A stretch of DNA of 30,051 bases. It comes from a virus. This document shows, in pieces, positions 1-30,051 of the stretch. The first letter of the stretch is position 1. Each line of letters starts with the position of its first letter. Below the pieces are notes generated by a model, which was given only the letters and a program-made list of their open reading frames with translations, made no database searches and had not been told where the DNA came from. A program made the position numbers and the translations under genes. Where the stretch lies: IMG/VR virus record IMGVR_UViG_3300046819_000092, positions 1 through 30,051 of that record, one strand, 5' to 3'.

Positions 1-48
1 GCCCTACAATCTGTAAGGTTATTACCACGATTTGAGGTGGAAATGGAT

Positions 49-77
49 TTGACAATTTATGCCCGTTAGAGGATAAT
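49..77 (+). promoter_or_regulatory. Sigma70 promoter for the left small-gene cluster
   Basis: TTGACA at 49-54 is a perfect -35 box. After a 17-nt spacer comes GATAAT at 72-77 (five of six to consensus). Transcription should start near 84-85, giving a G/A-rich leader of about 50 nt before the first gene. The spacer shares TAGAG immediately before the -10 box with the promoter at 10254. No operator repeat is obvious around it. Called on motif match only. Confidence 0.75.
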
Positions 78-134
78 TGGAAGGGTCACAATTGGTGATG
101 AGATGGGATGAGAGGATAGTATGGGAAAGGTAGT

Positions 135-524
135 GTGGAAAGAGAAGATGAAGTTATCTTAATAGATACAGAACAGGTAGTTAAAATATATGGAGTTACA
201 AGAGGTCTTTTTAATTCAACTAGATTAGGTATTGGTGCGCCAGCTCATGTAAAAAGATTTAATAGAAAGAACTGGTACATCGAGAAAGAATGTAAAGAAT
301 GGGCAGCAAACAATAACTTCTGGGAACTTGCTATGCACTATAGACGTTCCCAATGCTACAAGACTCTAAGTAAGGAAGAAACTTTAACTAGACGTAGAGC
401 AGGACGACCAACTAAAGGTGATAGGCCAATAGAACTACTAGAGAGAGATTTAAAAGAAAGAACACCACCTTTAATGAGGTTATTCTTACAGGGTAAATTC
501 TCACCTAACAGGAGATTATTATGA
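135..524 (+). CDS. Small DNA-binding protein (AlpA/excisionase-like helix-turn-helix)
   Basis: A 129-residue protein that probably binds DNA as a regulator or nucleoid-type phage protein. Residues about 11-56 read as a MerR/AlpA-like helix-turn-helix with a short wing (T-E-Q-V-V-K-I-Y-G-V-T-R, then a basic strand and the acidic/aromatic helix ending KEWA). A basic stretch at 86-94 (RRRAGRPTK) resembles an AT-hook (GRP core). The start is GTG at 135, preceded by GGAAAGG; an in-frame TAG at 117-119 excludes a longer form, and the next in-frame ATG would remove the HTH. It is first in a four-gene cluster behind the promoter at 49-77 and overlaps the next gene by four bases. The exact target is unknown; the HTH assignment is by pattern, not alignment. 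Confidence 0.72.
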   Translation: MEREDEVILIDTEQVVKIYGVTRGLFNSTRLGIGAPAHVKRFNRKNWYIEKECKEWAANNNFWELAMHYRRSQCYKTLSKEETLTRRRAGRPTKGDRPIELLERDLKERTPPLMRLFLQGKFSPNRRLL

Positions 525-718
525 GCAGACCTTCGTTAATTACCACAATGACTGAAGCAGGTATAGCTTACTATGGTAAAGGTAAAAGTCCTTACGATGT
601 TATTCGTACAGCAAAGAACAAAGCTAATCCAGGTTCTTCTTTTAAAAGAGAACTAGAAACTATATTAAAACAAGACACTAACTATTTAATAAAAGCATTT
701 GACTATTTAATTTTATGA
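521..718 (+). CDS. Hypothetical small phage protein, 65 aa
   Basis: Not recognised. It starts in an ATGA overlap with the preceding HTH gene behind AGGAGATTATT, a very good ribosome-binding site, and ends in an overlap with the next gene, so translation is coupled through all three. The protein is short, basic and soluble-looking, with an alanine/lysine-rich middle, a glycine-rich patch (YYGKGKSP) and a predicted helical C-terminal half. No cysteine or metal-binding motif is seen. Position behind a strong promoter and next to a DNA-binding protein suggests an early or accessory role, but that is inference only. Confidence 0.7.
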   Translation: MSRPSLITTMTEAGIAYYGKGKSPYDVIRTAKNKANPGSSFKRELETILKQDTNYLIKAFDYLIL

Positions 719-1020
719 AAAGATATAATACTAAACACCAATGGCGAATGAAAGAAGCCGAAGACGGTCAATGGATTAGATACTCAGAAGTAGAAGAACT
801 ACAAGCTGACCTAGAACTAACTAAAGAGTGTAATGAACAATTACAAGCTGATGTTAGATTCTATATGAATAGAATAGGAGATTATGAAGAGAAGGCAAGA
901 AACGCTAGATGGCATATGCACCATTGGCAACATAAAGCTAAAGCTGCTGGCAATGTTCTAGCAGGTCTAATAGCTGAAATAGCTATAGTACTAACTCTAT
1001 ATAGTTTCGGATTGCTATAA
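715..1020 (+). CDS. Hypothetical coiled-coil protein with C-terminal membrane helix, 101 aa
   Basis: Residues about 24-62 form a charged heptad-like helix (S-E-V-E-E-L-Q-A-D-L onward), followed by a His/Trp-rich stretch (HMHHWQH, 67-73). Residues 80-101 are hydrophobic, with one Glu at 88, ending at the C-terminus. This reads as a tail-anchored or membrane-associated protein with its coiled coil in the cytoplasm. It is not an Rz-type spanin: those have the membrane helix at the N-terminus and a periplasmic coiled coil. It starts in an ATGA overlap with the previous gene. Function unknown; a role at the membrane is inferred from topology alone. Confidence 0.7.
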   Translation: MKRYNTKHQWRMKEAEDGQWIRYSEVEELQADLELTKECNEQLQADVRFYMNRIGDYEEKARNARWHMHHWQHKAKAAGNVLAGLIAEIAIVLTLYSFGLL

Positions 1021-1039
1021 CATTAAACTAGGGTATAAA

Positions 1040-1327
1040 ATGACTGAAATAGATACAATAAGAGTTATGTATAAAGAGTATATAGCAGAAGGGCTTAGAC
1101 AAGCACAGATAGAGACTAACTCTATAGTTCCAGACGGTAGTGCTATAATCTGCCAAACTTATAGTCAGTTAGCGGCTTACAACTCTATCTGTGGTTTGCC
1201 TATCATGGTAGCAGCTACAGCTAGTAGTTTTGAATTTGTACTAGCGGTACCGCAAGGTACAAGCCCTAGCATCTCTAATAGTTTTAGGGAGTATATGGAG
1301 ATGAATGACCTTTACCCTGATGTCTAA
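1040..1327 (+). CDS. Hypothetical protein, 95 aa
   Basis: Not recognised. It lies 19 nt after the previous gene, with AGGG about 8 nt before the ATG, and is the last rightward gene before the convergent endolysin. The sequence starts with an acidic/amphipathic helix (residues 1-25) and continues with alternating hydrophobic and small residues (for example PIMVAATASSFEFVLAVPQG), which suggests a compact alpha/beta fold. No signal peptide or clear membrane span is seen. Base composition matches the neighbouring phage genes. Confidence 0.68.
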   Translation: MTEIDTIRVMYKEYIAEGLRQAQIETNSIVPDGSAIICQTYSQLAAYNSICGLPIMVAATASSFEFVLAVPQGTSPSISNSFREYMEMNDLYPDV

Positions 1328-1335
1328 ATTTCTCG

Positions 1336-1364
1336 ATAGCGGGGCGATAATTTCAAACCGCTAT
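1336..1364. terminator. Hairpin between convergent genes, possible weak bidirectional terminator
   Basis: ATAGCGG (1336-1342) and CCGCTAT (1358-1364) form a perfect 7-bp stem with a 15-nt loop between the 3' end of the 95-aa gene and the 3' end of the endolysin gene; the endolysin stop codon lies in the right arm. No U-tract follows on either strand, so intrinsic termination would be weak. Position, not composition, is the main argument. Confidence 0.35.
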
Positions 1365-1810
1365 AACCCTAAGAACATCTCACGTTCGGCTTCCCTTCGA
1401 CGTGTTAGGCCTGAAATTACAGCCCCATTCGCCCGATTCCACCTCAGAAACTGCCTAGCCACCTCAATTCTCGCCTCATCTTCATTAAGTAACCTAACTA
1501 ATGTAGAACTAACTAGATTACCTACTCCAATGTTATAACATAAACTAACTAGCGCATCGAATTCATACTGTTCCAGAGGAACTTTAACTGCTTTAGTTAC
1601 CGCTTTCTCGTAGGTAGTTAATGTACTTGCAAATAGTTCCAGAGCTTCTGCCTCACTAATAGCAGGGTCTCTTAGACTTACCGGAGTTCCATCTGCGTAT
1701 CTAGTAGAGCCGTAGCCAATAGTAGGTACTTTAGCACTACATAGATAAGGTTTAGCCCTAAAGCCCTCAAATTGTTTAATAAAATCAATGCCTTGCTGGC
1801 TAATTTTCAT
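1361..1810 (-). CDS. GH24 phage lysozyme (endolysin)
   Basis: Hydrolyses the beta-1,4 link between N-acetylmuramic acid and N-acetylglucosamine in peptidoglycan to release progeny. The family catalytic triad E-8aa-(D/C)-5aa-T is visible as E15, C24 and T30 in FEGFRAKPY...TIGYGST, the Cys-containing variant known from phage P21-type lysozymes. The C-terminal R-W-N-R-A-N-G and G-L-x-x-R-R-x-x-E motifs are also typical. At 149 residues it is close to the usual length. No signal-anchor or SAR segment precedes the catalytic domain, so a holin is needed for export. It is the last gene of the leftward operon, with AAGG upstream of the ATG, nine bases after the fibre-like gene. There is no spanin gene beside it. 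Confidence 0.95.
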   Translation of the reverse strand: MKISQQGIDFIKQFEGFRAKPYLCSAKVPTIGYGSTRYADGTPVSLRDPAISEAEALELFASTLTTYEKAVTKAVKVPLEQYEFDALVSLCYNIGVGNLVSSTLVRLLNEDEARIEVARQFLRWNRANGAVISGLTRRREAEREMFLGL

Positions 1811-1818
1811 AAATTACC

Positions 1819-2895
1819 TTAAAAACTTAGAAATGAATGTGCTTTAGCAGTATTTATAACAGTCACAGAAATAATAATAACTTTAGAAGCATTACCAGTA
1901 TACCCAGTAGATGTTTGCAATACTAACTTATACATAGGGAACAACTCTGGAACTGGTAAACCATAGTTCTCAAAGGTCTCGCCACTTGCCTGATTAGCAT
2001 TATTATACTCCCCATGTCCCATTATTAACTTAACTGGATACTTAATATCATTAGTAGCAACTATATAGTAGGTAACAAATTTACTATTACCAGCTTCTAC
2101 TAATGAGCCAACACCATTAACAATGTTATTATAGTAGACCCTACCACCATTAGCATGAGGAAATATAGGTAAAGCTGGCTCTAATTGGGCATAGCCTGAG
2201 CCATTCAAGTAAACAGTAGGTAAAAGAGCATTAGTTAAAACCTGTTCATAGTTATTAACTGGGCTAACACTATCAGTAATAGCATGTTCTAAGTCCTCAT
2301 CAGCAAACTGAATAGGTGAGCTAAAGGTCAGATTAACATTAGTATCAGAGTTCAAAGTATAGCTAAGTTCCCCACCACTACGCCAGACAGCTCCTCTATT
2401 CCTATGTTCTGAATAATGCCATTGAGTATCCCTAGCTACACTATGTCTTTCATCTCCAGCTATAATAGCTTTCTTTAGAACCGAATCCCAATAAACATAA
2501 CCGATTAAGATGGAACTTCTTATATTCCCATAAGCTCCGTCTAGGGCTAATTGCCCTGTAAGATAGTTATAGATAATATAATTACCACCAGTAACATCTG
2601 GAATTTCTATAGATTTTATGCCAGAAACAGTATATTCTGTGCCTCGGTAATAGACTTTAACAGGAATATCAATAGTCCAAGAGAAAATTCTAGTATTAGT
2701 TACGAAAGAAACACTATTACCAGTTCTAGTGAAAACTCCAGTCAAATCTTGACTAAGATAACCTACAAGAGCAGGGTCAACTGCCCCTGTATCACCTTTC
2801 TCACCCTTACCTGAATTAACCAAAACATTAACAACAGGCTCTTTTACAGTTATAGTGTTTATAACAGTCTCTTTAGCAGTTATAGTTTCAGCCAT
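1819..2895 (-). CDS. Tail fibre/appendage-like protein with collagen-like linker
   Basis: A 358-residue protein. The first 27 residues are a repetitive beta-prone segment (ITAKETVINTITVKEPVVN). A short collagen-like G-x-y stretch follows (GEKGDTG, about 31-37), a linker commonly found in trimeric phage fibres. The rest is rich in Ser, Thr, Asn, Gly and Tyr with no enzymatic motif, as expected of a beta-structured adhesin. It most likely decorates the virion or tail and touches the host surface. The start is behind AGGTAAG and overlaps the preceding stop codon by one base. Homology of the C-terminal domain is not recognised, so receptor type cannot be given. Confidence 0.7.
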   Translation of the reverse strand: MAETITAKETVINTITVKEPVVNVLVNSGKGEKGDTGAVDPALVGYLSQDLTGVFTRTGNSVSFVTNTRIFSWTIDIPVKVYYRGTEYTVSGIKSIEIPDVTGGNYIIYNYLTGQLALDGAYGNIRSSILIGYVYWDSVLKKAIIAGDERHSVARDTQWHYSEHRNRGAVWRSGGELSYTLNSDTNVNLTFSSPIQFADEDLEHAITDSVSPVNNYEQVLTNALLPTVYLNGSGYAQLEPALPIFPHANGGRVYYNNIVNGVGSLVEAGNSKFVTYYIVATNDIKYPVKLIMGHGEYNNANQASGETFENYGLPVPELFPMYKLVLQTSTGYTGNASKVIIISVTVINTAKAHSFLSF

Positions 2896-3257
2896 TATCT
2901 TACCTGCAATTTTAAAGTGCCTACAACAAGTGTATTAACAAAGCCAGTTGACTTCTTAGTTACCTTTAGAAAGTAGTAAAAAGCACCAGCGCCCAGACTT
3001 AGAGTCTGAGCGTCAGTAATTGTAAAGTTTATATTATAATCAGCTAATTGATTAACTACAATTGTACCTGAGGTTGAGCTATAAGTTAGAAGAGCAGTTG
3101 CATCTGTCTTTAATTGTCTAATCTCAGCTACAAGGTCATAGAGAGTCATATCAATTAGATTGCCTTGACTGTCTTCATAGGCAAACTCCATATTAATTGT
3201 ATCCTGAACATACTCAGAATAGTTAATCGTAGCTGTTTCACTATAAACTGTTTTCAT
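2895..3257 (-). CDS. Small beta-rich phage structural protein, 120 aa
   Basis: Probable single beta-sandwich domain. It begins with a Thr/Tyr-rich strand (SETATINYSEYVQDT), then an acidic turn (EDSQGNLIDM), a charged helix around residues 43-55 (YDLVAEIRQLKTD), and ends in strands with FYYFLKVTKKS. This pattern resembles the small N-terminal/upper-baseplate-type domains found beside phage fibre genes, but I cannot assign a named family. It sits directly upstream of the fibre-like gene in the same operon, so an adaptor between virion and fibre is a reasonable guess. The ribosome-binding site is weak, and translation is probably coupled to the gene ending one base upstream. Confidence 0.6.
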   Translation of the reverse strand: MKTVYSETATINYSEYVQDTINMEFAYEDSQGNLIDMTLYDLVAEIRQLKTDATALLTYSSTSGTIVVNQLADYNINFTITDAQTLSLGAGAFYYFLKVTKKSTGFVNTLVVGTLKLQVR

Positions 3258-3258
3258 A

Positions 3259-3630
3259 TTAAGCCCAAACTCTTGATGGTGTTGTAGGTTCTACAATATA
3301 AGGTGCTAACAAATCAGGAATAGCTGAAGATATCTCAGTAACCTCACCTGTTACTTCATCTACTGACTGAGTTACAGTTAAAGAAGCTAGACGTAAATTA
3401 ACATGATAACCTTCTAGCGGGGCTAGTTCAGGATATTCATTGCCATCTATGTCTTCTAGTATGTTACCCGTTGGTTTATGGATAGTACCTACAAAGTCAA
3501 TAGAAGCTAATCCTGTAGGCGCTAGAACTACACTTTCATCTTCATTTTCTACTTCAGCTAGAAAGGATAGATTAGATAAAACATCTTCTGCTTCAGCTTG
3601 ATTTGTGAACTTTAAGTAATAGTCAATCAT
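3259..3630 (-). CDS. Small acidic tail-accessory protein, 123 aa
   Basis: The sequence has the look of a widespread but unnamed phage family: N-terminal MIDYYLKFTNQAEAEDVL, a middle segment GYHVNLRL, and a C-terminal A-P-Y-I-V-E-P-T-T-P-S-R-V-W-A ending. Such proteins are usually encoded beside tail fibre or lectin-type genes, as here. It is acidic and has no membrane or catalytic motif. It starts behind AGAGG and overlaps the stop of the lectin-like gene (ATGA), so the two are translationally coupled. A tail or appendage component or chaperone is inferred from context. Confidence 0.62.
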   Translation of the reverse strand: MIDYYLKFTNQAEAEDVLSNLSFLAEVENEDESVVLAPTGLASIDFVGTIHKPTGNILEDIDGNEYPELAPLEGYHVNLRLASLTVTQSVDEVTGEVTEISSAIPDLLAPYIVEPTTPSRVWA

Positions 3631-4880
3631 CTTGTTAGCCTCTGTAAGTCTGCGTTAGGTAAACGTTTTGGATAGTATTTGATGAATTGGATGTGACCGT
3701 TTAGTATCTGCCCATTATAAACATTTTGCCCTAAGTGTATTCTATCAACAGTAGGTATGGTTGCTGCTAGGTCGGTTCCAACACTTGCACCATTAACACT
3801 AATTGCCACATCATTTAATTTATATGCAAAAGCTGATTTAACGGTACTATAAGCTGTGATAGTCGAGAAGGAAGTTATATCTGCTTGGGGTACCCCTCCT
3901 ACAACTACAGATGCTGCACATAAATTTAATACGTTTTTACGATTAAATATTATATTAATACCGGTGCTATCACTAATATACCAATTCATTTGAGCAGTAG
4001 TTGTAGCTAATGGAGAATCACTTGCACAGTAAACAGTCCCTTCACTCTGGTTATACCAACTACTAAAGTTACTACCCACCATGCTTGCATTATCTGCCGC
4101 ACGAGTTACCGTAGCTGAGGTTGTTGGGATGTATGAGGTTGGGAAAGCGCCTGCTTCTAATTGAGCGCCCCATGCGTAGAGTTCATCACCAGCAGCTGAA
4201 GCACCATCAGAAGTTTGAGCTGCTACAATTCCATAAGTAATAGATGTTAATACCGACAGTACAGTAAATGTAACTGATATTCGATACCATCCATTACCTA
4301 CCGATGTAATACTTGGCAGAAACGAACCAAAATCAGCTGTAGCAACACCAGCTGACGACACAACACCTGTAGCAATATTAAAGTAAGGACCGGACACTGT
4401 AGCACTACCACCAACAGCTGCAATCCTTAGTCTACAAAATGAAGTATTACTAGATTTGACATACGCTGAGACTGTGTATGTAGTAGTTGTACTTGCTATT
4501 GTTTGTGAAGGAGTCAGTGCCGCTCCAGAATAATTAAATTTATCCGCAGTAGTTGTATTATCGGGTGCAGTAATTGCATTTGTTGTTACCGTGACTCCAG
4601 CACCTTTTACCCAAGCCGCATTATCAAACTCACTACTATAGGTCAGTAAATTAGTCCTCTGCTCCTCAATCAACAAACCTTTAGGCGCTAAAGTTACAGG
4701 GTCGTAGTCGAATCTTGGTAGATTACTAGTTACTGACTCTATAATTCCACTAGAATTTACTCTTGTACCGCTGCTTGCTCTAGTAAAAGTAATCCTAGAA
4801 TCTAAGACTCCAGAAGTAAAGTCAAGTGCTAAACTAATTCCTTTACTCAATCTCTTTTTCTGAAATAATAAAAGATTCAT
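3627..4880 (-). CDS. Two-domain lectin-like tail protein (carbohydrate-binding beta-sandwiches)
   Basis: A 417-residue protein with a short basic N-terminus. It continues with the phage motif SRITFTRASSGTRVNSSG and PKGLLIEEQRTNLL (about 28-80), which introduces a jelly-roll domain of the CBM/concanavalin-A-like type (about 85-255) ending in Y-A-W-G-A-Q-L-E-A-G. A second LamG-like sandwich follows (about 280-417), ending GHIQFIKYYPKRL. These domains commonly bind surface glycans, so the protein probably supplies host-surface recognition on a tail appendage. The start is behind AGAGGA. It lies in the leftward operon with the fibre-like gene and endolysin rather than downstream of J. The fold call is from motif pattern; the specific sugar cannot be predicted. 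Confidence 0.72.
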   Translation of the reverse strand: MNLLLFQKKRLSKGISLALDFTSGVLDSRITFTRASSGTRVNSSGIIESVTSNLPRFDYDPVTLAPKGLLIEEQRTNLLTYSSEFDNAAWVKGAGVTVTTNAITAPDNTTTADKFNYSGAALTPSQTIASTTTTYTVSAYVKSSNTSFCRLRIAAVGGSATVSGPYFNIATGVVSSAGVATADFGSFLPSITSVGNGWYRISVTFTVLSVLTSITYGIVAAQTSDGASAAGDELYAWGAQLEAGAFPTSYIPTTSATVTRAADNASMVGSNFSSWYNQSEGTVYCASDSPLATTTAQMNWYISDSTGINIIFNRKNVLNLCAASVVVGGVPQADITSFSTITAYSTVKSAFAYKLNDVAISVNGASVGTDLAATIPTVDRIHLGQNVYNGQILNGHIQFIKYYPKRLPNADLQRLTR

Positions 4881-4889
4881 ATATTCCTC

Positions 4890-5243
4890 TTAATAGAAGC
4901 AAGTAATAGTTCTATCTGCACCTTGAGCTACAGGACTTGCCGCTGTACCAGAACGGAAACGAACATATCTAAAAGCAGCGAAAGTCACTACATCAATAGC
5001 ATAAGCTGCACCTGCAATAGCGCCAGTATAAACACCAGCTTGTATATTAGTGTAGTCAAAAACCGTACTAATCCAATTTACATTATCATTACTAACTTCT
5101 AAACTCACAGAAGCAGCAGTCCAGCTAGAAGGCATTAAGAAAGAATTAACTAACTCGCTTACCAAGTCAACACTATCAGAAACACTAGCACCAGATAAGA
5201 TAGTTACTTCCTTAGCCTGTCTAGTAGAAATATCATCACTCAT
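4890..5243 (-). CDS. Beta-rich virion protein, homologous to the domain encoded at 21944
   Basis: A 117-residue protein that aligns almost end to end with residues about 64-169 of the 172-aa protein encoded between M and L on the other strand. Shared blocks are SGASVS, WTAA, LEVS-x-DN-x-NW, FRY-[VI]-R-[FL]-RSGT and PV-x-Q-x-A-x-RT. It lacks the 60-residue N-terminal part of that protein, so it is a free-standing version of the C-terminal domain. The pattern suggests a beta-sandwich that binds a virion component or a surface ligand. It starts behind AGGGG and is encoded directly upstream of the lectin-like gene. Function is inferred from its relative's position in the tail-tip cluster. Confidence 0.68.
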   Translation of the reverse strand: MSDDISTRQAKEVTILSGASVSDSVDLVSELVNSFLMPSSWTAASVSLEVSNDNVNWISTVFDYTNIQAGVYTGAIAGAAYAIDVVTFAAFRYVRFRSGTAASPVAQGADRTITCFY

Positions 5244-5252
5244 ATAAACCCC

Positions 5253-5483
5253 TTAAAAATACTTATTAATTACAAATGTAGCAATAGCAGCTATGCCACC
5301 TACTACAGTAGAAATCCCACCTATATAACCCATTTGCTTAGACCTTTCAAGTTGCATCTCTTGCAATGTTTCGGCTATTTCCTTCAAAGAAACCGTAATA
5401 CTTTCTCTAAACTCTTTACTATCATCAGAGACATTCTTTAAATTCTCTTCTAACTTAGCTACTCGACAAGGTAAATCTGGCAT
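5253..5483 (-). CDS. XhlA-like coiled-coil membrane protein (possible holin accessory)
   Basis: A 76-residue protein with an acidic heptad-like coiled coil (about 7-48) followed by one hydrophobic segment (about 52-72, GYIGGISTVVGGIAAIATFV) and a short NKYF tail. This is the organisation of the haemolysin XhlA-type proteins that associate with the cytoplasmic membrane and take part in lysis in some phages. It is encoded in the same leftward operon as the endolysin, which supports a lysis role, although five genes separate them. The start is behind AGGA. A structural role cannot be excluded. Confidence 0.6.
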   Translation of the reverse strand: MPDLPCRVAKLEENLKNVSDDSKEFRESITVSLKEIAETLQEMQLERSKQMGYIGGISTVVGGIAAIATFVINKYF

Positions 5484-5492
5484 AACTTAATC

Positions 5493-5873
5493 CTATAAAT
5501 AGATAACTGATTTAGGTAGGTCTAAACTATTCCAAGGAAGCTTTGAAAGTTGTCCTGCTCTCTTATTCTTAAAGATATGATTATTCTTTCTGGCTAATGC
5601 AAATACTGTAGGTGAGACCCGCATTAGTCTACATCTTTCTATCCTAGACCACTCATCTTTATATAAAGGATTGAGTTTTCTTATTCTAACGTGTCTACGG
5701 TAGTTAGCTAGAGCAATATAGAAAGAAGTTGTTCTATAAATAGCTTCGGGAAGGTCAGTATAATCTATGACAAATACATCACCTTCGTAGGCTTTTGCCC
5801 ATAAGTCTTTAAGGTAAAGAGTTAGCTTTATATCTTGGTAACGCATAAATAGTTTAATTTTGTCATAAAGCAT
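5493..5873 (-). CDS. Hypothetical basic protein, first gene of the leftward operon
   Basis: Not recognised. 126 residues, strongly basic in its second half (RRHVRIRKLN, RIERCRLMR, RKNNHIFKNKR) and rich in Tyr and Leu. The ATG at 5871-5873 lies inside the best -10 candidate of the leftward promoter and has only a poor ribosome-binding site. Translation may instead begin at the ATG ten codons in (5844-5846), also without a clear site, or the message may be nearly leaderless. No membrane segment or known motif is seen. Its place at the head of the operon that contains tail appendage and lysis genes gives no direct clue to function. Confidence 0.6.
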   Translation of the reverse strand: MLYDKIKLFMRYQDIKLTLYLKDLWAKAYEGDVFVIDYTDLPEAIYRTTSFYIALANYRRHVRIRKLNPLYKDEWSRIERCRLMRVSPTVFALARKNNHIFKNKRAGQLSKLPWNSLDLPKSVIYL

Positions 5874-5897
5874 ACCATATCTAGGTTGTCAAGTCAA
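5869..5897 (-). promoter_or_regulatory. Candidate promoter for the leftward operon
   Basis: On the minus strand TTGACT (5897-5892) and TATGCT (5874-5869) are separated by 17 nt. TTGACA also occurs, shifted by five bases (5892-5887), but has no good -10 partner. The -10 overlaps the first possible ATG of the downstream gene, so either that gene starts later or the promoter lies elsewhere in 5874-6002. Confidence 0.4.
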
Positions 5898-5941
5898 TTG
5901 AAGAGCCTCTAGCCCTATTACTAGCTATTTTAGCCTAAATT

Positions 5942-5970
5942 TTGCTTTTTTACCTAAAATAATGTATATT
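5942..5970 (+). promoter_or_regulatory. Candidate promoter for the packaging/head operon
   Basis: TTGCTT (5942-5947), 17-nt spacer, TATATT (5965-5970). The -10 is five of six to consensus and the -35 only three of six. Transcription would start near 5977, followed by an A/T-rich leader and GAGGA (5992-5996) ahead of the terminase small subunit ATG. It is a weak to medium promoter on sequence alone, as expected for one needing an activator or antitermination. The rest of the 129-nt divergent region holds a GC-richer patch at 5903-5916 and could contain the cos site. Confidence 0.45.
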
Positions 5971-6002
5971 TTTAAAGAAATTTAAAGTTTTGAGGACAAA
6001 TT

Positions 6003-6581
6003 ATGACCATTTTAGACCCTAACAACAAGGCAATCATTGACCTAGATTCAGTACCTAGTCCAGCAGTTCTAGCAGGTATCCTAGACATTCCAGTATCTAT
6101 GGTTCACCAAGGTAGACAGGATGGTAAGTTACCAGCCAAAGTAACAGCTACTTATCGTGAGTGTATTCACCAATATATCCATTACTATAAGAAGAAAATC
6201 AACTCTAAGTCTACTTCTATGGGTGAAGCCAAATTAGCACAGGATATTAGGAATGGTATTGCCAAAGAGGAACTTCAATGGCTTGAGATAAAAAGAGAGA
6301 AAGAGCAGTTAATAGATGTTGCAGAAATCAAAGACCTATTTGAACCTATCTTTCATATCATTAGAAGCTCTTTAGTAAACCTAGCTAGACAATATCCTGA
6401 AACACAAAAGGATATAGATAATATGCTAAATGGCTGGAACACACTAGGCGGTAAAATAGCTGCTAAAGCTGGTCAAGAAGCAGATGACTTCGTGCAATCT
6501 ATGTTAGAAAAGGAACTAGAGATGCCACAAGCAGAAGAAGAACTTGAAGAAGCCTTTAACTTAGGTAATGAAGATGCTTGA
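6003..6581 (+). CDS. terS: Terminase small subunit (Nu1-like)
   Basis: Recognises the packaging site on the concatemeric genome and hands it to the large subunit. 192 residues, close to lambda Nu1 (181). The N-terminal part (about 18-62, S-P-A-V-L-A-G-I-L-D-I-P-V-S-M onward) reads as a winged helix-turn-helix. It is followed by a long charged helical region (about 75-110, KEELQWLEIKREKEQLID) likely used for self-assembly, and a C-terminal acidic helix for large-subunit contact. The start follows a strong GAGGA site, and the 3' end overlaps the large subunit gene. Assignment rests on the HTH plus position immediately before an unmistakable GpA-family large subunit. Confidence 0.85.
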   Translation: MTILDPNNKAIIDLDSVPSPAVLAGILDIPVSMVHQGRQDGKLPAKVTATYRECIHQYIHYYKKKINSKSTSMGEAKLAQDIRNGIAKEELQWLEIKREKEQLIDVAEIKDLFEPIFHIIRSSLVNLARQYPETQKDIDNMLNGWNTLGGKIAAKAGQEADDFVQSMLEKELEMPQAEEELEEAFNLGNEDA

Positions 6582-8490
6582 TTTAAACACTAATTGGGCT
6601 GAACGACTATTCCTTGGGAAATGTTTACAGCTATTAAAGAAACCTAACAGGATGGGTACAAGAGAGTGGGCAGAAACTAACAGATTCTTGACCTCTGATG
6701 TTTCATCTCGGCCTGGAAAGATGGACTGTATGCAAACTCCTTGGATGTTATATGTAATGGAGTGCCTAGATAATCCTGAAATACATTCTATTGTAGGTAA
6801 GAAGTCAGCACAGATTGCTTGGACAGAAACTATTAACAACTGGATAGGTAGAACAATTGACCTAGACCCAAGAAATATAATGATTGCTTTCCCAAGAGCA
6901 GCTTCAGCGCAGAAGTTCTACAAGGAAAAGTTAGTGCCTTATATTACCCACACACCAGCTCTTAAAGCAAAGATTGGAAGTCTAGCTAAAGTAAGTCATA
7001 AACATATACCTTATGATGGTGGTTTCTTAGTTCTAGCTAATGCTGGTACAGCTGAGGATGGTAAGTCATCCGTTATACCTTATGTAATTGTAGAAGAGCC
7101 GGATGGTGTAAAGAAAGATGTAAATAACCAAGGTGATGGTATGGCTATTTTACGCCAGCGGATGAAATCATTTTCAGACAGTAAATTAGTCTATGCTGGA
7201 ACACCTACTGATAAGGATTTTAGCCAAGTAGACTTAGCCTATGAACAAAGTAATAAAATGATATATCTAGTTCCTTGCCATTTATGTGAGGAATTCCATT
7301 CACTTAGTTTTGATAATCTAAAATATGATGAATGGCAAGATAGACGAATAGATGAGTTCTATGGAATTTACAATCCCGAAACAGCTTACTATGAATGTCC
7401 ACATTGTTTAGGTATTTGGAATAATGAAGAAAAGAACGCTAACGTCACAAGAGCTATTAACTCACATAATATGGGTTGGGTTCCTACTAATCCTAGCGTG
7501 GACGACATTTATGGGTTCGCCTTTAATGAGTTGCTAAGTCCTTTTGAAGCTTCTAGTTTAATTAACTTAGCTAAACAAAAGTTAAAAGCACAAGTAGCTT
7601 ATGATAACGGACATGAAGGTTTAATGAAGAGTTTTACTAATAACTCTAAAGGCGAAGCTTATGTGCCATTAAATGCTGGCCTAAATGTAGATGAGTTAAG
7701 AGCAAGAAGATTAAACTACCCTGAAATGGTAGTACCTTATGAGGGTTTAGTACTAACCACAGGTATTGACGTTCAGCATAATAGATTTGCTATTGTAACT
7801 AGAGCTTGGGGTAGAAATGGTAATTCATGGTTAGTTAATTGGACAGAGATATTCGGAGACGTATTAGATTATTCAGATAGTGTCTGGGGTAGATTAACTG
7901 ATTATATATTCCAAGACTGGACTCATGGCGCAGGTAAAGGTAAGACATTAAAAATATCGGCAGCTTCTATTGACTCCGGTGATGGTGCTACAGCTGAGTT
8001 AGTCTACCGTTGGGTATCTGAAATGAGTTTAAAACATAATCATATCTTTGCTTGTAAAGGTATAGGCGAACTTAAATTCAATAACTATGAAATCTTTAAT
8101 GAACCTAATATGATGGAAATAGGTTCTTCTAGTCAGGAACGTAAAACATTAGCTCAAACTATGGGTGTTAATGTATTTCCTATGGGAGCCTACAGAGCGC
8201 ACGAGGAAGTATTAAGACGTTTTAATTTAAAAGGTAATAGAGACAGACATTATCATTGTGAGACTATGTACGGTGGTTATGAGGAACAGATATTGTCCTG
8301 TAGAAAAACCTTTGAAACAGATACTCAAAAAGGTGGCTTTAAACTTATCTCAGGTAAACATAAAGAAGGTATTGACTGTGAGAAAATGGCTCTTCATGCT
8401 GCTTATGCTATTCAGATTAGAAACTACACTAATATACATTGGGCTGCCTTGGAACAGCACTTACATGTTCAATCAGAAACATTTACATAA
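6568..8490 (+). CDS. terL: Terminase large subunit, GpA family (ATPase and nuclease)
   Basis: Packages DNA into the prohead and cuts concatemers. 640 residues against 641 in lambda gpA. The N-terminal ATPase has the GpA-type deviant Walker A (GKKSAQIAWTE, 77-87, matching lambda KSARVGYSK). The expected Walker B reads VIVEEPD (173-179), with Glu where an Asp-Glu pair is usual. Two CxxC pairs (CHLC and CPHC) form a zinc-finger-like element around residues 233-275. The C-terminal nuclease has TTGIDVQHNRF with its catalytic Asp and a later ASIDSGDGATAE. Staggered cos cleavage is typical of this family. Two starts are possible: ATG 6568, or ATG 6574, which has better spacing from AGG at 6563. The gene overlaps terS. 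Confidence 0.95.
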   Translation: MKMLDLNTNWAERLFLGKCLQLLKKPNRMGTREWAETNRFLTSDVSSRPGKMDCMQTPWMLYVMECLDNPEIHSIVGKKSAQIAWTETINNWIGRTIDLDPRNIMIAFPRAASAQKFYKEKLVPYITHTPALKAKIGSLAKVSHKHIPYDGGFLVLANAGTAEDGKSSVIPYVIVEEPDGVKKDVNNQGDGMAILRQRMKSFSDSKLVYAGTPTDKDFSQVDLAYEQSNKMIYLVPCHLCEEFHSLSFDNLKYDEWQDRRIDEFYGIYNPETAYYECPHCLGIWNNEEKNANVTRAINSHNMGWVPTNPSVDDIYGFAFNELLSPFEASSLINLAKQKLKAQVAYDNGHEGLMKSFTNNSKGEAYVPLNAGLNVDELRARRLNYPEMVVPYEGLVLTTGIDVQHNRFAIVTRAWGRNGNSWLVNWTEIFGDVLDYSDSVWGRLTDYIFQDWTHGAGKGKTLKISAASIDSGDGATAELVYRWVSEMSLKHNHIFACKGIGELKFNNYEIFNEPNMMEIGSSSQERKTLAQTMGVNVFPMGAYRAHEEVLRRFNLKGNRDRHYHCETMYGGYEEQILSCRKTFETDTQKGGFKLISGKHKEGIDCEKMALHAAYAIQIRNYTNIHWAALEQHLHVQSETFT

Positions 8491-8505
8491 CTATAGGAGT
8501 TACAA

Positions 8506-8775
8506 ATGGCTAGAACAATAGCAGAAGTACAGGCAGACCTTACTACGGTAAATGCTGCTTTACAAAATTTAATTGCAGGTAAGAGGATAACTCAGTTACG
8601 GCTTGGTTCTGGAGATTTTGCCAGACAATACCAATATCAAGAGATTACCTATGATGTTTTAAAAGCAGAACAAGCTGATTTAACCCAAGAACTAGCTGCT
8701 TTACAGTCTGAGCCGCAAATGCAATTCAGAACTATGTCTAATATTCCACTTAATGTATCTAAATTTAGGGCTTAA
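8506..8775 (+). CDS. W: Head-tail joining protein W
   Basis: Forms the ring below the portal to which the stopper and tail attach. 89 residues; the first about 60 match the gpW pattern: N-terminal helix with A-A-L-Q-N-L-I-A-G-K-R-I-T-Q-L-R-L, a beta hairpin around 48-58, and a second helix Y-D-V-L-K-A-E-Q-A-D-L-T-Q-E-L. It is slightly longer than lambda W (68), with a C-terminal tail (PQMQFRTMSNIPLN) that may insert into neighbours. The start is behind GGAG, and it lies between terminase and portal exactly as in lambda. Confidence 0.9.
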   Translation: MARTIAEVQADLTTVNAALQNLIAGKRITQLRLGSGDFARQYQYQEITYDVLKAEQADLTQELAALQSEPQMQFRTMSNIPLNVSKFRA

Positions 8776-8777
8776 TA

Positions 8778-10223
8778 ATGACACTACCATACGATTCAGA
8801 GGAGTTCTATTATTCTCGTGTTAATCAACAGGCTTTTGATGGTGCTGTTACTAACTATAGAATGGAACAAAAAGGTTTAGTTACAGGAGAAGCTGACCTA
8901 TTAGCTGCTCGTGAACTTAACTTATTATGGCAACGTAGTCATCATGCTATTAGAAATAACGGCTGGGCTAAAGTAGCTAAAACTAAAAACCTTATCAATC
9001 TAAATGCTCTTACTATTAAATGGAAAGATGCTAATGGTAAAGTTAATAAAAAGATGCAAGCACTTTGGGATGAGTTCGCTAAAGACCCTAATTTAGATGG
9101 CTATGGTACTTTAGAGAATACTCAAGAAGCTTGGAATGGTGCAATGTTCGAGTCAGGAGAAGCTCTTTGCCGGATGTTAATTAAGAAACGTCAGGGACAT
9201 ACTATACCTTTAGTTATCCAGAACATTGAAGCAGAATATCTTGACCCTAACTTTACTAATGGAGACCCAGAAACTACTAGAAATGGCATTAGATTTAATA
9301 ACTCTAAACCAGAAACATATTTCTTTAGTAAAAAGAAACCTAACTTTAATATGTTTAATCTATATTCTTTAGAGAAAATAGAAGTACCTGCTGATGAGGT
9401 TCTACATATATTTGTTAGAGATAGGCCAGGCCAATGGCGTGGAGTACCTACTTTAGCTTCTATTCTTTTACCACTCTATGAACTGGACGACCTTACCGAT
9501 GCTACTGTTGCAAAGCAAAAAGCTGCTCAAGCTATTTCATGGGTTATTCGTAATACCAATCCTAGCGCTGCTGTTTCTGTTGGTTCTGCTCTTAACGCTG
9601 TTGACCCTAATGATATTGACCAAGCTACTGGCAAACGTAGAGTGGTTACACAAGCATCTGGAGGTGGCGTACAGTATCTTAACAAAGGTGAAGACATAGC
9701 TTTCTATCAAGGTACAGATATTGGGTCAAACTTACCTGAACTCATTAAAGCTGAATTACATAAAATAGCACAAGCAGCTGGTTTAAGTTATGAAGTATTA
9801 ACAGGAGACCTAACTGGTATTAGTTTCTCGGCTTTACAACAAGTATCTATTGATATGAAAACTAAAGCAGAGTTCATGTATAAGTTTTATCTTATTAACT
9901 TAGGGCTTGCCCCGCTTTGTGCTAAGTTTAAAGAACTTGCGATAATCTATGGTAGTAAGAGTTTCTCTAATCTAAATCCAGTATTCCAGTATCCTCGCAG
10001 ATATGGTGTTAATGAATTAAAAGATACTCAAGCCGACTTACTAGAAGTACAATCTGGTTTCTCTACTTGGGAAAGTAAACTTGAAGAACGTAACCTATCA
10101 GTAGAAGAGATTACAGAAGATAAGAAACGTCAGAAAGAAGCTGGTGTTAGTTTTGAACCTGTAGTTAAAGATACTGGTCAAAATACAAATATCGAAGCTA
10201 ACTCTAACTCGGCTGGTATGTAG
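8778..10223 (+). CDS. B: Portal protein (lambda B family)
   Basis: Forms the dodecameric ring through which DNA enters and leaves the head. 481 residues, against 533 in lambda B. Family marks include the N-terminal LLAARELNLLWQRSHHAIRNNGWA segment pattern, the RPGQWRGVPTLAS motif (about 215-227), and the following helix LDDLTDATVAKQKAAQA. The crown-side motif G-L-S-Y-E-V-L-T-G-D-L-T-G-I-S-F-S lies near residue 335-350. The C-terminus is Asn/Ser-rich and probably flexible or processed. The start follows the W stop codon directly (TAATA-ATG) with little ribosome-binding site, so translation is likely coupled. This gene ends the first head segment, before a new promoter. Confidence 0.94.
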   Translation: MTLPYDSEEFYYSRVNQQAFDGAVTNYRMEQKGLVTGEADLLAARELNLLWQRSHHAIRNNGWAKVAKTKNLINLNALTIKWKDANGKVNKKMQALWDEFAKDPNLDGYGTLENTQEAWNGAMFESGEALCRMLIKKRQGHTIPLVIQNIEAEYLDPNFTNGDPETTRNGIRFNNSKPETYFFSKKKPNFNMFNLYSLEKIEVPADEVLHIFVRDRPGQWRGVPTLASILLPLYELDDLTDATVAKQKAAQAISWVIRNTNPSAAVSVGSALNAVDPNDIDQATGKRRVVTQASGGGVQYLNKGEDIAFYQGTDIGSNLPELIKAELHKIAQAAGLSYEVLTGDLTGISFSALQQVSIDMKTKAEFMYKFYLINLGLAPLCAKFKELAIIYGSKSFSNLNPVFQYPRRYGVNELKDTQADLLEVQSGFSTWESKLEERNLSVEEITEDKKRQKEAGVSFEPVVKDTGQNTNIEANSNSAGM

Positions 10224-10246
10224 TTAATTTAGTAAGTAATCTTCAT

Positions 10247-10289
10247 ATAGCCCTTGACAATCTACTAAAAATAGAGTATAAAGGGCTAT
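10247..10289. repeat. Perfect 9-bp inverted repeat enclosing a promoter
   Basis: ATAGCCCTT (10247-10255) and AAGGGCTAT (10281-10289) are perfect complements 25 nt apart. The left arm shares two bases with the -35 box and the right arm shares two with the -10 box. A run of T (ATTTTTAT) follows. It could be an operator for a dimeric protein or, as RNA made from upstream, a terminator-like hairpin closing portal transcripts. Confidence 0.7.
10254..10282 (+). promoter_or_regulatory. Strong sigma70 promoter for the capsid gene block
   Basis: TTGACA (10254-10259), 17-nt spacer, TATAAA (10277-10282): perfect -35 and five-of-six -10. Start of transcription is expected near 10289-10290, about 20 nt before the protease ATG, in the 86-nt gap after the portal gene. 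Lambda has no promoter here. It would give extra transcription of protease, scaffold, decoration and capsid genes. Confidence 0.72.
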
Positions 10290-10309
10290 CATTTTTATAG
10301 GCGCGTCTT

Positions 10310-11548
10310 ATGAATAGTCACAATTTAATCTTAACCAGACTGATTAACACGCCTTTGGCTATTAGTCAGGATAAGTTAGATATTATCACCTCACAAGTTA
10401 GTTTAAAGCTACTTGCTGGTGAGAAATTATCTGCTGGTGTAGCTATGCCTACTGAAAAAGCTACTACTGCTACTGATAAAACTGCAATCATTGATGTTTT
10501 TGACAGCTTAGTTGCAAAAGGTGGTGCTGGTGAGTCTGGCTTTACATCCTATGAAGGTATTAAAAGTTCTACTCTTAGAGCTATTAATGATGGAGCTACT
10601 AAAGTAGGTTTCTATATTGATAGTCCAGGTGGTGAAGTTTCTGGCTTATTTGCACTAACTGACTTTATCAATAACTTACCTTCAGTATATGGCGTAGAAA
10701 CTTTTGCTTTTACTGATGGTTCTATGACTTCAGCGGCTTATGCTATCGGCTCTGCCACTCAGAAAGTATATGCTACTGAAAGCTCAACCGTAGGTTCTAT
10801 CGGGGTTATCATGTCCCTAGTAGACGTAACTAAAGCAGATGAAAAAGCCGGTTACAGTTATACAATTTTGCGTAGTAAAGAAGATAAAGCTCTTTATAAC
10901 CCGCATGAAACTACTTCTAGTGCTGTTATTGACAAGTACACAGCCATGTTACAAGAGTTAGACGCAATGTTTAACAACGAAGTAGCTAAGAACAGACCTA
11001 ACTTGTCCTTGGACAGTATTAACTCTATGAAGGCAGATGCTTTCTTAGGTAATAAAGCCCTTGAACTAGGTTTAATAGATGGAATCGTAACTTCAATGGA
11101 TGAAGTACTTAATTTGAATGTTTCATTAACACAAAGAGGTGATGTTATGACACTAGAAGAGTTGAAAGCTCAACTAAGTGCTAAAGATACGGAGTTAGCT
11201 ACGCTGCAAGCTAGTGTTACTAACGCTGTAAATGAAGCTGTTAAAGGTGAAAGAGCAAGATGTTTAGACATTTTAGCTGCTGGTCAAACTTTAAAAGTTT
11301 CTGCTGAGCAAGTTACTAAGCGTATTTCTGCTGGTACTGCTAAAGACGATGCTGTAGATATTTTTACTGCTATCGCTGAAGCCGTAGGTACTGCTACTGC
11401 AATTGATACCGCAACTGGTGCTGATGCTTCTGTTTCTAAAGAAACTGTAGTTGGTGCTAAAGAAGAATATAAAGTAGAAATTGATGGTCAAGCATTTTCA
11501 ATGTCTGACATTATTGCTGCTGCTCAACAAATGAAAGGAGTTAAATAA
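10310..11548 (+). CDS. C: Prohead protease, S49/SppA-like, with C-terminal scaffold (C-Nu3)
   Basis: Cleaves scaffold and itself during prohead maturation. 412 residues. The ClpP/SppA fold spans about 58-265, with IDSPGGEVSGLFAL (103-116), a likely nucleophile Ser141 in SMTSAAYAIGSA, GSIGVIMSLVDVT (162-174), and a likely general base Lys193 in ILRSKEDKALY by comparison with SppA. From residue 280 the sequence changes to a charged helical scaffold domain (LEELKAQLSAKDTELATLQ). That domain can also be made alone from an internal start. The 5' site is weak (AGG eight bases before ATG). It follows the capsid promoter and overlaps the decoration gene start (TAATG). Confidence 0.92.
   Translation: MNSHNLILTRLINTPLAISQDKLDIITSQVSLKLLAGEKLSAGVAMPTEKATTATDKTAIIDVFDSLVAKGGAGESGFTSYEGIKSSTLRAINDGATKVGFYIDSPGGEVSGLFALTDFINNLPSVYGVETFAFTDGSMTSAAYAIGSATQKVYATESSTVGSIGVIMSLVDVTKADEKAGYSYTILRSKEDKALYNPHETTSSAVIDKYTAMLQELDAMFNNEVAKNRPNLSLDSINSMKADAFLGNKALELGLIDGIVTSMDEVLNLNVSLTQRGDVMTLEELKAQLSAKDTELATLQASVTNAVNEAVKGERARCLDILAAGQTLKVSAEQVTKRISAGTAKDDAVDIFTAIAEAVGTATAIDTATGADASVSKETVVGAKEEYKVEIDGQAFSMSDIIAAAQQMKGVK
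11147..11548 (+). CDS. Nu3: Nested scaffolding protein (Nu3-like), internal in-frame start
   Basis: An ATG at 11147, codon 280 of the protease gene and in its frame, is preceded by AGAGG at 11135-11139 with seven bases between, a better ribosome-binding site than that of the full gene. Translation from here gives 133 residues: a helical, charged scaffold (about 1-45), the ERARCLDILAAG segment common in phage scaffolds, and a C-terminal part ending in MSDIIAAAQQMKGVK that probably binds capsid protein. This copies the lambda C/Nu3 arrangement. The start is predicted from sequence only. Confidence 0.8.
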   Translation: MTLEELKAQLSAKDTELATLQASVTNAVNEAVKGERARCLDILAAGQTLKVSAEQVTKRISAGTAKDDAVDIFTAIAEAVGTATAIDTATGADASVSKETVVGAKEEYKVEIDGQAFSMSDIIAAAQQMKGVK

Positions 11549-11904
11549 TGGCTGCTGAAACTTTTACCTATACACCTAAAAGACTTATCGCTGGCAATGA
11601 CCCAGACGTAGTAACTAAACCATGTACTGTCCTTTCAGGTCAAAACTTGGCTCAATACACTTTAGTAGAATCAGATGCTGCTGGTAAAATGAAAGCTCAT
11701 GCTGGTGTTAATAAAGTAGCTGGTATCTTGTTAAATGCTGTAGATGCTAGTGCTGCTGATAAAGCAGGTATTGTTTACATTGCAGGTGATTTCTTTGCTG
11801 ACCAATTAGTTTTCCCAGCTGGCGCTAACACCAACTTGTTGAAACAAAAACTGGTTGAAGGCTCAATGATTGCCTTAACATTCTTGGAAACTGGAGAAGT
11901 ATAA
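11548..11904 (+). CDS. D: Head decoration protein (lambda D family)
   Basis: Trimeric protein that sits on the capsid three-fold positions and stabilises the expanded head. 118 residues (lambda D 110). The family pattern is clear: Y-T-P-K-R-L-I-A-G near the N-terminus, V-T-K-P-C-T-V-L-S-G-Q-N-L, G-K-M-K-A-H, then K-V-A-G-I-L-L-N-A-V-D-A-S and I-A-G-D-F-F-A-D-Q-L. A strong AAAGGAG site precedes it, and both ends overlap neighbours by one base (TAATG), so it is coupled to protease/scaffold and capsid translation. Codon use here is shifted toward that of highly expressed genes. Confidence 0.93.
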   Translation: MAAETFTYTPKRLIAGNDPDVVTKPCTVLSGQNLAQYTLVESDAAGKMKAHAGVNKVAGILLNAVDASAADKAGIVYIAGDFFADQLVFPAGANTNLLKQKLVEGSMIALTFLETGEV

Positions 11905-13049
11905 TGGCTAGATTTGCTACACCTTATGAATTAAATGAAATTTACGGTACTTTAGAAGACCGTAACTACCCTACACCAACTGAATTGCAAAGTAACTTCG
12001 GTATCATGCAACCATTTGAAACTGAAACCATTAACTTGGATAAAGTTTCTCCTGATTTGCGTATCGGTGTATTTGTTGCTCCTGACGTTCAAGCTAAACC
12101 AACAGTAGCTCGTGGTTATGAAACTAAAGTATTCTATCCAGCTTACTGGAAAGATAAAACTACAGTTGACTTTAGAAACATCCGCGCTCGTAGAGTAGGT
12201 GAACAAATTTCTGTTCCTACTTCTAATGCTGGTCGTATCGCACAAGCTTTGCAAGATAACATGGTTATTATGAAAGCTAAACGTGACCGTTTATTAGAGT
12301 GGATTGCTTCTCAAATCTTGCTTTATGGTTCTTATGTTGCTACTTCTGATAGACATCCTTCTGTTTTAGTAGACTTGGAACCAAACATTGCTACTGATGC
12401 AGCTACTTTAAATGGTGGTCGTGCTAACCGTGCTAACTTGACTGCAACTGCTGTTACTTTACCTACTGGTTCTACTTTACCAGTTATTAATGATAACGGT
12501 GGCAACGGTAAACGTGCTTGGGGTTCTACTGGCGGTACTAATACTGTATCTCCTATTGCTGACTTGCAACAAATGTTGGATGCAGCTTGGGAGCCTATTA
12601 GCAAAATCTATATGTCAGATAACGCTTGGGAACAAGTTAAGAAAGATGCTTCTTTCTCTACAGTTATCAGCACTTTGATTACTACTACTTCTTCTTTCTT
12701 AGTTGACTTGTTGCCACAACAACAATCTAAAGAAGGTTTGAAATTGCGTGGTACTATCGCTGGTGTGCCTATCTGGACATACAATGCAGCTTATCAAGGT
12801 AATACTTCTGCGGCTAGTTCTTTAACTAAGTTTATCCCTGATGGTTGGGTAGTTATGGTTCCTGCTTCTAACTTCGGTGTCCAAGCTTATGGTGCTATCC
12901 AACATGGTGCTGCTGACTTCGTAGCTAGTGAAATGTTCTTTAACTCTTGGGTAGAGGACGAATTCGGAACACCATGGCTTCAAGGACAAAGCGCCCCCTT
13001 ATTCCTGCACACAAAAATCAATTCAACTGTGGCATGGAAAGTCATGTAA
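11904..13049 (+). CDS. E: Major capsid protein (lambda E family, HK97 fold)
   Basis: Builds the icosahedral shell. 381 residues (lambda E 341). The sequence matches the gpE group: ETINLDKVSPDLRIGVFV near residues 35-55, a conserved Y-K-V/Y-P-A-Y region, R-N-I-R-A-R-R-V-G-E-Q-I, then a long helix Q-A-L-Q-D-N-M-V-I-M-K-A-K-R-D-R. An inserted Ala/Thr/Gly-rich segment lies at about 150-205, and it ends SEMFFNSWVEDEF and Q-S-A-P-L-F-L. Arg is mostly CGT and Leu often TTG, unlike the AGA/TTA preference of flanking genes, which suggests selection for high expression. GGAG precedes the start, which overlaps the D stop codon. A structured 119-nt gap follows. Confidence 0.93.
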   Translation: MARFATPYELNEIYGTLEDRNYPTPTELQSNFGIMQPFETETINLDKVSPDLRIGVFVAPDVQAKPTVARGYETKVFYPAYWKDKTTVDFRNIRARRVGEQISVPTSNAGRIAQALQDNMVIMKAKRDRLLEWIASQILLYGSYVATSDRHPSVLVDLEPNIATDAATLNGGRANRANLTATAVTLPTGSTLPVINDNGGNGKRAWGSTGGTNTVSPIADLQQMLDAAWEPISKIYMSDNAWEQVKKDASFSTVISTLITTTSSFLVDLLPQQQSKEGLKLRGTIAGVPIWTYNAAYQGNTSAASSLTKFIPDGWVVMVPASNFGVQAYGAIQHGAADFVASEMFFNSWVEDEFGTPWLQGQSAPLFLHTKINSTVAWKVM

Positions 13050-13085
13050 TAGATTAAATAATATCTGTTATATGTGATAGAATAT

Positions 13086-13138
13086 AACTACAGCTAGTCC
13101 GGCCAGACGAAAAGAGAAACCTTACTCCTGCTGTAGTT
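13086..13138 (+). other. Long hairpin after the capsid gene (terminator or structured RNA)
   Basis: AACTACAGC (13086-13094) pairs perfectly with GCTGTAGTT (13130-13138). The 35-nt interior is much more GC-rich than the surrounding gap and contains GTC-CGGCCA-GAC as a possible small internal stem. CTTTATAAGG follows, with no strong U-tract. It lies in the 119-nt gap between the capsid gene and the HNH gene. It could limit read-through after the capsid gene, protect the message 3' end, or be a structured RNA tied to the endonuclease. No known ribozyme core is recognisable. Confidence 0.55.
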
Positions 13139-13168
13139 CTTTATAAGGTATTTATTTAAAGGTGATAA

Positions 13169-13663
13169 ATGTTGACGCAAGAAAGAGTTAAAGAATTATT
13201 TACCTATGACCCAAGTACTGGAAATTTGTATAGAAATATAAAAGCTGGTAAGAGTAAAGTTGGGGATATAGCTGGGAGTTTAGATACTAAATCTGGGTAT
13301 TTAAAACTTACAGTTGACTATAAACAAACCTCAAATCATAGAGTAATTTGGTTATATATTTATGGACATATCCCAAACTATATAGACCATATAAACGGTG
13401 ATAGAAAAGATAACAGATTACAGAATTTAAGAGAAGTATCTGTAACCGAGAATAATAGGAATAAAAGTATTTCTAAAAATAATAAATCTGGGCAGAACGG
13501 TGTATCTTTTGATGCTTCTAGGAATAAATGGATAGCTGCTATAAATTTTAAAGAAGGTCTTAAACATTTAGGACGTTTTGAAACTTTAGAAGAAGCTATA
13601 AAAGTTAGGCAACAAGCAGAGATTAAATACGGATTCCATGAAAATCATGGTCGAATAATTTAA
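13169..13663 (+). CDS. Free-standing HNH homing endonuclease with AP2-type DNA-binding domain
   Basis: Probable selfish endonuclease that nicks or cuts DNA at an allele lacking it. 164 residues. The HNH part (about 50-95) shows H-R-V-I-W, Y-I-D-H-I-N-G-D-R-K-D-N-R and L-R-E-V-S-V-T-E-N-N-R-N, with the expected His and Asn metal/catalytic residues. The C-terminal AP2-like DNA-binding segment (about 107-160) reads S-G-Q-N-G-V-S-F ... W-I-A-A-I-N-F, H-L-G-R-F-E-T-L-E-E-A. GGTG lies upstream of the ATG. It takes the slot where lambda has FI/FII, between capsid and Z, and does not interrupt any gene. It is a mobile element-type insertion and not part of the virion. Confidence 0.9.
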   Translation: MLTQERVKELFTYDPSTGNLYRNIKAGKSKVGDIAGSLDTKSGYLKLTVDYKQTSNHRVIWLYIYGHIPNYIDHINGDRKDNRLQNLREVSVTENNRNKSISKNNKSGQNGVSFDASRNKWIAAINFKEGLKHLGRFETLEEAIKVRQQAEIKYGFHENHGRII

Positions 13664-13674
13664 CGAGGAACCCT

Positions 13675-14349
13675 ATGGCATTTACAGCTTCTATTGAAGG
13701 ACTAGACCAACTAAGAGAAAGACTTAGCTCTGGTACTATCGAGAAAAAGCTAGTGAAAGCCATAGGGACGACTGCTTTACAGTTACATAATGTATTAAAC
13801 AATCGAGTAAGTAAAACCTATGCTACTCGCAGAAGTTTGAACTCTGTTTTAAACTCACGAACTACTTCTGATTTTAAAAGAGGGGTCGGCTTTATAGAAT
13901 TTGGTTTAGAATATAACTTTATGCCAATTCTATTACAGGAATTTCCAGTAACTAAAACCCTAGTTCCTGCTAATTCTTCCTTTAAAGCTCCTAATAGATT
14001 TGGTTTCTCCCAGTTTCCAAATATAAAAGGTAGATTAAAGAGAACTAAACCTAACCAACAGTTAGCAGTTAGAGTTAAAAGAAATGGTACTCCTACTACT
14101 ATAGCTAAAGCCTTCTATGGTAAGTTACCTTCAAGAGATAAGCAGTATTTAATGGCTCGTAAAGTAGATAATACTTGGATAAAAGAACCAACTCCTGAAG
14201 ATTTAGCTGGTAAACGTGATGAAATGGGTATTCTATTCGGCCCTAGTTTATCTCAAATGGCTAATTCGGTTTATGAGAAAGACCCTTACTTAATCAAGTT
14301 TAGAGATACTTTTGCAGACCACGTTATAAGGAACTTAGAACCATGGTAG
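13675..14349 (+). CDS. Z: Minor tail protein Z-like (tail completion)
   Basis: Needed to complete the head-proximal end of the tail. 224 residues, with an N-terminal helical part G-L-D-Q-L-R-E-R-L ... A-I-G-T-T-A-L-Q-L-H-N-V-L-N-N-R, the conserved T-Y-A-T-R-R-S-L pattern and F-G-L-E-Y-N-F-M-P-I. The basic middle contains V-R-V-K-R-N-G and I-A-K-A-F-Y-G-K. This agrees with the GpZ family, including length (lambda Z 192). GAGGA precedes the start. It follows the HNH gene by 11 nt and overlaps the next gene by seven bases. Confidence 0.8.
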   Translation: MAFTASIEGLDQLRERLSSGTIEKKLVKAIGTTALQLHNVLNNRVSKTYATRRSLNSVLNSRTTSDFKRGVGFIEFGLEYNFMPILLQEFPVTKTLVPANSSFKAPNRFGFSQFPNIKGRLKRTKPNQQLAVRVKRNGTPTTIAKAFYGKLPSRDKQYLMARKVDNTWIKEPTPEDLAGKRDEMGILFGPSLSQMANSVYEKDPYLIKFRDTFADHVIRNLEPW

Positions 14350-14663
14350 AGCCAATAGCAGAAACTTTAGAAATTTGCGGTACTAAGTTATATTTTGATA
14401 ACTTTGAAATCTATGGTATTCCTGGTTTTCAAACTCAAGTCTTGTATAAAGGTGAAAGTACTCTTTACGAAGTAGAAAGACAAGAGTTTGCTTTCCAAGT
14501 CTCTACCTTAGACTGTTATGCAAATTCTCTCATAGTAGATATGACTTTTTACATAGAAGATACTACTTATAGGTATACCTTTAGCCTAGACAGACCTCCA
14601 ATTCCAGATTTAACTGGCTGGTCAAAGTTAAATGTAATTTTTGTTTCCAAGGAAGCTTTATGA
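14343..14663 (+). CDS. Probable head-tail stopper (FII-like)
   Basis: 106 residues, beta-rich and acidic. The pattern of a small barrel ending in P-I-P-D-L-T-G-W-S-K-L-N-V-I-F-V resembles the head-tail stopper/FII group, whose proteins close the connector after packaging and provide the tail attachment surface. The segment F-A-F-Q-V-S-T-L-D-C and D-T-T-Y-R-Y-T-F fits the inner strands. In lambda FII precedes Z; here it follows Z, so the order is swapped. It overlaps Z at its start and the terminator-like gene at its end (ATGA). Alternative: another small tail-completion protein. Confidence 0.58.
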   Translation: MVEPIAETLEICGTKLYFDNFEIYGIPGFQTQVLYKGESTLYEVERQEFAFQVSTLDCYANSLIVDMTFYIEDTTYRYTFSLDRPPIPDLTGWSKLNVIFVSKEAL

Positions 14664-15079
14664 TTGATGTTCAAGTACTGATAACAAAACTTAAAGCTGA
14701 AACTAATTACACGGTAGAACTTGCAAGAGTTAGAGAGCCTGAATTACAGGAATTAGTTGATTTACCTATTATCTATATCGGTTATACTAGTATAGATTCT
14801 AAGAATCCATCAGCTCCTATAGAACATACGCTCTTTAACACTCATGGCGAGAACTTAGTACAAAGTTTTGATATTCAGATAGTTTGTAAAAGTTCAGACC
14901 TACCTACTATTTGGAAGACTATCTACACTAAGTTAATAACTTGGAACCCAGAACCATTAGAGCAATATCATTCTGGTTTTACTTATTCCCAAGGGGGTGT
15001 TATGGGTTTAGCTAACGGTAATCTCTGGTGGTTAGATAGATGGAAAATAGGTTTTCCAACACTTGAAGTAACTTTTTAA
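14660..15079 (+). CDS. Probable tail terminator protein (U-like)
   Basis: 139 residues (lambda U 131). These proteins cap the tail tube when it reaches full length and join it to the head. Support comes from length, position between Z/stopper and the tube gene, and an alpha/beta layout: an N-terminal helix L-I-T-K-L-K-A-E, a strand L-P-I-I-Y-I-G-Y, Q-S-F-D-I-Q-I-V-C-K-S-S, the helix P-T-I-W-K-T-I-Y-T-K-L, and the final strand R-W-K-I-G-F-P-T-L-E-V. The start overlaps the previous stop codon. Sequence identity to lambda U itself is not evident, so the call is by context plus fold pattern. Confidence 0.65.
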   Translation: MIDVQVLITKLKAETNYTVELARVREPELQELVDLPIIYIGYTSIDSKNPSAPIEHTLFNTHGENLVQSFDIQIVCKSSDLPTIWKTIYTKLITWNPEPLEQYHSGFTYSQGGVMGLANGNLWWLDRWKIGFPTLEVTF

Positions 15080-15093
15080 TTAATGAGGTAATT

Positions 15094-15246
15094 ATGGCTA
15101 GTGGCTATTATGGTGGTGGCAGCAACTACAAAGAAGAACCAGATACTAAGATTGGTTTAGAAAATGAAGTAGCTGTTCAAGTAGAACAAGTAATTGAACA
15201 AAAACCTGTAGTGGACTCTACAGCAACTAAAGAGGTAACAGAATAA
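15094..15246 (+). CDS. Small acidic protein upstream of the tail tube gene, 50 aa
   Basis: A 50-residue reading frame with GAGG at 15085-15088, six bases before its ATG, and a stop codon overlapping the tube gene start (TAATG). The 14-nt gap to the terminator gene and this overlap make translation very likely. The N-terminus is Gly/Tyr/Ser-rich (ASGYYGGGSNYKEEP), the rest acidic and Val/Glu-rich (EVAVQVEQVIEQKPVV), probably unstructured or a short helix. No homologue is recognised. Coupling to the tube gene suggests an assembly helper, or simply a leader that sets tube translation. Confidence 0.68.
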   Translation: MASGYYGGGSNYKEEPDTKIGLENEVAVQVEQVIEQKPVVDSTATKEVTE

Positions 15247-16532
15247 TGGCCTATGTAAAATTCCATGAAAAGAATATAGCTTTATTAGCAACTAAAGAAG
15301 TAACTGAAGGTACTTATGTAGCGCCTGTAGGTACTGATGCTGTTGCTGCTACCGCTATTGACGGTGGTATTACACGCGAAACCAATGCTATCACTTTTAT
15401 CGGTGATTCTCTATTCCGTGAAGAAACTACTTATCTAAAAGACGAATATGGTGATATTAATTTAAATACACCACAACAAGTATTAGGCGCTTTAAGTGGC
15501 TCTTTAGCTGCTGATGCGGCTCCTTTCTCAGAACTTTATCAAGCTTGTGGCGGTGCAGTTTCTGTATTCACAGCTGCTGTAGGTTCTTATCCTGCTGGTA
15601 CAGTTATTGTTGATAATAACAGTACAAGTAACTCTACGATTTCTATTGACATTCGCAAATCATCTCCAGATGATGCGGCTAATGATAAGTTAGTTAAGAT
15701 GTTAGGTTGTCGTGGTATGGTGGATTTGACAGCTAACATCAGCGAAGTACCTTCTTTAAAGTTTAACTTCAAAGGTGCTTTTACTGACCCAGCTACTGTA
15801 ACTCGCGTTATCCCTGATTTCGTAAATCAAACATCACAGTTAGCTGCTGCTATTAGAAAAGAAACCATCGTATCTGCTTTAGTAGCTCCTATGACTGGTA
15901 CTTTTACAGCTACAACTGGTGGTACACTCTCATTAGCTGGTACTATTGGTAAGAAATTAGCTACTTTGTCTGCAAGTACTGCATTGACTCCAGCATTAAC
16001 AGGTTCTGTTGCTGGTGATATTCGCTTTATCACAGTTGCAGGTGCTTCTGACGCTGCTTATAACGGTACTTTCTTAGCTACCATCATTGGCACAGGTACT
16101 GGCGCAGTATTACATTACCAAACTAAAGTTGCTATTGCTAGTGCGGCTCCTACAGGTACTATTACTTTAACAGTAGGCCCAATTGCTAAAACCTTCTCTT
16201 ATGGTAACTGCTCAGCTCCTAACTTCTTTGGTTTTGATTTGACCCGTTATTTAACAGGTGCTGAAGAAGGTTTTGCTAAAGGTGCAACTCCTACTGATGT
16301 TACTGTTACCATGCTAGAAGATAAAGCAGGTACTACTAACTTTGACCCAGAAGCTAACATCGAACAGTTCTTTGGCGTTAAGATTAAATTTGGTACTGCC
16401 GCAGGTAAATACATCAGCTATGTATGGGATAGATTAGAACTTACCAATACTAAAGATACCAAAATCGGTACTTACTTTGGTAAAGACGTATCTATGAGAA
16501 ATACAGGCAAAAGCTATATCATTTTCGAGTAA
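15246..16532 (+). CDS. V: Major tail tube protein (V-like), enlarged
   Basis: Polymerises into the tail tube around the tape measure. 428 residues, against 246 in lambda V. The N-terminal part (about 1-205) and C-terminal part (about 310-428, including I-E-Q-F-F-G-V-K-I-K-F-G and Y-V-W-D-R-L-E-L) form the tube-type beta fold. Between them, about 205-310 is an Ala/Thr/Gly-rich insertion (for example TGTFTATTGGTLSLAGT) that looks like an added surface beta domain. AGAGG lies inside the preceding small gene, and the start overlaps its stop. Codons include many CGN for Arg, as in the capsid gene. A rho-independent terminator follows, as expected for a highly expressed gene. Confidence 0.85.
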   Translation: MAYVKFHEKNIALLATKEVTEGTYVAPVGTDAVAATAIDGGITRETNAITFIGDSLFREETTYLKDEYGDINLNTPQQVLGALSGSLAADAAPFSELYQACGGAVSVFTAAVGSYPAGTVIVDNNSTSNSTISIDIRKSSPDDAANDKLVKMLGCRGMVDLTANISEVPSLKFNFKGAFTDPATVTRVIPDFVNQTSQLAAAIRKETIVSALVAPMTGTFTATTGGTLSLAGTIGKKLATLSASTALTPALTGSVAGDIRFITVAGASDAAYNGTFLATIIGTGTGAVLHYQTKVAIASAAPTGTITLTVGPIAKTFSYGNCSAPNFFGFDLTRYLTGAEEGFAKGATPTDVTVTMLEDKAGTTNFDPEANIEQFFGVKIKFGTAAGKYISYVWDRLELTNTKDTKIGTYFGKDVSMRNTGKSYIIFE

Positions 16533-16541
16533 TCTCCCTTC

Positions 16542-16577
16542 GGGAAGGTTGGAACACCACCAATCTTCCCTCTTTTT
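16542..16577 (+). terminator. Rho-independent terminator after the tail tube gene
   Basis: GGGAAGGTTGG (16542-16552) pairs with CCAATCTTCCC (16560-16570; one G-U pair), 7-nt loop, followed by TCTTTTT (16571-16577). It sits between the tube gene and the chaperone genes and would lower expression of the latter. An alternative short hairpin, TCCC-TTC-GGGA (16535-16545), uses bases of the left arm and could compete with it. Confidence 0.88.
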
Positions 16578-16597
16578 AATTATTAGAGGACAATCTA

Positions 16598-17062
16598 ATG
16601 GCTGTAAAATTATTTATTAAACTTCAAACTCCTACTATTGAACTTAAAGTATCTGCTAAAGATGCTGCTGGTAATAAAGACTCATTCACAGTAGGTTTCA
16701 AACGCTATGACTTAGCAACTGCTCAAGGTAAATTAGAGCAATTACAGAATATCTTTGAATCTGTTTCAAAAGAAACTACTTTAGATTCTAAAGAATTGAA
16801 TACCTTTATCAAGAATGAAATTGTGTTCTTGAAACAAATTAAACTGGATTTAGAAGACGAAAACGGCAACTCTAAAGAGTTATCTGTTGCAGACACTAGA
16901 ACAGTTAAACCGAATGAAAGTCTGTGGGAGACAGCAGATGAATGTCTAGCCGTCCTCCTAGATATGTATCTGGGTTCTGCTCCTTACAGACTTTCTCTAA
17001 TTACTGCCTTACAGAAAGCTTTACTGAATAGCGATTATAGTGAAGCAGAAGTAAAAAACTAA
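16598..17062 (+). CDS. G: Tail assembly chaperone G
   Basis: 154 residues (lambda G 140). Together with its frameshifted form it coats the tape measure and recruits tube protein; it is not in the virion. The N-terminus is beta-rich (KLFIKLQTPTIELKV), then a helical, acidic body, with L-A-V-L-L-D-M-Y-L-G-S-A-P-Y-R-L-S-L near 117-134. AGAGGA precedes the ATG. The reading frame ends at TAA immediately followed by TAG, directly after a slippery AAAAAAC. Position just before the tape measure and presence of the frameshift site identify it despite low sequence conservation in this family. Confidence 0.88.
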   Translation: MAVKLFIKLQTPTIELKVSAKDAAGNKDSFTVGFKRYDLATAQGKLEQLQNIFESVSKETTLDSKELNTFIKNEIVFLKQIKLDLEDENGNSKELSVADTRTVKPNESLWETADECLAVLLDMYLGSAPYRLSLITALQKALLNSDYSEAEVKN

Positions 17063-17445
17063 TAGAGGCTGGCGAGTACTTAGGAAAGATAGTTGAATTA
17101 GCAAAATATGAACAGGAAGTAGCAGATAGTAATGCAAAGGTAAGTTCTTTACTAGCTGCTTTTCCTGGACTTACACAAGATACTACTGAAGTTGAGGAAG
17201 AAATCCATGAAGAAGATGTTTTTTATCTCTGGGACACTAAAGAAGTTATCTTTAAGATTTACAAGATTGCTAGAAACTATCTATCTGAATACTATGCACT
17301 TGACTCAGCCATTCTTATAGAACTGATTAAAGAGAATAAAGTATCTATGGAAAGTGCTTTATCTGAAATACCGTATATTCATAGCGGATACCTTAACATT
17401 ATCTTAGAAGAGAAAGAAAATGGCAGAACAGATACTGAAAGTTAA
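16598..17445 (+). CDS. GT: GT tail assembly chaperone made by -1 programmed frameshift
   Basis: The G frame shifts back one base at 17053-17059 and continues from CTA at 17059 to TAA at 17443-17445, adding 128 residues to the 154 of G (282 in all). The T segment is open along its entire length, begins LIEAGEYLGKIVELA, and contains L-W-D-T-K-E-V-I-F-K-I-Y-K-I-A-R-N-Y and a helical acidic C-terminus. It has no good start of its own and fills what would otherwise be a 357-nt hole before the tape measure gene, which it overlaps by 26 nt. In lambda the T domain binds tube subunits. The shift is inferred from motif and reading frames. Confidence 0.88.
17053..17059 (+). promoter_or_regulatory. -1 frameshift slippery site A AAA AAC
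   Basis: The heptamer AAAAAAC fits X XXY YYZ in the G frame (codons GTA AAA AAC TAA). Both tRNAs can re-pair after slipping one base back. The zero-frame stop follows at once and is doubled (TAA TAG). No clear downstream stem-loop was found by eye. The sequence differs from the lambda G GGA AAG but is a canonical slippery heptamer. Confidence 0.88.
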
Positions 17446-20400
17446 ACTTGTTGCTGATGTGGGGCAATCTGAAGCGGCTTTAAAGCTGTTTACAGATTCG
17501 GCTAAAGATGCTGGAGTATCTATAGAAAAGGTCTTTAAAGCTGTTAATGTTGAAACAGATAAAATAGCTTATGATATTAAAGTAACTGCCGATGAACTGG
17601 ATAAGTTAGATAAAGCTTTTAAGTCTGCTAAAGCAAAATTCTCAGAAGACGAGACTACTAAGTTATCTAGTAGTTTCATTGAAGTTACTAAGAATATAGA
17701 TACTGAAGCTGCCAGAATTGCAAAAAGCCGTCAAAAAGGTTTTGAGGAAGACTTAGCTAAACGTACTACTAGGTTAAAAGAATCACTTAGCTTAGAACTA
17801 GCTTTAATCCGTGAAGGCGAAAATAGTATCACAGCTATTAAACTAGAGTCAGCTTCTAAACAAAGAAAACTTGAAGAAAAGTTACAAGAAGACCTAGCTG
17901 TCGTAAAGCAGAAGTTTATCGACCAAAATATAACTGCTGCTACTAAAAACACTTATATCAATAGACTATATGCTGATTATAAAGATGCTACAGTTAAGTT
18001 AAATGAATTAACTGATGAACGTATAGCTAAAGCAAACCAAGAAGTAGCAGACTTTAATCTAGTAGAGAAGAAACTTGCGGAAACTTCTGCTAGACGAGTA
18101 AAACTTGTAGAAGACAGAGAGAAAGCTTTAACTGATATTCAAATAGCTGCTGCAAAAAAGTCTCAGGAAGTCCAAAATGCTTTAATTAAGCAAACAGTAG
18201 ATTCTTTAATAATTACAGAGGATAAAGAGTATAAAAGACTTCTAGCTGCTAGAAAAGCTAATGCTGAAGCTGCTTTTGGTGTGGGCGCACCACAAGCAGG
18301 TAGAGATGATAGAGGTTATGTACCTTTTGCTATGGGTACTGTTGGGGCTAATAGAGCTGCTGCACAAGCACCTGCTGATGCTAGGGCGCAAACATTACAG
18401 GAAGCAGAAACTAGAGCTTTCTTAGCTAGAAGAGCTAAAGCTGAGAAAGAGTGGGCTGATAATTTTAATACTGTTGTGACTCCAGCTGTAGAAAACAATA
18501 CTAAAGGTTTAGAAAATAATAAAAAAGCCCTAGATGAGGTTAGTAAATCACATAAAAGCCTGCTAGGTCATATTACAGAGGTCTATGGAGCTTATCAATT
18601 AGTTAATACTGCTGTAGGTACTTTTAAACAATTTTTACTTGATATACCTAAAGCTGGTATTCAACAAGAGCAAACACAAGCAACTCTTTTTGCTATCTTT
18701 GGCTCTAAAGAAGGTTATAAAAATATAGAGTTCTTAAAAGACCTTAGTAAGAGCGCAGGCCAATATATAGGTGACTTGCAAGAAGCTTATACTAGATTCG
18801 CACCTTCAGCGGTACTAGCAGGAGCTACTCAAGGAGAAGTTAATAAAGTATTTAAAGACTTTACAGAAACTTCTACTGTATTGCATTTAGGGACTGACCA
18901 AGTTAAATCTCTTTACTTAGCTTTAGAGCAGATGTATGCTAAAACTACTGTACAATCTGAAGAGATTAAGAAACAGTTAGGTAACGTACTTCCCGGTGCT
19001 GTAGAAGTAGGTGCTAAAGCTTGGGAAAACTATATAAATAAAGGAAAAGAAGGAGCAGCTAGAACTAAATTATCTGTAGCAGAATTTATGGATGCTATGA
19101 GTAAAAATTTAGTTATAGCTAGACAATTTATTCCAGAATTTTCCAAAGCTTATAGAGATACTTTTGGTGGCCCAGATGATTCAGTCTTTGAAGATACTAG
19201 AACAAAATTATTATCTAATTTACAAAGAATTAGAAGTACTTATTTTGAACTGACAGATGAAATATACAAAAGAACGTCATCAACTTTAAACGATATAGTT
19301 AAATTAGGGGCTGAAGCTTTAGAAACAATACAGAAGAATGCTACTGGAGTTCTACAAGCTATCGAAATCCTATCTGTAGCGGTAGCAGCTAGACTAAGTG
19401 TTGCTTTAGCTGTAAATTTAGCAGCTAATCTTAGTAAAGTAACAGTTCTTTTAACTGGTATGTCGGCTGGTATGCTAAGTGTAGCTACTGCCGCTGTAAC
19501 TGCCGCTGTATCAGTAGCTAATCTAAGTATTAAATATGAAGAAGCTAGAGGTATTTTAGTAGACTATAATAATGAAACAGCCTCTATTACCTCTACTTTA
19601 AGTGTAGTTTTATCTGATGTTAAAACACTATTAACAAGTTACTTAGAAACTTATAAAGGTTTTGGTGCTGATTTCTTAAAAGCTATTTTACCAGACCCTG
19701 TTAAAGCTGTAGGTGACTTCTTTAGACAATATGTACCTCTTACTTTGGGGTATTTGAAAGCCACTAAACAAGCTTTTACAGAAGAAGGCTTAACTGTAAA
19801 TCTTGGTTTAACTGCTAATCAATTTGCTAAAGAGTATGCAGCTCAGTTTGACGCTTACGGTTCTAGTGTAGTTACAAGAGCTGTCGAGAAAGATATTTCT
19901 AAAGTAAAAGAGTATGTAAAAGGTAAACCTGTTTATGAAATAGGTAAAGAGATAAGCGCACAATTAGCTGCTGGTTTGAAATTATCTAGTTCAGATATTA
20001 CTGAAATGCTTAATAGTGGTTTAGAGATAGGAGCTACTGATAAAGGCGGTTCGGGAGAAGATTTAAAGAAAAATGCAGAGAAGAATAAAGCTTCTCTAAA
20101 AGAAACCTACAGAAGTGCTTTTGAAGAGATTAAAAATAGTTATAGCCAAATACAAGCTGACCTTACAGAAGCATTAGGAAGTATAGATATTCTATATCAG
20201 CAAAATGCTATGTCTATTGAGACTTACTTCTCCCAAAAGATGCAGTTACAGGAAACTGATTTAGCTGTTCAGAAAGAGATGTTAAATCAAGAGTTACAGT
20301 TAGCTTATGCTCAGAAAGATAAAGTTAAGATTCAAAAGTTAAATGGTGAGTTAATTAAAGCTGAAACTGATGCTAATAAACTTGCTACTAAAACTATTAT

Positions 20401-21571
20401 TGAAAAGACTAATGCTACTAGAGCATATCAAGCTATGGCTTTAGAAGGGCAAGCTAAAGTACTTGCTTTCCAAGGTAGAGGTGGTGAAGCTGCTTTAGGT
20501 CAATTTGATGTAGCTAATAGGGATAAGCTAGAAAAGTTTAAAATTGCCGGAGATACTGCTGCTCTTAGAAACTTAGAAATAGAAAGACAAAATGTTGCTT
20601 TGAAAGGTGCTATTGCCGATATAGATGAGAAAAGAACTTTACAAGAAGCTGACTATCAAGCCGCTTTAGAAAGAACTAACATTCTTAAAAATACAGGAGC
20701 TATAGGTGAGTTTACTGCCTTACAACAGATAACTGCCGCTAATGAAGCTAGAATAGCGTCTATGGAAGAAGCTGTTAGAGTTAAAGAACTTGAAATAGCT
20801 AAGACTGAGGAACTTGTTGGTATAGTAGACTTAAAAGAACGTAGCGCTTTAAAGAAACTAAGAGAAGAATTAGAGAATTTTAGACTTACATCGGATGCAG
20901 TAGCACAACATTTTGATAAAGTATTCTCAGATTCTTTTACTAATGCTTTTACAGGTTTTGCTAACGGTACTATGACTGCCCAACAAGCTTTCTCTAGTTT
21001 AATTACTTCTATGATTGGCGAAATTCAGAAGTTAATTGCTCAAGAAATGGCTAGTGCTGCTTTGAGAACTATTATCAGACCTTTAGCTAATTGGGCTATG
21101 GGTGGGATTGGTGATATGTTTAGTAGTGGTCAAAGTGCTGCATTTACAGATACTTTTTCTAAATCTGGAACAGACTTCTGGGGAGCTGGTGCTACTAAAA
21201 TATTACCTAATGCTAATGGCGGTGTATTCTCAGGCCCAGGTATCTCAGCTTACTCAGGTTCAATAGTATCTAAACCTACTATTTTCCCATTTGCTAAAGG
21301 TACTGGTTTAATGGGTGAGGATGGGCCAGAAGCTATTTTACCTTTGACCGCAAATTCTAAAGGTAAACTCGGTGTAGTTGCTGATATTACTGGACAATCG
21401 AGCGGTAATGTGTATAATATAGCAGTTACTGTTCAAAGTTCTAAGGACGAAAAGCCCGCAGATACAGGACAGAAAATTGCAGAAGCTATGATGAGAACTA
21501 TAGCTAAGCAAGAAATCGGATTAGCAGCTAGACCGGGCAACTCACTTAATAGAACTACTAAATTTGGATAA
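17420..21571 (+). CDS. H: Tape measure protein (H-like)
   Basis: Sets tail length and is ejected ahead of the DNA. 1383 residues, against 853 in lambda H; scaling with length suggests a tail near 200 nm. The first 340 residues are mainly charged coiled coil. Around 380-610 is a globular region with K-S-A-G-Q-Y-I-G-D-L-Q-E-A-Y-T-R-F-A-P-S. A hydrophobic, Ala/Val-rich region lies at about 644-700. A second long coiled coil follows (about 880-1190). The C-terminal part has the family mark G-L-M-G-E-D-G-P-E-A-I-L-P-L near 1293-1307. It overlaps the T segment by 26 nt and is four bases from M. Confidence 0.95.
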   Translation: MAEQILKVKLVADVGQSEAALKLFTDSAKDAGVSIEKVFKAVNVETDKIAYDIKVTADELDKLDKAFKSAKAKFSEDETTKLSSSFIEVTKNIDTEAARIAKSRQKGFEEDLAKRTTRLKESLSLELALIREGENSITAIKLESASKQRKLEEKLQEDLAVVKQKFIDQNITAATKNTYINRLYADYKDATVKLNELTDERIAKANQEVADFNLVEKKLAETSARRVKLVEDREKALTDIQIAAAKKSQEVQNALIKQTVDSLIITEDKEYKRLLAARKANAEAAFGVGAPQAGRDDRGYVPFAMGTVGANRAAAQAPADARAQTLQEAETRAFLARRAKAEKEWADNFNTVVTPAVENNTKGLENNKKALDEVSKSHKSLLGHITEVYGAYQLVNTAVGTFKQFLLDIPKAGIQQEQTQATLFAIFGSKEGYKNIEFLKDLSKSAGQYIGDLQEAYTRFAPSAVLAGATQGEVNKVFKDFTETSTVLHLGTDQVKSLYLALEQMYAKTTVQSEEIKKQLGNVLPGAVEVGAKAWENYINKGKEGAARTKLSVAEFMDAMSKNLVIARQFIPEFSKAYRDTFGGPDDSVFEDTRTKLLSNLQRIRSTYFELTDEIYKRTSSTLNDIVKLGAEALETIQKNATGVLQAIEILSVAVAARLSVALAVNLAANLSKVTVLLTGMSAGMLSVATAAVTAAVSVANLSIKYEEARGILVDYNNETASITSTLSVVLSDVKTLLTSYLETYKGFGADFLKAILPDPVKAVGDFFRQYVPLTLGYLKATKQAFTEEGLTVNLGLTANQFAKEYAAQFDAYGSSVVTRAVEKDISKVKEYVKGKPVYEIGKEISAQLAAGLKLSSSDITEMLNSGLEIGATDKGGSGEDLKKNAEKNKASLKETYRSAFEEIKNSYSQIQADLTEALGSIDILYQQNAMSIETYFSQKMQLQETDLAVQKEMLNQELQLAYAQKDKVKIQKLNGELIKAETDANKLATKTIIEKTNATRAYQAMALEGQAKVLAFQGRGGEAALGQFDVANRDKLEKFKIAGDTAALRNLEIERQNVALKGAIADIDEKRTLQEADYQAALERTNILKNTGAIGEFTALQQITAANEARIASMEEAVRVKELEIAKTEELVGIVDLKERSALKKLREELENFRLTSDAVAQHFDKVFSDSFTNAFTGFANGTMTAQQAFSSLITSMIGEIQKLIAQEMASAALRTIIRPLANWAMGGIGDMFSSGQSAAFTDTFSKSGTDFWGAGATKILPNANGGVFSGPGISAYSGSIVSKPTIFPFAKGTGLMGEDGPEAILPLTANSKGKLGVVADITGQSSGNVYNIAVTVQSSKDEKPADTGQKIAEAMMRTIAKQEIGLAARPGNSLNRTTKFG

Positions 21572-21574
21572 GAC

Positions 21575-21934
21575 ATGACTACAACAGCTTTGCCTTTACC
21601 TAATAAAATAGCACTTTCAAGTGATAAGTCTGTTAGTTTCAGAGCCATCTCCTCCCAGTTTGGGGATGGTTATCAACAAATAGCACCTAATGGTATTAAT
21701 GTTAAAGTAGCTTCATGGACTATTGAATGGGGCGCTTTAACATTAGCTGAAAGAGATACTGTAGAGTCCATACTAGATAGTGTTGGTTCATGGGGAATTC
21801 TAACTTGGACTCCTACAAATGAGTCAGTACAGTTAAAGTTCAGGATGACCAACGAAGGCTATACTAGGAATACTCTAAATAAAAATGGTATCTTTAGTAT
21901 CTCCTGTAAGTTAATGCAAGTTTTTGATATTTAG
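21575..21934 (+). CDS. M: Minor tail protein M
   Basis: Tail-tip component acting after the tape measure in tip assembly. 119 residues (lambda M 109). The match to the M family is clear: F-G-D-G-Y-Q-Q-I-A-P-N-G-I-N near residues 29-42, W-T-I-E-W-G-A-L-T-L-A-E-R, and G-S-W-G-I-L-T-W-T-P near 71-80, where lambda has FLWTPP. It begins three bases after the tape measure stop. The next gene is not L as in lambda but an inserted beta-rich protein. Confidence 0.92.
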   Translation: MTTTALPLPNKIALSSDKSVSFRAISSQFGDGYQQIAPNGINVKVASWTIEWGALTLAERDTVESILDSVGSWGILTWTPTNESVQLKFRMTNEGYTRNTLNKNGIFSISCKLMQVFDI

Positions 21935-21943
21935 GAAGTAGAT

Positions 21944-22462
21944 ATGGCTTTAGAATACATTGAAATTAAAGATGCAGTTGGTGTTGTTAAGAAGATAGCC
22001 GTAGATACTATTTCAGATAGTAGTTTACAGGTTATGAAATTAGCTACTGGAGCTGATGGCTCTGTAGGAGATGTAGTTAGTACTTCTAATCCATTACCTA
22101 TTGTAAATGTATCTAACTCTACTGCTGGTACATTGACTATAGCATCTGGTGCTAGTGTTTCAGGCTCTTTAGATACTTTAAATACTGATTTACTTGGGTT
22201 TATCTCTCCTGCTGCTTGGACTGCTGCGGCTCTTACATTAGAAGTTTCAGTAGATAATACTAACTGGTTCGGTATTGTTTATGACTCTTACGGTGTTCAG
22301 ATTAACTCTTATAGTTCTTTAACAGTAAATGCCGGTTATAATGCAGATTTTATTAATCTATTACCTTTTAGATATATAAGACTACGCTCAGGAACTACTG
22401 CTACCCCAGTTAATCAAGCAGCCGCTAGAACTTTTACAGTTTTATCCAGACCAGTAGCTTAA
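21944..22462 (+). CDS. Beta-rich tail-tip protein inserted between M and L
   Basis: 172 residues in two parts. Residues 1-60 (I-K-D-A-V-G-V-V-K-K-I-A-V-D, L-A-T-G-A-D-G-S, then S-N-P-L-P-I-V-N) match a module found in varied phage tail proteins. Residues about 64-169 are homologous to the 117-aa protein of the leftward cassette at 4890-5243 (S-G-A-S-V-S, W-T-A-A, L-E-V-S-V-D-N-T-N-W, F-R-Y-I-R-L-R-S-G-T). It lies in the tip cluster, so it is probably a virion component decorating the tip, but lambda has no equivalent. GGAAG precedes the ATG. No enzymatic motif is visible. Confidence 0.72.
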   Translation: MALEYIEIKDAVGVVKKIAVDTISDSSLQVMKLATGADGSVGDVVSTSNPLPIVNVSNSTAGTLTIASGASVSGSLDTLNTDLLGFISPAAWTAAALTLEVSVDNTNWFGIVYDSYGVQINSYSSLTVNAGYNADFINLLPFRYIRLRSGTTATPVNQAAARTFTVLSRPVA

Positions 22463-22463
22463 T

Positions 22464-23042
22464 ATGTCTTTATTATTGCTTCTAAATAACCAAGGAGAAG
22501 AGACACTATCTGTAAATCAGACGGTGCTAACTTCTACTGTTCCAGGTTTAGTAGAGCTTTTTGAGATTGATTTAACTTCTACTAATGTTCCGGCTCTAGT
22601 TGGTAACGTGTTCAGAGTAGCTACTATGACTGACTCTACGGATTTAGCTAATATAAAAGCTGTTAGTTTTGGCGGGAATGACTACGTTCCGTATCCTATA
22701 CAGATTTCTGAAGTATCTTTTTCTTCTGATGGTGCGCCTCCAAGGCCAAAGCTAGTAATAGCTAATGTTAATAAATACATTGGTCAGTTAGCTTTTGCCT
22801 ACGGGGATATTATAGGCGCTACTGTTACTTATATTAGAACATTTACACCTTATTTGAATTCCCCTAGTAAAGTATCGCTGCCGCCATTGAAATACTTTAT
22901 AGCTAAAAAGACTTCTCATAATAGAACTACATTATCCTTTGAGTTAAGGGATTTCAGAGATAAAGAAAGAGCTTTTCTTCCTAAACGGCAGATGTTAAAG
23001 AAAGACTTTCCTGGGCTTGGGATTAATAAAAATGTCAGATAG
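22464..23042 (+). CDS. L: Minor tail protein L-like, lacking the C-terminal Fe-S region
   Basis: 192 residues; lambda L is 232. The N-terminal domain matches: L-F-E-I-D-L-T near 33-39, Y-V-P-Y-P-I-Q near 75-81, then G-A-P-P-R-P-K-L-V-I-A-N-V and the end F-E-L-R-D-F-R-D-K-E-R-A-F-L-P-K-R. Lambda L continues after the equivalent point with a domain whose four Cys bind an iron-sulphur cluster. Here the protein stops after F-P-G-L-G-I-N-K-N-V-R, and there is not a single Cys in it. The stop lies inside the K gene start region, and the next frame codes for K, so this is not an obvious frameshift. The ribosome-binding site is weak; coupling is likely. Confidence 0.85.
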   Translation: MSLLLLLNNQGEETLSVNQTVLTSTVPGLVELFEIDLTSTNVPALVGNVFRVATMTDSTDLANIKAVSFGGNDYVPYPIQISEVSFSSDGAPPRPKLVIANVNKYIGQLAFAYGDIIGATVTYIRTFTPYLNSPSKVSLPPLKYFIAKKTSHNRTTLSFELRDFRDKERAFLPKRQMLKKDFPGLGINKNVR

Positions 23043-23760
23043 AATAGAGTTGACTTTCAAACAGTCTGAAAAGATTAGAGAACATACATTAAACTGCTAT
23101 CCGCAGGAAATGTGCGGTTTCTTAACTGAAGATGACTTTATCCCTGTAAAGAATACTGCTGAGGAGCCGGAAAAGTCATTTAGAATAGATACTATAGATT
23201 ATGCCAGATGGTTTAGCAAGGCTATAGCAGTTGTTCATTCACATACCAGAGCTTTGAAAAAGCAAGAACTATTTGATTTAAGAACCCCTAGTTATGCTGA
23301 TTATGTTAATCAGAAGAAAACGGGTTTACCTTGGCTAATTGTTGGTTGTGAGAGCTTAACAGTTACAGACCCAGTTCAGTTTCCAAGAATACCGGATAAT
23401 AACTATATCGGCAGACCATTTCAATGGTTTATCTATGACTGCTATAACTTAGTTCAGGACTTTTATAGGTTTGAACTTGATATTATCCTGAGAGATTCTC
23501 TAGTAGATAAAGATTACCAAGATATTAGGCACATGAATGATATATTTAGTGACTATTTCGAGGATTATGGGTTTAAAGAAATTCCTTTTGAAGAACTTAC
23601 TGATGGTAATCTAGTTCTATTAGACCACGGTGGCTTTACCTGTAATCATTTAGGTATCTATTGGAAAGGTCAGGTTATACATCAAGGCATGATTAGTGTA
23701 TCAGTTCCTTTTGAAACTTTCTTAGGAAGAATAAATAAGGTATTAAAATATGTCGGCTAA
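23032..23760 (+). CDS. K: Tail protein K: JAMM metalloprotease plus NlpC/P60 peptidase
   Basis: Two enzyme domains needed for tail-tip assembly. The JAMM/Mov34-like N-terminal domain has E-M-C-G-F and the metal-binding H-S-H followed later by S-Y-A-D. The distance from the second His to the Ser is 15 residues, against seven in lambda K. The C-terminal NlpC/P60 domain has the catalytic Cys in Y-D-C-Y-N-L-V and the His in C-N-H-L-G-I-Y. I place the start at ATG 23032 (242 residues); a TTG five codons upstream at 23017 is possible but less likely. It overlaps the L stop by 11 bases and the I start by 11. Confidence 0.92.
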   Translation: MSDRIELTFKQSEKIREHTLNCYPQEMCGFLTEDDFIPVKNTAEEPEKSFRIDTIDYARWFSKAIAVVHSHTRALKKQELFDLRTPSYADYVNQKKTGLPWLIVGCESLTVTDPVQFPRIPDNNYIGRPFQWFIYDCYNLVQDFYRFELDIILRDSLVDKDYQDIRHMNDIFSDYFEDYGFKEIPFEELTDGNLVLLDHGGFTCNHLGIYWKGQVIHQGMISVSVPFETFLGRINKVLKYVG

Positions 23761-24346
23761 ACTAAATGTCGTTATTCTTTCAGGTGAAAATCCTGAGGTA
23801 TTTGAATTGTTTGCTTCTAATATAAAAGAAGTAGTTAGTTTGCTGCGCTTGCAGAAAGGTGATAGCTTTGCTGATGAGTTGTTAAATAATAACTATAAAT
23901 TTGTATTAGCTGACTCTACTAGGGAAGATAGTTTTGTAGCTTTAGTACCTGAAGTTGTGTTCTCTAGCTTTGAAGGGTTTGATTTATTATTTATTGTACC
24001 TGAGATTGAAGGTGAGGAGCCTGTTTCAATAGGTACTGCTATGGCTGTAGCTTTATCTAGCGCTGGTTTTGGTACTGCGGCTGGTTTTGTACTAACTTAT
24101 GCTGCTGTTTTTGGAACTGTAGCTTTAATGGCACTTAGTATCGGCCTTAATATGCTAATGTCTGCTTTGTCTCCTACTCCTGAATTCTCATCTGACCCTG
24201 CCGCACAGCAGAACAAATCTAATTTATTTAATGGCGCACCTATAGTAAGAAACCAAGGTGGTAGTGTACCACTTATATTTGGTAATCCTTACTGTGGTGC
24301 AGTACTTATTTCATCTGGTGCATTTACAGAAGAGGTTACAGCATAA
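23750..24346 (+). CDS. I: Tail assembly protein I
   Basis: 198 residues (lambda I 223); required for tip assembly, and in lambda not found in the finished virion. An N-terminal ubiquitin-like part (about 1-90) is followed by a Gly/Ala-rich hydrophobic segment (about 95-145, with S-S-A-G-F-G-T-A-A-G and A-L-S-I-G-L-N-M-L-M-S-A-L). A C-terminal segment N-L-F-N-G-A-P-I-V-R-N-Q-G-G-S-V-P-L-I-F-G completes it, as in other I family members. AAGG is about nine bases before the ATG. The gene overlaps both K and J (TAATG), the same order as in lambda. Confidence 0.9.
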   Translation: MSAKLNVVILSGENPEVFELFASNIKEVVSLLRLQKGDSFADELLNNNYKFVLADSTREDSFVALVPEVVFSSFEGFDLLFIVPEIEGEEPVSIGTAMAVALSSAGFGTAAGFVLTYAAVFGTVALMALSIGLNMLMSALSPTPEFSSDPAAQQNKSNLFNGAPIVRNQGGSVPLIFGNPYCGAVLISSGAFTEEVTA

Positions 24347-27300
24347 TGGAAAACTTACCAGTAATTTATGGTGAAATGGGTGGTGGTAAAGGTGGTGGTG
24401 GACATACTCCTGTAGAAGCTGCTGATACTTTATCCTCTAAACAGACAATGAGACTATTATTTGCCTTATCTGAAGGACAGATAGATAGTGTAGAGGATAT
24501 TCTAGTAAATAGTGCAAGTATTAGTAATTATAGTTCTACCATAGACTATGAGGTTAGAACTGGTACAGTTGACCAGAATGTTATTAAAGGTTTCTCTGAG
24601 GTAGAGGCTCCTTTAACTGGTGGTGGCGCATTTCCTGTTGAGTTAAAAGCTGGTATTCAGCATATCTATTCACTTTTAGGTATGTATGATGCGGCTAGAA
24701 TTAACCTAACTATTCCTAGATTGATGCAAGTAACCGGAGAAGGAGACCGAGTAGGTTACTCAGTTACTCTATCTGTTTATAAAAGACACCAACCATTTGG
24801 CGGTAGTCCAGGAAGTTGGCAATTAGCTAGTACTATTACTAAGAATGGTAAATGTACTAATCCTTATTCATGGGATGTAAGATTAGAAAAGCCAGCTACT
24901 ACCGGAGAACTAGATTCTTGGGGCATTATGATTGTCCGAGATTCTGCTGATGATGCTGATGATAAGCATTATAGCACTACAGCTTTATCTGCTATAACTA
25001 CTATAGTTGAATCTAGTTTAACATATCCACATACAGCTTTAGTTGGTGTTACTTTAAAGGATGCTGCTCAGTTTGGTGGTTCAATTCCTGAAATTAAGTT
25101 CAAAGTTAAAGGTATTAAATTACCTTTGCCAGTTAATTATGACCCAACTACTAGAGCTTATACTGGCGTATGGAACGGTGCATTTAAGTCAGTTAGAGAA
25201 TACACTGATAACTTAGCTTGGGTAACTTATTGGGTTCTACGAGAACATGGTTCTACTTTCTTAGACTCTGAATGGGGTTTAGAGATTGCTGCTAGTGATA
25301 TTGATGTAGGTTCCTTTTATTTATATGCTCAGTACTGCGACCAATTAGTATCTGATGGTAAAGGCGGTCAAGAACCTAGATATACAGCGCACTTTCAGTT
25401 TATTGAAAGGGATAATGTTCCGACATTTTTAACCTATCTGTTGAACCTAGGTAATGCTAACTTCTCCTCTAATAGTCTAGGTCAGATTTCAATTATCTGG
25501 GATGGCGCAGGTCAAAGCATTACTAAAGTGGTATCTAATGCTACTGTAGTTGATGGTGTTTTCGAGTACTCATCTAATGACCTAGAAGGTAGAACTAATC
25601 TAGTCAATGTAACCTATGCTAGAGAAGAACTATTTGGTGATAGTGATACTGCTACTCATTATGAACAGACTTTAATTGATAGATATGGCTTGCAAACCTC
25701 TGACGTAGTATTGTTTGGTTGTAAAAGTGAAGCACAAGCTTTGAGAAAGGCTAGAGCGGTTCTTTATAACAACTGCTATGCTACTGATTTAGTTACTTTT
25801 AGACAATTGTTCCAAGGTGCTACTTATCAAATTGGTGAGTTAGTTTCTGTTATGGACAGTGATAATGTCGTAACTGACCCTAAACATGGGATAATTACTG
25901 GCAGTTCGCTTTCAGCTGGCACTACAACGCTGACTTTAGACCGTTCAATAGTTTTAACTAATGCTAGTTATACTATTCAGTTTATCGGTAATGATGGAAC
26001 TACGTTCTTATCGAAAGCAATTACACAAACTAATGGCTCATTCTCTAGTGTTAGTTATACTGGAAGTGAGATACCTTTTGTTGGCGGTACTGTGTTGTTC
26101 TCAACTACAGCTTTAACTCCTAGGACAGTTAAAGTTATCAAGGTTGATAAGGATGATGAACACGTTTATACAATTACAGGGCTAACGCATAATGAATCTA
26201 AGTATAGTTATATTGAGAATGTAGGTTCTATTGCTACGCCTTCTGGTAGTTTTATTAACTTTAATAACTTTACAGTTCCAGCTGTTAGTAACATTACAAT
26301 AGAAGAAGTGTTCTCGTCTAATGGTGTAGTTGAGTTCTCTAAACTAGCTGTTGACTGGGATTGGAATGTTAGTGGTACTGAGGACTATAGAGCTACTTTT
26401 GACGTTTCATATCGTAGAGATAATCAAGAGTATCAACAAGCTAGAAACTTAGGTACATCTGACTTCGACATTGAATACCCACTTCCAGGTGTCTATGAGA
26501 TTTATGTCTGGGCTGTTAATCCTTTTTCTGGACTACGTTCAGTTGTAACTAGTATTGTTTATAACTTTAGAACTGCTACTGCCGTTTCTACTTTGCTGCC
26601 GCCAACTAATGTAGTAGTTCCTAGTACTGCTGGCGTTGTATTTCAGCAAAGAGATTTGCCGCTGACTTGGACTTTTCCAGTTGCTAATGATACTAAGGTT
26701 GATAAACTTAAAGACTATGTGGTTCAGGTCTTAGACTACACTACCAGTACTGTTAAAGGCACTTATACAGTAGCCCCTAACACAGATAGAGGCGGTGATT
26801 TTCTACTTACTTTTGCTGAAAATGCTGCTATCTTTGGTACTGCTCAGAGACAGTTTAGAGTTAGAGTCTTTAGTAGAGATTTAATTGGTGACTTATCCAA
26901 TTATGTTGAGGTAGTGCCTAATAATAGTGTTCCTGCTGCTCAGACATTTACCATTTTAAATGGTGTAGGTTCTGTTTATATCCGAGTTACATCTTTAACT
27001 GAAATTGATGTTACTGGATTTAGGGTTTGGAGAGGTACGACTGCTGGTTTTACCAAGGATGATAGTTCCCTAGTCTATGACGGGGCTGACACTTATATTA
27101 CTCTTAATGTCCCAGACACTACTCCCTACTTCTACGCACTAGCTGCTTATGATAGTTTTGGTAAAACTGGGCTTAATATAGTTGAAGATGGTTCTAGTCA
27201 TACCACAGTAACTGTAGATGCTACACAGTATAGTTTTTCAGGTCTAGTATTTACACCAAATGACCCTACAGCTAATAAAGTTAGTTGGACTGCTGGTACA

Positions 27301-27861
27301 GTCAGTAAGAATAATGGAACCCCTAGTACTATAAATGCTGGGGCTACGCCAACTGCTTGGAGTTCAGGTACTATTTATATTTACTACCCAGGAACAGGAA
27401 CTTCACTTGTTGCAACCACAGATATAACTCTTGCTGTTACTGGTTCTATTGTAGTTGCAACTTATAGAGGTGGTACAGATGTAAATGTCGGCAATGGTAA
27501 GGCATTTATTGATGGAAGTAATCTTATAGCTGGTACTGTAGGCGCTAATCAGATAGCTGCTAATTCGATTAATTCTGGAAAGTTAGTTACTGATAGTGCT
27601 GTTATCACTACAGAAGCTCAAATGGGTTCTGCTACTGTTGGTAATGCTGCTATTAAGGATTATATTCAGAGTACTAACTTTAATAACACTACCAAACAAG
27701 GCTGGAAACTGGATAAAGCTGGTAATTTAACATCTTATGGTTCTGTAACTATTGCTAGTGCTGGTACTGGTACTGCTAGAATGGAGCAAAATGGAGATGT
27801 TATTAAAGTTTATGACAGTTCGGGTGTGTTGCGTGTTAAACTTGGTAATTTGAGCGCATAG
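24346..27861 (+). CDS. J: Central tail tip protein J (host specificity)
   Basis: Forms the trimeric hub and tip that contacts the receptor. 1171 residues (lambda J 1132). The N-terminus has the family mark K-G-G-G-G-H-T-P-V-E-A-A-D-T-L-S-S-K-Q followed by L-S-E-G-Q-I-D. Hub domains run to about 600, with F-R-Q-L-F-Q-G-A-T-Y-Q-I-G-E-L near 485. At least two FN3-like beta domains follow (about 640-900), and the C-terminal part includes A-N-Q-I-A-A-N-S-I-N-S-G-K-L and G-D-V-I-K-V-Y-D-S-S-G-V-L-R-V-K-L-G. The receptor-binding part cannot be specified. GAGG precedes the ATG in an overlap with I. Confidence 0.94.
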   Translation: MENLPVIYGEMGGGKGGGGHTPVEAADTLSSKQTMRLLFALSEGQIDSVEDILVNSASISNYSSTIDYEVRTGTVDQNVIKGFSEVEAPLTGGGAFPVELKAGIQHIYSLLGMYDAARINLTIPRLMQVTGEGDRVGYSVTLSVYKRHQPFGGSPGSWQLASTITKNGKCTNPYSWDVRLEKPATTGELDSWGIMIVRDSADDADDKHYSTTALSAITTIVESSLTYPHTALVGVTLKDAAQFGGSIPEIKFKVKGIKLPLPVNYDPTTRAYTGVWNGAFKSVREYTDNLAWVTYWVLREHGSTFLDSEWGLEIAASDIDVGSFYLYAQYCDQLVSDGKGGQEPRYTAHFQFIERDNVPTFLTYLLNLGNANFSSNSLGQISIIWDGAGQSITKVVSNATVVDGVFEYSSNDLEGRTNLVNVTYAREELFGDSDTATHYEQTLIDRYGLQTSDVVLFGCKSEAQALRKARAVLYNNCYATDLVTFRQLFQGATYQIGELVSVMDSDNVVTDPKHGIITGSSLSAGTTTLTLDRSIVLTNASYTIQFIGNDGTTFLSKAITQTNGSFSSVSYTGSEIPFVGGTVLFSTTALTPRTVKVIKVDKDDEHVYTITGLTHNESKYSYIENVGSIATPSGSFINFNNFTVPAVSNITIEEVFSSNGVVEFSKLAVDWDWNVSGTEDYRATFDVSYRRDNQEYQQARNLGTSDFDIEYPLPGVYEIYVWAVNPFSGLRSVVTSIVYNFRTATAVSTLLPPTNVVVPSTAGVVFQQRDLPLTWTFPVANDTKVDKLKDYVVQVLDYTTSTVKGTYTVAPNTDRGGDFLLTFAENAAIFGTAQRQFRVRVFSRDLIGDLSNYVEVVPNNSVPAAQTFTILNGVGSVYIRVTSLTEIDVTGFRVWRGTTAGFTKDDSSLVYDGADTYITLNVPDTTPYFYALAAYDSFGKTGLNIVEDGSSHTTVTVDATQYSFSGLVFTPNDPTANKVSWTAGTVSKNNGTPSTINAGATPTAWSSGTIYIYYPGTGTSLVATTDITLAVTGSIVVATYRGGTDVNVGNGKAFIDGSNLIAGTVGANQIAANSINSGKLVTDSAVITTEAQMGSATVGNAAIKDYIQSTNFNNTTKQGWKLDKAGNLTSYGSVTIASAGTGTARMEQNGDVIKVYDSSGVLRVKLGNLSA

Positions 27862-27869
27862 GAGGTATT

Positions 27870-28190
27870 ATGAGTTATGGATTACAGGTTTTTGATAGTA
27901 GTGGTAATCTTGAGGTTGATATTAGTAGTAGATTAAGTAGGTATATGGGAAAGATAGATTTAGCCATGACAGCTGCTATGGTTAATTCTACTGACTGGCC
28001 TTATGATAAATACCATGGGACTGTAAGTTTTCCCGATATAGTAGACGATGGTACTTGGATGCTTTCTACTAATATAAGTGATGATACTGAATTTGCCTTT
28101 GCCTCTATAACATCTACAGGAGTGATTACAGTAGATTTATATTGGAGGGTCAGTAATTATACTTTTTCTATATATGTATTCAGATTATGA
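27870..28190 (+). CDS. Tail accessory protein with MSYGLQ start, 106 aa
   Basis: 106 residues behind the strong site GGAGG at 27861-27865. Begins MSYGLQVFDSSGNLEVDIS, a pattern seen at the start of many small phage proteins encoded after J; the next gene begins the same way (MSYGFQ). The remainder is beta-prone and ends in aromatic strands (FSIYVFRL). It is probably a virion-associated beta protein contacting the J tip or host surface, but no function is established. It overlaps the next gene by four bases (ATGA). Confidence 0.65.
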   Translation: MSYGLQVFDSSGNLEVDISSRLSRYMGKIDLAMTAAMVNSTDWPYDKYHGTVSFPDIVDDGTWMLSTNISDDTEFAFASITSTGVITVDLYWRVSNYTFSIYVFRL

Positions 28191-28852
28191 GTTACGGTTT
28201 TCAAGCAATAAATACCAGTAATACTATCCAAATAGATGAGAATTATAAGAATTATCAAGTCTATTCCTATGGTAGTGTTAATCTAAACACATTAGGGGCT
28301 TTTTCAAGGTACTCTCACATATTCACAGCCCCTTTAAATTCTATTTTACTAATATCTGACCATAATTATACTAACACAATAATTAGTTGTTACTCTATAT
28401 TTGGTTATGGGGTTACTGAATTTACTGTACTCTCGGAAGATATAATTACATTAGATTTTATTATTCTTGTACTTGGAACCGACTCACTCCCCTCATTATC
28501 TGGATATGGTCTCAATGTGTACAATCAAAGTGGTGAAGTTGTCTATACAAGTAACTTAAAAACACCACAGTTTATAGCTACTGGAGCTAAAGGTTCCCCA
28601 ATATCATTGCCTTCTTCTAGTAAACGTAGGTATTTAGAGGTTTCAACCTTAGGTAAATTTGGTCAAGTCTGTTATCCTATAGAAGGTGGTTCAGACTATT
28701 TTCTATGGTATTCTTTTGATGCGTTTCAGATGCCTAATAATAACTATATAGGAGCAACCGAAATAGAATACTTTTCAGGTATGAATTTAGTAGTTGACCA
28801 AGGTTTCTTTCTAGGTCATAAAGGAACAACAAGAAATATAGCGGAGTTTTAA
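28187..28852 (+). CDS. Tail accessory protein with MSYGFQ start, 221 aa
   Basis: 221 residues, about twice the length of its upstream neighbour, with a related N-terminus (MSYGFQAINTSNTIQIDE). Rich in Ser, Asn, Tyr and Ile, beta-prone, no membrane segment or catalytic motif. It lies between J and the tail-chaperone-like gene, where phages often place receptor-contact or tip-decoration proteins. Its stop codon abuts the next ATG (TAA-ATG). Function is inferred from position only. AT content is high even for this genome in 28187-28500. Confidence 0.62.
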   Translation: MSYGFQAINTSNTIQIDENYKNYQVYSYGSVNLNTLGAFSRYSHIFTAPLNSILLISDHNYTNTIISCYSIFGYGVTEFTVLSEDIITLDFIILVLGTDSLPSLSGYGLNVYNQSGEVVYTSNLKTPQFIATGAKGSPISLPSSSKRRYLEVSTLGKFGQVCYPIEGGSDYFLWYSFDAFQMPNNNYIGATEIEYFSGMNLVVDQGFFLGHKGTTRNIAEF

Positions 28853-29323
28853 ATGACACAAAATGTAATAATATATAATAAACAAACAGGTTTTATAGAA
28901 AGTTACCAAGAAATAGTAGTAGATGCATTTGAGGACGGAGCGGCTATAGGTGGAGGTTCCGTAGTCTTATTACTTACTGAAAGCTTAGTTAATTCTGGAG
29001 AAGTTATAGGTAATAGCTTTATAAAGAATAACAAGCTTAAACCCTTGTCTAGCAAACCTTCTAACTACCACATCTGGAACCTAGAAACAGAACAATGGGA
29101 AGAACCTGAAAATTACCAACAACTACTATTCAACGAAGCAGCTAGTAAAGTAAAATTAGAACGTCAAAGGTTATTAACTGCAACTGACTGGACAGATACG
29201 GTATCAGCATCTACAAGATTAGAAAACTACAATGCTTGGCAGTTCTATCGCCAGCAACTTAGAGATATAACAAAACAAGAAGGTTATCCATTTAATGTTA
29301 TCTGGCCTACTCAGCCAGTATAG
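28853..29323 (+). CDS. Tail fibre assembly chaperone-like protein (Phage_tail_APC type)
   Basis: 156 residues. The C-terminal half contains the family signature R-Q-R-L-L-T-A-T-D-W-T near 103-113 and W-Q-F-Y-R-Q-Q-L-R-D-I-T-K-Q-E-G-Y-P-F-N-V-I-W-P at the end. The N-terminal part carries the usual tail-tip-interacting segment (Q-T-G-F-I-E-S-Y-Q). Such proteins are thought to help fold or attach fibre or tip proteins. It follows the two MSYG genes and precedes the holin by eight bases. GGAG lies in the preceding codons. The family is confident from the C-terminal pattern; the client protein is not known. Confidence 0.78.
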   Translation: MTQNVIIYNKQTGFIESYQEIVVDAFEDGAAIGGGSVVLLLTESLVNSGEVIGNSFIKNNKLKPLSSKPSNYHIWNLETEQWEEPENYQQLLFNEAASKVKLERQRLLTATDWTDTVSASTRLENYNAWQFYRQQLRDITKQEGYPFNVIWPTQPV

Positions 29324-29337
29324 GAGCTATTATGTCA
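29322..29337 (+). repeat. 16-bp repeat, copy 1 (holin RBS and start), inverted copy at 29937-29952
   Basis: AGGAGCTATTATGTCA covers the ribosome-binding site, ATG and second codon of the holin gene. The same 16 bases occur on the minus strand at 29952-29937, in the same position relative to the small convergent gene. Identity stops on both sides of the 16 bases. Confidence 0.85.
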
Positions 29338-29742
29338 CTTGACCCTATAACAGCAGGATTTGACCTAGTTAAAACTGGCCTAGACAAGTTCTTTCCAGAT
29401 GCCGATACAGAACTTAAAGGTAAATTAGAAGCCGCAGCTACTGAAATTAACAACAACTACCAGTTACAACTAGCTCAGATTGAGGTAAATAAGGTAGAAG
29501 CTGGTAGTTCTAGTCTATTTACCTCAGGTTGGAGACCATTTATCGGCTGGATTTGTGGACTTGCACTAGCCTATTGCTCTATACTAGAGCCACTACTTCG
29601 GTTCATAGCTAATGTACTATTTGGCTACACAGGCTCTTTCCCTACTATAGATACAGATATAACTATGCAAGTTCTACTAGGTATATTAGGTCTTGGAGCT
29701 ATGCGTAGTTATGATAAGGTACAGGGTACTGTTAGAAAGTAG
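29332..29742 (+). CDS. Holin, GTA-type three-transmembrane family
   Basis: 136 residues. Forms the membrane lesion that releases endolysin. An N-terminal amphipathic helix (about 24-56) is followed by the family motif G-W-R-P-F-I-G-W-I-C-G-L-A-L-A-Y (66-81), continuing hydrophobic to about 97. A final membrane segment lies at 112-124 (M-Q-V-L-L-G-I-L-G-L-G-A-M) with the basic tail R-S-Y-D-K. This matches the 3TM holins of gene transfer agents and many siphophages. GGAG is five bases before the ATG. It ends the rightward late operon, far from the endolysin gene, which lies in the leftward operon at 1361-1810. Confidence 0.88.
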   Translation: MSLDPITAGFDLVKTGLDKFFPDADTELKGKLEAAATEINNNYQLQLAQIEVNKVEAGSSSLFTSGWRPFIGWICGLALAYCSILEPLLRFIANVLFGYTGSFPTIDTDITMQVLLGILGLGAMRSYDKVQGTVRK

Positions 29743-29758
29743 ACTAGGTACTGGAATG

Positions 29759-29795
29759 GCGTTATTTGCTAATTTTCGCATTTAACGCTGTTTTT
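29759..29795 (+). terminator. Terminator of the rightward late operon
   Basis: GCGTTATTTGC (29759-29769) and GCATTTAACGC (29778-29788) pair except for two central positions, 8-nt loop, followed by TGTTTTT (29789-29795). It lies 17 nt after the holin stop and overlaps the 3' end of the convergent small gene. On the minus strand no U-tract follows. Confidence 0.7.
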
Positions 29796-29942
29796 CTCGT
29801 CACCCTCGCCAATGGCCTGTTTTATGAATATCGCGTCATCAGCGCAGTCAGCCTCGTTATTTTCGTCATCATCGACCGTTTCACAGGCCAATTTAACGTT
29901 TTCCAGCTCCCTAGCTCTTAATCTTTCTAAATAAGTTGACAT
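29769..29942 (-). CDS. Small acidic protein on the opposite strand, 57 aa
   Basis: Not recognised. I choose ATG 29942-29940, which has GGAG with seven bases before it and sits downstream of an extended -10 promoter. The frame stays open to an ATG at 30014-30012, which would add 24 residues with a hydrophobic, signal-like start, but that start would lie upstream of the promoter. The protein has a basic N-terminal helix (TYLERLRARELENVK) and an acidic remainder (D-D-D-E-N-N-E-A-D-C-A-D-D) with three Cys. By my count the gene is 74/174 GC, and 29801-29890 is about half GC, richer than the phage genes around it. It is the only gene here with its own promoter at the end of a convergent operon, as in a moron. 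Confidence 0.6.
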   Translation of the reverse strand: MSTYLERLRARELENVKLACETVDDDENNEADCADDAIFIKQAIGEGDEKNSVKCEN

Positions 29943-29952
29943 AATAGCTCCT
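29937..29952 (-). repeat. 16-bp repeat, copy 2 (small gene RBS and start)
   Basis: On the minus strand this reads AGGAGCTATTATGTCA, identical to 29322-29337 on the plus strand. The pair forms a perfect inverted repeat around a 599-bp segment that contains the bodies of both the holin and the small gene. Confidence 0.85.
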
Positions 29953-29967
29953 GTTGTAGTTGAAGCT

Positions 29968-29976
29968 ATTATACCA
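29968..29976 (-). promoter_or_regulatory. Extended -10 promoter for the small leftward gene
   Basis: On the minus strand TGG TATAAT (29976-29968) is a perfect extended -10 element. The -35 region 17 nt upstream is poor (TTATTA), which extended -10 promoters tolerate. Transcription would begin near 29961, giving a leader of about 20 nt before the ATG at 29942. Confidence 0.68.
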
Positions 29977-30051
29977 GAACTATTTGCGGATAATAAGAGT
30001 AATACTAGAAACATTCCTACCTATTGACTTCAAAGTATAAGAAAGTTTTAA

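Follow-up and report, generated by a model that had tools for sequence, protein, structure and literature searches.

Organization of the G/T junction

The window, by which we mean the whole 30,051-nt stretch analyzed here (IMG/VR virus record IMGVR_UViG_3300046819_000092), carries a series of tail genes, all on the + strand. The 428-residue product of 15246–16532 is, by position only, the likely major tail (tube) protein; it had no family match in PHROGs or Pfam, and its gene adjoins gene G in relatives too. Between the two genes lies a hairpin resembling an intrinsic terminator (16542–16570). Gene G (16598–17062; ATG at 16598, TAA at 17060–17062) encodes 154 residues and is, by position, a putative tail assembly chaperone gene. 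A gap of 357 nt separates its stop codon from the ATG at 17420 of the tape measure gene (17420–21571), whose 1383-residue product matched a PHROG tape measure family (E 5e-33) and PF20155, TMP_3 (E 4.5e-14). Elsewhere in the window, the major head protein and Neck1-like genes are separated by an inserted HNH endonuclease ORF (13169–13663), and a gpJ-like tip protein (24346–27861) gave a weak match, below the cut-off, to the peptidoglycan amidase domain Amidase_5.

The last zero-frame codons of G read GTA AAA AAC TAA TAG, with the heptamer A_AAA_AAC at 17053–17059 and the zero-frame stops TAA TAG directly 3' of it at 17060–17065. After a slip of one base backwards, CTA (17059–17061) becomes the first codon of a second open frame that continues ATA GAG GCT, runs for 128 residues plus a stop codon (the T segment, 17059–17445), and extends 26 nt into the tape measure gene. 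G plus T would give a GT protein of 282 residues, spanning 16598–17445. These coordinates agree exactly with those of a first-pass annotation of the window, which had proposed a programmed -1 frameshift whose GT product ORF calling would miss and had observed that the gap before the tape measure gene would otherwise go unexplained; the comparisons below support both the shift and the missed product. The heptamer has the X_XXY_YYZ form of programmed -1 sites, is in phase, and falls within the overlap of both frames: a TGA in the -1 frame at 17041–17043 and the zero-frame TAA at 17060–17062 restrict any passage from the zero frame into the -1 frame to 17044–17059. In the window's other genes tested, A_AAA_AAC occurred in frame at none of 6734 codon positions. 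The tape measure gene is strongly variable, with ~55–93% identity and losses of segments in relatives whose G and T are 95–99% identical.

Conservation of the heptamer and of the second frame

Four proteins, namely G, T, the tape measure protein, and the major head protein, served as queries in scans of IMG/VR for relatives. The resulting set comprised 28 sequences (the window, 26 contigs, and locus L136), with one locus per contig and ten lineages including that of the window. The IMG/VR relatives were of two kinds, near-identical contigs and diverged contigs; the latter were 40–52% identical to the window in T and 44–66% in G (44–99% for all G relatives). In INPHARED, neither a DNA search nor searches with the window's G, its T, and an approximate consensus-like T query detected a relative, and a search of GTDB contigs, by which a host might have been assigned, returned none. 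Several lines of comparative evidence indicate that a -1 frameshift very probably takes place at A_AAA_AAC, and come close to making it certain.

First, all 28 sequences (the window and 27 further contigs) carried AAAAAAC where G meets T, in identical phase, the heptamer and both frames being kept in diverged relatives; T in the -1 frame opened with KKL in each and had 124–134 residues where measured. Homopolymers are error-prone, which would favor an origin of the two frames in an assembly or sequencing error, or alternatively in a fused gene that has decayed, but recurrence of the same junction in 27 contigs, many metagenomes, and ten lineages, together with purifying selection on T, refutes such an origin, which we regard as hardly conceivable. 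Second, dN/dS in the T frame was 0.13/0.71, 0.13/0.63, and 0.15/0.67 in comparisons between relatives of ~81–87% identity, corresponding to a ratio of ~0.2, and the other two frames of the region displayed the reversed pattern. These values indicate that the -1 frame, and only this frame, is under purifying selection. Third, given the G proteins and the codon use of each lineage, the probability that all three third positions of the heptamer match by chance was ~10^-12.8, a rough value because it treats as independent lineages that share descent. All ten lineages had C as the last base of the heptamer, even though they encode asparagine more often by AAT (AAC, 17–44%). Eight lineages could change this C to T without altering either protein, yet all eight kept it (P ~10^-4.6, again rough given shared descent), which suggests that the slip site itself requires this base. 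Finally, across the 28 sequences the -1 frame was closed by a stop 3–12 nt upstream of the heptamer, and the zero frame by one at +7 or +10, so that any change of frame is confined to at most ~22 nt holding the heptamer. Site, phase, selected second frame, and confinement of the shift can each be read from the aligned sequences.

The same GT fusion could arise by transcriptional slippage, with RNA polymerase adding one A to the A6 run in some transcripts. Such a run is present, and its slippage product would be nearly identical to GT; six A residues are, however, short for polymerase slippage, and no relative had more or fewer than six, the base before the run being T or C. Moreover, phase and the final C were both conserved, and homopolymer slippage needs neither. 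We consider transcriptional slippage very improbable. Less probable still is expression of T as a separate gene through coupled reinitiation, ribosomes that finish G starting anew at a non-standard codon such as the ATA at 17062, which sits in the T frame just past the G stop. This ATA was replaced by GAA in L108 and by ACA in L105, and reinitiation leaves conservation of the heptamer unexplained. The first-pass annotation had held that T lacks a credible start codon, and this view survives comparison: the sole ATG, GTG, or TTG in the window's T frame is an ATG at 17347, close to the end of T, these codons were missing from the early part of T in most lineages, and no usable start was conserved.

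A further suggestion of that annotation, that the double stop sharpens the ratio of G to GT, found no support. Both TAA and TAG were present in 21 of the 28 sequences and one of them was missing in the other seven (TAACAG, TAGAAG, TCATAG, TTATAG); the doublet appears because the T-frame codons CTA ATA G read that way in the zero frame. What is conserved is a nearby zero-frame stop rather than a double one, with at least one such stop within two codons of the heptamer in all 28.

In our judgment, with a probability of roughly 0.93, the locus is best explained as encoding a two-product tail assembly chaperone by -1 ribosomal slippage on A_AAA_AAC. We infer an event on the ribosome, at a rate such that most ribosomes would translate G and end at the TAA at 17060. 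In a minority, tRNA-Lys on AAA and tRNA-Asn on AAC would slip back one base and re-pair on AAA AAA; these ribosomes would resume at the CTA at 17059 and reach 17445, completing the 282-residue GT. By analogy with phage lambda, many copies of G and few of GT may coat the tape measure protein, with GT recruiting the tail tube subunit.

Relation to known tail assembly chaperones

The gpG/gpGT system of phage lambda resembles this locus in gene order (tail tube, G, T, tape measure), in protein sizes, in a -1 frameshift near the end of G, and in a T that overlaps the tape measure gene (PMC5009743). As the first-pass annotation had pointed out, the heptamer differs, being A_AAA_AAC here and G_GGA_AAG in lambda; in the window, the site also stands directly before the G stop. 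The comparison of T with lambda gpT proposed in that annotation was run by hhalign and found no similarity, and the same held for G; the lambda families PF06894 and PF06223 gave no Pfam match and an hhalign probability of ~0.1%.

In Acinetobacter phage Loki (gp12/gp13) and its relatives (Septimatrevirus, Nipunavirus, and others), AAAAAAC lies directly before the gp12 stop, as it does here, and an A_AAA_AAC shift was proposed for Loki and for Acinetobacter phage IME_AB3 (PMC5313236); AAAAAAC beside a stop codon is thus already described. The Loki T opens KKLIEV and the window-type T KKLIEA, and the chaperone gene is preceded by a terminator there and by the terminator-like hairpin here, whereas the Loki group has an extra Neck1/HK97-gp10-like gene between T and the tape measure gene. 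By hhalign, G and T of Loki had no profile-level homology to those of the window, and Loki-like chaperones (phrog_313, phrog_8233, PF23812) had no sequence similarity to G or T. Among eleven Loki-type phages, AAAAAAC with a stop directly behind it was present in seven (L148, L158, L149, L150, L151, L153, L156), a single codon separated AAAAAAC from the stop in an eighth, Vibrio phage 1.268.B (L157), and GGGAAAC occupied the same place in the remaining three (L152, L154, L155). Exchange of one heptamer for the other suits ribosomal slippage and not slippage on a homopolymer, which tells further against an RNA polymerase origin of GT. Many of the Loki-type genes at this place are annotated as tail chaperones. 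The deposited annotations of JG012 (L150), PAE1 (L152), Kharn (L155), and Vibrio phage 1.268.B miss the frameshifted chaperone product, and the T region of these four phages is a short ORF or unlisted, although one of the two heptamers, AAAAAAC or GGGAAAC, closes G.

Salmonella phage Siskin (Chivirus) has related head genes (major capsid protein ~27% identity), the same arrangement, and an annotated frameshifted tape measure chaperone pair preceded by a terminator; its chaperone showed no similarity to that of the window by hhalign. Annotated terminators of Loki and Siskin fall at the place of the window's hairpin, and placing a terminator before the chaperone gene may be a general means of keeping chaperone below tail protein in amount. 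A_AAA_AAC is also given as the G-T shift site in g-t of the haloarchaeal tailed virus HCTV-2 (PMC5009743, citing Sencilo et al. 2013), an archaeal virus. The same -1 heptamer serves in bacterial insertion sequences, where the gene encodes a transposase and not a tail protein (PMC4066793).

Searches of PHROGs, Pfam, and PDB sequences with G and T returned nothing convincing, and a match of T to the GroES family (E 0.0065, three of 15 members) was treated as chance. The structure model of G (pLDDT 82.8) weakly resembled annotated tape measure chaperones in BFVD by Foldseek, namely those of Serratia phage Scapp (probability 0.89, E 0.045) and Klebsiella phage Solomon (probability 0.84, E 0.28), both of which are predicted structures; the T model was too poor for a fold search. 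Comparison of G with YqbN (3klu) gave a Z of only 2.8 with an rmsd of 9.6, and PDB fold matches of G to chalcone isomerase-like proteins (Z ~4) were taken as chance. Position and size are in keeping with a chaperone pair of the lambda type, a short G and a frameshifted T between the tail gene assigned by position and the tape measure gene. A chaperone function is suggested by this arrangement of tail protein gene, terminator-like hairpin, G, frameshifted T, and tape measure gene. We use "GT" as a name for role and layout, and not for descent shared with lambda as shown by sequence.

Strength of the site and implications

We found no conserved downstream RNA structure (z 0.12; no consensus pairs) with tools that fold pseudoknot-free structures. 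A Shine-Dalgarno-like element upstream of the heptamer was strong in six of ten lineages and absent in the window, and is not general. Stimulators of these two types are frequent at -1 sites without being obligatory. A_AAA_AAC shifts frame efficiently in mammals but poorly in E. coli (PMC5009743, PMC4066793). These results on stimulators, the weakness of the heptamer in E. coli, and the lack of homology of G and T to known chaperones count against the explanation given above; bacterial insertion sequences shift -1 at A_AAA_AAC, proven without an established stimulator (PMC4066793). A more speculative reading, which we hold to be less likely than not, is that a lineage of bacterial phages with a chaperone family not yet in databases relies on a heptamer of low activity in E. 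coli, seemingly with no conserved RNA stimulator; the rate of shifting would then depend on the heptamer, the stop beside it, and the host's pool of tRNA-Asn and tRNA-Lys.

The frameshift is well supported but ordinary, of a kind widespread among phages, and the protein family of G and T is one that the searched databases do not recognize. On our reading, a sequence-unrelated family joins the phages that use a G/GT frameshift, with A_AAA_AAC in place of the lambda heptamer, and GT at 16598–17445 would be a missing annotation for a group of uncultured phages. These results support the view that what is conserved among tail assembly chaperones is the shift and not the sequence of the protein.

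Follow-up and report, generated by a model that had tools for sequence, protein, structure and literature searches.

A small acidic protein gene behind a Rep_3 initiator gene in a probable phage-plasmid and a possible translation gate at its start

A gene for an acidic protein of 57 amino acids (29769-29942, minus strand) was found directly behind a plasmid-type replication initiator gene at the end of a virus record of 30,051 bases, which was analyzed over its full length and is referred to here as the window. The gene appears to have its own extended -10 promoter, and this promoter lies in one arm of a predicted hairpin, the other arm of which contains the start codon. The arrangement suggests that the start of the gene would be hidden in read-through RNA from rep, while RNA from its own promoter could be translated. 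Taken together, we give the gene, its linkage to rep and its gated expression an even chance; the gate itself is a plausible candidate.

The 57-codon gene and its product

An earlier note on this DNA had described a 57-codon frame on the minus strand, nested in a frame of 81 codons (29769-30014, minus strand), and both were confirmed. The shorter frame is preceded by the Shine-Dalgarno sequence AGGAG (29948-29952, minus strand), which starts 10 nt upstream of the ATG and is invariant in nine loci. A scan of viral contigs with the 57-amino-acid gene yielded 13 candidate stretches and nine relatives in nine IMG/VR contigs with 88-100% identity, and the same nine contigs were obtained when the scan was repeated with the alignment as query. 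One relative, L002/L091, matches the window at 100% identity over 5012 bases, which places it in the window's own population. The frame is open in all nine related loci and is longer by one codon in L009. In ten sequences, which include mutually close relatives, seven of ten variable sites were synonymous and three were not (P=0.0045 for random placement); codons 29-34 were excluded from this count, as the alignment there reads as alleles differing by an apparent matched in-frame insertion and deletion. When 29743-30051 was shuffled 2000 times with its dinucleotides preserved, no shuffle contained a frame of at least 57 codons preceded by a Shine-Dalgarno sequence, and 4.05% of 2000 contained one starting from any ATG. 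The reality of the gene is thus solidly supported by its sequence, and it is very likely translated. It had also been described as GC-richer than its surroundings; a difference exists (74/174, 42.5%, vs. a mean of 36.6%), but the contrast is weak, with 7.4% of 174-nt windows reaching at least 73/174.

The predicted product is acidic, as had been noted, with 16 acidic and 7 basic residues and a pI of 4.2. An AlphaFold model of low confidence (pLDDT 56.5) contains a helix at residues 4-20 only, and the acidic tail is probably disordered. From the helix and the acidic tail one might guess at a soluble cytosolic regulator or a host-interaction factor, an assignment that we regard as doubtful. The homology search that had been proposed for the 57 residues returned the nine IMG/VR contigs and no family, structure or defence match. 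In PHROGs, Pfam, PADLOC and NCBIfam no match to the protein was detected, and neither 72,556 plasmid records nor 31 candidate stretches from the genome contigs contained a relative. Three weak hits were obtained in the PDB, the best being a designed protein (E=0.029). With the 81-amino-acid form as query, no match was found in 50,697 phage records, and two sub-threshold matches were found in Pfam (E=0.04 and 0.068).

This longer form, which begins with a hydrophobic stretch, had been put forward as a possible second product with a signal sequence. It is rejected here as an artefact. Its extra 24 codons lie over the 3' end of rep in a different frame, and transcription is predicted to start (at about 29962) only downstream of its first codon. 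The form is missing in five of eight informative relatives (L004, L006, L008, L009 and L010) and occurs in L002, L003 and L007, all of which share the rep type of the window; the ninth relative, L005, is too short to be judged. Given the overlap with rep and the absence in five of eight relatives, the hydrophobic 'signal' can be regarded as a by-product of rep codons and leader. An antisense frame for 51 hydrophobic residues (29766-29921, plus strand) starts with TTG, had no match in PHROGs or Pfam and is likewise not supported. A comparable 51-codon frame is present in eight of nine relatives, all except L009, and its hydrophobicity would result from acidic codons being read from the opposite strand.

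The rep gene, the holin side and the phage-plasmid setting

The window closes within a Rep_3 initiator gene, of which it contains the final 72 bases (29980-30051, minus strand; 23 codons and the stop codon, truncated by the end of the record). This gene is co-directional with the 57-amino-acid gene and has an identical tail in the 234-amino-acid gene of L002, L003 and L007. The copy in L007, the last 23 codons of which match those of the window, matched PF01051 (1.9e-23) and PF21205 (8.5e-15), and both Rep3 domains, WH1 and WH2, are present. Its protein is 31.6% identical to RepM of Moraxella bovis, and Rep of this type is 28.2% identical to a protein of Burkholderia phage KS14 annotated as replication initiation protein. 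It resembles the Rep_3 initiators of this phage and of Acinetobacter and Moraxella plasmids in its two domains; unlike these reference systems, it scored 136.9 bits against the NCBIfam RepM model, below the cut-off of 250 bits, and the 57-amino-acid gene is unmatched in those collections. In L007, two overlapping tandem rep-like genes were observed (882-1547 and 1534-2238), the first with only Rep3_N and the second with both Rep3 domains.

A second rep lineage, complete in L010, encodes a protein 48% identical to the window-type Rep, and its similarity to the window begins at the rep stop codon. Rep_3 is thus located upstream of the 57-amino-acid gene in both rep alleles. Since L007 combines the rep type of the window with the other allele of the minigene, rep and minigene have probably recombined. 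Searches with rep gave 92 candidates and six relatives in the viral contigs, where four of the six were among the minigene contigs found before, and 55 candidates without a relative in the genome contigs. The gap between the rep stop codon and the extended -10 element is three bases long and leaves no room for a terminator, so that rep RNA would very probably run on into the minigene.

On the other side, a holin gene (29332-29742, plus strand; phrog_3427, 5e-30; PF11351, 1.5e-14) converges on the 57-amino-acid gene, in agreement with the earlier description of a gene running against the late operon. A hairpin followed by TTTTT (29758-29795, plus strand), which is likely to serve the holin side as intrinsic terminator, extends over the 3' end of the 57-amino-acid gene; the hairpin was predicted in six of six relatives folded. 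A consensus scan of 28000-30051 detected no minus-strand terminator and also missed this plus-strand one, probably because of its internal loop. In L009 a tail-fibre-assembly-like gene (578-1291) takes the place of the holin gene, and minigene and terminator hairpin are kept; this contig of 5572 bases (L009/L098) has the minigene and no holin match. The sequence GGAGCTATTATGTCA was observed twice, at the start of the holin gene (29323-29337, plus strand) and at that of the minigene (29937-29951, minus strand), with the two copies inverted and some 600 bases from each other.

When the holin was used as query, 72 of 80 loci had at least 300 bases past the holin, and four (L011, L012, L013 and L016) carried the 57-amino-acid gene, all from contigs already known. 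The other holin-bearing loci gave merely two 21-residue chance matches with E above 7, and none had the 57-amino-acid gene. Other small genes lie between rep and the lysis genes in L022, which makes the place of the 57-amino-acid gene look like an accessory position.

Terminase, portal, head, tape measure and tail genes are present in the record, so that virion genes and rep are found on the same element. No terminal repeat was found in the record, and megablast of window positions 6001-30051 against phage records gave no match. Most likely, the record represents an uncultured phage-plasmid that is incomplete. A leftward block (1361-5873, minus strand) with lysozyme and a tail protein is separate from the rightward late operon, and a second, weak holin match was observed in it (phrog_689, E=6.4e-4).

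Upstream of the rep operon, and outside the window, L007 has two exact direct repeats with a period of 22 bp (520-562) that are likely iterons, and the first base of the window corresponds to the base after these repeats. Positions 1-127 of the window are identical to positions 1-127 of L002, the other contig of the same population, where they form the head of the rep operon. The promoter in this region (TTGACA-17-GATAAT) also heads the genes at the left end of the window. When the promoter region was compared with the inverted repeat, P was 0.078. The origin itself is absent from the record, and these data suggest that an iteron origin is flanked by two outward-facing copies of the promoter region, which head divergent operons. 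Such a duplication around the origin would explain why the assembly stopped there.

Promoter and leader hairpin

The earlier note had assigned the gene its own extended -10 promoter, an assignment with which the sequence is in accord. The element TGGTATAAT (29968-29976, minus strand) is present in seven of the eight relatives reaching that site. In the eighth, L009, it is replaced by TGATATAAT, and the sequence of L005 begins at TATAAT. By itself, TGNTATAAT is not rare (3 seen vs. 2.8 expected per window). The promoter has no good -35 box and was not listed by a sigma-70 scan that needs one, which found 7 sites with 8.1 expected by shuffling. The case for the promoter is based on its position and conservation.

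The extended -10 element is contained in the 5' arm of the hairpin (29962-29976, minus strand), and part of the Shine-Dalgarno sequence, the start codon and the second codon are contained in the 3' arm (29937-29951, minus strand). The arms, TGGTATAATAGCTTC (29976-29962) and GGAGCTATTATGTCA (29951-29937), are complementary at 15 of 15 positions, three of them wobble pairs. The fold of the start region was the strongest among 38 genes tested. Shuffled sequences folded as well in 0 of 200 cases over 48 nt and in 5 of 200 over 73 nt. With the -10 element, the Shine-Dalgarno sequence and the ATG held fixed, P was 0.0023, and it was 0.004 when ATT was fixed as well. Of the 48-nt stretches sampled from the record (n=8574), 4.7% folded at least as well as -11.3 kcal/mol. 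For read-through RNA, the predicted pairing was 0.80 for the Shine-Dalgarno sequence and 0.97 for the ATG; for RNA from the gene's own promoter, with a start at 29962 assumed, it was 0.41 for both. According to these models, the own-promoter RNA would free the start only partly.

Among the relatives, one of 42 leader sites is variable, compared with seven synonymous changes for some 29 sites of that type in the gene (Fisher P=0.0066, indicative only, as counts were set by hand and the relatives are close). The first five bases of the leader overlap the end of rep, and L005 covers 31 of the 42 sites. The sole substitution, in L009, changes a G-U into an A-U pair at the free base of TGNTATAAT and is no real covariation. 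The near-invariance of the leader could stem from promoter and ribosome binding site alone, and TATAAT is nearly complementary to ATTATG regardless. A search of 29300-30051 against Rfam gave two chance-level matches far below the cut-offs and none on the leader.

The frequency of such gates was surveyed in 123 sequences (819 kb, overlapping loci included), which contain 481 distinct contexts of an ATG preceded by a Shine-Dalgarno sequence. TATAAT was located upstream in 12 contexts, and five gates were obtained, with 0.35 expected by shuffling. As four of the five belong to the family of the 57-amino-acid gene and the fifth, L112, had been fetched by the stem pattern itself, the survey gives no independent support. 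The stem-pattern search had returned 18 stretches; nine were known contigs, and of the other nine L112 alone satisfied the criteria of the survey. In L112, a contig of 291 kb, the same layout of a promoter within the stem of a leader was observed at 4790-4823, in front of a gene without evident likeness. Its neighbours are two genes that we take to resemble serine recombinase and TnpB.

A candidate translation gate and its alternatives

We propose that an accessory gene of a phage-plasmid, placed immediately behind the rep operon, would be driven by its own extended -10 promoter. Transcripts from rep would enter the gene but fold and hide its start, while transcripts from its own promoter, expected to start near 29962 where the 5' arm ends, would lack this arm and be translated. 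The level of the protein would then follow its own promoter, independently of the strength of rep transcription. We assign a probability of about 0.45 to this reading, in which a sigma-70 extended -10 promoter inside a translation-blocking stem behind rep would insulate an accessory protein from rep transcription. With the same reservation, a single stretch of 15 nt may act as a promoter on the DNA and as a start-blocker on the read-through RNA, and, equally tentatively, a gate of the T4 gene e type might operate without need for a phage-specific late promoter.

The model for comparison is provided by gene e and I-TevI of T4. Excerpts of two papers describe that the promoter adjoins the ribosome binding site, that longer upstream transcripts bury ribosome binding site and start in a hairpin, and that the transcript from the own promoter is without the 5' part of the hairpin; soc and 49 are named as further cases of a hidden start (PMC3014915, PMC2988022). 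As far as these excerpts describe the T4 genes, the 57-amino-acid gene resembles them in that its ribosome binding site and start are predicted to be paired in the longer transcript; its -10 element lies in the 5' arm, and with an assumed start at about 29962 its own transcript would lack this arm. It differs from them, within the same excerpts, in having a host sigma-70-like extended -10 promoter instead of a T4 late promoter and a plasmid-type rep as the upstream gene, and its gate is a prediction.

A possible alternative is a plain accessory gene of the moron type, with a real promoter and ribosome binding site. The hairpin would then simply follow from TATAAT standing close to an ATTATG start, and the protein would act on the host, perhaps by countering superinfection or a defence system. 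The gene resembles moron loci in its predicted own promoter, the orientation against the lytic genes of the late operon and a patchy distribution, with the gene not being found in the other holin-bearing loci and with other small genes filling the rep-lysis slot of L022. A region antisense to lytic genes is called characteristic of such loci in an excerpt of PMC7067206. However, the fold remained exceptional (P=0.004) with -10 element, Shine-Dalgarno sequence, ATT and ATG fixed, and neither a defence-system nor any other family match was obtained. The lone gene of the earlier note is also hard to reconcile with a position directly behind, and in the same direction as, a Rep_3 gene, and no terminator was found on its own strand.

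The inverted repeat might instead be a DNA operator at which Rep, a phage repressor or the 57-amino-acid protein binds the -10 and start region. A perfect-to-wobble repeat that spans the promoter and is invariant except for one base would suit such a site, but the leader showed no resemblance to the iteron-like repeat of 22 bp (P=0.75 and 0.99), and GGAGCTATTATG recurs exactly at the start of the holin gene but near none of the window's other promoters, which makes an operator improbable. That the minus-strand transcript serves as antisense RNA to the holin gene, with the reading frame being secondary, would fit the failure to find a minus-strand terminator ahead of the holin gene; we consider it very improbable in view of the synonymous bias in the frame and of the L009/L098 contig, which keeps the minigene without a holin. 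For the gated reading, the new element is the complementarity between the -10 element and the start; if real, the gate would be a mechanism of a known kind in a context new for it.

These results correct the tempting view that the 57-amino-acid gene is a lone moron whose long form is secreted, and assign it to the replication module of a probable phage-plasmid that is uncultured. A working gate would be a compact means to place an accessory gene behind an essential one with its expression uncoupled, and a -10 element complementary to a downstream start would be a signature that can be searched for in other phages and plasmids.
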